Part shown: positions 1-64,000 of the stretch, piece by piece | How the letters are laid out: each line of letters begins with the position of its first letter | How positions within the stretch are numbered: position 1 is the first letter of the stretch | Source: Chryseobacterium taiwanense | Lineage (GTDB): Bacteria > Bacteroidota > Bacteroidia > Flavobacteriales > Weeksellaceae | Length of the DNA: 64,000 bases | NCBI RefSeq assembly: GCF_000813825.1 | Contig: NZ_JWTA01000004.1 | Span: forward strand, 310,001 to 374,000 | Direction of reading: 5' to 3' | Translations under genes and position numbers: made by a program | Notes under the pieces: generated by a model | What the model saw: the letters and a program-made list of their open reading frames with translations, nothing else | What the model was told of the DNA's origin: nothing | Databases searched by the model: none

Positions 1-659
1 AAGACAATAAAAAAGCAGTTCATGAAATCATTAATAATGGTGGAAGGGCGGATTTTGTGACTGCCGGACTTTCTCAACCCGAAGAATGTAAAAAGGCAAT
101 TGATGAAGTCGTAAAAAAATATGGGAAAGTTAATGGAATCGTCAATAATGCAGGAGTCAATGACGGAGTTGGTTTGGAAAACGGTTCGTATGAAGGATTT
201 ATGGCATCTTATCACAAGAATGTTGTGCATTATTATCTTTTGGTGCATCATGCACTTCCCTACTTGAAAGAAAGCAAAGGTTCGATTGTAAATATCGGAA
301 GTAAAACTGCCGAAACCGGACAAGGCGGAACTTCAGGTTATGCCGCGGCAAACGGTGCAAGAAACGCTTTAACAAGAGAATGGGCGGTGGAACTTTTACC
401 TTACAATATTCGTGTGAATGCTGTGATTGTTGCAGAAGCTTGGACTCCCCTTTATCAATCTTGGATTTCTACTTTTGAAAATCCGGAAGAAAAACTGAAA
501 ACGATTACCTCAAAAATTCCTTTGGAAAAACGAATGACGACTTCGGAAGAAATTGCGAATATGGTTGCGTTTTTATTATCGGAAAAATCTTCACATACAA
601 CGGGACAATTGATTCATGTGGATGGTGGTTATGTGCATTTGGATAGGAGTTTGGGGTAA
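1..659 (+). CDS. SDR-family oxidoreductase, 5' end outside window
   Basis: C-terminal ~219 residues of a classical short-chain dehydrogenase/reductase; the reading frame is open from base 3 to the left edge, so the GTG at 57 is not the true start and the Rossmann glycine motif lies outside. Visible are the VNNAG motif, the catalytic Ser (codon 300-302) and Tyr (339-341) spaced 13 residues apart, and the C-terminal TGQLIHVDGGY typical of the family. The residue four after Tyr is Asn (351-353), where classical SDRs have the catalytic Lys. The general look resembles sugar (L-fucose-type) dehydrogenases, but substrate cannot be read from the sequence. Family assignment is secure; activity is less so. 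Confidence 0.85.
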   Translation, partial: DNKKAVHEIINNGGRADFVTAGLSQPEECKKAIDEVVKKYGKVNGIVNNAGVNDGVGLENGSYEGFMASYHKNVVHYYLLVHHALPYLKESKGSIVNIGSKTAETGQGGTSGYAAANGARNALTREWAVELLPYNIRVNAVIVAEAWTPLYQSWISTFENPEEKLKTITSKIPLEKRMTTSEEIANMVAFLLSEKSSHTTGQLIHVDGGYVHLDRSLG

Positions 660-722
660 TATAAATCATTTTAATTTTACTTAAGTCAAAAGATATTTAT
701 AAATTTGTTTAAAACGAAAAAG

Positions 723-953
723 ATGGAATCTGCTACACTAAAAAACATCAACAAAATTCTTAAAGACGCTCCAGAAAATATTTTGGAGAGAATCTTAGGT
801 TATATTGAGGGGATTTTAGAAGAGGAAAATACTGATTTTAAACTTTCTGAAGAACAAAAAGAAAGTCTTCGTCAAATAAAAAAAAGATCCTACAAACAAC
901 ACACAGAAATTGATGCTTTTCTTAACGAAATGAGTTCAAAATATGGCATTTAA
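723..953 (+). CDS. Putative antitoxin of a RelE/ParE-type module
   Basis: A 76-residue, highly charged, helix-rich protein directly upstream of and overlapping (11 bp) a RelE/ParE-type toxin gene. I start it at the ATG at 723 (MESATLK...); the frame also extends back to a TTG at 705, but ATG preceded by an A-rich stretch is more plausible in this phylum. In such type II systems the antitoxin binds and neutralises the toxin and usually represses the shared promoter. No DNA-binding domain is obvious by eye, so the role rests mainly on gene order, size and overlap. Confidence 0.7.
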   Translation: MESATLKNINKILKDAPENILERILGYIEGILEEENTDFKLSEEQKESLRQIKKRSYKQHTEIDAFLNEMSSKYGI

Positions 954-1242
954 GATTATCATTTCTGATGAAGCAAAAGCAGATGTTGAATACTCCTATC
1001 TTTACTATAAAACTAAAGTCACTAAAAAAGTAGCCGATAATTTTTTCAAAGATTTTAAATCTAATTTAAATACCATTTCTAAGAACCCATATTTTAAAAT
1101 TTGGTTTGAAGATTTTCATGGAAAGTTAATGAAAAAGTACCCCTTTCTGATATTTTATACAATTAATAAAGATGCTAAAATCATTGTTATAGCAAGGGTA
1201 TTTCATACTTCTCAAAATCCTAAAAAGTATGATACTATTTAA
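943..1242 (+). CDS. RelE/ParE-family toxin
   Basis: A 99-residue protein with the compact pattern of RelE/ParE toxins: an N-terminal strand (FKIIISDEAKADV), two helices, then a strand-rich C-terminus with HGKLMKKYPFLIFYTI and RVFHTSQNP, which is typical of the family in Bacteroidota. Members are either ribosome-dependent mRNA endonucleases (RelE) or gyrase inhibitors (ParE); the sequence does not decide which. Translation is probably coupled to the upstream antitoxin gene through the 11 bp overlap. Its last four bases overlap the 3' end of the convergent gene at 1239. Confidence 0.82.
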   Translation: MAFKIIISDEAKADVEYSYLYYKTKVTKKVADNFFKDFKSNLNTISKNPYFKIWFEDFHGKLMKKYPFLIFYTINKDAKIIVIARVFHTSQNPKKYDTI

Positions 1243-1766
1243 TAGTAAAAATCAGGGATTATAGTTCTAATTTCATTTGAAACATCCTCTATTATTTTAA
1301 CACAGTTCAAAACAAACTTATCATCGACTTCAATTAAAGTTGCAACTTCTGAAACATCACCTTCGTTGAAAAAATCTTCATTTGGTAATTTAATTCTAAA
1401 AGGTAATGAACTATATTTATTAACTAATAAATCATAACTTCTTCCTTTTCCGTGTTTAAGTACATTTATTGCACAGTTGAAATCTACAAATAAGTCATAA
1501 AGATCATTTTTACCTAAATTAATGAGAATCTTTTTTGCTTCTTCAAAGCCATTTTGGCATTGTAATCCCTCTTGAAGCATGGATTCAAATAAAGAAAAGA
1601 TTCCAATTGAGATAATTACTTTATTTACTTGTATCATTTGAAGATTTTTTACAGCAACGGTTGATCCATTTGTTTGTAAATCTTCAATTATTTTAGATTC
1701 TGCATGTTTCATCATTTCTAATGAAAAATTGGCACTCTTGAATGCTAAATCTTTAAAACTATGCAT
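1239..1766 (-). CDS. Hypothetical protein
   Basis: A 175-residue, predominantly helical soluble protein that I do not recognise. I start at the ATG at 1766 because the longer frame begins only at a TTG (1790) that falls in an A/T-rich stretch resembling a promoter. There is no signal peptide or membrane segment. A central FNCAINVLKHGKGRSYDLL segment has a polar Lys-His-Gly-Lys-Gly-Arg cluster, loosely reminiscent of HEPN-type helical proteins, but this is too weak for an assignment. It faces the toxin gene and overlaps it by four bases at the 3' ends, so it could belong to the same accessory patch. Confidence 0.6.
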   Translation of the reverse strand: MHSFKDLAFKSANFSLEMMKHAESKIIEDLQTNGSTVAVKNLQMIQVNKVIISIGIFSLFESMLQEGLQCQNGFEEAKKILINLGKNDLYDLFVDFNCAINVLKHGKGRSYDLLVNKYSSLPFRIKLPNEDFFNEGDVSEVATLIEVDDKFVLNCVKIIEDVSNEIRTIIPDFYY

Positions 1767-1823
1767 ATATTTATTTTGAAAAAAATACAAAATTTAATTT
1801 ATTCTTTATTTACATAAACCTAC

Positions 1824-1854
1824 AAAAAACCTCGCAAGAAAACTTACGAGGTTT
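1824..1854 (-). terminator. Rho-independent terminator of pyrB-carA-carB
   Basis: On the minus strand, AAACCTCGTAAG pairs with CTTGCGAGGTTT (12 bp including one G-U) around a TTTT loop and is followed by a run of six T. It lies 20 bases after the carB stop codon and closes the pyrimidine operon. Confidence 0.88.
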
Positions 1855-1873
1855 AAATATTTTAATCCGAAAA

Positions 1874-4800
1874 CTACATCGTTTCCATCTTAAAACTCAT
1901 GCTTTCAATCACTTTCAGGATCGCTTCAACCGTATCCATTGATGTTAAACAAGGAACACCGTTTTCAACACTCATTCTTCTGATCTGGAAACCGTCTCTT
2001 TCAGCCTGTTTTCCTTTGGTAGTCGTGTTGACAACGTACTGAACTTTTCCTTTCTGGATCAAGTCGATCAGATTTACATCTTCCTCTCCTATTTTGTATC
2101 CTATTTTGCAAGGAATTCCTTTTTCTTCGAAGAATTTTGCAGTTCCTTCTGTAGCCCAGATTCTGAAACCAACTTCATGGAATCTTGATGCTAAATCAGC
2201 TGCTTCCTGCTTGTGTTTATCTGCTACTGTGAACAAGATCGATCCGTGCATCGGAACTTTTCTTCCTGCTGCAACCAATCCTTTGTAAAGTGCTTTTTCT
2301 AGCGTTGTGTCTTTACCCATAACCTCTCCTGTAGACTTCATTTCTGGGCCTAAAGAGATGTCAACTTTCGTTAATTTAGAGAAAGAGAACACAGGAACTT
2401 TTACGAAAACACCTTCTTTATTTGGAACCAATCCGTTTTTGTATCCTAAATCTGTCAGTTTTTGACCTAAAATTGCTTTTGTAGCCAAATTTGCCATTGG
2501 AACATCCGTGATTTTAGACAAGAAAGGAACTGTTCTCGATGAACGTGGATTTACCTCGATTACATATACATTTCCTTCGAAAAGTACATATTGAATATTC
2601 ATTAATCCAATCACATTCAATCCTTTAGCTAATCTTTGAGTATAATCTACCAAAGTCTCAACTTCACTTTGTGAAATATTCTGTGGAGGATACACTGCAA
2701 TTGAGTCTCCGGAGTGAACTCCCGCTCTTTCGATGTGCTCCATAATTCCAGGAATGATTACCGTTTCACCGTCGCAGATCGCATCAACTTCTATTTCTTT
2801 TCCAACCATGTATCTGTCGACCAAAACCGGATGTTCCGGACTTGCATCTACTGCAAATTCCATATAGTGAGCCAATTCGCTTTCTGAGTATACAATTTCC
2901 ATTGCTCTACCTCCCAAAACATAACTTGGGCGAACCAATACAGGATAACCGATTTCGTTAGCGATTTTTATGGCTTCTTCTTTCGAAGTTGAAGTTTTTC
3001 CTAAAGGCTGAGGAATTCCCATTTCCTGAAGGGCTTTTTCAAACTTATCTCTGTTTTCAGCTCTGTCTAGATCTTCCAAAGAAGTTCCTAAAATCTGAAC
3101 TCCGTGAGAAGCTAATTTATCTGCCAAATTGATTGCAGTCTGTCCTCCGAACTGTACTACAACACCTTTTGGTTTTTCCAATTCGATGATGTTCATCACA
3201 TCTTCTTCTGTTAGAGGCTCGAAGTATAATTTATCTGAAATTGAGAAGTCTGTAGAAACTGTTTCAGGGTTGTTGTTGATGATAATCGCTTCGTACCCCA
3301 TCTCTTTGATTGCCCAAACTGAGTGAACTGTTGCGTAATCAAACTCAACTCCCTGTCCGATTCTGATTGGTCCAGAACCTAGAACGATGATTTTTTCTTT
3401 ATCAGAAGCAACACTTTCGTTTTCTTCTTCATACGTTCCGTAGAAATAAGGGGTTTCAGATTCGAATTCAGCAGCACAAGTATCTACCATTTTGTATACC
3501 GGCATTACTCCATTTTCTTTTCTGAAATTGAAAACTTCACGCTCAGTCACATCCCAAAGAACTGCGATGTTTACATCTGCGAAACCTAGTTTTTTAGCTT
3601 CTAAAACAATTTCTTTGTTAAATTTGTTTTCAGCGATAACTTTTTCGAAGTCAATTAATTTCTTGATTTTCCAGATGAAGAATTTATCGATTTTGCTCCA
3701 CTCTACGATTTGTTCCCAGTCGTACCCTCTTCTTAAAGCATCTCCAATGATGAACAATCTTTCGTCATCACAAACTCTGATTCTTCTTTCGATTTCTTCT
3801 GCCGTTAAAGCTGCAGCCTGCTTAGTTTTTAAACCGATATGTTTAATCCCAGTTTCAAGAGAACGGATTGCTTTTTGTAAAGACTCTTCAAAATTTCTTC
3901 CAATCGCCATTACTTCACCCGTTGCTTTCATCTGAGTTGATAATCTTCTGTCCGCTGTTTCGAACTTATCGAATGGGAATCTTGGGAATTTAGTTACCAC
4001 ATAGTCCAAAGCTGGTTCGAAACAAGCGTAAGTCTTTCCAGTAACTGGGTTCATGATTTCATCAAGTGTTAATCCTACCGCAATTTTAGCAGCGATTTTA
4101 GCAATCGGATATCCTGTTGCTTTTGATGCTAAAGCTGATGAACGGGAAACTCTTGGGTTTACCTCGATGATATAATAGTTGAATGAGTGTGGATCTAACG
4201 CTAACTGTACGTTACATCCCCCTTCGATTCCTAATGCTCTGATGATTTTTAATGAAGCGTTTCTCAATAACTGATACTCTCTGTCTGAAAGCGTTTGAGA
4301 AGGCGCAACAACGATTGAATCTCCTGTGTGAACTCCAACCGGATCGATATTTTCCATGTTACAAACCACAATCGCGTTGTCGTTTGCATCACGCATTACT
4401 TCGTATTCAATTTCTTTGAAACCTGCAATTGATCTTTCGATCAAACATTGCGTAACAGGACTATGTTTTAGTCCTAATTCAGCAATTTCTTTCAATTCAG
4501 CCTCTGTGGAAGCAATTCCACCACCTGTTCCTCCCATTGTGAAGGCAGGACGAACAATTACAGGATACCCGATTTCGTTAGCAAAATTTAATGCTCCTTC
4601 AACGGTATTTACGATATCTGATTCTGGAACTGGCTCGTTTAATTCTCTCATCAGTTCACGGAACAAATCTCTGTCTTCCGCTCTGTTGATTGCTGAAAGT
4701 TTTGTTCCCAATACTTCAACTTTACATTCTTCAAGAATTCCTGATTTTTCCAATTCTACTGCCATATTCAGGCCAGTCTGTCCTCCCAAAGTTGGTAAAA

Positions 4801-5056
4801 GCGCATCCGGACGCTCTTTTCTGATAATATGACTTACAAACTGTAATGAAATCGGCTCGATGTATACTTTATCTGCGATTTCAACATCCGTCATAATCGT
4901 TGCAGGATTTGAGTTGATCAAAATTACCTTGTAGCCTTCTTCTCTCAAAGACAAACAAGCCTGCGTTCCTGCGTAATCAAATTCCGCCGCCTGACCAATG
5001 ATGATAGGTCCTGAACCGATTACTAAAATTGTTTTTATATCTGTACGTTTTGCCAT
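1874..5056 (-). CDS. carB: Carbamoyl-phosphate synthase large subunit
   Basis: A 1060-residue protein with the full CarB architecture: two homologous ATP-grasp halves (roughly residues 1-400 and 555-935), an oligomerisation region between them, and a C-terminal MGS-like allosteric domain (about 940-1060). Diagnostic segments are [19 protein letters not shown] at the N-terminus, its counterpart [18 protein letters not shown] in the second half, [13 protein letters not shown] and [10 protein letters not shown]. It makes carbamoyl phosphate from bicarbonate, ATP and ammonia delivered by CarA. It is third in the pyrB-carA-carB operon and ends at a strong terminator. The product also supplies the neighbouring arginine operon. 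Confidence 0.98.
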
Positions 5057-5134
5057 TTCTAAGTTAGATGTTAGATGCTAGAAGTTTAAATGTTGACTTT
5101 TAGCACTGTTTTTATTTAGATTTAATTTTTACAC

Positions 5135-5181
5135 ATTGTCATTCTTAATTTCTGAGATTCTTCTTTCGTCAGAATGACAAT
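5135..5181. repeat. Dispersed palindromic repeat in carA-carB gap
   Basis: An 11 bp inverted repeat, ATTGTCATTCT / AGAATGACAAT, encloses a GAGATTCTTC core. A related element (GAGATTCTTC...TCAGAATGACAATTA) occurs at 60404-60435, so this is a dispersed element. It lies inside the operon and could fold in the mRNA between carA and carB. The rest of this gap holds only an AT-rich stretch with an imperfect GTTAGATGTTAGATGC repeat at about 5064. Confidence 0.7.
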
Positions 5182-5189
5182 TACATGTC

Positions 5190-6263
5190 TTACTTTTTGA
5201 AGTTTTCCATTAATTCAATGAACTCATCAAATAAGTAGTTTGCATCTTCTGGACCTGGACTTGCTTCCGGGTGATACTGAACTGAGAAACAAGGGTGAAT
5301 TTTGTGTTTCAAACCTTCGTTTGTTCTGTCGTTCAATGCGATGTGCGTTTCAATTAAATCTGTTCCCTTTAAACTCTCTTGGTCAACTGCATAACCGTGG
5401 TTTTGAGAAGTAATTGCCACTTTATTTTTCTCTAAATCCAACACCGGATGGTTTCCTCCTCTGTGTCCGAATTTTAATTTGAAAGTTTTAGCTCCACAAG
5501 CCAAACCGATCAATTGGTGTCCTAAACAGATTCCGAAAATTGGAACTTTTCCTAGAATTCCTCTGATCATTTCCAGCGCGTGTTGGTTATCTTCAGGATC
5601 TCCAGGACCGTTTGACAACATGACTCCGTCCGGATTCATCAACAAAATTTCTTCTGCCGTTACATCCTGAGAAACTACCGTAATATCACAGTTTCTCTGA
5701 GACAATTCTCTGATAATTCCCAACTTAGAACCAAAGTCTACCAATACTACTTTCAAACCTCTTCCCGGATTTGCATAAGGAGTTTTTGTAGAAACCTGCT
5801 CCACCTGATTGGTAGGAAAGTTTGTTGATTTTAATTCTGCAACTACTGTACTTTCGTCAGCATCAGCGTTTACAATTTTCCCTTTCACCACTCCGTAGTT
5901 ACGAAGAATTCTTGTCAGTCTTCTTGTATCGATTCCTGAAATTCCTGAAAGGTTTTTCCTTTTAAATAATTCATCTAAAGTAATCTGAGTACGGAAATTT
6001 GAAGGCAAATCACAAAGCTCTTTTACAATAAGACCTTTGATAGCCGGCTCAATACTCTCATAATCATCTCTATTAATCCCATAGTTCCCGATTAATGGAT
6101 AGGTCATACACACAATCTGACCGCAATAAGACGGGTCAGAAATCAGTTCTTGATACCCTGTCATTCCGGTATTGAAAACTACTTCTCCTGCAGTTTCCAA
6201 TTCTGTTCCGAAACCTTCTCCATGAAACACTTCACCGGACTCCAGTATTAACTTTTTCTTCAT
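5190..6263 (-). CDS. carA: Carbamoyl-phosphate synthase small (glutaminase) subunit
   Basis: A 357-residue protein with the N-terminal CPSase small-chain domain (ESGEVFHGEGFG, NTGMTGYQE, SDPSYCGQIV) and a C-terminal class I glutamine amidotransferase domain. The nucleophile Cys is in GICLGHQLIG and the His/Glu pair in QYHPEASPGP. It hydrolyses glutamine and channels ammonia to CarB. It lies between pyrB and carB on the same strand, with repeat-containing gaps of about 130-175 bases on each side, so all three are probably one transcription unit. Length and motifs are normal. Confidence 0.98.
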   Translation of the reverse strand: MKKKLILESGEVFHGEGFGTELETAGEVVFNTGMTGYQELISDPSYCGQIVCMTYPLIGNYGINRDDYESIEPAIKGLIVKELCDLPSNFRTQITLDELFKRKNLSGISGIDTRRLTRILRNYGVVKGKIVNADADESTVVAELKSTNFPTNQVEQVSTKTPYANPGRGLKVVLVDFGSKLGIIRELSQRNCDITVVSQDVTAEEILLMNPDGVMLSNGPGDPEDNQHALEMIRGILGKVPIFGICLGHQLIGLACGAKTFKLKFGHRGGNHPVLDLEKNKVAITSQNHGYAVDQESLKGTDLIETHIALNDRTNEGLKHKIHPCFSVQYHPEASPGPEDANYLFDEFIELMENFKK

Positions 6264-6340
6264 TTTTTTATTTAGATTTTCTTTTACTTTCTATTTTATT
6301 CTTTTAATCATCCTTACTATTGATGATCTTTCTTTTTGAA

Positions 6341-6390
6341 CCACCCCGTCAAAAATTCTTTGAATTTTTGCCACCCCTCCAGAGGAGGGG
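6341..6390. repeat. Double-hairpin dispersed repeat in pyrB-carA gap
   Basis: Two adjacent perfect hairpins: AAAAATTC-ttt-GAATTTTT (6351-6369) and CCCCTCC-aga-GGAGGGG (6374-6390), with the heptamer CCACCCC present at both 6341 and 6371. The GC-rich character stands out from the surroundings. Elements of this form are common between genes in flavobacterial genomes, to my knowledge. Within the operon it might affect mRNA stability between pyrB and carA. Confidence 0.7.
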
Positions 6391-6437
6391 AATTTTGTGG
6401 GCACTTTACTTTTAACTTGGCTCTTTTTACTTTTCTC

Positions 6438-7328
6438 TTACTTAAAAGTATACCCTTCTTTCTCTAAGGCCTCTTTCAAGATTGCCATTCTTGCGAAAAC
6501 ACCGTTCTGCATTTGCTTGAATACTCTTGAACGTTCACATTCAACTAAGTCTGTATCAATTTCAACTCCTCTGTTGATAGGAGCTGGGTGCATGATGATC
6601 GCTTCTTTTTTCATTGCTTTTTCTCTTTCTTTCGTCAAACCATATTTCCTGTGGTAATCTGAAGCTGAGAAACTCATTTTTGCATCGTGTCTTTCGTGTT
6701 GGATTCTTAGCAACATTAACACATCAACTTCTGCAATTAATTCATCAACACTTAAATAGGTTCCGTTGATTAATGCTCCTTCATCAAACCAGTCTTCAGG
6801 TCCTGAGAAATATACTTTTGCACCTAATCTTCTTAATGCTTCTGCATTTGAATTGGCAACTCGGCTGTGTTTTACATCTCCTACAATTCCTACTTTTAAG
6901 CCTTCAAATTTTCCGAATTCCTGATAAATCGTCATCAAATCTAGCATACATTGAGAAGGATGGTTTCCCGTTCCGTCTCCTCCGTTGATTACAGGAATTT
7001 TAATCTGCTCCAATTCATCAAAATATCTGTCTTTTTTATCTCTGATTACAACAAGATTCACTCCAAGACTTTCAAGCGTTCTTACCGTATCGTAAAGGCT
7101 TTCACCTTTGTTTACCGAACTGTGAGAAGCGTCAAAAGGAACTACCTGTAATCCTAATTTTCTCTCGGCAATATCAAAACTTGTTTTCGTTCTTGTACTG
7201 TCTTCAAAGAAAAGATTTGAGCAAAAAACTTCCCCTTCAATTTTAGCAGTTTTCCCATTCGCAAAAGCCAAGGCTTCTGTTACTATACTGTTGATTCTCT
7301 CGGTGCTTAGTTCTGTAATTGTAAACAT
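6438..7328 (-). CDS. pyrB: Aspartate carbamoyltransferase catalytic subunit
   Basis: A 296-residue transcarbamylase that condenses carbamoyl phosphate with aspartate, the first committed step of pyrimidine synthesis. The carbamoyl-phosphate loop [12 protein letters not shown] is near residue 45; [18 protein letters not shown] carries the His-Pro-x-Gln element, and [11 protein letters not shown] is the C-terminal phosphate/aspartate loop (more often HPGPVNRG). It lacks any adjacent pyrI, so it probably works as a simple catalytic trimer. It is first in the operon and follows a leader ORF and attenuator-like terminator 18-50 bases upstream, suggesting control by attenuation. Confidence 0.96.
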
Positions 7329-7346
7329 AATATCTTAATTTTTTAC

Positions 7347-7376
7347 AAAAAAAAAGCGAAGAAAATATCTTCGCTT
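7347..7376 (-). terminator. Attenuator-like terminator just before pyrB
   Basis: On the minus strand an 8 bp stem, AAGCGAAG / CTTCGCTT, around a 7-base loop is followed directly by nine T. It starts one base after the stop codon of the 22-codon leader ORF and ends about 18 bases before the pyrB ATG. No gene upstream would need this as an ordinary terminator, because the only upstream sequence is the pyr promoter and leader. It is therefore best read as an intrinsic attenuator. Confidence 0.8.
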
Positions 7377-7377
7377 A

Positions 7378-7446
7378 CTATAAATAAATATCGTAAAGGG
7401 CGTCTACGCCCGGTAATTCTAATGATATAAATACTGTGTTATTCAT
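7378..7446 (-). CDS. Putative pyr leader peptide (22 aa)
   Basis: A 22-codon ORF begins MNNTVFISLELPG and ends DALYDIYL. Its ATG lies only six bases after a TATCTTTG promoter box, so the transcript is nearly or fully leaderless. The stop codon ends one base before the attenuator stem. A ribosome finishing this ORF would cover the 5' arm of the terminator hairpin and prevent it from forming. The arrangement matches the logic of the enterobacterial pyrBI leader, although the peptide itself is unrelated. No codon run for a particular amino acid is present, which argues against amino-acid-type attenuation. Inferred from layout only. Confidence 0.6.
   Translation of the reverse strand: MNNTVFISLELPGVDALYDIYL
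7398..7411 (-). promoter_or_regulatory. Possible RNA polymerase pause hairpin in pyr leader
   Basis: GGGCGT and ACGCCC form a 6 bp GC-only-rich stem inside the leader ORF. It is followed in the transcript by a U-rich stretch (CUUUACGAUAUUUAUUUAUAG, in two halves around GAU) before the terminator. In pyrBI-type leaders a pause hairpin followed by U-rich sequence makes polymerase speed depend on UTP. The role here is inferred. Confidence 0.5.
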
Positions 7447-7452
7447 TAGGTG

Positions 7453-7484
7453 CAAAGATACAACAATTTTACAAACTGACAAAA
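7453..7484 (-). promoter_or_regulatory. Promoter of the pyr operon
   Basis: On the minus strand TTTTG (complement of 7480-7484) and TATCTTTG (complement of 7453-7460) are separated by 19 bases, which fits the Bacteroidota promoter consensus TTG-N17-23-TAnnTTTG. Transcription should start near 7447-7449, at or just before the leader ATG. Confidence 0.72.
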
Positions 7485-7542
7485 CTAAAGTTTGATTTAG
7501 ATTAAAAAATCTTAATCTCTCGTTATTTTCATTTTTAAATAT

Positions 7543-7550
7543 TATTTTTG
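7543..7550 (+). promoter_or_regulatory. Probable -7 box for the Lrp-type regulator
   Basis: TATTTTTG, a match to TAnnTTTG, lies 20 bases before the regulator's ATG. No convincing TTG box is visible upstream. It is back-to-back with the pyr promoter. Confidence 0.45.
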
Positions 7551-7570
7551 TTACAACTCAACATTATTAT

Positions 7571-8032
7571 ATGGATTTAAAAGACAGAATGATTCTCAGC
7601 ATAATTCAGGAAGACTCCACTTTATCTGTAAAAGAAATTTCAGAAAAGATTGGTCTTACCTTTACTCCAACCTATGAAAGAATCAAGCAATTGGAGAAAA
7701 ACGGAATTATTGAGAAATATGTAGGTCTTTTAAACCGTGAAAAACTGGGTCTGAATATCGTTGTTTATTGCAATGTCCGCCTAAAAGAGCAATCTCAGAA
7801 AGTTTTGGAAACATTTGAGAAAAACATTGGTAAACACGATGAAGTTCAAGAAATCATTAGTCTTTCCGGCGAATACGACTATATGTTGAAGATCATTGCA
7901 AAGGATATTAATTCTTATAATGAATTCGCCGTAAATGTGATTTCAAACATTCCTAATATCGGACAATACCACAGTTCTATCGTGCTTCACGAAGTAAAAA
8001 AATCTACTAAGTTTAAGATTGATTTGGATTAA
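7571..8032 (+). CDS. Lrp/AsnC-family transcriptional regulator
   Basis: A 153-residue protein with an N-terminal winged HTH (about residues 1-60; LSVKEISEKIGLTFTPTYERIKQLEKNGII is the helix-turn-helix region, here in overview) and a C-terminal ligand-binding RAM domain with the SGEYDYMLKI strand. Lrp/AsnC proteins form octamers or dimers and sense amino acids or other small molecules. It is divergent from the pyr operon with about 90 bases between promoter boxes and lies near the arginine genes, so control of either is possible but unproven. It differs from the common Lrp/AsnC form in having Thr-Pro-Thr at the recognition-helix start. Confidence 0.92.
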   Translation: MDLKDRMILSIIQEDSTLSVKEISEKIGLTFTPTYERIKQLEKNGIIEKYVGLLNREKLGLNIVVYCNVRLKEQSQKVLETFEKNIGKHDEVQEIISLSGEYDYMLKIIAKDINSYNEFAVNVISNIPNIGQYHSSIVLHEVKKSTKFKIDLD

Positions 8033-8033
8033 A

Positions 8034-9044
8034 ATGAAATTTTGTATTTGGGTAATTTTACTTATTACTTTGCTTACATCCTGTCGTGAAGATAGATGGT
8101 CAAGTAAAACAGAAAACAGGTTTCTTCTTGGGCACATAATTGATACTACACAATATAAAACTATTGAAGAACTATATTTAAGTAGAAAAGTCAATAAAAT
8201 AATAACTTCTGATAGTATAAATAATCAAGGTTATTTTCACTTTTATTCTCCGTTAATATATGATAACAAATATGTTTATATTGAAAAAAAATATCATCCA
8301 AACAAAGACAAGAACATAATCTTAAAATTAGACCATAACGGAGCTTTAGTCGATTCAATAATAATAAATAAGTACTCAACAATAATTAATAATTTTATTA
8401 TTGAAAAAGACTCATATATAAGCTGGTTTATTGATAACAACAAAGAAATCAAACAACTTGAAAATATTACTTATTTTTCTAAATCGGACACAACAAAATT
8501 AAAAAGATTAATTAAATCACTTAAAAATAACAACATCGCATTCTATTCAGAAGTAAAAAATTCTTCTAATAGTAATATTGACACTTGCAATTTTATCATT
8601 TCTTTTAAAAATAATAAGCTCCAAAAATTCAATTATTCCAAAAATATTCATTCTCAATCTTTATTAGAAATTATTGGCGACAATAATATATCCTACGATT
8701 TTTCTGAAAAATATAAAGAACTTTCTTTAGCTACAACTAATTTTTATAACGTAGACAATTTTTTTGCCAATACCCACAAAACCTTTATTCCCGGAAATAA
8801 ACCCGACTTCAATCTATATATAAATGGCGGAGGAATGGATCCTTGCAATCTCTTTTATGGCACTTATTTCATTACACTTCAATCGGGAATAAAATTAAAA
8901 AATATGAATCAATCTATGTGTGACGATAAGAAGCCTCAAGAATTCTCAGACTACAGAAGTTATATGGACAAATCGCTAAACTTTATCATGATAAGTGATG
9001 TTGACCCCCACCTAAATTCAGTTTTATATATATTAAAAAAATAA
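8034..9044 (+). CDS. Hypothetical lipoprotein
   Basis: A 336-residue protein of unknown function starting at the ATG at 8034, one base after the regulator's stop codon; a TTG at 8019 would lengthen it but lies inside the regulator gene. The N-terminus MKFCIWVILLITLLTSC is a lipoprotein signal peptide with lipobox Leu-Thr-Ser-Cys. The mature part is rich in Asn, Lys, Ile and Ser with no recognisable domain, perhaps a beta-rich fold (repeated DxxNNxxxKL patterns). The tight spacing suggests cotranscription with the Lrp-type regulator. It is more AT-rich than its neighbours. Confidence 0.8.
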   Translation: MKFCIWVILLITLLTSCREDRWSSKTENRFLLGHIIDTTQYKTIEELYLSRKVNKIITSDSINNQGYFHFYSPLIYDNKYVYIEKKYHPNKDKNIILKLDHNGALVDSIIINKYSTIINNFIIEKDSYISWFIDNNKEIKQLENITYFSKSDTTKLKRLIKSLKNNNIAFYSEVKNSSNSNIDTCNFIISFKNNKLQKFNYSKNIHSQSLLEIIGDNNISYDFSEKYKELSLATTNFYNVDNFFANTHKTFIPGNKPDFNLYINGGGMDPCNLFYGTYFITLQSGIKLKNMNQSMCDDKKPQEFSDYRSYMDKSLNFIMISDVDPHLNSVLYILKK

Positions 9045-9066
9045 AAATATCCTTAAAAAAAGACTA

Positions 9067-10371
9067 TCAACCCAATAATTTATTTTTCAGTTTATTAAAC
9101 TGATATTCTATCTTATCCAGACACAAATTCCCGATACTTCCCTGATGGGTATGATTCAGATTTCCAATTTCAAAATCAAACTCATTATTTTCAATCTCCT
9201 GTCCCACTTTTATATAAGCATCACGGAATGAACTTCCATTTTTCACTTCTTCATTAATTTTCTCTACGCTGAAAAGATATTTATATTTTTCATCTTCAAG
9301 AATTCCATCTTTCACCTGAATATTTGGTAACGTGTAATTTAAAATTTCCAGACATTCTTTTAAAGAATCAATTGCCGGGAAAAGAATTTCTTTCGTCAAT
9401 TGCATATCTCGGTGATAGCCTGAAGGAAGATTGTTCGTCAACAAAATAAACTCATTCGGCAATGACTGAATTCTGTTGCAACGCGCACGAACCAATTCGA
9501 AAATATCCGGATTTTTCTTGTGAGGCATAATGCTACTTCCCGTTGTAAATTCTTTAGGAAAACTGATAAAATCAAAATTTTGACTTAAATACAGACAAAC
9601 ATCGTAAGAAAATTTACCCAACGTTCCCGCCAAAGTTGCCATTGCCATCGACAACATTTTTTCTGACTTTCCACGCGTCATCTGAGCATATACTGAATTA
9701 TAATTCATGGACTGGAAACCTAAATTATACGTCGTACTCTCACGATCAATCGGGAAAGAAGAACCGTAACCTGCCGCCGAACCCAGCGGATTTTTATTAA
9801 TGATATTTTTAACCGAAAACAACATTTCAACATCATCCAGCAACGCTTCTGCATATGCTCCAAACCACAATCCAAATGAGGAAGGCATTGCAATCTGTAA
9901 ATGGGTATATCCCGGAAGCAAAACATTTTTATGTTGTTCCGCTAATTTGATCAATATCTGAAAAAATTCATCCGTTAATGCGGTAATTTCACGGATTTCA
10001 TCCACTAAATATAATTTAATATCTAATAAAACCTGATCATTACGTGATCTTGCGGTATGTATTTTCTTTCCTGTATCACCTAATTTTTCAATTAAAATAG
10101 ATTCCACCTGCGAATGAATATCTTCCGCATTTTTATCAATTTCAAAAGTTCCGTTTTCGATATCTTCTAAAATTTCTGCCAAAACAGATAGCATCTGCTT
10201 TGATTCTTCATTGGAAATAATTCCAACTTCTGCCAACATTTTACAGTGCGCCATCGAACCTTTAACATCGTATTTCGCCAAACGCTCATCAAAGTCGAGA
10301 TCCTTCCCGACTGTAAATTGATTAACTAATATATTGGTGGCATTATCGTCTTTCTGCCATATTTTTTTCAT
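9067..10371 (-). CDS. argH: Argininosuccinate lyase
   Basis: A 434-residue member of the fumarase/aspartase superfamily. The signature loop GSSIMPHKKNPD carries the catalytic region, and HTARSRNDQVLLD and LPGYTHLQIAMPSSFG are the other conserved blocks. It splits argininosuccinate into arginine and fumarate, the last step of arginine synthesis. It is the distal gene of the minus-strand arginine operon, about 400 bases after argE', a gap that contains a repeat and a possible small gene. Confidence 0.97.
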   Translation of the reverse strand: MKKIWQKDDNATNILVNQFTVGKDLDFDERLAKYDVKGSMAHCKMLAEVGIISNEESKQMLSVLAEILEDIENGTFEIDKNAEDIHSQVESILIEKLGDTGKKIHTARSRNDQVLLDIKLYLVDEIREITALTDEFFQILIKLAEQHKNVLLPGYTHLQIAMPSSFGLWFGAYAEALLDDVEMLFSVKNIINKNPLGSAAGYGSSFPIDRESTTYNLGFQSMNYNSVYAQMTRGKSEKMLSMAMATLAGTLGKFSYDVCLYLSQNFDFISFPKEFTTGSSIMPHKKNPDIFELVRARCNRIQSLPNEFILLTNNLPSGYHRDMQLTKEILFPAIDSLKECLEILNYTLPNIQVKDGILEDEKYKYLFSVEKINEEVKNGSSFRDAYIKVGQEIENNEFDFEIGNLNHTHQGSIGNLCLDKIEYQFNKLKNKLLG

Positions 10372-10393
10372 ATTCTTTCTTTAAAAATTTAAT

Positions 10394-10489
10394 CTATTTT
10401 GACAACTCAGCAGAACCCATTTCTATTTCTGCAACTTTAAACATTTCCACATTTTTAAAGTCTTTCATTTTTAACATTAATTCTTGCAT
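10394..10489 (-). CDS. Possible 31-aa small protein between argE' and argH
   Basis: A small frame of 31 codons with an ATG start begins MQELMLKMKDFKNVEMFKV and ends EMGSAELSK. It lies 23 bases upstream of argH and downstream of the repeat. It is amphipathic, with alternating Met/Leu/Phe/Val and Lys/Glu, and the first four residues equal those of ArgE' (MQEL). It could be a small operon protein, a translational coupler for argH or chance. Evidence is only an uninterrupted frame and position. Confidence 0.3.
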   Translation of the reverse strand: MQELMLKMKDFKNVEMFKVAEIEMGSAELSK

Positions 10490-10570
10490 AAATCTTTATT
10501 AAAAACATTCAAACTCCATCGCCTGCTGAGTAAGGTCAAAACAGTAAAAAACTAACTATTTTTTCTAAAT

Positions 10571-10740
10571 TTCTTTTGTCTTAAAACAAAAATTCAAGAC
10601 TTGGAAATTCCGGCTAAAAATTATTTCTGTTCTCTAAAAATTCTAAAACTTGCGCGAATTCAGCAATTGGTTTTTCATCTCAATATTTATTGCGCGCTTC
10701 AAACAGAAGAATTTTCTTAACACCTACATTTCCTAGGTCG
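10571..10740. repeat. Dispersed repeat, copy A (argE'-argH gap)
   Basis: About 170 bases that align with 14762-14963 in the same orientation. Shared blocks include TTCAAGACTTGGAAA, TGTTCTCTAAAAATTC followed by TAAAACTTGCGCGAA, GCGCGCTTCAAACAG (TCGCGCTTCAAACAG in copy B), and AGAATTTTCTTAAC. Compared with copy B it lacks about 11 bases near the left end. It contains no ORF or transposase and looks like a non-autonomous intergenic element of this genus. Confidence 0.85.
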
Positions 10741-10771
10741 GTTTACAAGTCTCCATCATCAAACTTCCAGC

Positions 10772-11854
10772 TTATAAAACTTTCTCCAGAATCTTGATGT
10801 AAATCTCAATTCCCTCCGCAATTTCTTCAATGAAAATAAATTCATCTGCGGTATGAGAACGCCTACTGTCTCCAGGACCTAGCTTAACAGAGGTACAAGG
10901 AATAATCGCCTGATCGGATGAAGTGGGTGAACCGTAAGTTGTCCTGCCTATTTCTAATCCTGCCTGTACAAATGGATGTTCCATTTCTATTTTTGATGAA
11001 TTTAGCCTGAAAGATCTCGCCGTTAAAGTTGATTTCATCTGTGATTGGATGATTTCAAAGGCTTCTTTATTAGAATATTCATCAGTAACTCTTACATCTA
11101 AAGTAAAAGCACAGGATTCCGGAACGACATTATGCTGAACTCCGGCATGAATCCCTGAAAGTGTAACTTTAACCTCACCTAAATAATCCGAAACTTTTGG
11201 AAATTTGAAGTTTAAGATATTCTGGAGATCTTCCATACATTTCACAATCGAATTATCATTATTCGGATGAGCAGCGTGAGAAGGAGTGCCTTTCATTTCT
11301 CCATCAATAACCAAAAGTCCTTTTTCCGCAATCGCTAAATTCATCTGCGTTGGTTCTCCTACAATAGCAAGCTCCACATTCGGAAGCTGTGGAAATAAAG
11401 CTTCGATCCCGTCAAACCCTGAAATCTCCTCCTCTGCCGTCAAAGCAATAACTAAATTATATTGTAAATCTTCTTTATCATAAAAATGTAAAAAAACCTG
11501 CGCCATCGAAACCAAAGAAGCTCCTGCATCGTTACTTCCCAATCCGAATAATTTCCCGTCTTTTTCAATCGGTAAAAAAGGATCCAGCGTGTAAGCTTTA
11601 TTCGGTTTTACGGTATCATGATGCGTATTCAGCAAAATCGACGGTTTGAAAACATCAAAGTTTTTATTTACTGCCCAGATGTTATTTTTAAAACGTTTGG
11701 TAGGAATCTGATGTTTTTTGAAAAAATTTTCAATCTCCACAGACGTATTAAATTCATCTTTGCTGAATGACGGAATTTCAATCAGTTTTTTCAACAATTC
11801 CACTGCATTATTTAGCAATTCTTCTTTACTATAAACAGATTTCAGTTCCTGCAT
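10772..11854 (-). CDS. M20-family N-acyl-ornithine deacylase (ArgE-like)
   Basis: A 360-residue M20 metallopeptidase. Metal-binding and catalytic elements are NTHHDTV (His78, Asp80), GSNDAGA (Asp109) and TAEEEISG (Glu141/Glu142), with the dimerisation domain in the middle. In this operon it should remove the acyl group from N-acyl-citrulline or N-acyl-ornithine. With an N-succinylornithine-type transcarbamylase next door, the likely substrate is an acylated citrulline, and the acyl group is probably succinyl. Its first 26 bases overlap the end of argB, so translation is probably coupled. I leave the symbol blank because the substrate is inferred. Confidence 0.88.
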   Translation of the reverse strand: MQELKSVYSKEELLNNAVELLKKLIEIPSFSKDEFNTSVEIENFFKKHQIPTKRFKNNIWAVNKNFDVFKPSILLNTHHDTVKPNKAYTLDPFLPIEKDGKLFGLGSNDAGASLVSMAQVFLHFYDKEDLQYNLVIALTAEEEISGFDGIEALFPQLPNVELAIVGEPTQMNLAIAEKGLLVIDGEMKGTPSHAAHPNNDNSIVKCMEDLQNILNFKFPKVSDYLGEVKVTLSGIHAGVQHNVVPESCAFTLDVRVTDEYSNKEAFEIIQSQMKSTLTARSFRLNSSKIEMEHPFVQAGLEIGRTTYGSPTSSDQAIIPCTSVKLGPGDSRRSHTADEFIFIEEIAEGIEIYIKILEKVL

Positions 11855-12623
11855 GATGGTTTTCTATGTGGTTTTTTAGTTCGGTTTCTTTGATTAAGAA
11901 TACCTTATTTACATTATTTTTTACTGCTCCAAGAGCATTTTCCAACTTGGGAAGAATTCCTTTGTGAAGTTTTCCTTCGTCTTTTAAGGTTGAAAATTCT
12001 TCTTCTGAAATATTTTTGATAGTAGATTCCGGATTATTCACATCTTCCAAAACGCCATCTTTATCAAAGCAATACAATAATTCCACATCATATTTTATTG
12101 ATAATGCCTGTGCAATTACCGAAGCAATCGTATCTGCATTGGTATTGAAAAGATGTCCTTTTTTATCGTGAGTAATCGCTGAAAATACTGGAACCAACCC
12201 AAGTTTAAGTAGCTTTGAGATGATTTTTTTATTGATACTTTTCTCCGTAATATCTCCTACAAATCCAAAATCAATCTCCTCATCTTCTCTTTTTGTTGCT
12301 TTAATTAAATTAGCATCTGCACCGGAAAAACCTATAGCTTTACACTTCTTTTGCTGAAGCTTTGCCACAATATTTTTGTTGATCCCTCCTGCATACACCA
12401 TTGCTACAATATCCAAAGTATCTTTATCGGTGATTCTTCGTCCATTCACCAGCTTTTGCTTAATTCCCAATTTATCCGCTAAAGTCGTCGCTAATTTCCC
12501 ACCACCATGAACAAGAATTTTCTTTTCCTGAATTTCAGAAAACTGCTCCAGAAATTGCTCTAATAATTCTTCATCATCAATCAAAGCACCTCCTATTTTT
12601 ATGACGAAAAGCTTTTCTTGCAT
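11829..12623 (-). CDS. argB: Acetylglutamate (or succinylglutamate) kinase
   Basis: A 264-residue amino acid kinase. The N-terminal KIGGALIDD and VHGGGK loops bind phosphate, and FNTNADTIASVIAQAL is the ATP-side helix. It phosphorylates the gamma-carboxyl of N-acylglutamate. It starts directly with the kinase fold and lacks the N-terminal helix found in arginine-inhibited family members, so it is probably not inhibited by arginine (inference). Seven bases separate it from argF' and it overlaps argE'. Given the pathway context the acyl group may be succinyl. Confidence 0.95.
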   Translation of the reverse strand: MQEKLFVIKIGGALIDDEELLEQFLEQFSEIQEKKILVHGGGKLATTLADKLGIKQKLVNGRRITDKDTLDIVAMVYAGGINKNIVAKLQQKKCKAIGFSGADANLIKATKREDEEIDFGFVGDITEKSINKKIISKLLKLGLVPVFSAITHDKKGHLFNTNADTIASVIAQALSIKYDVELLYCFDKDGVLEDVNNPESTIKNISEEEFSTLKDEGKLHKGILPKLENALGAVKNNVNKVFLIKETELKNHIENHHAGTEICL

Positions 12624-12630
12624 GATTTGA

Positions 12631-13590
12631 TTATTTTGAATTAATTTCTTCTAAAATTTCAGAGAAAACTGCCTGAGCTGAGAAAATTCGGTTTTTCGCC
12701 TGCTGATAAATAATAGAATTACCACCATCCATCACTTCATCACTCAATTCCACATTTCGACGAACCGGAAGACAGTGCATTACTTTTGCATTGTTAGTAT
12801 TTTCCAACTTTTCATTTGTCAACATCCAGTTTTCTTTTACTTCCGGCATTGCCGCATAATCATCAAAAGACGACCAGTTTTTCACATAGATAAAATCTGC
12901 ATCTTTCAGTGCTTCATCCTGATCGTGGATTACTTTTACATTTTTTGTGAAGTTTTTATCTAAATCATACCCTTCAGGGTTTGTGATCACAAAATCCACA
13001 TCCATTTCCTGCATCCATTCTGCAAAAGAATTTCCCACTGCATGAGCAATAGGCTTGATGTGAGGCGCCCAAGTTAAAACCACTTTCGGCTTACGTTCTT
13101 CTTTCCAGTTTTCGGTAATCGTGATGCAATCTGCCAAACTCTGTAAAGGATGACGTGTTGCAGATTCTAAAGAAATAACCGGAACTTTTGCATGTTGCTC
13201 GAACTGGCTTAAAATGCTTTCATTAACATCATCTTCTTTGCTTTTCATTCCTGCAAAACAACGAACCGCGATGATATCACAGTATTGATTTAATACTTCA
13301 ATAGCGTCTTTGATATGCTCAACCGTATCGCCGTTCATCACAGCACCATCTGCAAACTCCAAATTCCATGCTTCCTGAGCTGCATTTAAAGTTAACACAT
13401 TTAAACCTAAGTTCTGCGCTGCAATCTGACTACTTAAACGGGTTCTCAAACTTGAATTTAAAAATACAAGTCCAATGGTTTTTCCTTTTCCCTTCCCGGT
13501 TTCCGAAAGAGGGTCTACTTTAATTTGTAAAGCCTTTTTTATAATTTCCTGCAAGTTTTCAACATCACTTACAGAGGTGAATTTTTTCAT
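12631..13590 (-). CDS. argF': N-succinylornithine-type carbamoyltransferase
   Basis: A 319-residue transcarbamylase that, from the start MKKFTSVSDV, aligns without gaps through the first 100 residues with the Bacteroides fragilis succinylornithine enzyme as I remember it. NSSLRTRLSSQ is the carbamoyl-phosphate loop and MHCLPVRRN the C-terminal loop. The discriminating residue 90 is Pro in the Bacteroides enzyme and the equivalent is Glu in acetylornithine carbamoyltransferase; here it is Val (NGDTVEHI). Absence of Glu favours succinyl- over acetylornithine. It consumes carbamoyl phosphate from the neighbouring carAB. It lies eight bases from argB and 12 from argD. Confidence 0.9.
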   Translation of the reverse strand: MKKFTSVSDVENLQEIIKKALQIKVDPLSETGKGKGKTIGLVFLNSSLRTRLSSQIAAQNLGLNVLTLNAAQEAWNLEFADGAVMNGDTVEHIKDAIEVLNQYCDIIAVRCFAGMKSKEDDVNESILSQFEQHAKVPVISLESATRHPLQSLADCITITENWKEERKPKVVLTWAPHIKPIAHAVGNSFAEWMQEMDVDFVITNPEGYDLDKNFTKNVKVIHDQDEALKDADFIYVKNWSSFDDYAAMPEVKENWMLTNEKLENTNNAKVMHCLPVRRNVELSDEVMDGGNSIIYQQAKNRIFSAQAVFSEILEEINSK

Positions 13591-13601
13591 TTTGAATTGA
13601 T

Positions 13602-14741
13602 TTAAAGATTTTCTAAAACAGTTTTTAAAGCACTGATAAATACATCAGTTTCTTCTTTTTTAATGTTAAGTGCCGGAAGAATCCTCAACACAGCCTTATC
13701 ATTAGAGTTTCCTGTGAAAATATGATGATCGTACAACAGTTTATTTCTCACTTCTGAGCAATCCCTGTAAAGTTCAATTCCAATCATCAAACCTTTCCTT
13801 CGGATGGTTTTAATATGTGGAAAATCTTTAATTTCATTTTCAATATAAGCGCCCATTTCCTGAGCATTTTCGATGAGATTTTCATCTTTCATTACATCTA
13901 ATACAGCAATCGCCGCAACACAAGCCAAATGATTTCCTCCGAACGTTGTTCCTAATAAACCGTTACTTGCTTTAAATTTAGGGTGAATTAAAACGCCGCC
14001 AATCGGAAAACCGTTCCCCATTCCTTTTGCCGTTGTAATGATATCGGCTTCAATTCCAAATTCCTGATGGGCAAAGAAATACCCGCTTCTTCCATATCCT
14101 GACTGAACTTCATCCAAAATCAAAACAACATCATGTTTTTCACACAATTCTTTGATTTTAGTTAAAAACTCAACCGTTGGAATCATAATTCCGCCAACCC
14201 CCTGAATTCCTTCGATAATTACAGATGAAATTTCACTTCCTTGTTTTTCGAAAACTTCTTGAAGCTGTTCGATATTATTCCATTCAGATTTAATAAATCT
14301 TTCGTCATAATTTACCGGAGCTACAATTTTGGGATTATCCGTCACCGAAACCGCTGCTGAAGTTCTTCCATGAAATGAACCTGAAAAATACAATACCTTA
14401 CTTTTTCCGTTATGAAAAGAAGCCAGTTTTAAAGCATTTTCATTCGCTTCAGCGCCAGAATTACATAAAAACAAGTTGTAATCTTCCAAACCTGAAAGCT
14501 TCCCTAATTTTTCAGCTAATTCAGTTTGTAATTCGTTCTGAACCGAGTTTGAATAGAAAGATATTTTCTCTAATTGATCTTTTAATTGAGTTTGATAATG
14601 CGGATGGTTGTGACCTATAGAAATCACAGCGTGACCTCCGTAAAAATCAAGGTATTTTTCTCCTTTATCGTCCCAAAGAAATGATCCTTGAGCTTTTACC
14701 GGATTTATGTTGAATAATGGATATACGTTGAATAAATTCAT
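13602..14741 (-). CDS. argD: Acetylornithine/succinylornithine aminotransferase
   Basis: A 379-residue class III PLP aminotransferase. LILDEVQSGYGRSG binds PLP and Lys239 in TTAKGMGNGFPIGG forms the Schiff base; CNSGAEANENALKLA is the phosphate-binding region. It converts N-acylglutamate semialdehyde to N-acylornithine. I start at the ATG at 14741 (MNLFNVYPLF); the frame continues upstream to 14789, but those codons are translation of the dispersed repeat and should not be protein. Confidence 0.96.
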   Translation of the reverse strand: MNLFNVYPLFNINPVKAQGSFLWDDKGEKYLDFYGGHAVISIGHNHPHYQTQLKDQLEKISFYSNSVQNELQTELAEKLGKLSGLEDYNLFLCNSGAEANENALKLASFHNGKSKVLYFSGSFHGRTSAAVSVTDNPKIVAPVNYDERFIKSEWNNIEQLQEVFEKQGSEISSVIIEGIQGVGGIMIPTVEFLTKIKELCEKHDVVLILDEVQSGYGRSGYFFAHQEFGIEADIITTAKGMGNGFPIGGVLIHPKFKASNGLLGTTFGGNHLACVAAIAVLDVMKDENLIENAQEMGAYIENEIKDFPHIKTIRRKGLMIGIELYRDCSEVRNKLLYDHHIFTGNSNDKAVLRILPALNIKKEETDVFISALKTVLENL

Positions 14742-14761
14742 TTTTTGTTTTTTTATTATTT

Positions 14762-14963
14762 TTCTTTTGTCTTGAAACAAAAGAAACAAAAGTTCAAGAC
14801 TTGGAAACTTTCGCTAAAAAATATTTTTGTTCTCTAAAAATTCTAAAACTTGCGCGAAATCAGCATTTGTTCTTCGACTCGACTTTCGTGTCGCGCTTCA
14901 AACAGTAGAATTTTCTTAACGTTCACAAAATTATTTTTCTTAACGCTCCATTTTCCTAAGTCG
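14762..14963. repeat. Dispersed repeat, copy B (argC-argD gap)
   Basis: About 200 bases homologous to 10571-10740 in the same orientation. The left end has CTTTTGT-cttgaa-ACAAAAG, a 7 bp hairpin, and the body has TTCAAGACTTGGAAA, TGTTCTCTAAAAATTC and CGCGCTTCAAACAGTAGAA. The right end contains TCTTAACG twice (about 14912 and 14938). The remaining gap to argC is a short tandem of CAATTGAC/GACAATTCACATT. It lies inside the operon, so it is transcribed with it. Confidence 0.85.
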
Positions 14964-15027
14964 TTTTTAATTCGAGCTTTTAAAATTCACAATTGACTTA
15001 TTGACAATTCACATTTTTAATTCACAT

Positions 15028-16014
15028 TTAAAATGCTATCGGCTTTAAGTTTAATCCTAAATTCTCTTCCCATCCCAATGCAATATTCATATTTTGAACA
15101 GCCTGTCCGGAAGCTCCTTTTAACAAATTGTCAATCGCTGAGTGAATAACCGCAACATTTCCACTCTTTTCTATATGAATCACACAGCGATTCGTGTTGA
15201 CAACCTGTTTTAGATCAATTGCTTTTTCGCTTATCTTTACAAAAGGCTCATCTGCATAAAAATCCTTAAACAATTGTTCGATATCTGAAAGTTCTAAATC
15301 TGTTTTCACTGTGGAACTCGTAAAAATTCCTCTCGCAAAATCCCCTCTCCATGGAACAAAATTCAGACTGATTTCATTTGTATTAAAAGAAACTAACTGC
15401 TGTAAAATCTCATCCACATGTTGATGTGTCAAAGTTTTATACGCTGAAATATTATCATTCCTCCAGGTAAAATGCGTCGTTGCCTGTAAAGACTGACCTG
15501 CACCTGTTGAACCCGTAATCCCTGTTGTGTACACTTCATTCAACAAACCTTTTTGAGCTAAAGGAAGCAAAGCCAGTTGAATTGCCGTTGCAAAACATCC
15601 CGGATTCGCAATACTTTTCGCTCCTGAAAGTTGTTTTTTATTGATTTCAGGCAATCCGTAGATAAAATTTCTGTTTGAAAAATTTCCATCTAAACGAAAA
15701 TCGTTTCCTAAATCGATCACTAACGTTTCATCTTTTACCGGATTTTGAGTCAGCCAATTCTGACTTTCTTTGTGAGGAAGACACAAAAATAAAATATCTA
15801 CCTCTTCAGGTTTATCTGTCAAGACCATTTCACAAACCGTCGCTAAATCCGGGTACAAATCTGAAATTTTTGTTCCCGAATTCGAACGACTATATAAAAA
15901 ACTCAAAGACACATAAGGATGAAAAGCCAGCAGTCGAACCAATTCGCTTCCCGTATAACCGTTAGCTCCGATGATTCCTGCTGTTTTTATTTCTTTTTGA
16001 TTAATCTCAATCAT
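15028..16014 (-). CDS. argC: N-acyl-gamma-glutamyl-phosphate reductase
   Basis: A 328-residue NADPH-dependent reductase. The N-terminal IGANGYTGSELVRLL is the dinucleotide-binding motif and Cys140 in IANPGCFATA is the catalytic nucleophile (often NPGCYPTA). It reduces N-acylglutamyl phosphate to the semialdehyde. It lies between argG and argD in the operon; about 60 bases separate it from argG. Length and motifs are normal. Confidence 0.96.
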   Translation of the reverse strand: MIEINQKEIKTAGIIGANGYTGSELVRLLAFHPYVSLSFLYSRSNSGTKISDLYPDLATVCEMVLTDKPEEVDILFLCLPHKESQNWLTQNPVKDETLVIDLGNDFRLDGNFSNRNFIYGLPEINKKQLSGAKSIANPGCFATAIQLALLPLAQKGLLNEVYTTGITGSTGAGQSLQATTHFTWRNDNISAYKTLTHQHVDEILQQLVSFNTNEISLNFVPWRGDFARGIFTSSTVKTDLELSDIEQLFKDFYADEPFVKISEKAIDLKQVVNTNRCVIHIEKSGNVAVIHSAIDNLLKGASGQAVQNMNIALGWEENLGLNLKPIAF

Positions 16015-16073
16015 TTTATTTTTTCCACAGGTTTCACCTATGGCTATTATTATTGAACCCTCTGGGTTCCCTG

Positions 16074-17267
16074 TTAAAATCCAGAATTAATCTGATGATA
16101 TATATTTAATGAATTGCTTACAATTTTCGTGTACCCTTTTACATCTTCACCCGTCCAAGCTCTGTTCGCTTCACCATAACTTCCGAATTTGTCTGACATC
16201 AAATCGTGCTCAGATTCAATTCCGTTTAAGATAAATCTGTACGGATGAAGGGTTACAAAAACTTTTCCGCTTACTGTTTTCTGAGAATCTACCAAGAAAG
16301 ACTCAATATTTCTCATCACAGGATCTAAGAAAAGTGCTTCGTGAAGCCAGTTTCCGTACCAATCGGATAATTGAGACTTCATCATCTGCTGATATTTTGA
16401 AAGCGTGTGTTTTTCCAATAAATGATGCGATTTAATAATCACAGACGCCGCAGCTGCTTCAAACCCTACTCTTCCTTTAATTCCAACAATCGTATCTCCA
16501 ACATGAATATCACGCCCAACCCCGTAAGCCGAAGCTAATTCTTCAATCTTTTGAATCGCGTAAACTGAATGTTCAAAATTCTCTCCGTTTACCGCTACAA
16601 CTTCCCCATTTTTAAACTCAATTTCCAAATCTGAAGGCTGAGTTTCTTTAATTTGAGAAGGGAAAGCTTCTTCAGGTAGATAATTTCTTGAAGTTAATGT
16701 TTCCTTACCACCAACAGAAGTTCCCCAAAGTCCTTTATTCACAGAATATTGTGCTTTTTGGAATTCCATTTCGTAACCGTAGCTTTTCAAAAACTCGATT
16801 TCTTCTTCACGAGATAAAGCCATATCACGAATCGGTGTGATGATCTCAACATTCGGACACATCACCTGGAAAATCAGGTCGAAACGAACCTGATCGTTTC
16901 CCGCTCCTGTACTTCCGTGAGCAATAGCATCTGCTCCAACTTCAATCGCAAATTTTGCAATTTCCTGTGCCTGAATTGTACGCTCTGCACTCACAGACAA
17001 AGGATAGGTATTGTTTTTTAAGACATTCCCAAAAATCAAATACTTCACGCAAGAATTGTAATAATCTTCCTGAGCATCCACGCACCTGTATTCTTTCACC
17101 CCAAGATTTAAGGCTTTTTTCTCCAGTTCTTTTTCTTCTTCTTTAGAAAAACCTCCGGTATTTACAGTAACTGCATACACCTCATACCCAAGTGTTTCAC
17201 TCAGATATTTGGCACAGTAAGAGGTATCCAATCCTCCACTAAACGCTAAGATGACTTTCTTGTTCAT
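16074..17267 (-). CDS. argG: Argininosuccinate synthase
   Basis: A 397-residue enzyme joining citrulline and aspartate with ATP. The PP-loop ILAFSGGLDTSYC is at the N-terminus, and HGSTGAGNDQVRFD and the citrulline/aspartate loop follow. I start at the ATG at 17267 (MNKKVILAFS); an upstream in-frame ATG at 17306 would add 13 residues with no family support. The start overlaps the last 29 bases of the preceding acyltransferase gene, suggesting translational coupling. Confidence 0.97.
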   Translation of the reverse strand: MNKKVILAFSGGLDTSYCAKYLSETLGYEVYAVTVNTGGFSKEEEKELEKKALNLGVKEYRCVDAQEDYYNSCVKYLIFGNVLKNNTYPLSVSAERTIQAQEIAKFAIEVGADAIAHGSTGAGNDQVRFDLIFQVMCPNVEIITPIRDMALSREEEIEFLKSYGYEMEFQKAQYSVNKGLWGTSVGGKETLTSRNYLPEEAFPSQIKETQPSDLEIEFKNGEVVAVNGENFEHSVYAIQKIEELASAYGVGRDIHVGDTIVGIKGRVGFEAAAASVIIKSHHLLEKHTLSKYQQMMKSQLSDWYGNWLHEALFLDPVMRNIESFLVDSQKTVSGKVFVTLHPYRFILNGIESEHDLMSDKFGSYGEANRAWTGEDVKGYTKIVSNSLNIYHQINSGF

Positions 17268-17838
17268 TGCTATATTTAATTTCCGGCTGCGTATGGGCAG
17301 CTCCATTTTTTGTTATATTCTCTGGAACGAAAAGCATCGCTGTACACAGACAGTTTTTTCGTTCTTTTTTCATTAAAATATCATAATTCACACAGTTTTT
17401 ACAACCATTCCAGAATTCTTCATCCTGAGTCAGCTCAGAATAAATTACCGGTTTATAGCCTAAATCACTGTTGATTTTCATCACGGCAAGACCTGTCGTA
17501 AGCCCAAATACTTTCGCATTCGGATATTTATCTCTAGATAATTGGAAAACTTTATTTTTAATTAAAGTCGCAGCACCCCTTTCCCTGAATTTCGGAGAAA
17601 CAATCAGTCCGGAGTTGGCCACAAACTGACCATGCGACCAAGTTTCTATATAGCAGAAACCTACCCACTCCCCATTTTCAGTAGCCACCACAGCATTGCC
17701 TTCTGAAATCTTCTTACTTAAATACTCTATGGAACGTTTTGCTATACCCGTCCCTCTACGCTGTGCAGAATCGTACATTTCCTGCTGTATTTCACTCACA
17801 TACATCAGATGTATGGATGAGGAAATTTCTATTTCCAT
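17239..17838 (-). CDS. GNAT acyltransferase opening the arginine operon
   Basis: A 199-residue GNAT protein. The acyl-CoA loop is around residues 84-90 (FRERGAA, an R-x-x-G-x-A type motif), preceded by the NSGLIVSP strand. The C-terminal part has four cysteines in a C146-x2-C149-x13-C163-x-C165 pattern. As first gene of an operon that otherwise lacks an N-acylglutamate synthase (no argA, argJ or similar is seen), it is the best candidate for that step, probably using acetyl- or succinyl-CoA. It is unrelated in layout to E. coli ArgA, which carries an N-terminal kinase-like domain. Family is secure; role is inferred. Confidence 0.85.
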   Translation of the reverse strand: MEIEISSSIHLMYVSEIQQEMYDSAQRRGTGIAKRSIEYLSKKISEGNAVVATENGEWVGFCYIETWSHGQFVANSGLIVSPKFRERGAATLIKNKVFQLSRDKYPNAKVFGLTTGLAVMKINSDLGYKPVIYSELTQDEEFWNGCKNCVNYDILMKKERKNCLCTAMLFVPENITKNGAAHTQPEIKYSNEQESHLSV

Positions 17839-17859
17839 TTATTTATCTAAATTTTTTGG

Positions 17860-17890
17860 CAAATTTAAAATAAAATTTCTTTTAAATCAA
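17860..17890 (-). promoter_or_regulatory. Promoter of the arginine operon
   Basis: On the minus strand TTG (complement of 17888-17890), 20 bases, then TAAATTTG (complement of 17860-17867). This fits the TTG-N17-23-TAnnTTTG consensus and places the start around 17854, about 16 bases before the GNAT ATG. The short leader leaves no room for attenuation here. Confidence 0.65.
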
Positions 17891-17974
17891 AATAAAAAAG
17901 ATAATTTTATTGAATTTAATTAATATACAGGTAATTTTATCTTTACACTAAATTAACATTTTGCTAAATTATTA

Positions 17975-17982
17975 TATATTTG
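17975..17982 (+). promoter_or_regulatory. Probable -7 box of the InsA-like gene
   Basis: TATATTTG matches TAnnTTTG and lies 16 bases before the ATG at 17999. A TTTTG is present at 17959-17963 but the 11-base spacing is shorter than usual, so the upstream box is uncertain. Confidence 0.5.
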
Positions 17983-17998
17983 CTAAAAAGATATAGTT

Positions 17999-18415
17999 AT
18001 GGAAAATCAATGTCCAAAATGCAGCAGCACGAAAGTTGTAAAAAGTGGAATCGTGAATGAAAAACAACGCTTCCACTGCAAAGACTGTAACTATTATTTC
18101 ACGGTAAAAAAACTCGGAAAACAAATAGATGATTACTACGTAACGAAAGCATTACAGCTCTATCTTGAAGGTCTAAGCTTCCGAGAAATAGAAAGAATTA
18201 TCGGTGTTTCTCATGTTACGATCAGTTCTTGGATCAAGAAATATAATATCATCAGACCTCCCCATTCGGAATTTCATCCGGTGTATAAAATTTTAAAACA
18301 AAATGAATTGCTTGAATACATGAGCAAGGAAGAAAATATTAAAAATTCAGGTTTAATCATTACTCAGTTTGCGGATAAATATATGCTGATAAAATGGGAA
18401 AGATTTAAAAAATAA
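17999..18415 (+). CDS. InsA-like zinc-ribbon/HTH protein
   Basis: A 138-residue protein with an N-terminal zinc ribbon (Cys5, Cys8, Cys27, Cys30) followed by a helix-turn-helix (about residues 50-85; LSFREIERIIGVSHVTISSW). This is the architecture of the InsA part of IS1-type transposases. The C-terminal ~50 residues are not a DDE domain, no catalytic partner ORF follows, and no terminal inverted repeats flank it. It therefore looks like a stand-alone DNA-binding protein. It is divergent from the arginine operon, and could regulate it or the downstream porin genes. Confidence 0.8.
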   Translation: MENQCPKCSSTKVVKSGIVNEKQRFHCKDCNYYFTVKKLGKQIDDYYVTKALQLYLEGLSFREIERIIGVSHVTISSWIKKYNIIRPPHSEFHPVYKILKQNELLEYMSKEENIKNSGLIITQFADKYMLIKWERFKK

Positions 18416-18445
18416 ACTTGAGAGTTATAAGTTATTAATTATAAG

Positions 18446-18550
18446 TTATGAGTTTTCTTGTACGCAGATAAAAATAATTATATAATTAAAAATCAAAACA
18501 TTATATATGATACTAATTCAAAAAAAAATGAACATTTTAATAACTCATAA
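18446..18550. repeat. Inverted repeat pair after the InsA-like gene
   Basis: TTATGAGTT (18446-18454) and AACTCATAA (18542-18550) are 9 bp inverted copies separated by about 90 AT-rich bases, next to tandem TTATAAGTTAT/ATTATAAGTTAT units. This is a typical noncoding palindromic element; no ORF lies in the gap to the porin gene. Confidence 0.5.
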
Positions 18551-18667
18551 TTCATCACTTAAAACTTAAAACTATAGTATTACCATTAATATATATTAAA
18601 TTTCTTCAAACAAATTATTAATTACAATTTGGCTTTCACAAAAAACAACGCCAAAAATTGATAATTT

Positions 18668-20047
18668 ATGAAGAAATTACTCACTTTTATTGGATTAGCT
18701 TTAATCAGCAATTCTTTATATTCTCAAGGTTCGCCTGATTATGGAAGTGGCTTAAAAGTAAACCTCAACCAACAAGGCGATAAATACGTCAGATTTATTT
18801 TGTGGGACCAATTTTGGTTAAGAAATACTCAAATGAACCCCGGAAGTATGGTTGGCGGAGAAGCTACCGATAATTCCTGGAGCTTAGGAAACAGACGATT
18901 GCGTGTTTTAGCGTATGCTCAGATTTCCAAAAGATATATGATTTTGGGGCATTTTGGAATTAATAATCAAACATTTATCAACGGTGGTGGTTCCGGAACT
19001 TCAGGAACAGGCGGTTATGGAAACGGGAAAAAACCTCAACTATTTTTTCATGATGCGTGGAATGAATATGCAGTTATTCTACCTGGGGAAGCAGGAAAAT
19101 TCAGTTTGAGTTTAGGAGCAGGACTGCATTATTACATGGGACTTTCCCGTATGACCATGGCTTCTACCTTAAATTTCCTTACAGTTGATTCTCCTATTTT
19201 CACCTGGCCGTTAATTGATAATTCCGACCAGTTCGCCAGACAATTGGGAATGTTCGCAAAAGGAAAATATGGAAAATTGGAATATCGTTTTAGCTTAAAT
19301 AAACCTTTTGCAACAGATATAGTTCCAACAAATGTTACCGATCCGTCTAAAGCCGTGGCTGTTGATAATAATGGAAATCCTAATTTTTCAAAAGCAGGGT
19401 ATGTTGAATATCAATTTTTGGATGAAGAATCTAATACCTTACCTTTTAAAGTTGGTTCTTACTTAGGTACAAAAAAGGTTTTTAATGTAGGAGCAGGCTT
19501 TTATCATCAAAAAGATGGAACACGATCTTCTGTAAATTCAGCTATTGAAAAACATGACATTTCACTCGTTGCAGTAGATGCTTTTGCAGATATCCCTTTA
19601 GGAAATGCTAAAAATAAAATGGCAGTTTCGGCATACGCAGGATATTACAACTATCAATTTGGCCCAAATTACATCCGAAATTTAGGCATTATGAACATCG
19701 CTTCTACAGATCCTAATTTTATCGGAGACAAAGCGATTGCAGGACCGGGAAATCTACAACCTACTATTGGAACAGGTAATATTATCTACGCACAGGCTGG
19801 TTTACTACTACCTAATCAAACCGAAAAACCAAAAATCAGAATTCAGCCTTTTGCAGCATTTACCCATAAAAGCTTCGAGGCGTTTAATAAATCATCATCA
19901 CAGTTTGATATCGGTGCGAATTGGTTCATAGATGGACATCACGCGAAAATCACAACCCAATATTCCACAAGACCAACCTATACAAGCCCTACGGAAAGTC
20001 CAAAATCTAAAGGAGAATTCATTATACAATTCCAGATTTACTTATAA
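18668..20047 (+). CDS. Outer-membrane porin
   Basis: A 459-residue protein with a Sec signal peptide (MKKLLTFIGLALISNSLYSQ) and a mature sequence of alternating aromatic/polar strands ending in an aromatic-rich FIIQFQIYL, as expected for a beta-barrel. The start of the mature part (GSGLKVNLNQQGDKYVRFI) resembles porins found in Bacteroidota next to inner-membrane carboxylate transporters. It is followed by an MHS-family transporter on the same strand, so it probably lets the same substrate through the outer membrane. The exact substrate is not visible. Confidence 0.85.
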   Translation: MKKLLTFIGLALISNSLYSQGSPDYGSGLKVNLNQQGDKYVRFILWDQFWLRNTQMNPGSMVGGEATDNSWSLGNRRLRVLAYAQISKRYMILGHFGINNQTFINGGGSGTSGTGGYGNGKKPQLFFHDAWNEYAVILPGEAGKFSLSLGAGLHYYMGLSRMTMASTLNFLTVDSPIFTWPLIDNSDQFARQLGMFAKGKYGKLEYRFSLNKPFATDIVPTNVTDPSKAVAVDNNGNPNFSKAGYVEYQFLDEESNTLPFKVGSYLGTKKVFNVGAGFYHQKDGTRSSVNSAIEKHDISLVAVDAFADIPLGNAKNKMAVSAYAGYYNYQFGPNYIRNLGIMNIASTDPNFIGDKAIAGPGNLQPTIGTGNIIYAQAGLLLPNQTEKPKIRIQPFAAFTHKSFEAFNKSSSQFDIGANWFIDGHHAKITTQYSTRPTYTSPTESPKSKGEFIIQFQIYL

Positions 20048-20062
20048 AAACATTAGACATTA

Positions 20063-20202
20063 AACATTAAGATTATCTAAGCGGTTAAGATAAATTAAGA
20101 AAAACATCAAAGATGTTTTTAAGCGTGATACTTATTATTTTGACTTTTTCAAATACCTTAATGAATCTTTTTTACAGCAAAGTTTCTAAACTTCTTAATG
20201 TT
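20063..20202. repeat. Nested inverted repeat between porin and transporter genes
   Basis: Outer arms AACATTAAG (20063-20071) and CTTAATGTT (20194-20202) enclose an inner perfect hairpin AAAAACATC-aaa-GATGTTTTT (20100-20120). The inner hairpin followed by T-rich sequence could weakly terminate porin transcription and so set a higher porin than transporter level. No ORF lies in the gap. Confidence 0.55.
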
Positions 20203-20270
20203 AAAATAATTAAATACAAATTATCAAAAAAACTCAATATCAATTTAACTAACATCAAAATTTAAGCAAT

Positions 20271-21851
20271 ATGAGCGAAAATCATCACGATACCTACGAA
20301 AACATGACCGACAAGCAGAAAAACCGCACGATATGGAGCGTGATCACTGCATCATCACTCGGCACATTGATAGAATGGTATGACTTCTATATTTTCGGAA
20401 GTTTAGCCGTAGTTTTAGCCACAAAATTTTTCCCGGCAGACAACCCGACTGCAGCATTTTTATCTACGCTTGCCACTTTTGCAGCAGGATTTGTGGTAAG
20501 ACCTTTCGGTGCATTATTCTTCGGAAGATTGGGAGATATTATCGGAAGAAAATATACCTTTTTGGTTACTTTGTTAATTATGGGGTTCTCAACATTCCTG
20601 ATTGGATGTATCCCAAGTTATGAAACCATCGGATTTATGGCGCCTGTTTTAGTTTTAATTTTAAGATTATTACAAGGATTGGCTTTAGGAGGGGAATACG
20701 GAGGAGCTGCAACGTATGTCGCAGAATACGCACAACCCGGAAGAAGAGGTTACTGGACTTCATGGATCCAAACAACAGCAACAGCAGGACTTTTCATTTC
20801 ATTAATTGTAATCCTGGTAACGAAAACCTCTCTTTCTGCGGAAGAATTTGACGGTTGGGGTTGGAGAGTTCCGTTCTGGATTTCTATTTTAATGGTGGGA
20901 GTTTCTTACATCATCCGAAGAAACATGAAGGAATCACCGCTTTTCGCCAAGGCTAAAAGCGAGGGGAAAACTTCTAAAAATCCGTTAAAAGAAAGTTTCG
21001 GGAATAAATTCAACTTCAAATTTGTTTTATTGGCATTATTCGGAGCTGCAATGGGACAAGGGGTGATCTGGTACACCGGACAATTCTACGCCATGAGCTT
21101 CCTTCAAAAAGTAATGAATGTGGAATCTGCACAGGTTGATTCATTAATGGCAACCGCTTTATTTTTAGGAACTCCTTTCTTCGTATTTTTCGGATGGCTT
21201 TCTGATAAAATAGGACGAAAAGCAGTGATGTTAACAGGGATGCTTGTTGCTATTTTAGCGTACAGACCGATTTATGACTCGATGTTCAAAAGCGTAAATC
21301 TTGAAAGTAAAACAGTCGCCGTTAACGGAATTATAGAAAAAAGAACAGCAAAAATCCATGATAAAATCACCACCGACAGCTTAGTAACTTTCCATAAAGA
21401 AATACTTTACACAGACGGAACTTTAATAAAAAAAGACAGTGTAACTCATTGGTCACCGAACGGTCCCGTTATGAAAGACGGAAAAGCGGAAGAGCCAAAA
21501 GTTTCTCAAAGCATTACACTTGCTGATAATACAAAATGGTATTTGATATTTTTAGTATTCATTCAGGTGATTTTTGTAACAATGGTTTATGGTCCTATTG
21601 CAGCATTTTTAGTGGAAATGTTCCCGGTAAGAATCCGTTACACATCGATGTCTTTACCTTATCACATCGGAAACGGAGTATTTGGAGGATTACTTCCTGC
21701 TGTTGCAACCTATTTAGTAACCACAGGAAAAGAGGCAGGGCACGCAACCTGGTATCTGGAAGGACTTTGGTATCCGATTGGAGTTGCTACCGTCTGCTTA
21801 GTGATCGGATTATTTTATCTTAAGACTAAGAACAATAATATTCACGATTAA
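20271..21851 (+). CDS. MHS-family major facilitator transporter
   Basis: A 526-residue, 12-segment transporter of the metabolite:H+ symporter branch (relatives carry proline/betaine, citrate, alpha-ketoglutarate, shikimate). Typical motifs are GTLIEWYDFYIFG in TM1, RPFGALFFGRLGDIIGRK in loop 2-3, and LQGLALGGEYGG. An unusual hydrophilic insertion of about 85 residues (roughly 335-420) separates two late membrane segments, which makes it longer than the usual ~430-450 residues. Context with a porin, a sensor and acyl-CoA synthetases suggests a short-chain carboxylate as substrate. Confidence 0.92.
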   Translation: MSENHHDTYENMTDKQKNRTIWSVITASSLGTLIEWYDFYIFGSLAVVLATKFFPADNPTAAFLSTLATFAAGFVVRPFGALFFGRLGDIIGRKYTFLVTLLIMGFSTFLIGCIPSYETIGFMAPVLVLILRLLQGLALGGEYGGAATYVAEYAQPGRRGYWTSWIQTTATAGLFISLIVILVTKTSLSAEEFDGWGWRVPFWISILMVGVSYIIRRNMKESPLFAKAKSEGKTSKNPLKESFGNKFNFKFVLLALFGAAMGQGVIWYTGQFYAMSFLQKVMNVESAQVDSLMATALFLGTPFFVFFGWLSDKIGRKAVMLTGMLVAILAYRPIYDSMFKSVNLESKTVAVNGIIEKRTAKIHDKITTDSLVTFHKEILYTDGTLIKKDSVTHWSPNGPVMKDGKAEEPKVSQSITLADNTKWYLIFLVFIQVIFVTMVYGPIAAFLVEMFPVRIRYTSMSLPYHIGNGVFGGLLPAVATYLVTTGKEAGHATWYLEGLWYPIGVATVCLVIGLFYLKTKNNNIHD

Positions 21852-21894
21852 CCACTGAATCACTCAAATTTTTATTAATTTTAAAACAACTAAA

Positions 21895-22122
21895 ATGAAC
21901 GGACTAAAAAAAATATTAGGCATACTTTGGATAGCCATCGCATTGGTGGTAGGATATTTCGGAATTACGGTATTGGGAATTCCAAAAATCACCTCAGGAA
22001 AACAGGAAGACTTGGTTTTCGGAATCATTATTTTGTTTGTTCTGATGCCAATTATCTCAGGCGGATTAGCCATTTTCGGCTATTATGCTTTAACCGGAGA
22101 ATATTCTGACGATAAAGTTTAA
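21895..22122 (+). CDS. Small two-helix membrane protein
   Basis: A 75-residue protein with two predicted membrane helices (about residues 5-27 and 41-66) separated by a short polar loop (GIPKITSGKQEDL). I believe it belongs to a small uncharacterised family (DUF6814-like) found next to MHS transporters in Bacteroidota, but I cannot confirm the number. It lies 43 bases after the transporter gene and might be a stabilising subunit. Confidence 0.75.
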   Translation: MNGLKKILGILWIAIALVVGYFGITVLGIPKITSGKQEDLVFGIIILFVLMPIISGGLAIFGYYALTGEYSDDKV

Positions 22123-22196
22123 TCTATAAACGATGAATGATAATTGATGAATGATCCAGCATTTATTCATCAATTATCTTTTATCAATGATCATGT

Positions 22197-22391
22197 ATGA
22201 AAAAGAGACACGAACAAAAGCTAATCATTTTAAGCCTCGGACTTCTGATCGCATTCAGTATTCCTATCTCTTTGTTGTTCAACAGCGACAAAGAAGTTTT
22301 CGGGTATCCGATGATTCTGATTTATATTTTCGTGATCTGGATGGTTTCCATCATCATTTCTTTTGTAATCGTAAAAAAATATGATGAGTAG
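22197..22391 (+). CDS. Small two-helix membrane protein before symporter-kinase
   Basis: A 64-residue protein with a basic N-terminus (MKKRHEQK) and two membrane helices, ending KKYDE. Its last 11 bases overlap the start of the symporter-kinase gene, so it is translated with it. The layout recalls the small YjcH-type (DUF485) protein next to the acetate symporter ActP in E. coli, and by analogy it may be a helper of the symporter part. The preceding gap holds an inverted repeat (GATAATTGATGAATGAT / TTCATCAATTATC). Confidence 0.75.
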   Translation: MKKRHEQKLIILSLGLLIAFSIPISLLFNSDKEVFGYPMILIYIFVIWMVSIIISFVIVKKYDE

Positions 22392-25095
22392 TTTCGCGTT
22401 ATTTACCGTGGTTATGTTTTATCTGGCACTTTTATTCTTAGTCGCTCATTTGGCGGAGAAGAAAAAGAGTAAGCTTTGGATCAACAATCCCTACATCTAC
22501 GCGCTTTCTCTGGCGGTGTACTGCACAGCCTGGACGTATTACGGAAGCATAGGAGTTGCCGCAACAAGCGGACTTAATTATCTTCCGATTTACATTGGTC
22601 CCATCGTGGTAATTCCTGCATGGATTTACATTAATACCAGAATTGTACGAATTTCAAGAGTCAATAAAATCAGTAGTTTGGCGGATTTTATTTCATTACG
22701 ATACGGTAACAGCAGAAGTTTTAGTGCAATTATTACAATTGTCTGCCTTTTAGCCATTGTTCCTTACATCGGTTTACAGATAAAAGCAATTTCCGAAACT
22801 TTTCACTTGGTAACGGAAACACCAATGTCGAATAATATTCTGACAGATAATGCAACTTTCGTTGTGGTTTTAATTGCCTTATTCTCTTCCTATTATGGAA
22901 CAAAATATGTTGATGCTTCTGAAAAACGTCTAGGAATTATTTCTGCGATCGCTTTAGAAAGTTTTTTAAAGCTTTTCTTTATTATCATTTTAGGATTTTT
23001 CGTCATTTATTTTGTTTTTGACGGATTTTCAGACATTTATCAAAAAGCCAGTCAGTTTGAAGATTTTAAAGAAAAAAATACCTTCAACGGAATTGAAGGC
23101 GCTTTGAATTGGATGGTTTTATGTATGATTTCCGGAACGGCAATTTGTATTTTGCCAAGACAGTTTCATACCGCAATTGTTGAAAACAGACAGGAAAAAC
23201 ATATTAAAACTGCTATTTGGTTCTTTCCTCTTTATTTATTGATTTTTACCATTTTCATCTTCCCGATTGCATGGGGAGGAAGATTGATTTTTGACGGAGA
23301 AAAAGTAAATCCGGAATTCTACTCTATTTTAATTCCTCAGCATTTTGGCAATACATGGATTACTGTTTTTGTGTTTTTAGGTGGATTAAGCTCTTGTATT
23401 TCGATGATTATTATTTCTGCCATCACTTTATCCATCATGCTTTCCAACAACCTGATCATTCCGTATGGTTTGTTGGGAAAATTTAAATCTGAAAACGAAG
23501 TTCAGAACACACGAAATATTACCAACATCAGGAAATTCAGCATTTTCGCATTGATCATCATGGCGTTTGCCTTTTATAAATATTTCATTTTAAAAACATC
23601 ATTAGATTCGGTTGGTCTGATCTCATTTGTTGTGATTGCACAATTAGCACCCGCATTTTTTGGAGCTATTTTCTGGAGAAGAGGAAGTTATAAAGGTGCC
23701 GTTGTCGGATTATTAGCAGGATTAGCAATTTGTTATTTTGGTTTAATCATTCCTCAATATTATTTTTCTTACAATCAGGAATTCAAAGGAGCTTTGAGAG
23801 ATATTTATAATGCTTTCGATTTTTTCACGATTCCCTATTTAGGTAAAATTCCTCAGATCTTCTTTTGGTCGTTATTGGTAAACACAGGTTTATTCAGTAT
23901 TATTTCTGTAAGTATCAAAGGAAATTACCGGGAAAGAAATTTTGCCGAACTGTATGTAGATATTGACAAATACATTCAAAACCACGAAAACGCTTTCATT
24001 TGGCGCGGAACAGCCTATGTTTCAGATATTAAAAATATTCTTGAAAGATTTTTAGGTAAAAATAAGACAGAGCAAGCGTTAAGAATTTTCAATTTAAAAT
24101 ACAATATTGATTCCCAAGCAGAAACTGCAGATTCAAGATTTATCAAGTTTTCAGAAAACCTTTTAGCCGGAAGAATCGGAACTGCTTCTGCCAAAATTTT
24201 GATTGAAGGCGTAACGAAAGAAGATAAAATATCTTTAAAGGAGGTCTTAAATATTTTAGAGGAGTCCAAAGAGAATATTACACTCAATAAAAAGCTAACC
24301 GAACAATCTGAAGAACTTCAAAAGCTATCTGATGATTTAAGAAAAGCCAATGAAAGTTTAATCATCAAAGACCATCAAAAAGACGATTTCCTTGATTCCG
24401 TTGCTCATGAATTGAGAACTCCGATTACCGCTATCCGTTCTGCCGGAGAAATTTTAGCAGATGACGATGATATCCCTTTAGATATCAAAAGAGAATTTTT
24501 AAATAATATCATCACAGAATCTGACAGACTAAGCGAAATCATTAATGACATTCTTTATTTAGACAAACTTCAACACGGAGAAATTGTTTTACATATTCAG
24601 GAAAACAATATCATCGAAACCTATAAAAAGGCTTTAAACCCTCTTCTGCATTTGATTCAGCAGAAAAATATCCATTTGAGTGAAGTTAATCTCTTAAACC
24701 AGTTTTTATTCAGATATGATGAAGCAAGAATGATTCAGCTATTTCAGAACATTTTAGGAAATGCCTTAAAGTTTACCGATGAACAGGGAACCATTCAAAC
24801 GAAATTATCTGAAAAAGAAAATCAATTAGTTATTAAAATTTTCAACACAGGAAAACATATTCCTGAAGAAGATCTGGAAATGATTTTTGATAAATTTTAT
24901 CAGTCGAAAAATCAAAATATTTTAAAACCTACAGGAAGCGGACTTGGACTCGCCATTTCTAAAAAAATAGTTCAGGCTCAAGGAGGCTCCATAAAAGCAG
25001 AAAACAGTGGGTTGGGTGTGACTTTTACCATCACCCTCCCTGAAAAAATAAAAGAGAATAAAAATGAAGTTGAACAACACAAACACACCCCATGA
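22381..25095 (+). CDS. Solute:Na+ symporter-histidine kinase fusion (CbrA-like)
   Basis: A 904-residue membrane sensor. The first ~520 residues form a sodium:solute symporter (SSS) domain with about 13 membrane helices (ADFISLRYGNSRSF is characteristic). A cytoplasmic linker with coiled-coil character (about 600-665) follows, then a histidine kinase core: H-box FLDSVAHELRTPITA with phosphoacceptor His676, N-box QNILGNALKF, and G2 box GSGLGLAISKK. CbrA-type proteins couple uptake or binding of a nutrient to phosphorylation of a partner. The response regulator gene overlaps by four bases and two acyl-CoA synthetases follow, suggesting sensing of a carboxylate. Confidence 0.93.
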   Translation: MMSSFALFTVVMFYLALLFLVAHLAEKKKSKLWINNPYIYALSLAVYCTAWTYYGSIGVAATSGLNYLPIYIGPIVVIPAWIYINTRIVRISRVNKISSLADFISLRYGNSRSFSAIITIVCLLAIVPYIGLQIKAISETFHLVTETPMSNNILTDNATFVVVLIALFSSYYGTKYVDASEKRLGIISAIALESFLKLFFIIILGFFVIYFVFDGFSDIYQKASQFEDFKEKNTFNGIEGALNWMVLCMISGTAICILPRQFHTAIVENRQEKHIKTAIWFFPLYLLIFTIFIFPIAWGGRLIFDGEKVNPEFYSILIPQHFGNTWITVFVFLGGLSSCISMIIISAITLSIMLSNNLIIPYGLLGKFKSENEVQNTRNITNIRKFSIFALIIMAFAFYKYFILKTSLDSVGLISFVVIAQLAPAFFGAIFWRRGSYKGAVVGLLAGLAICYFGLIIPQYYFSYNQEFKGALRDIYNAFDFFTIPYLGKIPQIFFWSLLVNTGLFSIISVSIKGNYRERNFAELYVDIDKYIQNHENAFIWRGTAYVSDIKNILERFLGKNKTEQALRIFNLKYNIDSQAETADSRFIKFSENLLAGRIGTASAKILIEGVTKEDKISLKEVLNILEESKENITLNKKLTEQSEELQKLSDDLRKANESLIIKDHQKDDFLDSVAHELRTPITAIRSAGEILADDDDIPLDIKREFLNNIITESDRLSEIINDILYLDKLQHGEIVLHIQENNIIETYKKALNPLLHLIQQKNIHLSEVNLLNQFLFRYDEARMIQLFQNILGNALKFTDEQGTIQTKLSEKENQLVIKIFNTGKHIPEEDLEMIFDKFYQSKNQNILKPTGSGLGLAISKKIVQAQGGSIKAENSGLGVTFTITLPEKIKENKNEVEQHKHTP

Positions 25096-25451
25096 AAAAG
25101 ATAATTATTGCAGATGATGAGCACAAAATATTAATGTCGCTGGAATACAGTTTCAAAAAAAACGGTTATGATGTTTTCATTGCAAGAGACGGTACAGAAG
25201 TTCTGGAATTCTTAAAAACAATGGTTCCGGATGTGATTTTACTGGATATTATGATGCCAAACTTAGATGGGTACAGCACATTGGAACTCATCAAACAAGA
25301 CGAAAAATTAAAAGATACAAAAGTTATTTTCCTGAGTGCGAAAAACAACCCGAAAGATATTGAAAGAGGATTGGAAATGGGAGCTGATGCATATGTAACG
25401 AAACCTTATTCTATAAAAAAACTGATGCAGCAGATTGAGGAAATGTTTTAA
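25092..25451 (+). CDS. Single-domain response regulator
   Basis: A 119-residue receiver domain without an output domain. Acidic pocket Asp8/Asp9, phosphoacceptor Asp52 (LLDIMMPN), Ser82 and Lys104 (TKPYS) are all present. It overlaps the kinase gene by four bases (ATGA), so the pair is a two-component system. Lacking a DNA-binding domain, it must signal through protein contacts, a further phosphotransfer step or a separate regulator. Confidence 0.95.
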   Translation: MKKIIIADDEHKILMSLEYSFKKNGYDVFIARDGTEVLEFLKTMVPDVILLDIMMPNLDGYSTLELIKQDEKLKDTKVIFLSAKNNPKDIERGLEMGADAYVTKPYSIKKLMQQIEEMF

Positions 25452-25490
25452 ACCATTAAAGTTTTAATTAAGGAATTAAGAGTATTAAGA

Positions 25491-25523
25491 GATTGCTTCG
25501 TCGCTTCGCTCCTCGCAATGACA
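25491..25523. repeat. Dispersed palindromic repeat before prpE-like gene
   Basis: GATTGCTTCG-TCGCTTCGC-TCCTCGCAATGACAAA is a GC-rich palindrome (ATTGC...GCAAT arms) of a kind commonly scattered in Flavobacteriia. Its ATGACAAA supplies a spurious upstream start codon (25518) for the next gene. Confidence 0.65.
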
Positions 25524-25565
25524 AAACCAAAGAGCCAACAACTCCCTAAAAAACAAAAAATTCAT

Positions 25566-27464
25566 ATGAATACAGATAGTCTATTCACAAGAAGTATAGA
25601 AGACAAAGAGAATTTCTGGAAAGAACAGGCTCAGGAAATCAGCTGGTTTGAATTTCCTACGCAGATACTTTCTGAAGATGAGAAAAATTATACTCAATGG
25701 TTTTCCGACGGAAAATTGAATATGTCTTATCTGTGTATTGACAAACATATTGAAGACGGTTTTGGAGAGCAGGTTGCCATTGTTTATGACTCACCTGTAA
25801 CCCAACAGAAAAAAACCTATACATTTAATCAGGCAAAAGAAGAAGTTTCAAAATTAGCAGGAGGATTGGTTTCTTTAGGCCTAAAAAAAGGAGACACCGC
25901 TGTTATTTATATGCCAATGATTCCGCAAACGCTTTTCGCCATGTTAGCTTGTGCGAGAATCGGAGTGATTCACAATGTGGTTTTCGGAGGTTTTGCACCC
26001 CATGAATTAGTAGTGAGAATCGACGATTGTAAACCTAAAGCGTTGATAACAGCAACCGCAGGAGTAGAAATCGCAAAGAGAATACCCTATTTACCTTTGG
26101 TAGAAAAAGCAATTGAATTAGCTCAGGATAAAGTTGACAACATCATTGTTTACAACAGAAAACTAGTAAACAATCAACACGAAATGTTTGAAGGACTGAT
26201 CGATTATGAAGAATTAGTTCAACAATCAGAACCTGCAGACTGTGTTTCCGTTGAATCTACTCACCCACTCTATTTATTATACACATCCGGAACAACAGGA
26301 AAGCCAAAGGGAATTACCCGTGATACAGGTGGATATGCAACAGCGTTAAAATTTTCCATGAAATACATTTACGGCGTTGAACCGGGAGAAACCTATTGGG
26401 CAGCATCCGATTTTGGCTGGGCAGTTGGTCATAGTTTTTCAGTGTACGGACCTTTAATCAATAGAAATACAACTATCATTTTCGAAGGAAAACCCATTAT
26501 GACTCCCGATGCAGGAACATTTTGGAGAATTATTTCAGAATATAAAGTTTCAGTAATGTTCACTGCTCCAACAGCCATTCGTGCAATTAAAAAGGAAGAT
26601 CCGAACGGAGAATTGGTAAAAAAATACGATTTAAACCATTTTAAAAAACAGTTTTTAGCCGGGGAAAGATGTGATGTTGCGACTTTAGACTGGTTTGCAG
26701 AACATATCGGAGTTCCTGCAATCGATCACTGGTGGCAAACTGAATCAGGCTGGCCAATGCTAGGTTTAATGACCTATGATGAAAATTACAAAATAAAAAG
26801 AGCCGCTGCCGGAAAACCAATTCCGGGTTACGATATAAAAATCTTCGATGAGAACGGATATGAACTCGATGCACACCAAGAAGGATACTTAATCATCAAA
26901 CTTCCACTTCCTCCGGGAGCCTTATTAGGAATCTGGAATGATAATGAGCGTTTTCAAAATAGTTATTTATCACAATACAACGGATATTATTTTTCAGGAG
27001 ACGGAGCGATAAAAGATGAAGACGGTTATATTTTCATTACAGGAAGAGTCGATGATGTCATAAATGTTGCAGGACATCGACTTTCCACTTCTGAAATGGA
27101 GGAAATTGTTTCGTCTCATCCCGATGTAGCAGAATGCGCCGTTGTCGGAATTGATGATGAACTGAAAGGACAAATTCCTTTCGCTACGGTTGTTTTAAAA
27201 AATGGCTCCACAATTTCGGAAGAAGAAGTAGAAAAAGACATTGTAAAAACTGTCCGTGAAAAAATCGGAGCTGTTGCCTGTCTTAAAAATGTAATGGTTG
27301 TAAAACGTTTACCAAAAACACGTTCGGGAAAGATTTTAAGAAAACTGGTCCGAACCTTATTAGACGGAAAAGAATTCCAGATTCCATCGACAATTGATGA
27401 CGAAAAAATCATTGAAGAAATTCAGGAAAAAATTACAGAATATAGAGCCGGAACAAGAAATTAA
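25566..27464 (+). CDS. prpE: Acyl-CoA synthetase, propionate-CoA ligase type
   Basis: A 632-residue ANL-superfamily enzyme. Conserved blocks are YTSGTTGKPKGI (ATP binding), FLAGERCDVATL and DHWWQTESGWPM, and C-terminal KTRSGKILRKL with the catalytic Lys. The RDTGGYATALKFSMKYIYGV and TPDAGTFWRIISEYKV segments match PrpE/ACSS3-like propionyl-CoA synthetases better than Acs. I start at the ATG at 25566 (MNTDSLFTR); the frame extends to 25518, but that ATG lies in a dispersed repeat. It forms an adenylate, then the CoA thioester. The specificity call is by resemblance. Confidence 0.85.
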   Translation: MNTDSLFTRSIEDKENFWKEQAQEISWFEFPTQILSEDEKNYTQWFSDGKLNMSYLCIDKHIEDGFGEQVAIVYDSPVTQQKKTYTFNQAKEEVSKLAGGLVSLGLKKGDTAVIYMPMIPQTLFAMLACARIGVIHNVVFGGFAPHELVVRIDDCKPKALITATAGVEIAKRIPYLPLVEKAIELAQDKVDNIIVYNRKLVNNQHEMFEGLIDYEELVQQSEPADCVSVESTHPLYLLYTSGTTGKPKGITRDTGGYATALKFSMKYIYGVEPGETYWAASDFGWAVGHSFSVYGPLINRNTTIIFEGKPIMTPDAGTFWRIISEYKVSVMFTAPTAIRAIKKEDPNGELVKKYDLNHFKKQFLAGERCDVATLDWFAEHIGVPAIDHWWQTESGWPMLGLMTYDENYKIKRAAAGKPIPGYDIKIFDENGYELDAHQEGYLIIKLPLPPGALLGIWNDNERFQNSYLSQYNGYYFSGDGAIKDEDGYIFITGRVDDVINVAGHRLSTSEMEEIVSSHPDVAECAVVGIDDELKGQIPFATVVLKNGSTISEEEVEKDIVKTVREKIGAVACLKNVMVVKRLPKTRSGKILRKLVRTLLDGKEFQIPSTIDDEKIIEEIQEKITEYRAGTRN

Positions 27465-27512
27465 ACATAAATTTAATCTAAATAAAATTCAAATTTCAAA
27501 AACGAAAGAGAT

Positions 27513-29423
27513 ATGAGAAATTACCTAATAGAAGATTTACCACACTATTTTGAAGAGTATAAAAACTCTATCAAAAATCCTAAGAAATTCTGGGACAAGA
27601 TAGCCGACCAAAATTTTGTGTGGTATCAGAGATGGAGCAAGGTTGTAAAGTATGATATGAATGAAGCGAAAATCACCTGGTTTAAAAACGCAAAACTAAA
27701 TATCACCAAAAACTGTTTAGACAGACATCTTTCCGTAAGAGGCGAAAAAACAGCTATTATTTGGGAGCCCAACGATCCGAAAGAAGAAGCACAGCATATT
27801 TCTTACAACGAATTATATACAAGAGTTAACAAAACGGCCAATGTTTTAAAAGAAATGGGCATCGAAAAAGGCGACAGAGTCTGCATCTACCTTCCGATGA
27901 TTCCTGAGTTGGCGATTACCATGTTGGCTTGTGCTAAACTGGGCGCTGTTCATTCCGTAATTTTTGCGGGATTTTCCGCATCTGCCGTCTCTTCAAGAGT
28001 CAATGACTGTGGAGCAAAAATGGTGATTACATCAGACGGAAGCTACAGGGGAAGCAAAGTGTTAGACTTAAAAAGCATCGTAGATGAAGCGTTGGAAAAA
28101 ACACCAACCGTGGAAAATGTTTTGGTGGTAAAAAGAACCAACAATCCAATTAAAATGAAGGAACATAGAGATTTCTGGCTAGCTGATCTGTATGAAAAAG
28201 CATCCGCTGATTTCGTTACCATCATTATGGATGCAGAAGATCCACTTTTCATTCTGTATACTTCCGGTTCTACAGGAAAACCAAAAGGAATGCTTCATAC
28301 GTGCGCAGGATACATGGTTTATACCGCTTATACTTTCAAAAATGTATTCAACTATAAAGAAAACGATATTTATTGGTGTACAGCCGATATCGGCTGGATT
28401 ACAGGACACTCATACATTTTGTATGGACCACTTTTAAATGGGGCAACCACCGTAATCTTCGAAGGTGTACCGACTTACCCTGAACCGGACAGATTCTGGG
28501 AAGTTATTGAAAAACACAAAGTAACCCAATTCTACACCGCTCCTACTGCAATTCGTTCATTAGCAAAAGAAAGTACAGAATGGGTGGACAAGCATGATTT
28601 AAGCACCTTAAAAGTAATCGGTTCTGTCGGTGAGCCTATTAATGATGAAGCTTGGCATTGGTTTAATGATCATGTCGGAAAGAAAAAATGCCCGGTTGTT
28701 GATACTTGGTGGCAAACTGAAACGGGAGGAATCATGATCTCACCGCTTCCATTTGTTACCCCTACAAAACCGACTTATGCAACGCTACCTTTACCGGGAA
28801 TTCAACCCGTTCTGATGGATGATAAACGTAATGAAATCTCGGGAAATCAAGTAACAGGAAATCTTTGCATCCGTTTTCCGTGGCCGGGAATTGCAAGAAC
28901 AATCTGGGGAGATCATCAACGTTATAAAGAAACCTATTTCTCTGCTTTCCCTGGAAAATATTTTACAGGTGATGGTGCTTTGAGAGACGAAGTTGGCTAT
29001 TACAGAATTACAGGTCGTGTGGATGACGTGATTATCGTTTCTGGGCACAATTTAGGAACCGCTCCAATTGAAGACAGCATCAATGAACATCCTGCTGTAG
29101 CGGAATCTGCGATTGTAGGGTTTCCTCACGATATCAAAGGAAGTGCATTGTATGGCTTTGTTATTTTAAAAGATTCAGGAGCGGACAGAAAGCAGGAGAA
29201 TCTTGTAAAAGAGATCAATCAATTGATTTCTGATCAAATAGGACCAATTGCTAAACTGGATAAAATTCAGTTTGTTTCAGGGCTTCCGAAAACGCGTTCC
29301 GGAAAAATCATGCGTAGAATTCTGAGAAAAATTGCAGAAGGAGATTTCAGTAACTTTGGAGACATTACGACTCTATTAAATCCTGAGATTGTTGAAGAAA
29401 TTAAAAACGAGCGAATTAATTAA
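27513..29423 (+). CDS. acs: Acetyl-CoA synthetase
   Basis: A 636-residue enzyme activating acetate to acetyl-CoA through acetyl-AMP. YTSGSTGKPKGMLHTCAGY, TADIGWITGHSY, DTWWQTETGGIMI and C-terminal KTRSGKIMRRILRKI (catalytic and regulatory acetylation Lys) are canonical. Trp in the WWQTETGG block restricts the acyl pocket to acetate in the family. It is 48 bases after the PrpE-like gene and ends at a strong terminator, closing the carboxylate module. Confidence 0.96.
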   Translation: MRNYLIEDLPHYFEEYKNSIKNPKKFWDKIADQNFVWYQRWSKVVKYDMNEAKITWFKNAKLNITKNCLDRHLSVRGEKTAIIWEPNDPKEEAQHISYNELYTRVNKTANVLKEMGIEKGDRVCIYLPMIPELAITMLACAKLGAVHSVIFAGFSASAVSSRVNDCGAKMVITSDGSYRGSKVLDLKSIVDEALEKTPTVENVLVVKRTNNPIKMKEHRDFWLADLYEKASADFVTIIMDAEDPLFILYTSGSTGKPKGMLHTCAGYMVYTAYTFKNVFNYKENDIYWCTADIGWITGHSYILYGPLLNGATTVIFEGVPTYPEPDRFWEVIEKHKVTQFYTAPTAIRSLAKESTEWVDKHDLSTLKVIGSVGEPINDEAWHWFNDHVGKKKCPVVDTWWQTETGGIMISPLPFVTPTKPTYATLPLPGIQPVLMDDKRNEISGNQVTGNLCIRFPWPGIARTIWGDHQRYKETYFSAFPGKYFTGDGALRDEVGYYRITGRVDDVIIVSGHNLGTAPIEDSINEHPAVAESAIVGFPHDIKGSALYGFVILKDSGADRKQENLVKEINQLISDQIGPIAKLDKIQFVSGLPKTRSGKIMRRILRKIAEGDFSNFGDITTLLNPEIVEEIKNERIN

Positions 29424-29448
29424 ACTATATGAACTGAGAAATCAGGAG

Positions 29449-29472
29449 AACGGGCTTAAACGCCCGTTTTTT
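29449..29472 (+). terminator. Terminator after acs
   Basis: AACGGGC-ttaaac-GCCCGTT, a 7 bp GC-rich stem, followed by T6. It lies 26 bases after the acs stop codon. Confidence 0.88.
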
Positions 29473-29635
29473 CATTTACAAATACTTAAAATTAAACACA
29501 CGTTCAATAGAAATATACAAATATTAAATCAAAAACAATAGATAAAATTATAAAATATTAAATTTTATTAAAAATAATTTAATTCGTATTCAAAATAGTA
29601 TTATCTTTAAGGTACAAATTTAAAAACTATTGCTT

Positions 29636-30001
29636 ATGTCAAATATATTAGCTGGATTATTTGAACATCACAGCGATTACAAAAAGCTCGAAGCAGATTT
29701 AGAAAATTCTGGTTTCACAAGTTCTGATTATATTGTATATCTTAATGATTCACTGCACCATTCCCAATATCTGGTCAGTGTAGCTGTTCAAGATAATCAC
29801 CAAGCCAATATTGCGAAAGATATTTTCACCAAGCACACGGTTCATAAAACATATTTATTTGAAAATATGAGTATTGAACAAGCTGATTACGCCCATCTCA
29901 AAGGATATATTGATGCCAGAAATAAGGCTGAAATTCACAACTGCCCGGAAGTAAGAATAAAAGCATCAAGTACAGGGATGGATTCTGAAGTAAAATTCTA
30001 A
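29636..30001 (+). CDS. Hypothetical protein
   Basis: A 121-residue soluble alpha/beta protein starting at the ATG at 29636 (a TTG two codons upstream is less likely). The first half, with YKKLEADLENSGFTSSDYIVYL, resembles the ferredoxin-like general-stress (GSP17M-like) proteins in which a short helix is followed by a glycine, but I cannot name the family. A near-consensus box TATCTTTA is just upstream and a terminator follows, so it is a single-gene unit. Confidence 0.7.
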   Translation: MSNILAGLFEHHSDYKKLEADLENSGFTSSDYIVYLNDSLHHSQYLVSVAVQDNHQANIAKDIFTKHTVHKTYLFENMSIEQADYAHLKGYIDARNKAEIHNCPEVRIKASSTGMDSEVKF

Positions 30002-30027
30002 TAAAGATAAAATTCTAATAGCCAAAG

Positions 30028-30056
30028 ATCCGTAGAGTCATCTACGGATTTTCTTA
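30028..30056 (+). terminator. Terminator after the 29636 gene
   Basis: ATCCGTAGA-gtca-TCTACGGAT, a perfect 9 bp stem, followed by TTTTCTT. Confidence 0.88.
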
Positions 30057-30106
30057 TTGGAAAAATGCTTATTTTTTCGTATATTCGTCTAAACATAGGT
30101 ATTCAC

Positions 30107-32311
30107 ATGAGCTACGACTTAGAGCAAGAAAATAAAGAAATTCTTGCAAGATATAAAGATTTAATTTCCAATACATACAGAACTTTGGATGAGGAAAACA
30201 ATAAGCTCATCCGAAAGGCATTTGATATTGCGCTAGATGCTCATAAAGAACAAAGAAGAAAAACCGGAGAACCTTATATTTACCACCCTATTGCCGTAGC
30301 AAAGATTGTTGCTACCGAAATTGGTTTGGGAGCTACTTCTATTGCCTGTGCGCTTCTACACGACGTGATTGAAGATTCAGATTATACATACGAAGATTTA
30401 AAGAAAATATTCGGAAAAAAAATTGCGGATATCGTAAATGGATTGACGAAAATATCCATTATGAACCATCAAAATATCTCCGTACAATCTGAAAATTACA
30501 GAAAGCTGCTTCTTACCCTTTCAGAAGATTTCAGAGTTATTCTGATTAAGATTGCAGACCGTCTTCACAATATGCGAACCTTGGAAAGCATGGCTCCGGA
30601 TAAGCAGAAGAAAATTGCTTCTGAAACCGTTTATATCTATGCTCCGATGGCGCACCGTTTAGGGCTCTATAATATCAAATCTGAGCTTGAAGATCTATCT
30701 TTAAAATATAACAATCCTGATGTTTATAATGAAATTTCGGAGAAATTAGAATTAGCTAAGGAAAACCGTGAAAGATATATTGAGGAGTTTACAAAAGAAG
30801 TTTCTAAAAAGCTACATGAAGAAGGATTAAACTTTAAAATTAAAGGTCGTGCAAAAGCTATTTCTTCTATTTACAGAAAGATGCTGAAACAAGGGGTTTC
30901 TTTTGAAGAGGTCTTTGACAACTACGCGATCAGAATCATCTATAAATCAGATGCTAAGAATGAAAAATTTCTTGCTTGGAAAATATATTCAATTGTAACG
31001 GATGTTTATCACAGTAACCCTTCCAGAATGCGTGACTGGATTACACAACCGCGTTCTACAGGATACGAGAGTTTACATTTAACGGTTCTTGGTCCTGATA
31101 AAAAATGGATCGAAGTGCAAATCCGTTCCGAAAGAATGGATGAAATTGCAGAAAAAGGAGTTGCTGCACATTACAAATACAAAGAAGGCTATAAACAAAG
31201 TTCGGAAGACCGAAATTTTGAAAATTGGGTAACAGAGATTCGTGAAGTACTGGAACAACAGCAAAACCTTTCTACATCAGAACTTTTGGATAATATTAAA
31301 CTTAATTTATATTCAAAAGAGGTTTTTGTATTTACGCCCAAAGGGGAAATTAAAATTTTACCGACCAATGCTACCGCTTTAGATTTTGCTTTTGCTGTGC
31401 ATTCAGATTTAGGAATGAAATGTTTAGGTGCAAAAATCAACGGAAAGCTTGTTCCTATTTCCTATACCCTTCAAAACGGAGATCAGGTAGATATTTTATC
31501 TTCACAGAATCAAAAACCAAAATCAGATTGGCTTGAATTTGTTGTTACTTCTAAAGCTAAATCTAAGATTAAAAGCTATTTAAATTCACAAAAAAATCAG
31601 ATTGTAGAAGAAGGAAAAGAAATTCTTCAGAGAAAACTGCGCCACGCAAAAATTAACTTTAATGATGAGGAAATCAATAAACTGCAAAAATTCTTCAATC
31701 TTAAAAGTTCGCAGGAGCTATTTCTTAAATTCCAAAATAACGAACTGGATGCAAGCAGTTTAAGAAAATATATCGAAAGTAAAAACGTTTTCAACAACTT
31801 ACTTTCCAGATTCAGAAAGTCGCCTTCAAAGAATGTACACTACGAAGAGCCTAAAGAGCAGAATCTGGATATGATTGTCTTCGGGAAAGATGAGGAAAAA
31901 CTTAATTACAGCTATGCAAAATGCTGTACCGTAATTCCGGGAGACAAAATTTTTGGATTTATTACTATTTCTGACGGAATTAAAGTACACAGTGACAATT
32001 GTCCTAATGCTATCAATCTACGTGCACAGTACGATTATAGGGTAATTCCTGCAAAATGGGTAAATGAAGAGAGCTTTAAAAACAGAATAAAAATTGAAAT
32101 TGAAGGTCTGGACAGAATGGGAATGATCAATGATATAACAACCGTAATAAGCGGCGCAATGGGAATGGATATGAAGAGTATGTCTATTGAATCTAACAAT
32201 GGTGTTTTCAACGGTACTATAAATCTTGAAGTGAAGAATAGAAACCAGCTAGAAGAAACCTTCAAAAAACTGAAAGGTATCAACGGAGTTTCAAGGATAA
32301 GAAGAATATAA
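30107..32311 (+). CDS. Bifunctional (p)ppGpp synthetase/hydrolase, RelA/SpoT family
   Basis: A 734-residue RSH protein: HD hydrolase domain (His60, His85-Asp86 in ALLHDVIED), synthetase domain (RMRDWITQPRSTGYESLH), TGS domain (FTPKGEIKILP) and C-terminal ACT domain (KIEIEGLDRMGMI). An intact HD motif implies that it both makes and degrades the alarmone. I start at ATG 30107 (MSYDLEQENK); an upstream ATG at 30065 would add 14 hydrophobic residues from a likely promoter region. It is the only RSH gene here. nhaA follows after five bases, so they are cotranscribed. Confidence 0.95.
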   Translation: MSYDLEQENKEILARYKDLISNTYRTLDEENNKLIRKAFDIALDAHKEQRRKTGEPYIYHPIAVAKIVATEIGLGATSIACALLHDVIEDSDYTYEDLKKIFGKKIADIVNGLTKISIMNHQNISVQSENYRKLLLTLSEDFRVILIKIADRLHNMRTLESMAPDKQKKIASETVYIYAPMAHRLGLYNIKSELEDLSLKYNNPDVYNEISEKLELAKENRERYIEEFTKEVSKKLHEEGLNFKIKGRAKAISSIYRKMLKQGVSFEEVFDNYAIRIIYKSDAKNEKFLAWKIYSIVTDVYHSNPSRMRDWITQPRSTGYESLHLTVLGPDKKWIEVQIRSERMDEIAEKGVAAHYKYKEGYKQSSEDRNFENWVTEIREVLEQQQNLSTSELLDNIKLNLYSKEVFVFTPKGEIKILPTNATALDFAFAVHSDLGMKCLGAKINGKLVPISYTLQNGDQVDILSSQNQKPKSDWLEFVVTSKAKSKIKSYLNSQKNQIVEEGKEILQRKLRHAKINFNDEEINKLQKFFNLKSSQELFLKFQNNELDASSLRKYIESKNVFNNLLSRFRKSPSKNVHYEEPKEQNLDMIVFGKDEEKLNYSYAKCCTVIPGDKIFGFITISDGIKVHSDNCPNAINLRAQYDYRVIPAKWVNEESFKNRIKIEIEGLDRMGMINDITTVISGAMGMDMKSMSIESNNGVFNGTINLEVKNRNQLEETFKKLKGINGVSRIRRI

Positions 32312-32316
32312 TTGGA

Positions 32317-33486
32317 ATGAAATTAACTTTATATTTTAAAAAATTCTTCAACAGTAGTCAGTTTTCGGGAATTATGCTCATTTTATGTGTCATAGTTTCC
32401 TTATTGATTGCCAACTCATCTGCCGGCGAAAGTTTTCAGAAACTGTTAGACACAACAGTAGGAACTTCTCTTTTTCATTTAGAATATCCTATAAGTATCT
32501 GGATTAATGATGGTTTAATGGCTATCTTTTTCCTATTAGTAGGTCTTGAGATTAAAAGAGAAATTATTGAAGGGGAACTTTCTTCTTTTAAAAATGCTTC
32601 TCTTCCTATTTTTGCTGCTGTTGGCGGAATGCTCGTTCCTGCCGTTATTTTCACAATTTTCAATTATGGAACGCCTTACGAAAATGGTTGGGGAATTCCT
32701 ATGGCAACAGATATCGCTTTCTCATTGGCTATTATTTCAATGCTTGGAAGCAGGATCCCCAATTCAATTAAGATTTTCCTAGCTGCATTGGCGATTGTAG
32801 ATGATTTGGGAGCTATTTTGGTAATTGCCATCTTCTATACCGACCAAATCCACTGGGTTTATTTATTCCTTTCTTTAGGAGTAACAATCTTATTATTCCT
32901 GTTAAACTTTTTTAAAGTCACCAAACTTATTTTTTATATTATTCTGGGGTTATTTCTCTGGTATTTCCTTCATCATTCCGGAATTCATGCGACGATTGCA
33001 GGAGTTTTACTGGCGTTCTCCATCCCTACCAATGAATCAAATACAGAAATATCTCCATTAGAAAAACTGGAACATCAACTACAATTTCCGGTAAGCTTTT
33101 TAATCATGCCTGTATTTGCTCTTGCCAATACGAATATCACATTTACTAATGGAATGGTTGGTGGACTTACCAGTACGTTAGGACTAGGAATTATCTGCGG
33201 ATTGGTTTTAGGTAAATTGATAGGAATCAATCTGTTCTCTTTTTTAGCTATAAAATTAAAAGTAAGCTCTTTACCACAGAATAGTTCATGGAGACAAATG
33301 ATAGGAGTCGGATGTTTGGCAGGAATCGGTTTTACCATGTCTATTTTTATCTCCCTGCTTTCTTTTAAAACGGAAATACAGATTCAGGATGAAGCCAAGT
33401 TTGCCATACTGGTCGCTTCTTTTTTATCAGCATTTTTAGGCTTTATCATCTTGAAAATAAGTTCTAAGAAATATTCAGGAGAGTAA
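32317..33486 (+). CDS. nhaA: Na+/H+ antiporter NhaA
   Basis: A 389-residue membrane protein of about 12 helices that exports Na+ (or Li+) in exchange for H+. Family features include the paired-aspartate motif LAIVDDLGAILVIAIFY, GLEIKREIIEGEL near the N-terminus, and HATIAGVLLA. It follows the RelA/SpoT gene by five bases. A bidirectional terminator lies downstream. Confidence 0.96.
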   Translation: MKLTLYFKKFFNSSQFSGIMLILCVIVSLLIANSSAGESFQKLLDTTVGTSLFHLEYPISIWINDGLMAIFFLLVGLEIKREIIEGELSSFKNASLPIFAAVGGMLVPAVIFTIFNYGTPYENGWGIPMATDIAFSLAIISMLGSRIPNSIKIFLAALAIVDDLGAILVIAIFYTDQIHWVYLFLSLGVTILLFLLNFFKVTKLIFYIILGLFLWYFLHHSGIHATIAGVLLAFSIPTNESNTEISPLEKLEHQLQFPVSFLIMPVFALANTNITFTNGMVGGLTSTLGLGIICGLVLGKLIGINLFSFLAIKLKVSSLPQNSSWRQMIGVGCLAGIGFTMSIFISLLSFKTEIQIQDEAKFAILVASFLSAFLGFIILKISSKKYSGE

Positions 33487-33506
33487 AACTCAATATTTAC
33501 AAAAAC

Positions 33507-33546
33507 AAAGCCTTATTAAATTACACCATTAGTTTAATAAGGCTTT
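33507..33546. terminator. Bidirectional terminator between nhaA and yihY-type gene
   Basis: AAAGCCTTATTAAA and TTTAATAAGGCTTT form a perfect 14 bp stem with a 12-base loop, with T-runs on either strand. It serves the convergent genes on both sides. Confidence 0.88.
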
Positions 33547-33557
33547 TTACATCAGGA

Positions 33558-34577
33558 TTATGCTTTAAAATCGCTTTGCTGATTTAATTTTCTGGTATGT
33601 TCTTCATCGCTTTCCAAGTTAGGTTCCTTAGTTCCCGTGTGATAACTTAAAGCTTCCTTCTGAAGTTCATCTGAAAGTAGTTTTTCAATTCTGAGCTTTC
33701 TGATCGCCATATTCAGTTCGTTTCCGAAAAGAAGAAGATATACATTTACATTTACCCAAACCATCAGAAGGATCATACTTCCGATAGAGCCATATAACAC
33801 GTTGTATCTTGCGATATCTTTTACATAAATGGCAAAAATATAAGTGGTAAGAACAAACAAAACCGTTGTTAAGATTGCTCCCGGAACTGCCTGTCTGAAT
33901 CTTGTAATCTTCACGGTACCCAACCAATAAAACAAGGCCAAAAGGATAAAGTAAAACACAGGAAAAGAAACAAATCCGATGATTTTAGAAAGGTTATTCA
34001 CCAGCCATGAAATATCATAAGACGGGGTAAACAGTTTCATGACAACTTCTACATAATACACTCCAAAAAGTGCCAGAAATACAATTAAAATAAACCCGAT
34101 GGTAATGAAAAAAGAAAGTATAAATTCTTTCACATCCGTCAGCTTTTCTTCAGAATTTTCATTAAAACCATTGATTAAGGAAAACGTACCATTCGTCGCA
34201 AATACCAATGCTAAAACAATCGTCAGATTACTGATTCCCTTCATATTAGGAATAATATTTGTTTCTATATAGCCTCTTACATCACCTTCCATATTTGAGG
34301 GAAATACATTGTGCATCAAAACCTCAAAAATATAGAATTGAAGCTTGTCATAATGCGGCATATAAGGTAAAACGGACAATAAGAAAAGAATAAACGGAAA
34401 TAAACTTATGGTAAAGCTCCAGGAAATTGCCGCTGCTTTTCTTCCTATTTTCCCTTTGAAAATACCTGAAATATAGATTTGAAACATCTGCCAAAGCGAT
34501 ATTCCTAAAACAGGAATATGAATGTCATCAAAAAACTCTTGAATTTTCAAGATAAATCTAGGAAGTTTTATACCCAT
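33558..34577 (-). CDS. YihY/BrkB-family inner-membrane protein
   Basis: A 339-residue protein with six predicted membrane helices and a KAAAISWSFTISLFPFILFL segment near residue 43 typical of the YihY/virulence factor BrkB family (formerly linked to RNase BN, wrongly). The C-terminus is a charged cytoplasmic tail. Function of the family is not established. It lies three bases after the gene at 34581, so the two are cotranscribed. Confidence 0.92.
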   Translation of the reverse strand: MGIKLPRFILKIQEFFDDIHIPVLGISLWQMFQIYISGIFKGKIGRKAAAISWSFTISLFPFILFLLSVLPYMPHYDKLQFYIFEVLMHNVFPSNMEGDVRGYIETNIIPNMKGISNLTIVLALVFATNGTFSLINGFNENSEEKLTDVKEFILSFFITIGFILIVFLALFGVYYVEVVMKLFTPSYDISWLVNNLSKIIGFVSFPVFYFILLALFYWLGTVKITRFRQAVPGAILTTVLFVLTTYIFAIYVKDIARYNVLYGSIGSMILLMVWVNVNVYLLLFGNELNMAIRKLRIEKLLSDELQKEALSYHTGTKEPNLESDEEHTRKLNQQSDFKA

Positions 34578-34580
34578 AAG

Positions 34581-35603
34581 TTACTTTAAAATATGATCTA
34601 TTCTATCAAAGTTTCTGTTTACAAATGTAGGTGAATTAAACCGGAAACCAACTCCCACCCGAAACAACCACTGTGTTGTTGAATAAAAATTCTCATTAGA
34701 ACTGTTGATCCAGTTCAGCTGAAATCCCCCACCGAAAAACCATTTTCCGTTATCATATCCCATTCTTGCATTGGAATACAATCCCACATTAAACTCATGA
34801 AAGTCTTCTCCTATTAATTTTGAATAATACAATTCTGGATAAGCTTCTACGATAGTATACCAATTGCCTCCAATTTTTTTCTGCACACCTCCACCCGATC
34901 TTAGAGCAATTCTAAAATCCTTTGAAGGCGAATCATCTGCACTTTCACTAAAAATTTCGCCCTGATAGATTGTCTTATTAAGATCACTGAGAATATTATA
35001 CTGATAAAACAATCCTGTACTTACAATAAAAACATCTTTCAGCGGCTTATACGTCATATTGTTGAAACTTCTGTAGTCAGTTTTATTTCCCAGCCACAGA
35101 TAACTTGTTTCGCCTTTAAAAGACTTATATTTCGCATCAGGAAACTGTAAATAACCTTCTTCATTATAATCTTCGTCGTAAATCAGGCGCATAAATTCTT
35201 TGGTATCCTGAAAATACAATCCTTTCACTTCACTAAAATAAACATATTGCCTGAGTTTTGGGCTAAGAAAAAAAGTAAATCCTACGTTGAAATACTTTGA
35301 TTTTCCTTTTTCGGGATCATCATTATTGATTCTCGTTAGTTTCGGAGCAAAAGAAAAACTCACATCCAGCCATCGATAGCGCAAGAAAAACTCGGTATAA
35401 AAAGCGTCATTAGGTCTTAACCGAAAAACTTTATCCTGATACAATAATCCAAAAATATTGTGGATATAACTTAATCCCGTAACGACTGAAATTTTATTTT
35501 TATCCTCTTCTACATATTTCTTCTCCTGAGTTTCGTCAATTTCCTGAGCATAGGAAAGTAATGAAAAACAGATCAAGAAACAGGAAAGGATTTTTTCTTT
35601 CAT
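34581..35603 (-). CDS. Putative outer-membrane protein (DUF4421-like)
   Basis: A 340-residue protein with a signal peptide (MKEKILSCFLICFSLLSYAQ) and a mature part of alternating beta strands rich in Tyr/Phe, ending near VGVGFRFNSPTF. It looks like a beta-barrel and resembles the uncharacterised Bacteroidota family DUF4421; I am moderately sure of that number. It is first in a two-gene unit with the YihY-type gene. Confidence 0.75.
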   Translation of the reverse strand: MKEKILSCFLICFSLLSYAQEIDETQEKKYVEEDKNKISVVTGLSYIHNIFGLLYQDKVFRLRPNDAFYTEFFLRYRWLDVSFSFAPKLTRINNDDPEKGKSKYFNVGFTFFLSPKLRQYVYFSEVKGLYFQDTKEFMRLIYDEDYNEEGYLQFPDAKYKSFKGETSYLWLGNKTDYRSFNNMTYKPLKDVFIVSTGLFYQYNILSDLNKTIYQGEIFSESADDSPSKDFRIALRSGGGVQKKIGGNWYTIVEAYPELYYSKLIGEDFHEFNVGLYSNARMGYDNGKWFFGGGFQLNWINSSNENFYSTTQWLFRVGVGFRFNSPTFVNRNFDRIDHILK

Positions 35604-35692
35604 GAGATGGGTGTTCTAACAAAAGTAATGATTTTTTTAAACTTAAAATTCTCTAAAAGTTGCTCAAATTATGACTTTCTTTAATTTATGAA

Positions 35693-35700
35693 TATCTTTG
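35693..35700 (+). promoter_or_regulatory. Probable -7 box of rlmH
   Basis: TATCTTTG, a full TAnnTTTG match, 26 bases before the rlmH ATG. An upstream TTG at the usual distance is not seen. Confidence 0.45.
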
Positions 35701-35726
35701 ACCCTGTAAATATTTAAAGACAGAAA

Positions 35727-36200
35727 ATGCAGATTAATTTGCTTTGTATTGGTAAAACAGACGATAAGGAAATCACTTCATTAATTAGTTACTATCTAAA
35801 ACGTCTTCCCAAACACTGGAATTTTGAAATTATTGAAATTCCTGATGTTAAAAATGCCAAGAATCTCACTCCGGATCTTCTGAAAAAAGAAGAGGCCAAG
35901 CTTTTTCTGAACCATATCGATAAGAATGATTTGGTGATTATTCTCGACGAAAAAGGAAAACAATTTACCAGCAGAGAATTTGCTCAGAAAATTGATACCT
36001 GGATGAATTCATCGGTAAAGAAAATTCACCTTTTGATCGGTGGAGCGTATGGTTTTTCTGATGAAATCTATAGTAGAACCAACGAAAAAATGTCATTATC
36101 TAAAATGACATTTACGCACCAAATGATTCGGTTATTTATCGTTGAACAATTGTATCGTGCTGATCAGATTTTACAGGGAAAACCTTACCATAACGATTAA
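35727..36200 (+). CDS. rlmH: 23S rRNA pseudouridine-1915 N3-methyltransferase
   Basis: A 157-residue SPOUT methyltransferase. The C-terminal knot region LLIGGAYGFSDEIYSR, then MTFTHQMIRLFIVEQLYRA and GKPYHND, is diagnostic. It methylates pseudouridine 1915 in helix 69 of 23S rRNA using S-adenosylmethionine. Length and both ends are typical. It converges on trmL, with 13 bases between stops. Confidence 0.97.
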   Translation: MQINLLCIGKTDDKEITSLISYYLKRLPKHWNFEIIEIPDVKNAKNLTPDLLKKEEAKLFLNHIDKNDLVIILDEKGKQFTSREFAQKIDTWMNSSVKKIHLLIGGAYGFSDEIYSRTNEKMSLSKMTFTHQMIRLFIVEQLYRADQILQGKPYHND

Positions 36201-36213
36201 TATTTCTTTTAAA

Positions 36214-36669
36214 CTAAATTTTTAAACCAATCTGTCTTTTAGCTTCACCCACCACAAAAGCAACAGAATTAGCAATATTAAAACTTCTGATCAATTTAGA
36301 CATCGGAATGGTCAAATGATTTTCAAAACGAGCTAAAACTTCTTTGCTTAAACCAACACTCTCTTTCCCGAAAACCAGCCAGTCTCCATCTTTAAATTCT
36401 GTTTCCAGATAAGATTTCTCGGCATGAGAACTCATCAGAAAAACGCGAGAAAGATCAGGAATAGTTTGTATCCATTCGTCTACGTTGGTATATTCTGTCA
36501 CATCCAAATGAACCCAATAATCCAACCCCGAACGCTTTAGATTTTTATCATTTATTACAAATCCAAAAGGGTGAATAAGGTGTAAACGACTTTCTGTTCC
36601 TACACATAATCTTCCGATATTTCCTGTGTTATTAGGTATTTCAGGTTCTACAAGAACAATGTTTAGCAT
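36214..36669 (-). CDS. trmL: tRNA (cytidine/uridine-34-2'-O)-methyltransferase
   Basis: A 151-residue SPOUT enzyme. LVEPEIPNNTGNIGRLC at the N-terminus, LVFGKESVGLSKE and IPMSKLIRSFNIANSVAF at the C-terminal knot are characteristic. It methylates the ribose of the wobble base in certain leucine tRNAs. It is the last gene of a five-gene unit beginning with tatA. Confidence 0.95.
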   Translation of the reverse strand: MLNIVLVEPEIPNNTGNIGRLCVGTESRLHLIHPFGFVINDKNLKRSGLDYWVHLDVTEYTNVDEWIQTIPDLSRVFLMSSHAEKSYLETEFKDGDWLVFGKESVGLSKEVLARFENHLTIPMSKLIRSFNIANSVAFVVGEAKRQIGLKI

Positions 36670-36712
36670 GAAATTGATATTGATTTAAAAACTTTTTAAA
36701 GATATAATAAGA

Positions 36713-37024
36713 TTAATTTTTTGTAACTACCGTCACCACTTGGGTAATTCCTTTTTCTTTTAATTTTTTCTTGATTTTATCATCGGTAAGCACCATTACA
36801 TATTTAATGTTTTCAGAAGGGACTTTTTTCACAGCCTCAACATTACTTTCCGTTTTATTGATGTAAAAAATGGATTTACCCGGTGATTCTTCAGATTTTT
36901 TCAACGCTGCCACCAAAAGAGAATTTTCCTGAGGCTTTGTTTCAGCTTGTTGAGCATTTACGAAAGCCATCACTCCAAGAGTGAAAATTGTAGTTACGAA
37001 TAATTTTAGATTTGGTAATTTCAT
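36713..37024 (-). CDS. Hypothetical secreted protein
   Basis: A 103-residue protein with a signal peptide (MKLPNLKLFVTTIFTLGVMA, cleavage near NAQQ) and a short mature domain with NIKYVMVLTDDKIKKKLKEKG and a C-terminal strand. I do not recognise the fold. It lies 12 bases after the TPR gene and 43 before trmL, so it is in the same transcription unit. Confidence 0.72.
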   Translation of the reverse strand: MKLPNLKLFVTTIFTLGVMAFVNAQQAETKPQENSLLVAALKKSEESPGKSIFYINKTESNVEAVKKVPSENIKYVMVLTDDKIKKKLKEKGITQVVTVVTKN

Positions 37025-37036
37025 ATAATATATTAA

Positions 37037-37855
37037 TTATTTTTTCTCACATTTGGTATAATATTCTGCCAGAAGAGCTTTTTCATAGCCTAAACTTACT
37101 GCTTTATCTAAATTTGTACAGCCTTCTTTGGGTTTTTCGGTATCAAATAGAATCTGTGCTTTAGTAACGTAGGCCTGAGCAAATTTAGGATCAACTGAAA
37201 TTGATTTATTAACATCCGCAAGAGCCTCTTTTGGTTTCTTCATTTTAAGATAGATATCTCCTCTTCCGCTGTATAATAATGATTCCGGTTTTTCAGAAAT
37301 CAATTGGTTATAATCTTTTAAAGCACTTTCCAGATCTCCATTTCTTTTCTTAAGATTCGCCAACCCTGTTCTTGCGAAAATATTATCCGGAGCAAAACTT
37401 AAAATATGCTTCAAGTCCTGTTGTGCCAAATCTTTCTTTCCTAAATTCTCATAAATTTTTGAACGGAGTAAATAGAGATTCGCACTCTCTGGTTCTAATG
37501 AAATTCCGGTATTGACGTATTCTAAAGCTTTGACTTTATTTCCTTTTTGATTGTGTAAAGAAGCCAAATTTTCGTAAACAGAAACCGATTTCGGATTTGA
37601 CTTTAATGCAGATTCATAAGATTTGAACGCCTGAGTTGTTTTCCCTAATCTTCTCTGAGAAGTTCCCAGTCTGTCATAGTATTCCGACTGAAACCTCTGA
37701 ATATTTTCTTTATCTGCAAGCTTTGTATACTGCTCTTCTGCGCATTTATAATCTGCTTTATTAAAGCATTCTTCTGCTATTTTTTTATCTTGTCCGTAAA
37801 ATGATTGAACTGCCGAAAATGTGGCAAGAGTAAGAAGGAATAGTTTAGTTTTCAT
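37037..37855 (-). CDS. Tetratricopeptide repeat protein, exported
   Basis: A 272-residue protein with a signal peptide ending near SFYGQ and about six TPR units (for example ALKSNPKSVSVYENLASLHN, GISLEPESANLYLLRSKIYE, SISVDPKFAQAYVTKAQIL). These form a superhelix for protein contacts, probably in the periplasm. It overlaps the PAP2 gene by four bases. Partner unknown. Confidence 0.88.
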   Translation of the reverse strand: MKTKLFLLTLATFSAVQSFYGQDKKIAEECFNKADYKCAEEQYTKLADKENIQRFQSEYYDRLGTSQRRLGKTTQAFKSYESALKSNPKSVSVYENLASLHNQKGNKVKALEYVNTGISLEPESANLYLLRSKIYENLGKKDLAQQDLKHILSFAPDNIFARTGLANLKKRNGDLESALKDYNQLISEKPESLLYSGRGDIYLKMKKPKEALADVNKSISVDPKFAQAYVTKAQILFDTEKPKEGCTNLDKAVSLGYEKALLAEYYTKCEKK

Positions 37856-38418
37856 ATAGTTTTAGTTTGTTTGTTGATCACTTTTATGGCGAGCATAGCA
37901 AAAAGCCCTCCCAATAAAGATCCAACAAACGCCCCCACCAAAATATCTATCGGAAAATGCACGCCTAAATAAATTCTGCTGTACGCTACTACTGTAGCCC
38001 ACACAAATATAAAATAAGGAATCCATTTAAGCTTATTTTTTAATAAAAAACTTAAATAAGATGCTAAAAAGAAAGTATTAGAGGCATGTGCAGAATAAAA
38101 ACCAAATTGTCCCCCACATTTCACAATTCTCATATGATCTTGTAAACTTGGGTCGTGACAAGGTCTTAATCTCGCTACTCCATATTTAAAAATGCTTGCA
38201 AGCTGATCGGAAATAGTAACTCCAATCGCGATAAATATTAAGATAAAAACAAATGATCTTAGCTTATAATTTTTGAACAGTAAATAACAGAAAATAATGT
38301 AAAGCGGAACCCATATCCAGGTACTTGAAATCAACATCCAAAACTGATCGAAAGAAGAACTTCCTAAATTGTTTAGATATAAAAATACACTTTTATCTTC
38401 CTGAATAATTTCTTCCAT
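37852..38418 (-). CDS. PAP2-superfamily phosphatase
   Basis: A 188-residue membrane protein with the three acid-phosphatase motifs: KYGVARLRPCHDP (K-x6-RP), GFYSAHASN (usual PSGH, here SAHA) and SRIYLGVHFPIDILVG (SR-x5-H-x3-D). Such enzymes remove phosphate from undecaprenyl pyrophosphate, phosphatidic acid or similar lipids. It lies six bases after tatA and overlaps the TPR gene. Confidence 0.93.
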   Translation of the reverse strand: MEEIIQEDKSVFLYLNNLGSSSFDQFWMLISSTWIWVPLYIIFCYLLFKNYKLRSFVFILIFIAIGVTISDQLASIFKYGVARLRPCHDPSLQDHMRIVKCGGQFGFYSAHASNTFFLASYLSFLLKNKLKWIPYFIFVWATVVAYSRIYLGVHFPIDILVGAFVGSLLGGLFAMLAIKVINKQTKTI

Positions 38419-38424
38419 ACGTTC

Positions 38425-38763
38425 TTATCTGCTTACAGGTCCTTCGTAAGTTTCGTCTTCAGAAGGTTTAATTTTTTCCTGCTCCGTTTTATTAGAAGAT
38501 GGTTCAGTTAAGATATCTTTTTCAATATCTTTCATCGGATTAAAATCTTTGGCAGCATCTTTTACCTTCTCAATCTCACGCTTAATCTCAGAAACAGGAT
38601 TATCTGTTTCTTTCATAATTTCTGTTTTGATGTCCTCTACTGCACCACGCATTTTTCTTACGCCTGCTCCTAAGTCACGCGCAATCTGAGGCAATTTATC
38701 CGGTCCGAATAATACTACGATTGCCACGGCAATCAGTGCCATTTCTCCAATGCTTAATTCCAT
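38425..38763 (-). CDS. tatA: Twin-arginine translocase subunit TatA/TatE
   Basis: A 112-residue protein with an N-terminal membrane helix (IGEMALIAVAIVVLFGP), the FGPDKLPQIARDLG hinge, an amphipathic helix and a long charged tail. TatA oligomers form the pore of the Tat export pathway for folded proteins. tatC is not in the window. It is first in a unit with PAP2, TPR, an unknown and trmL. Confidence 0.93.
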   Translation of the reverse strand: MELSIGEMALIAVAIVVLFGPDKLPQIARDLGAGVRKMRGAVEDIKTEIMKETDNPVSEIKREIEKVKDAAKDFNPMKDIEKDILTEPSSNKTEQEKIKPSEDETYEGPVSR

Positions 38764-39002
38764 TTGCCAAAATTACGAAAGATTATGCAATTGTATTATG
38801 TTATCCATCAATTTTAAATAAATTTTAAGAATTTAAACTGATTAGAGTTTCGGGGTTCGTGATTCGGGGCTTTTGAAGTTTTAATCATGTGATGATCATT
38901 CTTAGGAAAGTAGAGTTTATTATCATTATTATGTTCTACACTATACTACTCTTCTCTTCTTTCTAAAGGAATTTAATTATTAAGAAAATTTAATTCACAT
39001 TA

Positions 39003-39034
39003 TTTTGATTTAACATGGAGTTTTTATATCTTTA
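39003..39034 (+). promoter_or_regulatory. Orphan promoter in the tatA-MFS gap
   Basis: TTTTG (39003-39007), 19 bases, then TATCTTTA (39027-39034): close to the Bacteroidota consensus with one mismatch in the -7 box. No plus-strand ORF follows, only a hairpin. Confidence 0.4.
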
Positions 39035-39037
39035 AAA

Positions 39038-39126
39038 CAACAATCTATTTAAAGATTCATTTCATAAACTTCATATTTTACTATCAAAAGCAACAAGAGG
39101 ATCAAATGTGATCCCCTTGTTTTTTA
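39038..39126 (+). ncRNA. Candidate small RNA
   Basis: The 360-base gap between tatA and the MFS gene has no ORF. About 90 bases lie between the orphan promoter and a hairpin (39093-39120; 12 pairs with one A-C mismatch) followed by T6. That is the layout of a small RNA with its own terminator. The hairpin pairs perfectly (with a U-G) on the other strand, so it may equally terminate the MFS gene. The left half of the gap holds only short repeats such as a GGGGTTCGTGATTCGGGG stretch. Confidence 0.3.
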
Positions 39127-40359
39127 TTCTATTACCTCTTTTTTTGAGTTTTTATTTTTGAAATTAATATAAGTAATGACCACACTTACCGCCATTAAAA
39201 TAAATGCCAGGAAGAATGGAGCTCCCGAAAACTTAAATGGTGCTTCGTCGTGGGTAAAGAAGTAAAATAAATTAGTCATCATTGGAGGTCCGATAATAGA
39301 GGTTGCACTCATTAAACTTGTTAGAGCTCCCTGCAATTCACCCTGTTCATTTGACGGAACACTTTTCGTAATTACCGATTGTAAAGCCGGCCCGCAAATT
39401 CCTCCTAAACAATAAGGAATCAAAAATATAAACATCATCCAACCTTGTGATGCAAAAGCAAATAACAGCATTCCAATTGCATATAAAGCTAATCCGTAAT
39501 AGATGCTTTTTTGTTCTCCCAATCTTGGTGTCGTCCAACGGATCAATCCTCCCTGCACTAAACCGACCAATAAACCAACAACTCCAAGGGAAATCCCCAC
39601 CATTCTTTCATTCCAACTGAATTTATACATGGTAAAGAAACTCCAGTTACTTTGTACCGCGTGTCCCGCAATATAAATCAATATCAGTGAAACAATTAAT
39701 CCAGAAATTTCTGGGTGTTTACCTAAAAATTTAAATGAACCGATCGGATTTGCTCTTTTCCAGTTGAACTCTCTTCTTTTATCTTTATCTAAACTTTCCG
39801 GAAGAATGAAGTATCCGTAAAGGAAATTTAACAAACACAGCACAGCTGCTGCATAGAAAGGAACTCTTGAACCGTAATGTCCTAAAACTCCTCCTAGAAC
39901 CGGTCCAATAATAAATCCAAGACCAAAGGCAGCTCCAATTAAACCAAAATTCTTGGCTCTGTCTTCATCGGTAGAAATGTCTGCAATATAAGCACTCGCC
40001 GTGGTAACACTCGCGCCGGTAATTCCGGCAATAATTCGTCCGAAGAACAACCACCAGATTGTGGGTGCCAAAGCAAGAAAAATATAGTCCACTGCAAAAC
40101 CAAAAAGTGAAATCAAAATAATAGGTCTTCGTCCATATTTATCACTCAAATTCCCTACTACCGGAGAGAAGATGAATTGTGTAAAGGCATACGCAAAACC
40201 CAGCCAGCCTCCATATTTGGCGGCTTCACTAATATCACTGTGGATCAGTTCCTCAATTAATTTCGGAACAACCGGAATGATGATTCCCCATCCCGTAATG
40301 TCAATCAATAATGTAATAAATATGAAGCCGATGGCGGCTTTTTTTCTTGAATTTTCCAT
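39124..40359 (-). CDS. Tet/TCR-family MFS efflux pump
   Basis: A 411-residue 12-helix transporter of the class that includes Tet[20 protein letters not shown] at the N-terminus, [16 protein letters not shown] loop 2-3 motif and [25 protein letters not shown] start at the ATG at 40359; an upstream ATG at 40368 would add three residues. Many chromosomal members in Bacteroidota do not confer tetracycline resistance, so substrate is unknown. A TATTTTTG box (complement of 40366-40373) lies just upstream of the start, so its mRNA may have a very short leader. Confidence 0.88.
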
Positions 40360-40365
40360 ACCCTG

Positions 40366-40373
40366 CAAAAATA
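40366..40373 (-). promoter_or_regulatory. Probable -7 box of the MFS pump
   Basis: TATTTTTG on the minus strand, six bases before the ATG at 40359, giving a nearly leaderless mRNA. No clear TTG box. Confidence 0.4.
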
Positions 40374-40456
40374 ATCAAATCGGGAAAAAGAATGAGAATA
40401 AATTATTATTAAGTAAAAAGGCAATAGTTAAAAGTTCACAGGGAATTTTGAAAATA

Positions 40457-40486
40457 AAAAAGCCTTCCGAATTTGGAAGGCTTTTT
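40457..40486. terminator. Bidirectional terminator after secDF
   Basis: AAAAAGCCTTCC-gaattt-GGAAGGCTTTTT, a perfect 12 bp stem with T-runs on both strands, 20 bases from the secDF stop codon. Confidence 0.88.
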
Positions 40487-40506
40487 CTTATTTATTGTAG
40501 TTTAAA

Positions 40507-43419
40507 TTATTTTGAAGCAAGTACTTCTTTATTCGAAGTTGATTTCCCATGCACTTCTTCTTCTTTTCCTTTTTTAAGGAAGTCATAAGCGATTGCCGAT
40601 GCCACGAAGATTGATGAATAAGTACCAAATCCGATACCGATTAACATGGCAAACATAAATCCTCTTAAGTTATCTCCACCGAAAATGAAGATCGCTAAAA
40701 TTACTAAGATTGTAGTAAATGAGGTGTTGAATGTTCTACCCAATGTACTTGAAATAGAGTCATCGAATAATCCAGCTAATGTTAAAGATTTCTTCTCTCT
40801 CAGGTATTCTCTAATTCTGTCGAAGATAATTACCGTGTCATTAATAGAGTATCCTAATACCGTCAAGATCGCCGCAATGAAATCCTGGTTGATCTCCATG
40901 TTGAACGGCATATATTTATGAAGCAATGAATACGCTCCTAAAATGATTACCGCATCGTGGAATAACGCAGCAACTGCACCTAAAGAGAACTGCCATTTTC
41001 TAAATCTCAATAAGATATAGATAAAGATAATTCCTAATGCACCTAAAACTGCATAAACACCGTGAATTTTAATATCATCCGCTACAGAAGGTCCTACTTT
41101 TTCAGAAGAGATAATTCCAGCATGTTCTTTATCTGCAGATTTGAAATCTTTCAATGTAGTTCCTGCAGGTAAGTTTGATTTTAATCCTTCGAACAATTTC
41201 TGCTCAATGATCTGGTCAGCTTTTAAAGATTCGTCTTCAATTAGATAATCTGTAGAGATCTTTAATTGATTGTTGCTTCCAAAAGTTTTAGCTTCAACAG
41301 AAGAATTCTTACCATCTTCAGTTTTGAATAATGCTACCAACTTATCTTCAACATCTTCAGCTTTAACATCTTTATCAAATCTTACTACATAGTTTCTACC
41401 TCCGGTAAAGTCAATACCGTATTTGAAACCGTGAGTAGCAATTGAAATAATACAAGCAACTGTTAATACCGCTGAGAAAATATAAGCATATTTTCTTTTT
41501 CCGATGAAATCGATCCAAGTATTTCTGAATAGATTCTTCGTTGCAGGAGTCCAAACAGAAAGTCCTTTTCCTTTATTTAATCTTGAGAAGATCATTACTC
41601 TTGAAAGCAATACTGACGTGAATAATGTCATTGCAACCCCGATCATCAACGTCAAGGCAAAACCTTTAATAGGTCCTGTTCCGAAGAAGAACAATACAAC
41701 CGCCGTTAAGAAAGTAGTTGTGTGACCATCGATAATCGCATTCAATGCATGTTTGAAACCATCTTTATAAGCTTCAAGGATACTTTTCCCTAAGAATAAT
41801 TCTTCTTTCGTTCTTTCATAAATGATAACGTTCGTATCGACCGCAACTGCCATCGTTAAAACGATACCCGCGATACCTGGAAGTGTAAGAGTAAAGTCTC
41901 CAGAATCCATGATACCGAAAATATAGAATAAGTTGATTACCATTGCAATTACCGCATAAACACCAGCTCCACCGTAATAGAAAATGATATAAACGATAAT
42001 AATAGCAAATGCAATCATGAATGACATTAGACCTGCATCAATAGATTCCTGACCTAGAGACGGACCTACAACCGTAGCCTGAACTACTTTTGCACCTGCA
42101 GGTAATTTACCCGCTCCTAATACGTCTACCAATTCTTTAGCTTCCTCCTGAGAGAAGTTACCAGAAATCTGAGTTCTACCGTTAGGAATTGCACCTACAA
42201 CGTTCGGAGCAGTATAAACTCTACCGTCCAATGTTACCGCAACTGGTTTACCAACGTTTTTCTCTGTTAATGTTTTCCATTCTTTAGCCCCTTTAGAATC
42301 CATCTGCATGTCTACTACTATTCTGCTTAGCTCATCATAACTAATGTTTGCAGTTTCAACAGCACCGTCTACTGGAGCTTTTTGGTTGATGTTACCTCTG
42401 ATTGCGTACAATACTAAGCTTTCAGTATCTGTAGCCTCAGGTTTGTAACCCCACATGAATTGTGTATATTTAATGTTAGCCGGACGTAAAGACTGAGCTA
42501 CTTTGCTGTTCAAAATTTTGTTTACAACAGCTGTATCAGATAATTTTACACTTCCAACCGCACTTGGACTCATAGATTTTCCTCCTTGGATGATATTTGC
42601 AAAATTTGTGTTTTTTGCAACACCCATAGAATCTCCTTTTGCAGCTACCATTGTGCTCAATGTTTGGAAATAAGGAGCAATCTCAGTGATTTGCTGTACT
42701 TCCCAGAATTGAAGTTTAGCAGAAGTCTGAAGCATCTTCTTTACTTTGTCGATGTCTTTCATTCCCGGCATTTCAACTGAAATTCTAGCAGTTCCAGGTA
42801 CTCTCTGAACATTTGGCTGAATTGCACCCAACTTATCAATTCTCGTTCTGATTACTTCAAAAGCTGTTCCTACAGATGCATCGATCTTTCTTTTCACGAT
42901 GCTTTTTACCTGCTCATCCGGTGTATTATACTTCACCTCAGTAAGAGTAGTATTTCCGAAGATTTCAGGATCTGCTAGCTTCAGGTTTGTACCTTTAGCT
43001 TTGTTTACAGCATCAAATTGTTCGAAGAAATTGTCGATGTAAGCTTTTGTAGAATTCTTTTGAGCTTCATCAGTTTTGTTTAAAGCCTCAATAAGAACAG
43101 GATTTGTAGAATAATTTGTTAAATCATTCACAAGATCTCTTTGGTTAATTTCCAAAAGAACATTGATCCCACCCTTCAAGTCAAGACCAAGTTTCATTTC
43201 CTTGTCTTTTGCTTTAGTGTAATAAAGTTTTGTGAATCCCAGGTTCAAAGTATCCTTAGAAAGTTTTGCAATTTCTTTCTGATACTTTTCCGGATTGTCT
43301 CCTGCAATAGCAGTTGCCTGCTTTTCAATTTTGCTGGCGTACCAAGTTGGTAATAGCTCATTTAAGCAAATCAACCCTAGTACAATAGCGACAATTGTAA
43401 TAAGTCCTTTTCCTTGCAT
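40507..43419 (-). CDS. secDF: Fused protein translocase SecD-SecF
   Basis: A 970-residue fusion. The SecD half (about 1-630) has MKLGLDLKGGINVLLEI, the P1 periplasmic domain and six helices; the SecF half (about 650-950) has GIDFTGGRNYVVRF and YSINDTVIIFDRIRE. It uses the proton gradient to pull exported proteins through SecYEG from the periplasmic side. Fusion is normal in Bacteroidota. It is a single-gene unit with its own -7 box and terminator. Confidence 0.97.
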   Translation of the reverse strand: MQGKGLITIVAIVLGLICLNELLPTWYASKIEKQATAIAGDNPEKYQKEIAKLSKDTLNLGFTKLYYTKAKDKEMKLGLDLKGGINVLLEINQRDLVNDLTNYSTNPVLIEALNKTDEAQKNSTKAYIDNFFEQFDAVNKAKGTNLKLADPEIFGNTTLTEVKYNTPDEQVKSIVKRKIDASVGTAFEVIRTRIDKLGAIQPNVQRVPGTARISVEMPGMKDIDKVKKMLQTSAKLQFWEVQQITEIAPYFQTLSTMVAAKGDSMGVAKNTNFANIIQGGKSMSPSAVGSVKLSDTAVVNKILNSKVAQSLRPANIKYTQFMWGYKPEATDTESLVLYAIRGNINQKAPVDGAVETANISYDELSRIVVDMQMDSKGAKEWKTLTEKNVGKPVAVTLDGRVYTAPNVVGAIPNGRTQISGNFSQEEAKELVDVLGAGKLPAGAKVVQATVVGPSLGQESIDAGLMSFMIAFAIIIVYIIFYYGGAGVYAVIAMVINLFYIFGIMDSGDFTLTLPGIAGIVLTMAVAVDTNVIIYERTKEELFLGKSILEAYKDGFKHALNAIIDGHTTTFLTAVVLFFFGTGPIKGFALTLMIGVAMTLFTSVLLSRVMIFSRLNKGKGLSVWTPATKNLFRNTWIDFIGKRKYAYIFSAVLTVACIISIATHGFKYGIDFTGGRNYVVRFDKDVKAEDVEDKLVALFKTEDGKNSSVEAKTFGSNNQLKISTDYLIEDESLKADQIIEQKLFEGLKSNLPAGTTLKDFKSADKEHAGIISSEKVGPSVADDIKIHGVYAVLGALGIIFIYILLRFRKWQFSLGAVAALFHDAVIILGAYSLLHKYMPFNMEINQDFIAAILTVLGYSINDTVIIFDRIREYLREKKSLTLAGLFDDSISSTLGRTFNTSFTTILVILAIFIFGGDNLRGFMFAMLIGIGFGTYSSIFVASAIAYDFLKKGKEEEVHGKSTSNKEVLASK

Positions 43420-43448
43420 TTTGTTATAACTACGTTAAATTAAGTCGG

Positions 43449-43456
43449 CAAATATA
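43449..43456 (-). promoter_or_regulatory. Probable -7 box of secDF
   Basis: TATATTTG on the minus strand, 29 bases before the ATG. The upstream box is not clear. Confidence 0.45.
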
Positions 43457-43634
43457 ATCATTTTATTGAATTTTATGAATTTTTAACAACAGAAATCGTT
43501 TATTTTCAGATATATCGGCATTCTTATTTTCATTTAAGATTTAATAATTTTTTGATGATATTTTAATGAATTTTTCAACGGTTAATTGGTATGAAATTTT
43601 CATTCAGATTTAATACACTAAATATCAAAATATT

Positions 43635-44996
43635 ATGAAAAAATTACTTTTTTCCGCAAGTATTTTTTCTTCCCTTATTATTAATGCTCAAAGTATTAAT
43701 ATAGAAGAATTTGCCACGGGATTTACGGCTCCCGTCGAAATTGTACATGCGAACGACAGCAGAATGTTTGTTGTTCAGCAAAATGGAATTATTAAAATTC
43801 TACAGTCAAATGGAAGTACTAATACTACCAATTTCCTGAATATCAGTTCAAAAATAACCTATGGTGGAGAAAGAGGTCTTTTAGGACTTACTTTTCACCC
43901 TCAATATGCCACAAACGGTTATTTTTTTGTGTATTATAACGATACCAACGGAAATATTACTGTAGCCAGATACACCCGAAGCTCAAATCCTGATGTTGCT
44001 GATCCGGCGACAGAAAAAATCATTCTCAATCTCCCAAAACCATTTGACAATCATAATGGAGGAAGCATTCATTTTGCACCCGATGGATATTTATGGATCG
44101 TAACAGGAGATGGCGGAAGCGGTGGAGACCCCAATAATAATGCTCAGAATAAAAATTCTCTCTTAGGAAAACTTTTAAGACTCGATATTAATTCTACAAC
44201 CCCTTATAATATTCCACCCAATAATCCTTTTGTAGGCGTAGATGGAGCTGATGAAGTCTGGGCGTATGGATTACGTAATGCATGGAAATTTAATTTTGAC
44301 ACGACTTCCGGAAATGTAATGATTGCAGATGTCGGTCAGGGTCAGATTGAAGAAATTAATCGACAGCCTATTTCTCAAGCAGGTCTCAATTACGGATGGA
44401 GATGCTATGAAGGAAACACCCCTTACAATACAACAGGCTGTCCAAGTACTTCTACAATAACTTTTCCTGTAGCAGCATACAATCATACCGGTGGAAAATG
44501 TTCAATTACCGGTGGGTATATTTACAGAGGCACACAATATCCGGCTTTACAGGGAAGATATATTTTTGCCGATTACTGCTCTACCCAACTTGGAATTTTA
44601 AATCCAGATGATTCAATTACATGGACTACGGCATTCTCCGGAAATAATTTCTCAACGTTCGGAATTAACAATCAGAATGAATTATTTGTAGCAGCCGTAA
44701 ATAATGGCAAAATATTTAAAATTACTTCAGGAACACTTGCTACTCAGGAAAATAATTTATCTCCTTCAATAAAAATTTACCCAAATCCTGCTTCAAATAA
44801 ATTATTTATTGATGGGATAAAAGACAGAGATATTTCTGTCGAAATTTTTAGTTCAGATGGAAAAATTGTATTGGAGTCTCAAAAAATAGGAAACGATGGA
44901 GGTATTGATATTTCAAGAATTCCTGCAGGAGTCTATTTCATTACTCTGAATTCAGAAAAATTAAAGTATTATAGCCAGAAATTAATTATTCAATAA
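43635..44996 (+). CDS. Secreted PQQ-type sugar dehydrogenase with T9SS signal
   Basis: A 453-residue protein: signal peptide (MKKLLFSASIFSSLIINAQ), a six-bladed soluble glucose dehydrogenase/sorbosone dehydrogenase-type propeller (GERGLLGLTFHPQYATNGYF, HNGGSIHFAPDGYLWI, GDGGSGGDPNNNAQN) and a C-terminal type A sorting domain (SIKIYPNPASNKLFIDG ... PAGVYFITL). The enzyme would oxidise sugars with PQQ outside the cell or on its surface after T9SS export. No PQQ synthesis genes are nearby, so PQQ would have to be taken up. Confidence 0.92.
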   Translation: MKKLLFSASIFSSLIINAQSINIEEFATGFTAPVEIVHANDSRMFVVQQNGIIKILQSNGSTNTTNFLNISSKITYGGERGLLGLTFHPQYATNGYFFVYYNDTNGNITVARYTRSSNPDVADPATEKIILNLPKPFDNHNGGSIHFAPDGYLWIVTGDGGSGGDPNNNAQNKNSLLGKLLRLDINSTTPYNIPPNNPFVGVDGADEVWAYGLRNAWKFNFDTTSGNVMIADVGQGQIEEINRQPISQAGLNYGWRCYEGNTPYNTTGCPSTSTITFPVAAYNHTGGKCSITGGYIYRGTQYPALQGRYIFADYCSTQLGILNPDDSITWTTAFSGNNFSTFGINNQNELFVAAVNNGKIFKITSGTLATQENNLSPSIKIYPNPASNKLFIDGIKDRDISVEIFSSDGKIVLESQKIGNDGGIDISRIPAGVYFITLNSEKLKYYSQKLIIQ

Positions 44997-45022
44997 AATA
45001 TATTAACACATTCATAAAAAAA

Positions 45023-45047
45023 AATCCAACCATTTGCTGATTGGATT
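45023..45047. terminator. Bidirectional terminator between dehydrogenase and hemN
   Basis: On the minus strand AATCCAATCA-gcaaa-TGGTTGGATT, 10 pairs with one G-U, with T8 or more on both strands. It serves two convergent genes. Confidence 0.82.
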
Positions 45048-45074
45048 TTTTTTAAATATTGATAGTATTTACTT

Positions 45075-46433
45075 TTAAATGGTCATAGAGAAAATCCTCG
45101 TTTCCGGTTTATTTCTCATCATTCTCAAATCGAAAACCATAGCCACATTTCTTGTAAACGCTCTTCCCTTTTCTGTTATTTTTATCTGATTATCCTGAAT
45201 TTCCACCAATTCATCTTTCTCCATTTCCTGCAACATTTCAAATGCATTTTCTAATTCAGGGAAAGAATTATTATGATCAAAAGTAGTTTCAAGCTGACAC
45301 ATTAAATTCAGGATATGTCTTCTTACAATCAGATCTTCTTCGTTTAGAATATGCCCTTTTACAACCGGAATTGTACCTTCTTCTACTATTTTCTGATACT
45401 CTTCCACTGTTTTCACATTTTGAGCAAAAGCATACCATGAATCTGAGATTGCAGACATTCCTAAACCAACCATTAATTGGGTTTTGCTTGAGGTATAGCC
45501 CATGAAATTCCTGTGCAATTTCTTCTGAATTAAAGATTGATACAAATCATCATGCTCCAAAGAGAAATGATCCATTCCCACTTCAATATAACCTAATTCT
45601 TCCAGTAATTTTTTACCATCTTCATACAAACGACGCTTTTCTTCACCGCTCGGAAGATCATTTTCATCGAATCCTCTTTGTCCAACACCTTTTACCCATG
45701 GAACGTGTGCATAAGAATAAAACGCCAAACGATCCGGCTTAAGCTCCATTGTTTTACGGATGGTGTTTTCCATTGCTTCCCAAGATTGGTGCGGAAGCCC
45801 AAAAACCAAATCATGACTGATTCCTCTGTAACCAATCTCTTTTGCCCATTCCGTCACTTCTTTCACTTTTTCAAAAGACTGAATTCTATTGATTGCCTTC
45901 TGAACTTTAGGATCATAATCCTGAACGCCAAAACTCACTCTTCTGAACCCTAAGTCATAAAGCGTTTGTAAATGTTTTCTGGAGGTATTGTTAGGATGAC
46001 CTTCAAAAGAAAACTCAGGGTGTTCTGCAATCTCAACCGTTTCAAAAATACCTTCTAATAAAGTCTTTAAGTTTTCCGGAGAGAAAAAAGTCGGCGTTCC
46101 TCCTCCTAAGTGAAGTTCCTTTAATTTAGGTTTTTCATTAAACAATTGAAGATACAACTGCCATTCTTTCAACACGCTTTCCAAATATGGAATTTCAACG
46201 CTGTGTTGTTTTGTGATACGTTTATGACATGCACAGAACGTACATAACGCTTCGCAGAAAGGCAAGTGAATATAAATAGAAATTCCCTCTTCTGCATTGG
46301 TTTCCTTAAAGGTCCTGATTACGCTCTCCGTCCATTTTTCAGCTGAAAAAGTACTTTCGTCCCAGTAAGGAACAGTAGGATAAGAAGTATAACGAGGTCC
46401 GGGAATATTGTATTTATCTATTAAAGAATTCAT
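45075..46433 (-). CDS. hemN: Oxygen-independent coproporphyrinogen III oxidase
   Basis: A 452-residue radical SAM enzyme. The cluster motif C-x3-C-x2-C is Cys60, Cys64, Cys67 (PFCEALCTFCACHK), and LGGGTPTFF and GFRRVSFGVQD follow. The N-terminal YNIPGPRYTSYPTVPYW is typical of true HemN rather than HemW. It decarboxylates coproporphyrinogen III to protoporphyrinogen IX without oxygen. A TAATTTTG box lies at 46480-46487. Confidence 0.95.
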   Translation of the reverse strand: MNSLIDKYNIPGPRYTSYPTVPYWDESTFSAEKWTESVIRTFKETNAEEGISIYIHLPFCEALCTFCACHKRITKQHSVEIPYLESVLKEWQLYLQLFNEKPKLKELHLGGGTPTFFSPENLKTLLEGIFETVEIAEHPEFSFEGHPNNTSRKHLQTLYDLGFRRVSFGVQDYDPKVQKAINRIQSFEKVKEVTEWAKEIGYRGISHDLVFGLPHQSWEAMENTIRKTMELKPDRLAFYSYAHVPWVKGVGQRGFDENDLPSGEEKRRLYEDGKKLLEELGYIEVGMDHFSLEHDDLYQSLIQKKLHRNFMGYTSSKTQLMVGLGMSAISDSWYAFAQNVKTVEEYQKIVEEGTIPVVKGHILNEEDLIVRRHILNLMCQLETTFDHNNSFPELENAFEMLQEMEKDELVEIQDNQIKITEKGRAFTRNVAMVFDLRMMRNKPETRIFSMTI

Positions 46434-46479
46434 TTTAGGTTTAATTTTAAACTGAATTTCAAATTGAAATTTCTTAATG

Positions 46480-46487
46480 CAAAATTA
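46480..46487 (-). promoter_or_regulatory. Probable -7 box of hemN
   Basis: TAATTTTG on the minus strand, 46 bases before the ATG. No FNR-type palindrome is evident in the gap. Confidence 0.4.
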
Positions 46488-46614
46488 AATATATCTTATG
46501 AATTTTGAACCATGAAATATATTAGTCTCTTTTATAGAAATTTATAATGAGTCTAAATACTCTTATTGAAAAATTTATTCTTATTAATTGAAGATTCTTG
46601 TCTAAAAACTTAGG

Positions 46615-47625
46615 TTAAAACTTTAATTTCATTTTAGCTATTCTGTCTTTTCCGGCAAATACCACCGTATTTTCATCTACCCATTCACAAACGAAAAATC
46701 CCTTTTCTTCTGAAATCTTTTTCCAAGTTTTTCCGAAGTCCGAGGAATAACTGATATGCTGATCTCCTACGGAAATAATTTCTTTGCCTTTAGAATTAGG
46801 TTTAATTTTCACACAGGTCGTATACCCTGCATTTTTTCCGGACGCTTGAACCTGCCAGCTTTTACCGCCATCATTGGTAGTTGCAATATTGTTGATATTA
46901 TCAGTTTGTTTTGTATAATCCCCTCCGACTGCAATTCCAAATTGATCATCTAAAAAATCGATCGAATACATTCCCTGAGAAGATTCTCCTTGAATAAATG
47001 GAGTTTTGAAAACTTCAATTTCTTCGTTTTTAAGATTCAACTTTAAGATTCTGGATGCTTTTCCTCCGGTTGCAATCCATACATACTTTTTAGTTGATGC
47101 AATATTCGTATTACTTGCCGCAAAAGCCGCTTCTCCTTCATTCAGAATAATACTATTTTTGAAGCCACTCCATTTTCCGTTTTTAAGAACAGCTAATTTC
47201 AAACGGTTATCTTTATCCGAATCACTAAAAGTAAAGGCTAAATCACTATTTATAAAATGTAAAGCATCATAGAAAGCTGTTTTCACGGTATCTCTATAAA
47301 TAACTTCAGATATCAAGTCTTTTTTATTAATTTTAAAAAACTCAGCCGGACTTTCGATATTTATAGCATAAAAAGAATTTTTATCCTGCCCCAATGTTCT
47401 GAATTGTAATTTCTTTTCAGATAATTTGATCTGTTTCTGATTTTGAGGATTATTGATGTCTACAAAACCAAATTTAGCATCCGTTCCGCTATACCAGACT
47501 TTGTTATCATACAACTCGATCGCTCTGATGCTGATTTTATCATTAAAAATAGTTTCCAAACTTACTTGTTGAGAAAACGAAAGGATTCCTAAAAAAGAAA
47601 ACAGGAGGGGAAAGATTTTTTTCAT
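46615..47625 (-). CDS. YCF48/BNR-type beta-propeller protein, secreted
   Basis: A 336-residue protein with a signal peptide (MKKIFPLLFSFLGILSFSQ) and a propeller of repeats carrying Asp-box/YCF48-like units (NDGGKSWQVQASG, SSDFGKTWKKISEEKG). Similar Bacteroidota proteins are annotated as oxidoreductases without proof. No catalytic motif is visible. It may act in binding or assembly at the cell envelope. Confidence 0.8.
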   Translation of the reverse strand: MKKIFPLLFSFLGILSFSQQVSLETIFNDKISIRAIELYDNKVWYSGTDAKFGFVDINNPQNQKQIKLSEKKLQFRTLGQDKNSFYAINIESPAEFFKINKKDLISEVIYRDTVKTAFYDALHFINSDLAFTFSDSDKDNRLKLAVLKNGKWSGFKNSIILNEGEAAFAASNTNIASTKKYVWIATGGKASRILKLNLKNEEIEVFKTPFIQGESSQGMYSIDFLDDQFGIAVGGDYTKQTDNINNIATTNDGGKSWQVQASGKNAGYTTCVKIKPNSKGKEIISVGDQHISYSSDFGKTWKKISEEKGFFVCEWVDENTVVFAGKDRIAKMKLKF

Positions 47626-47640
47626 GGAAACAAAAATAAA

Positions 47641-47666
47641 AAATCCACAGAAAAATCTGTGGATTT
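47641..47666 (-). terminator. Terminator after the amino acid permease gene
   Basis: AAATCCACAGA-tttt-TCTGTGGATTT on the minus strand, a perfect 11 bp stem, followed by a T-rich run. It lies 18 bases from the permease stop codon. Confidence 0.85.
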
Positions 47667-47683
47667 GTATCGTTTTAAATTTT

Positions 47684-49204
47684 TTATAAATCTAAGTCAG
47701 GTTTTTGTAATGGCTCCTGCTCCGCTTTGAAGGTTTCTCCATATCCTACTTTGTGAAGCTTAGAGTGTCTAAGACTATATGCAAAATAGATAATTACACC
47801 TAAAGCCAGCCATGCAGTTGATAATAATTTTGCTTCATGACTTAAGTTCCAGATCAAATACACATTGATACAGATTCCTAGTGTAGCAATTACAGGCAAT
47901 GCAGGAACTTTGAAGTTTCTAGGCAAATTCGGTTCTCTTTTTCTTAAGATCCAAACTGCTACACATACCATCGTAAAGGCAAATAAAGTTCCGAAACTCG
48001 TCATATCGGCTAATTTACTGATTGGCGTTAACGAAGCTACTGTTGCAATTACAATTCCTAAAAGCATTAAACTTTTTGCAGGAGTTTTTCTTACCGGGTG
48101 TACATCGCTGAACATTTTAGGAATCAAACCGTCTTTAGACATTCCCAAGAAAATTCTTGATTGTCCCATAATCATTACCATCAATACGGAAATCAAACCT
48201 ACTGTTGCTGCAATTGTGATAATATATCCAGCCCATCCTTGACCGGCAATTTCAAACGCATACGCAACAGGCGCTTTAATAGCATCCGGGAACTTCCCTT
48301 GAGGATTAAAGTCTGTATAATGCATCATTCCCGTAAGAACCAATGAAACCAAAATATATAATACTGTACATACCAAAAGTGAAACAATAATCGCAAATGG
48401 CACATCTTTTTTAGGATTAATCGCTTCTCCAGCTTGTGTAGAAACCGCATCAAAACCTACATAGGCAAAGAATATCGCTGCTGCTCCAGAAATAACACCC
48501 TGAATTCCGTACGCTTCTTTCATCGTTTCTCCCTCTTTCACCATGGTAGCTGCAGGAATAAAAGGATTCCAGTTTTCAGCATTAATAAAGAAAGCACCTG
48601 CAATAATTACAAATATAACCGCAGAAACTTTCATGATTACGATAAGGTTATTCGCTTTTGCGGCTTCTTTCGTTCCTTTTATCAACAAAGAAATTACTAC
48701 TAACACAATTACAAAAGCCGGTAAATTCATTGAAAAACCATCTCCTGTATAACTTGCAGGATCTGAAGTAAGATAGTCCGGCAAATGAAGACCGAACATT
48801 TTAAGCAATTTATTAAAATATCCGGACCAGGAAACTGCCACCGTCATAGATCCCATCGCATATTCGAGAATAAGTCCCCAACCGATAATCCATGCAAAAA
48901 TTTCTCCTACCGTCCCATAAGCATAAGCATATGCCGAACCTTCTACAGGTAGAATAGAAGCAAATTCAGAATAACATAAAGCAGCGAAAACACACGCAAT
49001 TCCCGCAATAATGAAGGAAAGTGCCAATGCAGGTCCTGCATGATAATAAGCACCTGTACCCGTTAACACAAAAATTCCTCCTCCAATGATCGCTCCAATT
49101 CCGATTGCTGTAAGACTCCATTTACCAAGTACTCTTTTAAGCTGACTACTTTTAACATCATTCTCAAAAGCACTCATTGGCTTTTTCGTCCAGATTTTTG
49201 ACAT
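47684..49204 (-). CDS. APC-family amino acid permease
   Basis: A 506-residue, 12-13 helix transporter. The TM1 motif SLTAIGIGAIIGGGIFVLTG and TM6 motif FFAYVGFDAVSTQAGEAINP are typical of cationic-amino-acid-type APC carriers. Substrate is not determined. It is a single-gene unit. Confidence 0.93.
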   Translation of the reverse strand: MSKIWTKKPMSAFENDVKSSQLKRVLGKWSLTAIGIGAIIGGGIFVLTGTGAYYHAGPALALSFIIAGIACVFAALCYSEFASILPVEGSAYAYAYGTVGEIFAWIIGWGLILEYAMGSMTVAVSWSGYFNKLLKMFGLHLPDYLTSDPASYTGDGFSMNLPAFVIVLVVISLLIKGTKEAAKANNLIVIMKVSAVIFVIIAGAFFINAENWNPFIPAATMVKEGETMKEAYGIQGVISGAAAIFFAYVGFDAVSTQAGEAINPKKDVPFAIIVSLLVCTVLYILVSLVLTGMMHYTDFNPQGKFPDAIKAPVAYAFEIAGQGWAGYIITIAATVGLISVLMVMIMGQSRIFLGMSKDGLIPKMFSDVHPVRKTPAKSLMLLGIVIATVASLTPISKLADMTSFGTLFAFTMVCVAVWILRKREPNLPRNFKVPALPVIATLGICINVYLIWNLSHEAKLLSTAWLALGVIIYFAYSLRHSKLHKVGYGETFKAEQEPLQKPDLDL

Positions 49205-49356
49205 ATTTTACTATTTATTAAAGATTTACGAAAATATAAAAAATTTAGAAACCTTAACGTTTATTGACAATTTTTCATCATTAATTTTAAATAATCAACG
49301 CTAAAAAACTGATTACCACTACATTTAAATCATTTCATTTTCTGTATTTTTTTATT

Positions 49357-49364
49357 TATTTTTG
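49357..49364 (+). promoter_or_regulatory. Probable -7 box of pnuC
   Basis: TATTTTTG five bases before the pnuC ATG, predicting a leaderless mRNA. The 160-base gap has no riboswitch-like structure. Confidence 0.45.
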
Positions 49365-49369
49365 ATCAC

Positions 49370-50041
49370 ATGAATTTATACGATCTTTTCATAAAACCCT
49401 ATGAAAGCTACACTTCTTTCCAAATCTTCCTGGAATTGTTTGCTTCTATATTCGGAGTCTTAAGTGTTTACTTTTCCATCAAAAAAAACATCTGGGTCTA
49501 TCCTACCGGAATTATCTCTACATTAATCTATGTTTATATTCTTTACAATTTCGGATTATTAGGAGACTGTATGATTAACGTTTATTATACAGTAATGAGT
49601 ATTTACGGATGGGTATTATGGGCAAAAAATACCAAAGATCATGTTCATGTGGAAGTAACCTGGGCGACAAAAAAAGAATGGGTATATGGAAGCCTTCTTT
49701 TTATATTAAGTATCATTTTAGTAACGACTATCTATTATTATAAACCTTATATAGACAATCATTTTTCCATGAAAGGCACAGATCTTGGTTTATATCATTT
49801 AGATTGGGGAAATAAGTTAGATATTGTAACGACATCCATATTTTTAGTTGGCATGTGGTTTATGGCTAAAAGACGTATTGAAAACTGGATTTTCTGGATC
49901 ATCGGGGATTTTATTTGTATGCCTATGATGATTTATAAAGGTCTCGGAATCACTTCGGTTCAATATTTGGTATTTACTATAATGGCTATCTTAGGATACC
50001 TCAATTGGAAAAAAAGTTATAAAGAAAAAAAAGTACAATAA
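49370..50041 (+). CDS. pnuC: PnuC-family vitamin transporter
   Basis: A 223-residue membrane protein with about seven helices and the family features FGVLSVYFSIKKNIWVYPTG, YYTVMSIYGWVLW and a C-terminal GYLNWKKSYK. PnuC proteins carry nicotinamide riboside, others thiamine or riboflavin; which one here is not decidable by eye. It is followed after four bases by the lipoprotein gene. Confidence 0.92.
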   Translation: MNLYDLFIKPYESYTSFQIFLELFASIFGVLSVYFSIKKNIWVYPTGIISTLIYVYILYNFGLLGDCMINVYYTVMSIYGWVLWAKNTKDHVHVEVTWATKKEWVYGSLLFILSIILVTTIYYYKPYIDNHFSMKGTDLGLYHLDWGNKLDIVTTSIFLVGMWFMAKRRIENWIFWIIGDFICMPMMIYKGLGITSVQYLVFTIMAILGYLNWKKSYKEKKVQ

Positions 50042-50045
50042 AGTC

Positions 50046-50699
50046 ATGAAAAATTTATTTAAAATAGCATTTAGCATTTTCGTAATGGGTAGTCTTACCT
50101 CTTGTGCAGTATACACTGATTCAGGATATGGATATGGAGACCCTTATTATAATAACGGATATTACTATGCACCAAGCGGATATTACGGAACTGGTGGATA
50201 TTGGGGTAATGACGGATATTATTACAGAAACGATTATACTTATTATTATGACAACGGAATACCTTATTATTACTACAATTATAATAATTCAAGAAGAAAA
50301 GTATACGTAGAAAGAAGAACGACGACGACTTCTCAAAGACCTAACAACGGTTTCGGTAACGGATTCAATAATGGAAATTCAAATGGTGGTTTCAGACCGA
50401 ATACTGGACAAAACAACCAAGGAAGCCAAAGACCGAATAACGGTTTTAAAAACCCGAATAACCAGGGGAATCAAAACCAGAACCAAAACAGCAATCAGGG
50501 AGGGTTTAGAAACAATCCGTCTACTAATAATAACAATAACTCCAACGGCGGATTCAGAAATAATTCGTCAGGTAACAACAATTCTTCAGGAAATACAAAT
50601 TCGAATAGCGGCGGCTTTAGAAACAGTTCCGAGAGCAACAGTCAACAGAATAACTCTCAGCAAAACAGTAATTCCAATAGAAACGGAGGATTTAGATAA
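50046..50699 (+). CDS. Tyr/Gly/Asn-rich repetitive lipoprotein
   Basis: A 217-residue protein: lipoprotein signal peptide with lipobox Leu-Thr-Ser-Cys20, a Tyr/Gly-rich stretch (about 23-80), a short basic linker (RRKVYVERR) and a low-complexity Asn/Gln/Ser tail with five GGFR motifs (114-117, 152-155, 168-171, 189-192 and the last four residues) plus two RPNNGF units. No domain is recognised. Such sequences are probably unstructured and surface-facing. It is cotranscribed with pnuC by position, though a link in function is not evident. Confidence 0.78.
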   Translation: MKNLFKIAFSIFVMGSLTSCAVYTDSGYGYGDPYYNNGYYYAPSGYYGTGGYWGNDGYYYRNDYTYYYDNGIPYYYYNYNNSRRKVYVERRTTTTSQRPNNGFGNGFNNGNSNGGFRPNTGQNNQGSQRPNNGFKNPNNQGNQNQNQNSNQGGFRNNPSTNNNNNSNGGFRNNSSGNNNSSGNTNSNSGGFRNSSESNSQQNNSQQNSNSNRNGGFR

Positions 50700-50717
50700 A
50701 ACGATTATAAATAAGAG

Positions 50718-50745
50718 AACGAACAGCTAACACTGTTCGTTTTTT
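50718..50745 (+). terminator. Terminator after the GGFR lipoprotein gene
   Basis: AACGAACAG-ctaaca-CTGTTCGTT, a perfect 9 bp stem, followed by T5. Confidence 0.88.
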
Positions 50746-50758
50746 GTATTAATTATAG

Positions 50759-50766
50759 TAATTTTG
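50759..50766 (+). promoter_or_regulatory. Probable -7 box of dapF-mltG
   Basis: TAATTTTG 37 bases before the dapF ATG. A TTG lies only 12 bases upstream, closer than the consensus. Confidence 0.4.
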
Positions 50767-50803
50767 CAAGTTCAAATTTACACAAATAACAAAGCATATA
50801 CCT

Positions 50804-51571
50804 ATGGATTTTTATAAATATCAGGGAACGGGAAACGATTTTGTAATGATAGACAATCGTTCCGGAGAATGGAATGATCTTTCAATTGAGAATATTCAAA
50901 AACTTTGTGACCGCCGTTTCGGAATTGGTGCAGACGGACTTATTAAAATCAACGCTATGGACGGTTATGATTTTGAAGTTGATTACTACAATTCTGATGG
51001 TTCAAAAAGCTTTTGTGGTAATGGAGCACGCTGTTCGGTTGCTTTCGCTTTTTTCCTTGATATGTTTGAAGGTAAATGTAATTTTATGGCAATTGATGGA
51101 GAGCACGAAGCTGAAATCCACAATGGTATTGTAAAATTAAAAATGACTGATGTTGAAACCATTTCAAATGATGGAGAAGACACGGTAATGGATACAGGAT
51201 CTCCACATTATGTAAAATATGTTGAAGACATCATCAATTATGAAGTTTTTGCCCACGGAAACGGAATCAGAAACTCTGAAAATTATAAAGAAAAAGGAAT
51301 CAATGTCAACTTTGTGGAAAAAATTTCTGATGATGAGATTTTTGTAAGAACCTATGAACGAGGCGTTGAGGACGAAACTTACAGTTGTGGAACAGGAGTT
51401 ACGGCTTCTGCTTTAACTTTTTTACAAAATAACAATCTAATCTCTGTAAAAGTTAAAACCTTGGGAGGAAATCTTAAGGTTTATGCTGAAAAAAATGGGG
51501 ATTCTTTCCAAAATATTTGGTTAGAAGGTCCCGCAAAACAAGTTTTTAGAGGAAAAGTCGATCTTATTTAA
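50804..51571 (+). CDS. dapF: Diaminopimelate epimerase
   Basis: A 255-residue enzyme converting LL- to meso-diaminopimelate for lysine and peptidoglycan. The two catalytic cysteines are Cys71 in CGNGARC and Cys195 in YSCGTGVTAS; the N-terminal YQGTGNDFVMID is standard. It is followed after 30 bases by mltG, so the unit joins two cell-wall functions. Confidence 0.97.
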   Translation: MDFYKYQGTGNDFVMIDNRSGEWNDLSIENIQKLCDRRFGIGADGLIKINAMDGYDFEVDYYNSDGSKSFCGNGARCSVAFAFFLDMFEGKCNFMAIDGEHEAEIHNGIVKLKMTDVETISNDGEDTVMDTGSPHYVKYVEDIINYEVFAHGNGIRNSENYKEKGINVNFVEKISDDEIFVRTYERGVEDETYSCGTGVTASALTFLQNNNLISVKVKTLGGNLKVYAEKNGDSFQNIWLEGPAKQVFRGKVDLI

Positions 51572-51601
51572 AAAAACAAAAAAACTTTAATCACCATTTA
51601 A

Positions 51602-52627
51602 ATGAAAAAAGCAATTCTCATCATCATCCTACTTGTATTTGTAGTAGGCGGATTTTTTGGATTTAAATTTTATAAAAAATATTACGCAAACAACATCGAA
51701 AAAGACGGATATGTTTTGATTCCTCACAAGGCAAATTTTAAACAAATTCTGGATTCTGCAGCAAAATATATTGACAATAAAGAAGCTTTCGAAATTGTAG
51801 CAAAAGAAAAAGATCTTGATAAATATTTTAAACCCGGCCGTTATCACTTTCAAAAAGGAATGGGAAACTCTAACCTTGTCAATATGATAAAAGCGGGAAA
51901 CCAAGCGGAAAACAGCTTTAGAATTGGTGACTTTGGAGATATATATCAAATGATTGGTAAAGTTTCAAAAAAAACGGAATTGGATTCTTTACAGTTTGTA
52001 AATGACCTTAATACTATAGCTGTAGAAAAAGGATACAATAATGCAGAAGATCTCAAAAAATATTTTTTCATTGATACGTACAACTTCTTCTGGACGGTAA
52101 CTCCTAAAGAGTTTTTCAAAAAGTTTGATGATCAGTACAATGAATTTTGGAATAGTGAAAGAAAAGCTAAGGAACAACAGTCTGGTTTAACCAGAGACCA
52201 AATCTATGCTTTAGCCTCTATTGTTTATAAAGAATCCGGTGGTAAAGATGATGAAATGAAAACGATTGCAGGATTGTATATTAACCGTTACAGAAAAGGA
52301 ATGAAACTTCAATCTGATCCAACGGTAATCTACGCTATTAATAAGCAGACTAATTTCAAAGAATCTATTAAAAGAGTATTTTATAAGCATTTATCAACTC
52401 CGTCTCCATACAACACGTATGCTAATAAAGGCATTCCTCCGGGACCCATCTGTGTGGTAAATAAAAATTCAGTCGATGCAGTTTTAAATGCAGAAAACAA
52501 TAATTACATTTTTATGTGTGCAGATCCGGCAAAACCCGGCTACCATAAATTTACAGCCAGTGCAGAGGAGCACGCTATCAATGCAAAAGCGTATCAGGAT
52601 TGGCTAAATTCAAACAATATAAAATAA
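51602..52627 (+). CDS. mltG: Endolytic transglycosylase MltG
   Basis: A 341-residue membrane-anchored enzyme: one N-terminal helix (residues 5-23), a LysM-like region, and the YceG/MltG catalytic domain with YALASIVYKESGG (catalytic Glu) and LYINRYRKGMKLQSDPTVIY, ending PGPICVVN. It cuts nascent glycan strands and so sets their length. It is second in the dapF unit. Confidence 0.95.
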   Translation: MKKAILIIILLVFVVGGFFGFKFYKKYYANNIEKDGYVLIPHKANFKQILDSAAKYIDNKEAFEIVAKEKDLDKYFKPGRYHFQKGMGNSNLVNMIKAGNQAENSFRIGDFGDIYQMIGKVSKKTELDSLQFVNDLNTIAVEKGYNNAEDLKKYFFIDTYNFFWTVTPKEFFKKFDDQYNEFWNSERKAKEQQSGLTRDQIYALASIVYKESGGKDDEMKTIAGLYINRYRKGMKLQSDPTVIYAINKQTNFKESIKRVFYKHLSTPSPYNTYANKGIPPGPICVVNKNSVDAVLNAENNNYIFMCADPAKPGYHKFTASAEEHAINAKAYQDWLNSNNIK

Positions 52628-52795
52628 AAAATAAATTTAACTTTATTTTAACAAATTAACAATTAACATTTAGCCTTAAAACACGACATATACTTTATAA
52701 ACAATAAACTATCTTAATATTATAAAATTCTCAAGCATTGTTGATTTCGTAATATTAAGACAAATATTTCACGATTTTACACAAACAAAAACGTT

Positions 52796-55357
52796 ATGAA
52801 TCAGACGGAAATCATTAACATTTTCACAAAAAAAACCTTGGGACTTACTTTTGTACTTTCTGCGGCAGCATTTGCTTTTGGACAGGAAAAAGTAGGTATT
52901 TCAGGGACTGTTGTTAACAAAAACAATCAGCCTGTTCCCTATGCATCAGTTACTTTCAGCAACAAAACAAGCAAACTTCTTAGTGACGCTGCTCTTACTG
53001 ATGAAAAAGGTCAATATAAACTTGATATTACTCCCGGAAACTATGATATTACTGTAGAAGCCATTGATTACAAAAAAAGTGTTGTCAACAAGCAAATTGC
53101 AACAGCAGGAAGTATCGGAGCCTTATCTATCGAACCGGAAAAAAGTTCAACAAATATCAAAACTGGGGATATCCAAGCAGTTGTGATTACTGCTCAATCT
53201 ACAAAACCCTATAAAGTAGAGCTAGATAAAAGAACATATGACCCTTCTCAGGATATTGTAAGTAAAGGTGGAAATCTTCAGGATGTTCTATCCAATGTAC
53301 CTTCTGTTTCAGTAGACACTGATGGTACAGTTTCTATGAGAGGGAGCTCAAATGTAAAATTTTTAATCAATGGAAAACCGTCTGCATTACTCGGAATTGA
53401 TGACGGCGCTAATGCATTACAAAGTATTCCGGCTGATCAGATTGAAAAAATCGAAGTTATCACGAACCCTTCTTCAAAATTTGAAGCAAGCGGAACTGCC
53501 GGTATTTTAAATATTATTTTAAAGAAAAGTAAAAAAACAGGCTTCAATGGTAGTGTTATTGGGACATTAGGATATCTTCCTCAAACAAACCTGAATGCTA
53601 ACCTTAACTGGAGAAAAGGTAATTTCACATGGTTTCTAAATGGTGGAGGTGGATATCGGGAGTCAAAAAATACCAGTAGAAATAATGATTATTTTAACAA
53701 TGCTGCATTAGATGATGATTTGGTAAAAAGAGATACTAATTCTGAAACTAAAAGTAAAAATAACAACTATAATGCTTCCGCAGGTGTAGTATATGATATA
53801 ACCGAAAAAACATCGGTAAATGCATCCGGTACTGTAAGAACATTCGACAGCGAGAATTTCGGTAATATCGATTACGCTTACACCCCTTTTAAAAATCCTT
53901 TTTATACATCAAACAGAAGTACGTTTGGCACAAACAATAACCTTGCTTTTCAGGGAGATTTTGGATTAGATCATAAATTTGATGATAAGGGACAAAATTT
54001 ATCATTATCATTAAGCTTACAAAGAAGCCGCTCATACAATGATACTAATATTGATGATACGATCAATAGTTTGAAAGATATCATTAATCAAAATACCATC
54101 AATAAAACTGTTATTGGTAAAGTTGATTACGAGTTGCCTATTGGTGAAATGTCAAAATTAGAAGCAGGTTATAGAATTGATATCAATACCAATGATTACA
54201 GTAATGATGTGCGTGAAAGCACTGCAACAAAGCCTTTAGATTTCCTTAAGCCATATACTTATGATGCTACCTATAAGGAAACTTTCAATGCTTTTTATTT
54301 ACAATTCAAAAGTAAAATAGGAAAATTAGGTTATCAGATTGGTGTGAGAGATGAACTATCGAATGTAGATATTAATTATTTAAGCCTTAACCCTAATCCT
54401 GCTAAAAATTCAGTTATAACCACTAAAAATTATAACAATTTATTTCCAAGTGTTTACTTAAGTTATGATTTCTCAAAAGACAATCAGCTTCTATTAAACT
54501 ATACGAGAAGAATAGACCGCCCGAGATCATTCTTTATGATTCCTAACCCGAATTATAGTGACAATCAAAATATCTTCGACGGAAATATCGATCTAAACCC
54601 TTCTTATGTTGACTCTTTTGAATTTGGATATAGTATTTCTAAGAAGAAATTTACATTAAACCCTACTCTATACTTCAGACATCAGACCGATGACACAAAA
54701 ATGCTGGTATATAATATTTTAGCTACAGATGACAATGGAGATATTATTAATCCAAAACGTATAGAATCCCATACAAAACCAATCAACTTAGGTACAGATG
54801 ACCGCTACGGTTTAGATTTTAATTTCAACTGGGACGCAACAAATTGGTTGAAATTCTTAGGAAATGTTGACCTATTTGGATACAATACAAAAGGAAGTAC
54901 ACTATACGATACTTTTGATAAAGATGGAAATCCTATTCAGGCGGTTGCTAATTTTGAAGGTAAAGGTTTCTCAACAAGAGCCAGACTTTCTTCAACTATT
55001 AAAGTTGACAAAACATTTAGTTTCCAATTACAAGGTTTTTATAGAGGAGGTCAGAAAACAGCTTACCAAGATAGAAAAGATATGTATGCCATTAACTTTG
55101 GAGCATCAAAAACAATCTGGAAAGGAGATGGAACTTTAGCTTTTAACATTCAGGATATCTTCAATACAAGATCGATGAGATCTACAACATATACAGCAAA
55201 TAGTGTTAGAGATTCTTATATGCAATGGCAGCCAAGACAGTTCTCAGTTTCTTTAACTTACCGATTTAAGCAAGGAGAAAAAATAGAACAGACTAAAAAG
55301 AAAAAAGACATCAACTCCAATGCAACAGGAGATGATCAACAAGGAGGACCAATGTAA
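52796..55357 (+). CDS. TonB-dependent receptor-type outer-membrane protein
   Basis: An 853-residue protein with a signal region (cleavage near FAFGQ), an N-terminal carboxypeptidase-regulatory-like domain (KVGISGTVVNKNNQPVPYAS), a plug domain (SMRGSSNVKFLINGKPSALL) and a large beta-barrel ending VSLTYRFKQG. The barrel is not at the very C-terminus: a basic and polar tail (KKKKDINSNATGDDQQGG) follows. It is the non-SusC type often called outer-membrane beta-barrel family protein. No SusD-like or iron gene is adjacent, so ligand is unknown. Confidence 0.92.
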   Translation: MNQTEIINIFTKKTLGLTFVLSAAAFAFGQEKVGISGTVVNKNNQPVPYASVTFSNKTSKLLSDAALTDEKGQYKLDITPGNYDITVEAIDYKKSVVNKQIATAGSIGALSIEPEKSSTNIKTGDIQAVVITAQSTKPYKVELDKRTYDPSQDIVSKGGNLQDVLSNVPSVSVDTDGTVSMRGSSNVKFLINGKPSALLGIDDGANALQSIPADQIEKIEVITNPSSKFEASGTAGILNIILKKSKKTGFNGSVIGTLGYLPQTNLNANLNWRKGNFTWFLNGGGGYRESKNTSRNNDYFNNAALDDDLVKRDTNSETKSKNNNYNASAGVVYDITEKTSVNASGTVRTFDSENFGNIDYAYTPFKNPFYTSNRSTFGTNNNLAFQGDFGLDHKFDDKGQNLSLSLSLQRSRSYNDTNIDDTINSLKDIINQNTINKTVIGKVDYELPIGEMSKLEAGYRIDINTNDYSNDVRESTATKPLDFLKPYTYDATYKETFNAFYLQFKSKIGKLGYQIGVRDELSNVDINYLSLNPNPAKNSVITTKNYNNLFPSVYLSYDFSKDNQLLLNYTRRIDRPRSFFMIPNPNYSDNQNIFDGNIDLNPSYVDSFEFGYSISKKKFTLNPTLYFRHQTDDTKMLVYNILATDDNGDIINPKRIESHTKPINLGTDDRYGLDFNFNWDATNWLKFLGNVDLFGYNTKGSTLYDTFDKDGNPIQAVANFEGKGFSTRARLSSTIKVDKTFSFQLQGFYRGGQKTAYQDRKDMYAINFGASKTIWKGDGTLAFNIQDIFNTRSMRSTTYTANSVRDSYMQWQPRQFSVSLTYRFKQGEKIEQTKKKKDINSNATGDDQQGGPM

Positions 55358-55375
55358 TCCTTCTTTATATAGTAC

Positions 55376-55409
55376 AAAAAATCCCGAAACTAATTTCGGG
55401 ATTTTTTTA
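55376..55409. terminator. Bidirectional terminator
   Basis: ATCCCGAAA-ctaa-TTTCGGGAT, a perfect 9 bp stem extended by A/T pairs, with T7 on the plus strand and T5 on the minus strand. It serves the receptor gene and the convergent cytidylyltransferase gene. Confidence 0.88.
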
Positions 55410-55414
55410 TTTCT

Positions 55415-55852
55415 TTATTTTGACAATTTTGATTTCTCAGCTTCAAAAATTCTTTTCCTTAGATCGCTGGATGAAAATCTATGATCTCTCTTATTGTAAA
55501 AAATCTGGATTCCTTTTTCTTCACAGTATTTTTTTCCAGTAAAATCTTTATCCATATAATCGTCTCCGATAATTCTAACGTCTATAACGAATGATTTCAA
55601 AATATCTTCCAAATCTTCTTCTGTGTAATAAGGAATGATCTCATCTACTGCATTGACTGCTTTTAGCTGGATATACCTTTCTACAATGGTCTGGGTAGGT
55701 TTGTTTTTATTAGGCCTGTCATGCGAAGGATCAATCTGTAATCCTACAATCAGATAATCACATACCGTTTTCGCTTCTTCCAACATTTTTATGTGGCCGG
55801 CATGAAGCAAATCAAACGAGGAAAATGTAATGCCTATTCTTTCTGTTTTCAT
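55415..55852 (-). CDS. Adenylyl/cytidylyltransferase-family protein
   Basis: A 145-residue nucleotidyltransferase with the HxGH motif (His17 to His20 in DLLHAGHIKM) and a C-terminal SSSDLRKRI that replaces ISTT of CTP-type enzymes. It resembles glycerol-3-phosphate cytidylyltransferase (TagD-like) and D-glycero-manno-heptose adenylyltransferase in size. I start at the ATG at 55852; three more codons are possible. It lies next to galE and a DegT aminotransferase, so an envelope glycan role is likely. The substrate is not determined. Confidence 0.88.
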   Translation of the reverse strand: MKTERIGITFSSFDLLHAGHIKMLEEAKTVCDYLIVGLQIDPSHDRPNKNKPTQTIVERYIQLKAVNAVDEIIPYYTEEDLEDILKSFVIDVRIIGDDYMDKDFTGKKYCEEKGIQIFYNKRDHRFSSSDLRKRIFEAEKSKLSK

Positions 55853-55970
55853 AATGTGCATTTAAAATTTCGCTTATAAAGGTTCTTTAATACATAAACC
55901 AATATTTAGCTAAAGTATTATTTAATTTTATAACTTTTTCTACAAATTTTGAAAATTTTAAACTCAAAAA

Positions 55971-56990
55971 TTAATTTCTTGAATTTAAATATTTTTGCCA
56001 TTCCCAAGTGGTTTTCAAAGCATCCTCCAAAGAGGTTTCTGATTTCCAGTTAAGTTCATTTTCCGCTTTATCTGCATTAGCATAAGCAATCGTGATATCA
56101 CCTTCCCTTCTTGCACAAATCTGGTAAGGAACCTCAACATTATTTGCTTTTTCAAAAGCTTTGACCACTTCCAATACTGAAGAACCTTTTCCTGTTCCCA
56201 AATTGTAAACATCAATTACAGCCTCTTCTGACTGAATTTCCATCAATCTTTTCAAAGCAGCAACATGGGCTTTTGCCAAGTCCACGACATAAATATAGTC
56301 TCGAACTGCTGTTCCATCTATAGTTGGATAATCATCTCCCCACACACTTAATTTCTCTCTTATTCCCGCAGCAGTCTGCATTACATAAGGTACTAAATTA
56401 TTAGGAACACCAATTGGAAGCTCCCCCAATTTTGCCGTTGGATGTGCACCAATAGGATTAAAATATCGTAATAACGAAATTTTTCGTCCATATGCTTTCG
56501 CAAAATCGATCAAAATTTCCTCACCCATCTGTTTGGTTTTCCCATATACACTTTCGGGTAATTTTAGTGGTGTATTTTCATCGATTGGCATTACATCAGC
56601 TTGTCCGTACACTGTACAAGACGAACTGAATATAAAGTTTGAAATATCTCTTGTTTTAAACTCCTGAAGAATATTAATTAAAGAAAATAAATTATTTTCA
56701 TAATAATCAACCGGCTTTTCCTGGCTCTCTCCTACTGCTTTATAGGCAGCAAAATTGATACAACCATCAATTTGATGCGCTTCAAAAACCTGATTCAAAA
56801 GTTCTTTTCTTTTTAAATCGAAAGGATAGAAAACAGGCTTTTTACCCGTAATTTCTTCTATATTTTTTAAAATAAATTTTTCCGAATTTGATAAATCATC
56901 TACAATAACAACATCAAAATCGTTATTCAAAAGTTCTACAACGGTATGTGAACCAATATATCCAAGACCTCCCGTTACGAGTATTGCCAT
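55971..56990 (-). CDS. galE: UDP-glucose 4-epimerase
   Basis: A 339-residue SDR with GGLGYIGSHTVVEL (NAD-binding GxxGxxG), SSSCTVYGQ and YGKTKQMGE (catalytic Tyr and Lys), and LRYFNPIGAHPTAKLGE in the substrate loop. It interconverts UDP-glucose and UDP-galactose (or the N-acetyl forms). It is in a unit with a small membrane protein and a DegT aminotransferase. Confidence 0.96.
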   Translation of the reverse strand: MAILVTGGLGYIGSHTVVELLNNDFDVVIVDDLSNSEKFILKNIEEITGKKPVFYPFDLKRKELLNQVFEAHQIDGCINFAAYKAVGESQEKPVDYYENNLFSLINILQEFKTRDISNFIFSSSCTVYGQADVMPIDENTPLKLPESVYGKTKQMGEEILIDFAKAYGRKISLLRYFNPIGAHPTAKLGELPIGVPNNLVPYVMQTAAGIREKLSVWGDDYPTIDGTAVRDYIYVVDLAKAHVAALKRLMEIQSEEAVIDVYNLGTGKGSSVLEVVKAFEKANNVEVPYQICARREGDITIAYANADKAENELNWKSETSLEDALKTTWEWQKYLNSRN

Positions 56991-57009
56991 TTTTTAGTAA
57001 TTGTTTTTT

Positions 57010-57420
57010 TTAATCATTGCCTGTTCCTATATCTTCTATTTCATTAATTCCTTTATGTTCCTTTATTTTAAATACATTGACAATGATTAAAATTAATATG
57101 AATGAAACTAGAAACTTAAAACGATAATTTTCTAAAATATTATATCCTTTTAAAAACCCTATTAATAAAGGATAGCCCATTATAAAAATCGCTAGAAATA
57201 AACTAAGATTTAGAAATACAACTGCTTTATCATATTTTTCAATCAAATTAATAAATGCAAATGAATTGATAACTAGCGAAATACCTATAATTAATGTTTT
57301 AAATATGCTGAAATTATTAAATAATCCAAGAAGTGAAAATGCAGATAATATAAAAAGTAATAAACTAACAATTACAGCTAAGTAATAAACTGGTTTATAT
57401 TTAAATATCTTTCTTTTCAT
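57010..57420 (-). CDS. Small four-helix membrane protein
   Basis: A 136-residue protein with a basic N-terminus (MKRKIFKYK), four predicted membrane helices and an acidic C-terminal tail. No family is recognised. It sits 19 bases before galE and seven after the aminotransferase gene, so it is in the sugar-nucleotide transcription unit. A role in glycan export or modification is possible but not shown. Confidence 0.7.
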   Translation of the reverse strand: MKRKIFKYKPVYYLAVIVSLLLFILSAFSLLGLFNNFSIFKTLIIGISLVINSFAFINLIEKYDKAVVFLNLSLFLAIFIMGYPLLIGFLKGYNILENYRFKFLVSFILILIIVNVFKIKEHKGINEIEDIGTGND

Positions 57421-57427
57421 TAATTAA

Positions 57428-58552
57428 TTACCCCATAAATTCCAACACAGCATCAGTAATATACTTCAACTGTTCGTCATCTAGTTCTGTGTGCATTGGC
57501 AGAGAAATTACTTCACCCAAAAGCTTATCTGTGTTTACAAAATCAGCGTCATTACTTTCCTGATAATATGCTTTTTGTTTTCTCAATGCTACCGGATAAT
57601 AGATCATTGCAGGAATTTCTTTTTCCGTTAAGAATTTTTGTAATTCATTACGCTTACCGTTCAAAATTCTTAATGTATACTGGTGGAAAACATGAGTAGA
57701 ATCTTCAGCTCTCTTAGGAGTTAAAATATTTGAATGATTGGCAAAAGCTTCATCATAAAAATCAGCAGCTTTTCTTCTCGCCTCGTTGTAAGAATCCAAA
57801 TGAGGAAGTTTCTTTCTCAATACCGCAGCCTGAATACTGTCTAAACGAGAATTCACTCCCACCTCATCATGATAATATCTTTCGTACATTCCATGGTTAA
57901 CAATCCCTCTCAAACGGTGTGCTAAATCATCATTGTTAGTAAAAATAGCTCCTCCATCTCCATAGCAACCTAAGTTTTTAGATGGAAAGAATGAAGTAGT
58001 ACCCACCGTTGACATTGTTCCCGATTTTTTTACGGTTCCATCAGCAAAAGTATAATCAGCACCGATTGCCTGTGCATTGTCTTCAATAACGTATAGGTTA
58101 TTTTCTTCAGCGATTTTCTGAATTTCTTCCATATTCGCACATTGTCCGAAGATATGAACCGGAATAATAGCTTTTGTTCTTGGAGTAATCGCTTTTTTTA
58201 TAGCTTCTGTTGAAATTGTAAATGTATCGTAATCAACATCTACCAAAACAGATTTAAGTTTAAGCAAATGAATCACCTCTACAGTTGCTGCAAAAGTAAA
58301 ATCAGCCGTGATCACCTCATCACCTTCCTGTAAATCTAATGCCATTAAAGCAATCTGCAATGCATCTGTTCCGTTTGCACAAGGAATCACATGCTTTACA
58401 TCTAAATAAGACTCCAATTCATTCTGGAAAGACTTTACTTCAGGACCATTGATAAAAGCCGCAGAATCCATTACATTTAAAACTGCATTATCTACTTCGT
58501 TCTTTATTTTGTAATACTGACTTTGCAAGTCAACCATCTGAATTTTTTTCAT
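57428..58552 (-). CDS. DegT/DnrJ/EryC1-family sugar aminotransferase
   Basis: A 374-residue PLP enzyme of the sugar-aminotransferase branch. FFPSKNLGCYGDGGA carries the Lys192 Schiff base, and IEDNAQAIGA the PLP-ring Asp. Such enzymes amino-transfer a keto nucleotide sugar, for example to make amino-deoxy sugars of LPS or a surface glycan. It heads the unit with galE and a cytidylyltransferase. Confidence 0.93.
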   Translation of the reverse strand: MKKIQMVDLQSQYYKIKNEVDNAVLNVMDSAAFINGPEVKSFQNELESYLDVKHVIPCANGTDALQIALMALDLQEGDEVITADFTFAATVEVIHLLKLKSVLVDVDYDTFTISTEAIKKAITPRTKAIIPVHIFGQCANMEEIQKIAEENNLYVIEDNAQAIGADYTFADGTVKKSGTMSTVGTTSFFPSKNLGCYGDGGAIFTNNDDLAHRLRGIVNHGMYERYYHDEVGVNSRLDSIQAAVLRKKLPHLDSYNEARRKAADFYDEAFANHSNILTPKRAEDSTHVFHQYTLRILNGKRNELQKFLTEKEIPAMIYYPVALRKQKAYYQESNDADFVNTDKLLGEVISLPMHTELDDEQLKYITDAVLEFMG

Positions 58553-58721
58553 ATATAAATTTTATTGTTTAATCCTACGCAATCGCTCAAATTCTCAATA
58601 TCGGCTTACATAAAATAATCATGAGACGATTTCGTAATAAATTATTTCTGTAAAAATAAGGAATTTAATATCCTTTTAAAAATTTTATTGATTTTGTTTT
58701 ATCTTTATACAAAATAAATGC

Positions 58722-60326
58722 ATGAATAGATTTCTATCTTTTTGTTTTTTAGCAATTTGCTCTTCATTTTCTGCTCAGACAGAACTTGTTTTTGTTTATT
58801 TTAATGATAAACCGAATAAAGCTGTGTTTTATGCAAATCCATTATCAGAATTAACTCAGAAGTCTTTAAACAGAAGAGCGACACTTGGTATTGCCTTAAA
58901 CGATCAGGACGCTCCAATAGAGCAGTCTTTCATACAAAGTATTCAGAATTTAGGCATTCCTGTTACCGATTATTCCAAATGGCTTAATGGAGTTGCTGTA
59001 ACTGTTAATCAAGCTCAGGTCAATCTTATCAAAACACTTCCGTTTGTTTCGTCTGTACAAAGTTTTGCCAAAAACTCTTCATTAACTGTAAAAGTTCAGT
59101 ATCAAAATAAATGGAACGATTTTGAGAAAACGAATAATGTGTCCACCATCTTTAATTATGGTTCTGGCTTAGAACAGATTGATCAAATTAATTTAAAACC
59201 ATTGCATCTTGCAGGATACACCGGAACAGGAGTTACTATTGCAGTAATCGACACCGGATTTCCTTTCGTAAACACAGGTGCTGCTTTTTCAAGATTATGG
59301 ACCAACAATCAAATAAAAGGTGGTTATGATTTCGCCACAAAAAGCACGGATATTTACAATACTTCACTAAACAATCATGGTTCTGTGGTATTGGGAGCAA
59401 TCGGAGGCTACCTTCAAAATAGTTTTGTAGGATCGGCTCCCGATGCAGATTTTTATCTTTACAGAAGTGAAAATACCACTGTAGAAATTCCGGAAGAAGA
59501 AATGTACTGGATTGAAGCTGCAGAAGAAGCAGACAGAAAAGGCGTAGACCTTATTACCTCTTCTTTAGGATATTCTGTTTTTGACGATTCTAAATACAAC
59601 TATTCTTACTCCAATATGAACGGAACTACTTCATTCATTGCAAGAGGAGCTGAAATTGCCGTTAATAAAGGGATATTTGTACTGATAGCAGCCGGAAATT
59701 CAGGAGAACAGCCTTGGCATTACATTACAACACCGGCAGATAACGCCAAAGTGTTCTCAATAGGCTCGGTAGATTCTGCTAATCTGTCTTCAGCATTTTC
59801 ATCGTATGGACCCAATTCAGCAGGAGCAATCAAACCTGATGCAGCTGCAAGAGGAACAAATTCGACAACAGTAGACAACGGATCTCTCATCACTGTTTCC
59901 GGAACCTCTATTGCAACACCCATTGCTGCAGGTGGAGTTGCCTGTCTTATTCAGGCTTTTTCTACGATGAACAGAGATCTTATGAGAAATAAATTACGCC
60001 AAACCGCCTCTCTTGCTCCAAGCTATACCGATCAAATGGGATATGGAATCCTTAACTTCGGAGGCTTTTATAATTCTGTTTTAAATACTTCTGAACTCGT
60101 TAAGAAAAATTCTGTTGCTATTTTTCCAAATCCTGTAAAAAATATTTTAAATATTGCTTCTGAAAGTGATGTTCTTTATTTGGAAGTTTATGATAATTTA
60201 GGACAATTAATTACTAAAGTCAACAATCAAAAATCTGTGAAAGTTGAGAGTTTTCCCAAAGGAGTTTATTATCTGAAAATTCAGACGAAGGATAAGATTT
60301 ACTATGAAAAATTTATAAAAGAATAA
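58722..60326 (+). CDS. Secreted S8 (subtilisin) protease with T9SS signal
   Basis: A 534-residue protein with a signal peptide (MNRFLSFCFLAICSSFSAQ), an inhibitor-type prodomain, and a subtilisin domain with Asp177 (VIDTG), His219 (NNHGSV) and Ser396 (SGTSIATP). The C-terminus is a type A sorting domain (VAIFPNPVKNILNI ... PKGVYYLKI). It should be exported by T9SS and attached or released, digesting external protein. Confidence 0.94.
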   Translation: MNRFLSFCFLAICSSFSAQTELVFVYFNDKPNKAVFYANPLSELTQKSLNRRATLGIALNDQDAPIEQSFIQSIQNLGIPVTDYSKWLNGVAVTVNQAQVNLIKTLPFVSSVQSFAKNSSLTVKVQYQNKWNDFEKTNNVSTIFNYGSGLEQIDQINLKPLHLAGYTGTGVTIAVIDTGFPFVNTGAAFSRLWTNNQIKGGYDFATKSTDIYNTSLNNHGSVVLGAIGGYLQNSFVGSAPDADFYLYRSENTTVEIPEEEMYWIEAAEEADRKGVDLITSSLGYSVFDDSKYNYSYSNMNGTTSFIARGAEIAVNKGIFVLIAAGNSGEQPWHYITTPADNAKVFSIGSVDSANLSSAFSSYGPNSAGAIKPDAAARGTNSTTVDNGSLITVSGTSIATPIAAGGVACLIQAFSTMNRDLMRNKLRQTASLAPSYTDQMGYGILNFGGFYNSVLNTSELVKKNSVAIFPNPVKNILNIASESDVLYLEVYDNLGQLITKVNNQKSVKVESFPKGVYYLKIQTKDKIYYEKFIKE

Positions 60327-60330
60327 ATTG

Positions 60331-60357
60331 AAAAACCTCTCAGATTGAGAGGTTTTT
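60331..60357 (+). terminator. Terminator after the S8 protease
   Basis: AAAAACCTCTCA-gat-TGAGAGGTTTTT, a perfect 12 bp stem ending in T5. Confidence 0.85.
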
Positions 60358-60403
60358 GTTTTATATAAATCATTATAATTTATAATTCAATAGTTTTGTT
60401 TTG

Positions 60404-60435
60404 GAGATTCTTCACTTCGTTCAGAATGACAATTA
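60404..60435. repeat. Dispersed palindromic repeat
   Basis: GAGATTCTTCACTTCGTTC-AGAATGACAATTA is homologous to the element at 5135-5181 (same GAGATTCTTC and AGAATGACAATTA blocks). It lies directly after the ppc stop codon. Confidence 0.65.
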
Positions 60436-60443
60436 GGATATTT

Positions 60444-62978
60444 TTACGCTGAATTTCTACTCGCATTAATATTCCCAAACAACGAACGTGTTACCAACTT
60501 TCCGTATGCTTCTACATCGCCTTCTCCTTTCTGAATTTTCATTAATGCATACTGCTGAATGCTTAATAACGGAAGAACTATTCTTTCACGGATCTTCACC
60601 GATTTTCTGGATAACGGGTCTTCTTCCTGAAGCATTTTAAGTCCTGTCAGTTCCAGCATAATATTTTTGGAAAGTGTATATTCATCAAACAACACATTCC
60701 AGAATGCCCCGAATTTAGGGTTGTTTTTAATATAGTAAGTCAATGGGAAATAAGTCTTATTCATACTCATCATTGAGTTTAGCACTAACGTTTTAAAGAA
60801 GTCTGAACCTTTGTACAATTCTATCACTTCACCAAATCTTCCCTCCTCTTTCAACTGCTGCATCGCAAAACCGAAACCGAAAAATCCGGGAACGTTTTGT
60901 TTCAATTGTGCCCATGAACCTACAAACGGAATCGCTCTTAAATCTTCAAATTTAAGCTCACTTCCCCCTCCTCTTTTTGACGGACGGCTTCCTATATTGG
61001 CTTTTCCATAATATTCAAGCGTACTCATTTCCTGAAGATATGGAACAAACATTGGATGGGCTTTCAGATCTGAATATTTCTGATAACTGATTTCTGCCAA
61101 TTCAATGATTAACGCTCTTTCTTTTTCTGTTAAGTCCTTTTTAGCATTTTTAAAGACATCATTCTCTACTCCAGCTGTCAGAAGTTGTTCAAAATTGTAT
61201 TTTGCCTGTTCTTTATTTCCGAAAATACTGGTAATCGTTTGTCCCTGAATCGTTAATTCAATTTTATTATTCGCGATTGTTTTTCCTTGCGAAGCGTAAA
61301 AATCGTGCGTTTTACCTCCTCCTCTTGCTGGTGGCCCCCCTCTACCATCGAAGAATACGACTTTAATTCCGTTTTCTTCGGAAAGTTTCGTTAATACTTC
61401 TTTTGCCTTATAGATTTCCCAGTTTGCTTTCAGATATCCTCCGTCTTTTGTTCCGTCTGAGAAACCAAGCATAATGGTCTGCTGATTTCCTCTTTTTTCC
61501 AAATGTTTTTTGTACACAGGATTCTGATATAATTCTTGCATTACATTTTCAGCATTGGCAAGACCTTCCATTGTTTCGAAAAGGGGAACAATATCCATAT
61601 TGATGTCTTCATCCTGATACCCACAGATTTTGAAAAATGCATACACATTCATCACATCTTTTACGGCATCGGAGTTGGAGATAATATATCGATTCATTCC
61701 TCTCAATCCATTCAATTGTTGAATTTCTGAAACCTGAGAAACCGTCAACAAAGTATCTTTAATAATATCTTCAAAATCATCAGGATTTACTTTTTCTGAG
61801 ATCTGAATTAATCGATTAAATTTATCTTCATGACTTGCTCCAAGAGTTCCGTAAACTTTAGTAAATACTTCATCTATCACCTTCTGATGAATTCTGCTGT
61901 CCTGACGAACATCCAATGTCGCAAAGTGAGTTCCGAAAATTCTTACACGATCTTTGAAGTTTACCAAAAGATCCAAGAACAAAGAATTGTGCTGTTCAAC
62001 TAAAATCTTCTCAGCTTCTTCCAATCTTTTAATAATGTCATCCGCTGTGATTTTTTCATTTCTGAAGATTGCAGAATATAACTCGTTACTAAGTTTTGTC
62101 AAAACATCTGAAACCCCTCTAAAACTTAATCTTCTTCGAACCGTTTTCAGATTATTGTAGTAAGCTTTCAAAATGGCAGAATGAAGTTCTTCCGCTACTC
62201 TTTTTGTTACTTCTGCGGTTACGAAAGGATTTCCGTCACGGTCACCTCCCGGCCAAAAACCTAATTGGATCAAATCTTCGTGCAAATGAAAATACTCACT
62301 TCCGAAAGTCGATTTTATTTTTGTGAAAAGCTCTCCAATTGTATCGTAATAAACATATCTCAAGTAATAAATAATACTCAAAGCTTCATCAATCGGAGTT
62401 GGTTTTTCTTTGTTCACAAACGGAGTTTTCCCCAATTGCTGTAACAACATATCGATATTCGTGATAGAATCTGTCGTAATAGCATTTCTAAGGTCATGAA
62501 GGATTCTCTGTACCGAATTCGGATAGAACTGTGTTGGGTGAGCCGTAAAAACAACTTTCACCGCAAAATCTTTCAGTTTTTCACGAATTTTCTCCAGTTT
62601 ATGATCCTGCAATGAACGTTCGTACATATTGGTTACCGTTCCGTTATCACTTTCAGAGTGAAGGTTCGGAAATGCAGCATCTTCAATACTATCAAACAGA
62701 ACAACCTGTCTCTCAATATATTGTATAATTTTAAAAAGCAATTCGGTCTTTTGCTCTTCAGTCTGTAAATCGGTATGATTTTTAAAGAATTCTTCAACGA
62801 TGTCTTCGGGTGTTTTTCCGGCTTCGTAGCCGATCTTACTTTCTTCACAAAGGAAAGGAAGCAACATCCCGATATTCGTCATTTTATCATAAGGCAGGCT
62901 CATAAATAATGAATTGTAGATCTGGAACTTATTTTCCACAATCTGCCTGAATTTTTCTGCGCGTTGGTCGTGTATCAT
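60444..62978 (-). CDS. ppc: Phosphoenolpyruvate carboxylase
   Basis: An 844-residue enzyme that carboxylates PEP to oxaloacetate. Conserved are VVFTAHPTQF (catalytic His), GFWPGGDRDGNPFV, and FSDGTKDGGYLKANW. The Gly-rich loop is GRGGPPARGGGKTH rather than the usual GRGGxxGRGG, and the C-terminus reads NASRNSA where most end MRNTG. I start at the ATG at 62978 because a promoter box lies between it and the upstream ATG at 63002. It replenishes the citrate cycle. Confidence 0.94.
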   Translation of the reverse strand: MIHDQRAEKFRQIVENKFQIYNSLFMSLPYDKMTNIGMLLPFLCEESKIGYEAGKTPEDIVEEFFKNHTDLQTEEQKTELLFKIIQYIERQVVLFDSIEDAAFPNLHSESDNGTVTNMYERSLQDHKLEKIREKLKDFAVKVVFTAHPTQFYPNSVQRILHDLRNAITTDSITNIDMLLQQLGKTPFVNKEKPTPIDEALSIIYYLRYVYYDTIGELFTKIKSTFGSEYFHLHEDLIQLGFWPGGDRDGNPFVTAEVTKRVAEELHSAILKAYYNNLKTVRRRLSFRGVSDVLTKLSNELYSAIFRNEKITADDIIKRLEEAEKILVEQHNSLFLDLLVNFKDRVRIFGTHFATLDVRQDSRIHQKVIDEVFTKVYGTLGASHEDKFNRLIQISEKVNPDDFEDIIKDTLLTVSQVSEIQQLNGLRGMNRYIISNSDAVKDVMNVYAFFKICGYQDEDINMDIVPLFETMEGLANAENVMQELYQNPVYKKHLEKRGNQQTIMLGFSDGTKDGGYLKANWEIYKAKEVLTKLSEENGIKVVFFDGRGGPPARGGGKTHDFYASQGKTIANNKIELTIQGQTITSIFGNKEQAKYNFEQLLTAGVENDVFKNAKKDLTEKERALIIELAEISYQKYSDLKAHPMFVPYLQEMSTLEYYGKANIGSRPSKRGGGSELKFEDLRAIPFVGSWAQLKQNVPGFFGFGFAMQQLKEEGRFGEVIELYKGSDFFKTLVLNSMMSMNKTYFPLTYYIKNNPKFGAFWNVLFDEYTLSKNIMLELTGLKMLQEEDPLSRKSVKIRERIVLPLLSIQQYALMKIQKGEGDVEAYGKLVTRSLFGNINASRNSA

Positions 62979-62982
62979 ATAA

Positions 62983-63013
62983 CAAATGTAGGAGATTTTC
63001 ATTTGATTTCAAA
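62983..63013 (-). promoter_or_regulatory. Promoter of ppc
   Basis: TTTG (complement of 63010-63013), 19 bases, then TACATTTG (complement of 62983-62990). This fits the consensus and puts transcription start at about the ATG (62978), so the mRNA is nearly leaderless and the longer frame from 63002 is not used. Confidence 0.62.
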
Positions 63014-63225
63014 TGACGTTTAGTTTAAAATTATATAAATTTTATGGATATTTTTGCAGGATATATACACTATTCTATATTCTATTCAAAAGTGTTTTCT
63101 TAAAAAATTCAATTCAGTGATATTGTTTTTTATTGAAGTCATGAGTATTAAGAAACGAAAATACTTTTTAGGTATCTAAAGTAAATTAAGTTTATATGTA
63201 TCTTCGTAAAAAACTATAACCATAA

Positions 63226-63891
63226 ATGAAATTTGGAATTATTTTTTACGCGATCTTAGGAATCTTAGCATTTTTATTAGGTGTTTATTTATTACAGTAT
63301 TCTATTCTAATTTCACTTATTTTCTTTATTGGAACCTTTATTAATGGAGTTTTCATTCATAGAGAATATTCTATTCATAAGAGTGAAAAAATAGAATACA
63401 ATGAAAATACTCTTCCGGAAGAAGTAATTATAAAATATTCAAGGTCGGGCAGAATTATTGCTATTGCCACTTACAGTATTTTTATGATTTTGGGATCATT
63501 TTTTCTTTTGTACCTTAAATTTAAACTCAATGGAACAGCAATATTTATATTAATTATACTTAGTGCATTTACAGGTTATTTTATTTTCAAAATAATTATA
63601 GAGATAAAGAAAATATCACAAATTATCATTTCTATCAATGAAAAAGGAATACAAATAAAGAATAATCCTACGTACTTATGGAATCATATCCAGCTTGAAA
63701 AAATTATTGTAAAACGTGTAGTAACACGCGAATCAAAACATGATTACCAACCTGAAATTAATTATTTATACTTTTTTCATAATAATGAGAAAATAGAAAT
63801 CAATATTGATGATTTTGATATTACGGATTATCAGCTTTCGCAGGTTTTAAAAATATTTAGAACTCGTTACAATAATTCAGGTTCATTCTAA
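63226..63891 (+). CDS. Hypothetical membrane protein
   Basis: A 221-residue protein with two N-terminal helices (about 1-45), two more helices (about 82-130), and a cytoplasmic ~90-residue C-terminal domain of beta strands (ISINEKGIQIKNNPTYLWN ... EKIEINIDDFDI). The C-terminal part looks like a small PH-like barrel, as in some bacterial membrane proteins; this is a guess from the pattern. A TATCTTCG box precedes it. Confidence 0.7.
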   Translation: MKFGIIFYAILGILAFLLGVYLLQYSILISLIFFIGTFINGVFIHREYSIHKSEKIEYNENTLPEEVIIKYSRSGRIIAIATYSIFMILGSFFLLYLKFKLNGTAIFILIILSAFTGYFIFKIIIEIKKISQIIISINEKGIQIKNNPTYLWNHIQLEKIIVKRVVTRESKHDYQPEINYLYFFHNNEKIEINIDDFDITDYQLSQVLKIFRTRYNNSGSF

Positions 63892-63946
63892 TTTTGATTG
63901 CAAGACATTAATAATTAATTTTACATTTCACACCAATCTCTATTCC

Positions 63947-64000
63947 ATGAAAAAGATATTTATATTCCTTGTAATGACTTTTCTTTTCACCGCGTGCGGT
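63947..64000 (+). CDS. Lipoprotein, start only
   Basis: The first 18 codons of a gene running past the right edge: MKKIFIFLVMTFLFTACG, a lipoprotein signal peptide with lipobox Phe-Thr-Ala-Cys. Its function cannot be told. Confidence 0.6.
   Translation, partial: MKKIFIFLVMTFLFTACG

Follow-up and report, generated by a model that had tools for sequence, protein, structure and literature searches.

A likely pyrBI-type transcription attenuator upstream of pyrB in Chryseobacterium and related Weeksellaceae

The pyrB locus of Chryseobacterium taiwanense

The window analysed in this study is a stretch of 64,000 nt from Chryseobacterium taiwanense (GCF_000813825.1, NZ_JWTA01000004.1, positions 310,001-374,000), to which all coordinates below refer. 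Its minus strand carries a whole leader element that reads leftwards into pyrB-carA-carB (Table 1). In the order of transcription, this element comprises a promoter, an ATG 6 nt further on, an ORF of 22 codons with a GC hairpin inside it, an A/U-only tract, the stop codon and a terminator, after which pyrB begins. An earlier note, made from the sequence alone, had claimed this succession of a TTG-N19-TATCTTTG promoter, 22-codon ORF, GC-rich hairpin, U-rich run and stop, and it held on the minus strand, its placement included. The note had also described an 8 bp terminator stem one base after the stop, followed by T9; the position and the T9 were confirmed, but the stem (7376-7354) comprises 9 bp. 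From the terminator U run to the pyrB ATG (7328), the distance is 17 nt.

Table 1. Features of the pyrB leader and its operon, with positions in the window
Feature	Position	Strand	Remarks
TTG, -33 element of a Bacteroidota primary-sigma promoter	7480..7482	-	19 nt before TATCTTTG
TATCTTTG, -7 box (TAnnTTTG)	7453..7460	-	consensus kept in 70/70 genus elements
CACCTA between TATCTTTG and leader ATG		-	
C-T-A immediately 5' of ATG (YYA motif)	7447..7449	-	predicted start region
5'-terminal hairpin	7419..7449	-	CUAAUGA pairs with UCAUUAG; leader start codon paired
Leader ORF, 22 codons, MNNTVFISLELPGVDALYDIYL and TAG stop	7378..7446	-	ATG 7446-7444, TAG 7380-7378
Second in-frame stop, TAA, after leader TAG	7377-7375	-	overlaps terminator stem
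Pause-type hairpin GGGCG-TAGA-CGCCC	7398..7411	-	inside leader ORF
A/U-only U-rich tract ATATTTATTTA	7381..7391	-	between pause-type hairpin and leader stop
Intrinsic terminator AAGCGAAGATATTTTCTTCGCTT, then U run	7345..7376	-	-11.7 kcal/mol, z -4.6
pyrB, aspartate carbamoyltransferase catalytic subunit	6438..7328	-	NF002032, 355 bits (cut-off 263)
carA, carbamoyl-phosphate synthase small subunit	5190..6263	-	NF009475, 483 bits
carB, carbamoyl-phosphate synthase large subunit	1874..5056	-	ORF of 1060 aa; named from sequence and position

The leader RNA folds with -25.3 kcal/mol, compared to -13.5 +/- 2.8 kcal/mol for shuffles, and because this is 4.2 to 4.4 SD below dinucleotide shuffles, the arrangement is more than chance would give. 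Likewise, a strict combination of features (TAnnTTTG, 4-8 nt, ATG, 12-45 codons and a stop within -4/+13 nt of a terminator stem) was searched for in a null scan of 854 kb of the C. taiwanense genome and the 64-kb window; its only match in the 1.71 Mb of strand scanned was the pyrB leader. No Rfam family was matched anywhere in the window, and a generic sigma-70 promoter scan, which is uninformative for Bacteroidota, found no excess over shuffles.

Conservation within Chryseobacterium

All 148 Chryseobacterium genomes encode pyrB, and a covariance model of the leader has exactly one match in each of them, always directly upstream of this gene (one of the matches is partial and lies on a truncated contig). 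The distance between the -7 box and the ATG is 6 nt in 70/70 extracted elements; while this distance was demanded by the extraction pattern, all 70 regions fitted it. In third codon positions, the leader has a mean pairwise difference of 0.05 and pyrB of the same genomes one of 0.33, and even the least variable 21-codon window of pyrB reaches 0.17. Therefore, it is the nucleic acid itself that is under selection. This conservation does not derive from a conserved neighbourhood, since the upstream flanks of some leaders (L008, L028, L031, L047 and L048) are wholly unlike that of L002, with the leader still being kept.

The stem of the pause hairpin is kept throughout the genus, whereas its loop varies, with free changes of codons and amino acids (GTA GAC, GAT AGC, GAC AAC and others). 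Two leaders, L047 and L048, have in-frame insertions of 3 nt, both in this loop, and a deletion of 4 nt in L007 shifts the leader stop into the terminator loop. Within the genus, just one base pair has changed on both sides; the sequence hardly varies, leaving too little covariation to establish the pairs.

Conservation across the Weeksellaceae

For a wider comparison, upstream regions were taken from the 26 pyrB-bearing genera of the family. Forty-four leaders were located through their promoter, ATG and terminator, without making an open frame a criterion, and the same architecture is found in all of them, representing 25 of the 26 genera, with differing peptide and hairpin sequences. The ATG follows TAnnTTTG, which the scan demanded, at 5-7 nt in 44/44 leaders, and the terminator stem begins 67-84 nt after the ATG. 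In every leader, the frame has no stop until 13 nt or less before this stem, compared to about 9 leaders expected from shuffles and to 2 and 12 for the other two frames. Relative to the stem start, the stop codon ends between -4 and +2 nt in 34/44 leaders, the commonest position (26/44) being 2 nt inside the stem. In another 8/44 the ORF continues into the stem or past it, and 2/44 have an ORF that ends 8 and 13 nt before it. The conservation of the ORF frame and of the stop-terminator spacing, which the earlier note had named as a check on its reading, is thus confirmed. As the leaders are phylogenetically related, p-values cannot be taken as independent tests. The idea that the terminator belongs to the upstream gene and is accompanied by a fortuitous ORF was ruled out by the frame conservation.

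The leader peptides are unrelated from genus to genus (25 genera). In most genera (e.g. L074-L111), the terminator stem AACGAAG...CTTCGTT is near-identical, unlike the hairpin and the peptide; perhaps it is kept constant by sharing its first bases with the stop codon.

In genus g17 (L107, minus strand), pyrB is divergent (~52% identity), and no short, near-leaderless ORF was found upstream of it. Judged by eye, a longer open frame seems to cross a hairpin, AAGGAGGAAAATCTCCTT, and a terminator, AAACATCTTATCATTTAAGATGTTTTTTTTT, and it is conceivable that this is an E. coli-like variant with an ORF running through the terminator. Finally, no pyrB match was obtained in 31/120 genomes of the family (e.g. 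g10, g19, g21, g28 and g29), including several genera with complete genomes. The organisms concerned could be pyrimidine auxotrophs or use another form of the enzyme.

The pause hairpin and the U-rich tract

Across the 44 family leaders, the best hairpin has an energy of -5.1 kcal/mol, compared to -1.5 kcal/mol in shuffled sequences, and its 3' end lies a median of 21 nt from the terminator stem. The support for the hairpin rests on stem changes between genera, which were found by script: the stems differ, yet remain complementary (GGGCG/CGCCC, ATGGCT/AGCCAT, TTGGCA/TGCCGA, GAGGCA/TGCCTC, TCGGA/TCCGA, CAACTCA/TGAGTTG and others). In a few leaders (L078, L080, L085 and L098), the stem is weak or missing.

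The interval between hairpin and terminator consists only of A and U in most family leaders, with a U content of 54% in the last 20 nt against 28% in the rest. Among codons able to end in U or C, the ratio of U to C is 111:7 in the tract and 129:71 in the remainder of the ORF, and this synonymous preference favours a U-rich pause tract over a requirement of the peptide. The hairpin and the U-rich tract are therefore conserved features and not the product of chance.

The start region and the 5' hairpin

In Flavobacterium psychrophilum, TAnnTTTG has been mapped at -12 to -5, and 5.5% of the mRNAs are leaderless (PMC9723704). Based on this spacing, transcription is predicted to start ~2 nt before the leader ATG, so that the mRNA would be nearly, but not strictly, leaderless. 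The suggestion of the earlier note that the ATG lies at the expected transcription start of a leaderless mRNA is thus only partly borne out. A start downstream of 7378 would have spoken against the note's reading; the predicted start lies upstream of this position, although no 5'-end data are available.

The ATG is preceded by YYA in 40/44 family leaders, without exception in 21/25 genera, but only at 8/169 promoter-like sites of the C. taiwanense genome, where A is favoured at the two pyrimidine positions (46% and 51%). A purely translational reason for this motif is unlikely, because in Flavobacterium johnsoniae the base at -3 that promotes initiation is A and not C (PMC6847099). Moreover, the leader AUG tends to be paired: in C. 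taiwanense, its pairing probability is 1.00 (0.63 in shuffles), and in the family it is 0.76 (0.45 in shuffles), with values near 1 in about 26/44 leaders. The 5' hairpin responsible for this includes the pyrimidine bases and shows compensating bases outside the AUG (CU/AG, CC/GG and UC/GA). Roughly 40% of leaders have only a weak 5' hairpin or none, yet keep the two pyrimidines. We also considered the CTAATGA...TCATTAG dyad as a DNA operator, but set this aside, given an inter-arm loop of 4 to ~17 nt between genera. Together, YYA and the 5' hairpin resemble the start-site switching of pyrC and pyrD and may hint at a second sensor, a hypothesis for which no start site has been mapped in the family.

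Distribution of PyrR

In other families of the Flavobacteriales, pyrR is the gene immediately preceding pyrB, and 20 such pyrR-pyrB loci yielded no leader of the kind described here. Two of the upstream PyrR genes were verified with 177 and 172 bits (NF003549, cut-off 138); overall, PyrR scores in these families are 97-133 bits with NF003545 and 172-177 bits with NF003549. In the Weeksellaceae themselves, 0/120 genomes score above the cut-off with either of two models, and the best hits (31 and 37 bits) are other phosphoribosyltransferases. Likewise, no PyrR was found in the C. taiwanense genome, only a hypoxanthine-type phosphoribosyltransferase, and Rfam matched no PyrR-binding RNA in the window. 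Since PyrR lies upstream of pyrB elsewhere, but is absent where the putative attenuator occurs, the two are alternative solutions within the order. The direction of the exchange, with the attenuator taking the place of PyrR and not vice versa, is our inference, made without a tree.

Proposed mechanism

We consider it likely, with a probability of about 0.74, that the leader is a pyrBI-type transcription attenuator. On the comparative level, the ORF, its frame, the coincidence of the stop or ORF end with the terminator, the hairpin, the U tract, the terminator and the mutual exclusion with PyrR are shown. An architecture that couples the ribosome to termination has strong support from comparative sequence, with translation itself being inferred from the conservation of the frame. 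UTP is the likely signal, given a U-rich tract and genes whose products make UMP, but this is inferred from anatomy and gene identity without expression data. An objection to the whole reading is that no expression, 5'-end, 3'-end or ribosome data stand behind it. The proposal of the earlier note, in which a ribosome finishing the leader blocks the terminator in a pyrBI-like manner, is supported in this sense, with translation, pausing, termination and the UTP signal remaining inferences.

In this model, RNA polymerase would start 1-3 nt before the leader AUG, or at it, and a ribosome would load on the nearly leaderless 5' end. The hairpin and the following U-rich tract would cause the polymerase to pause, for longer when UTP is scarce. 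During a long pause, the ribosome would catch up and arrive at the leader stop, right at the base of the terminator stem, where its footprint would cover the 5' arm, the terminator could not fold, and pyrB-carA-carB would be transcribed. With plentiful UTP, the polymerase would stay ahead of the ribosome, the terminator would fold, and transcription would end after ~100 nt.

The distances involved match those established in E. coli, where termination is almost lost if a stop codon precedes the terminator by a few bp, but recovers at distances beyond 27 nt (PMC4824070). Terminators no more than 100 bp into an ORF normally escape this repression, as the ribosome has not yet caught up, and in pyrBI it is the pause site that couples the ribosome, so that the early terminator does not escape (PMC4824070). 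The leaders described here have their terminator 67-84 nt after the ATG, the stop at its foot, and the hairpin and U tract before it. Tight coupling of transcription and translation is, to our knowledge, not established in Bacteroidota.

Comparison with known systems

Like the pyrBI leader (pyrL) of E. coli and Salmonella, the element lies upstream of the same gene and combines a short leader ORF, which is translated in pyrBI, with a hairpin and U-rich stretch within it and an intrinsic terminator before pyrB. However, the 44-codon ORF of E. coli pyrL extends across its terminator and stops just 3 nt short of pyrB, whereas the ORFs of the Chryseobacterium family have ~22-26 codons and usually stop at the stem; the gap between hairpin and terminator is ~47 nt in the former and ~21 nt in the latter. 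Furthermore, the Chryseobacterium leader mRNA is predicted to be nearly leaderless, without a Shine-Dalgarno sequence, and the operon is pyrB-carA-carB. The pyrBI comparison made in the earlier note thus mostly holds, but not as homology: ORF length, sequence and end point differ, and the leader would work like pyrL without being its descendant.

In Bacillus, PyrR attenuates the pyrimidine genes. Attenuation of such genes is what PyrR-controlled pyr operons would have in common with our leader, which lacks both PyrR and an Rfam-matched binding site. With pyrC and pyrD of E. coli and Salmonella (references in PMC5730371), it shares pyrimidines in the start region; a predicted 5' hairpin clearly pairs the start codon in only about 26/44 leaders, and here this hairpin would hide the leader AUG and not the ribosome site of the enzyme gene; no start site has been mapped. 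Finally, leader-peptide attenuators with short peptides have been inferred for F. psychrophilum (PMC9723704), a member of the same bacterial class, but they belong to amino-acid operons, and the passage on leader-peptide attenuation in that paper names no pyrimidine operon.

Alternative explanations

The most serious alternative, which we nevertheless regard as unlikely, is that the main sensor is the choice of the transcription start site, as in E. coli pyrC and pyrD. At high CTP/UTP, transcription would start at the pyrimidines, the longer 5' end would hide the AUG in the hairpin, the leader would remain untranslated and the terminator would form; at low pyrimidine levels, transcription would start at the A, leaving the AUG free at the 5' end for a ribosome that suppresses the terminator. 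The YYA motif (40/44 leaders against 8/169 promoter-like sites) and the pairing of the AUG (0.76 against 0.45 in shuffles, near 1 in about 26/44, with compensating bases) speak for this view. Against it, roughly 40% of leaders lack the 5' hairpin or form only a weak one, there is no mapped start in the family, and the conserved pause hairpin and U tract are left unexplained, so that start-site choice would be an added layer and not a replacement.

Three further explanations are very unlikely. First, the leader might sense translation in general, such as ribosome supply or growth rate, and not pyrimidines. The architecture requires just a translating ribosome near the terminator, and the peptide is free to change between genera, but this view does not predict the conserved hairpin, the U-rich tract with its synonymous U preference, or the restriction to pyrB in the part of the genome scanned. 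Second, in classical amino-acid attenuation, stalling at codons for a scarce amino acid would select between an antiterminator and the terminator. In its favour, a leader ORF and a terminator are present, carAB also feeds arginine synthesis, and leader-peptide attenuation has been inferred for amino-acid operons of F. psychrophilum (PMC9723704). However, the leader peptides of 25 genera, inspected by eye, contain no run of one codon and differ between genera, no antiterminator competing for the 5' arm of the terminator was found in the folds, and a ribosome stalled short of the stop would still let the terminator fold. Third, a protein or ligand might bind the RNA and control the terminator, as with PyrR or a riboswitch, the ORF being incidental. 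In agreement with this, the RNA hardly differs between members of the genus, even at third codon positions, but there is no PyrR in the family and no Rfam match, and between genera it is the reading frame that is kept and not the sequence.

A regulatory arrest peptide acting on the ribosome is likewise very unlikely: the peptide is conserved inside the genus, but this conservation acts at the nucleotide level, the variable loop alters amino acids freely, and the peptides are unrelated between genera.

Implications and further observations

Retaining the pyrBI-type attenuator as the main reading, we put forward a bolder version as a hypothesis that is no more than possible, a two-stage pyrimidine sensor within a single leader of ~100 nt. 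In the first stage, the choice of start at YYA-AUG would leave the leader AUG free or hide it in the 5' hairpin; in the second, the U-rich pause would decide if the ribosome gets to the stop in time to block the terminator. Such a system might have originated in one PyrR-less family of the Bacteroidota, and would depend on tight coupling on a nearly leaderless mRNA.

The earlier note knew of no such leader in Flavobacteriia, and we found no description in the open-access literature searched (most subscription journals were outside this scope). If the attenuator reading is true, a pyrBI-like attenuator exists outside the enterobacteria, without sequence homology and in a family whose relatives have PyrR, and would be a clear-cut example of convergent regulation. 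The element further offers a test of whether ribosomes of Bacteroidota, a phylum without Shine-Dalgarno initiation, are coupled to RNA polymerase closely enough for attenuation.

Two neighbours of the element deserve mention. A divergent regulator of the Lrp/AsnC family (window 7571-8032, plus strand; 108 bits to NF008370, under the cut-off of 233) starts ~110 nt from the pyrB promoter and is kept in several members of the genus, but not in others. Upstream of pyrB-carA-carB and in the same direction lies an arginine-type gene cluster (window 9067-14789, minus strand; names from sequence), so that the attenuator may also affect the supply of carbamoyl phosphate for arginine.
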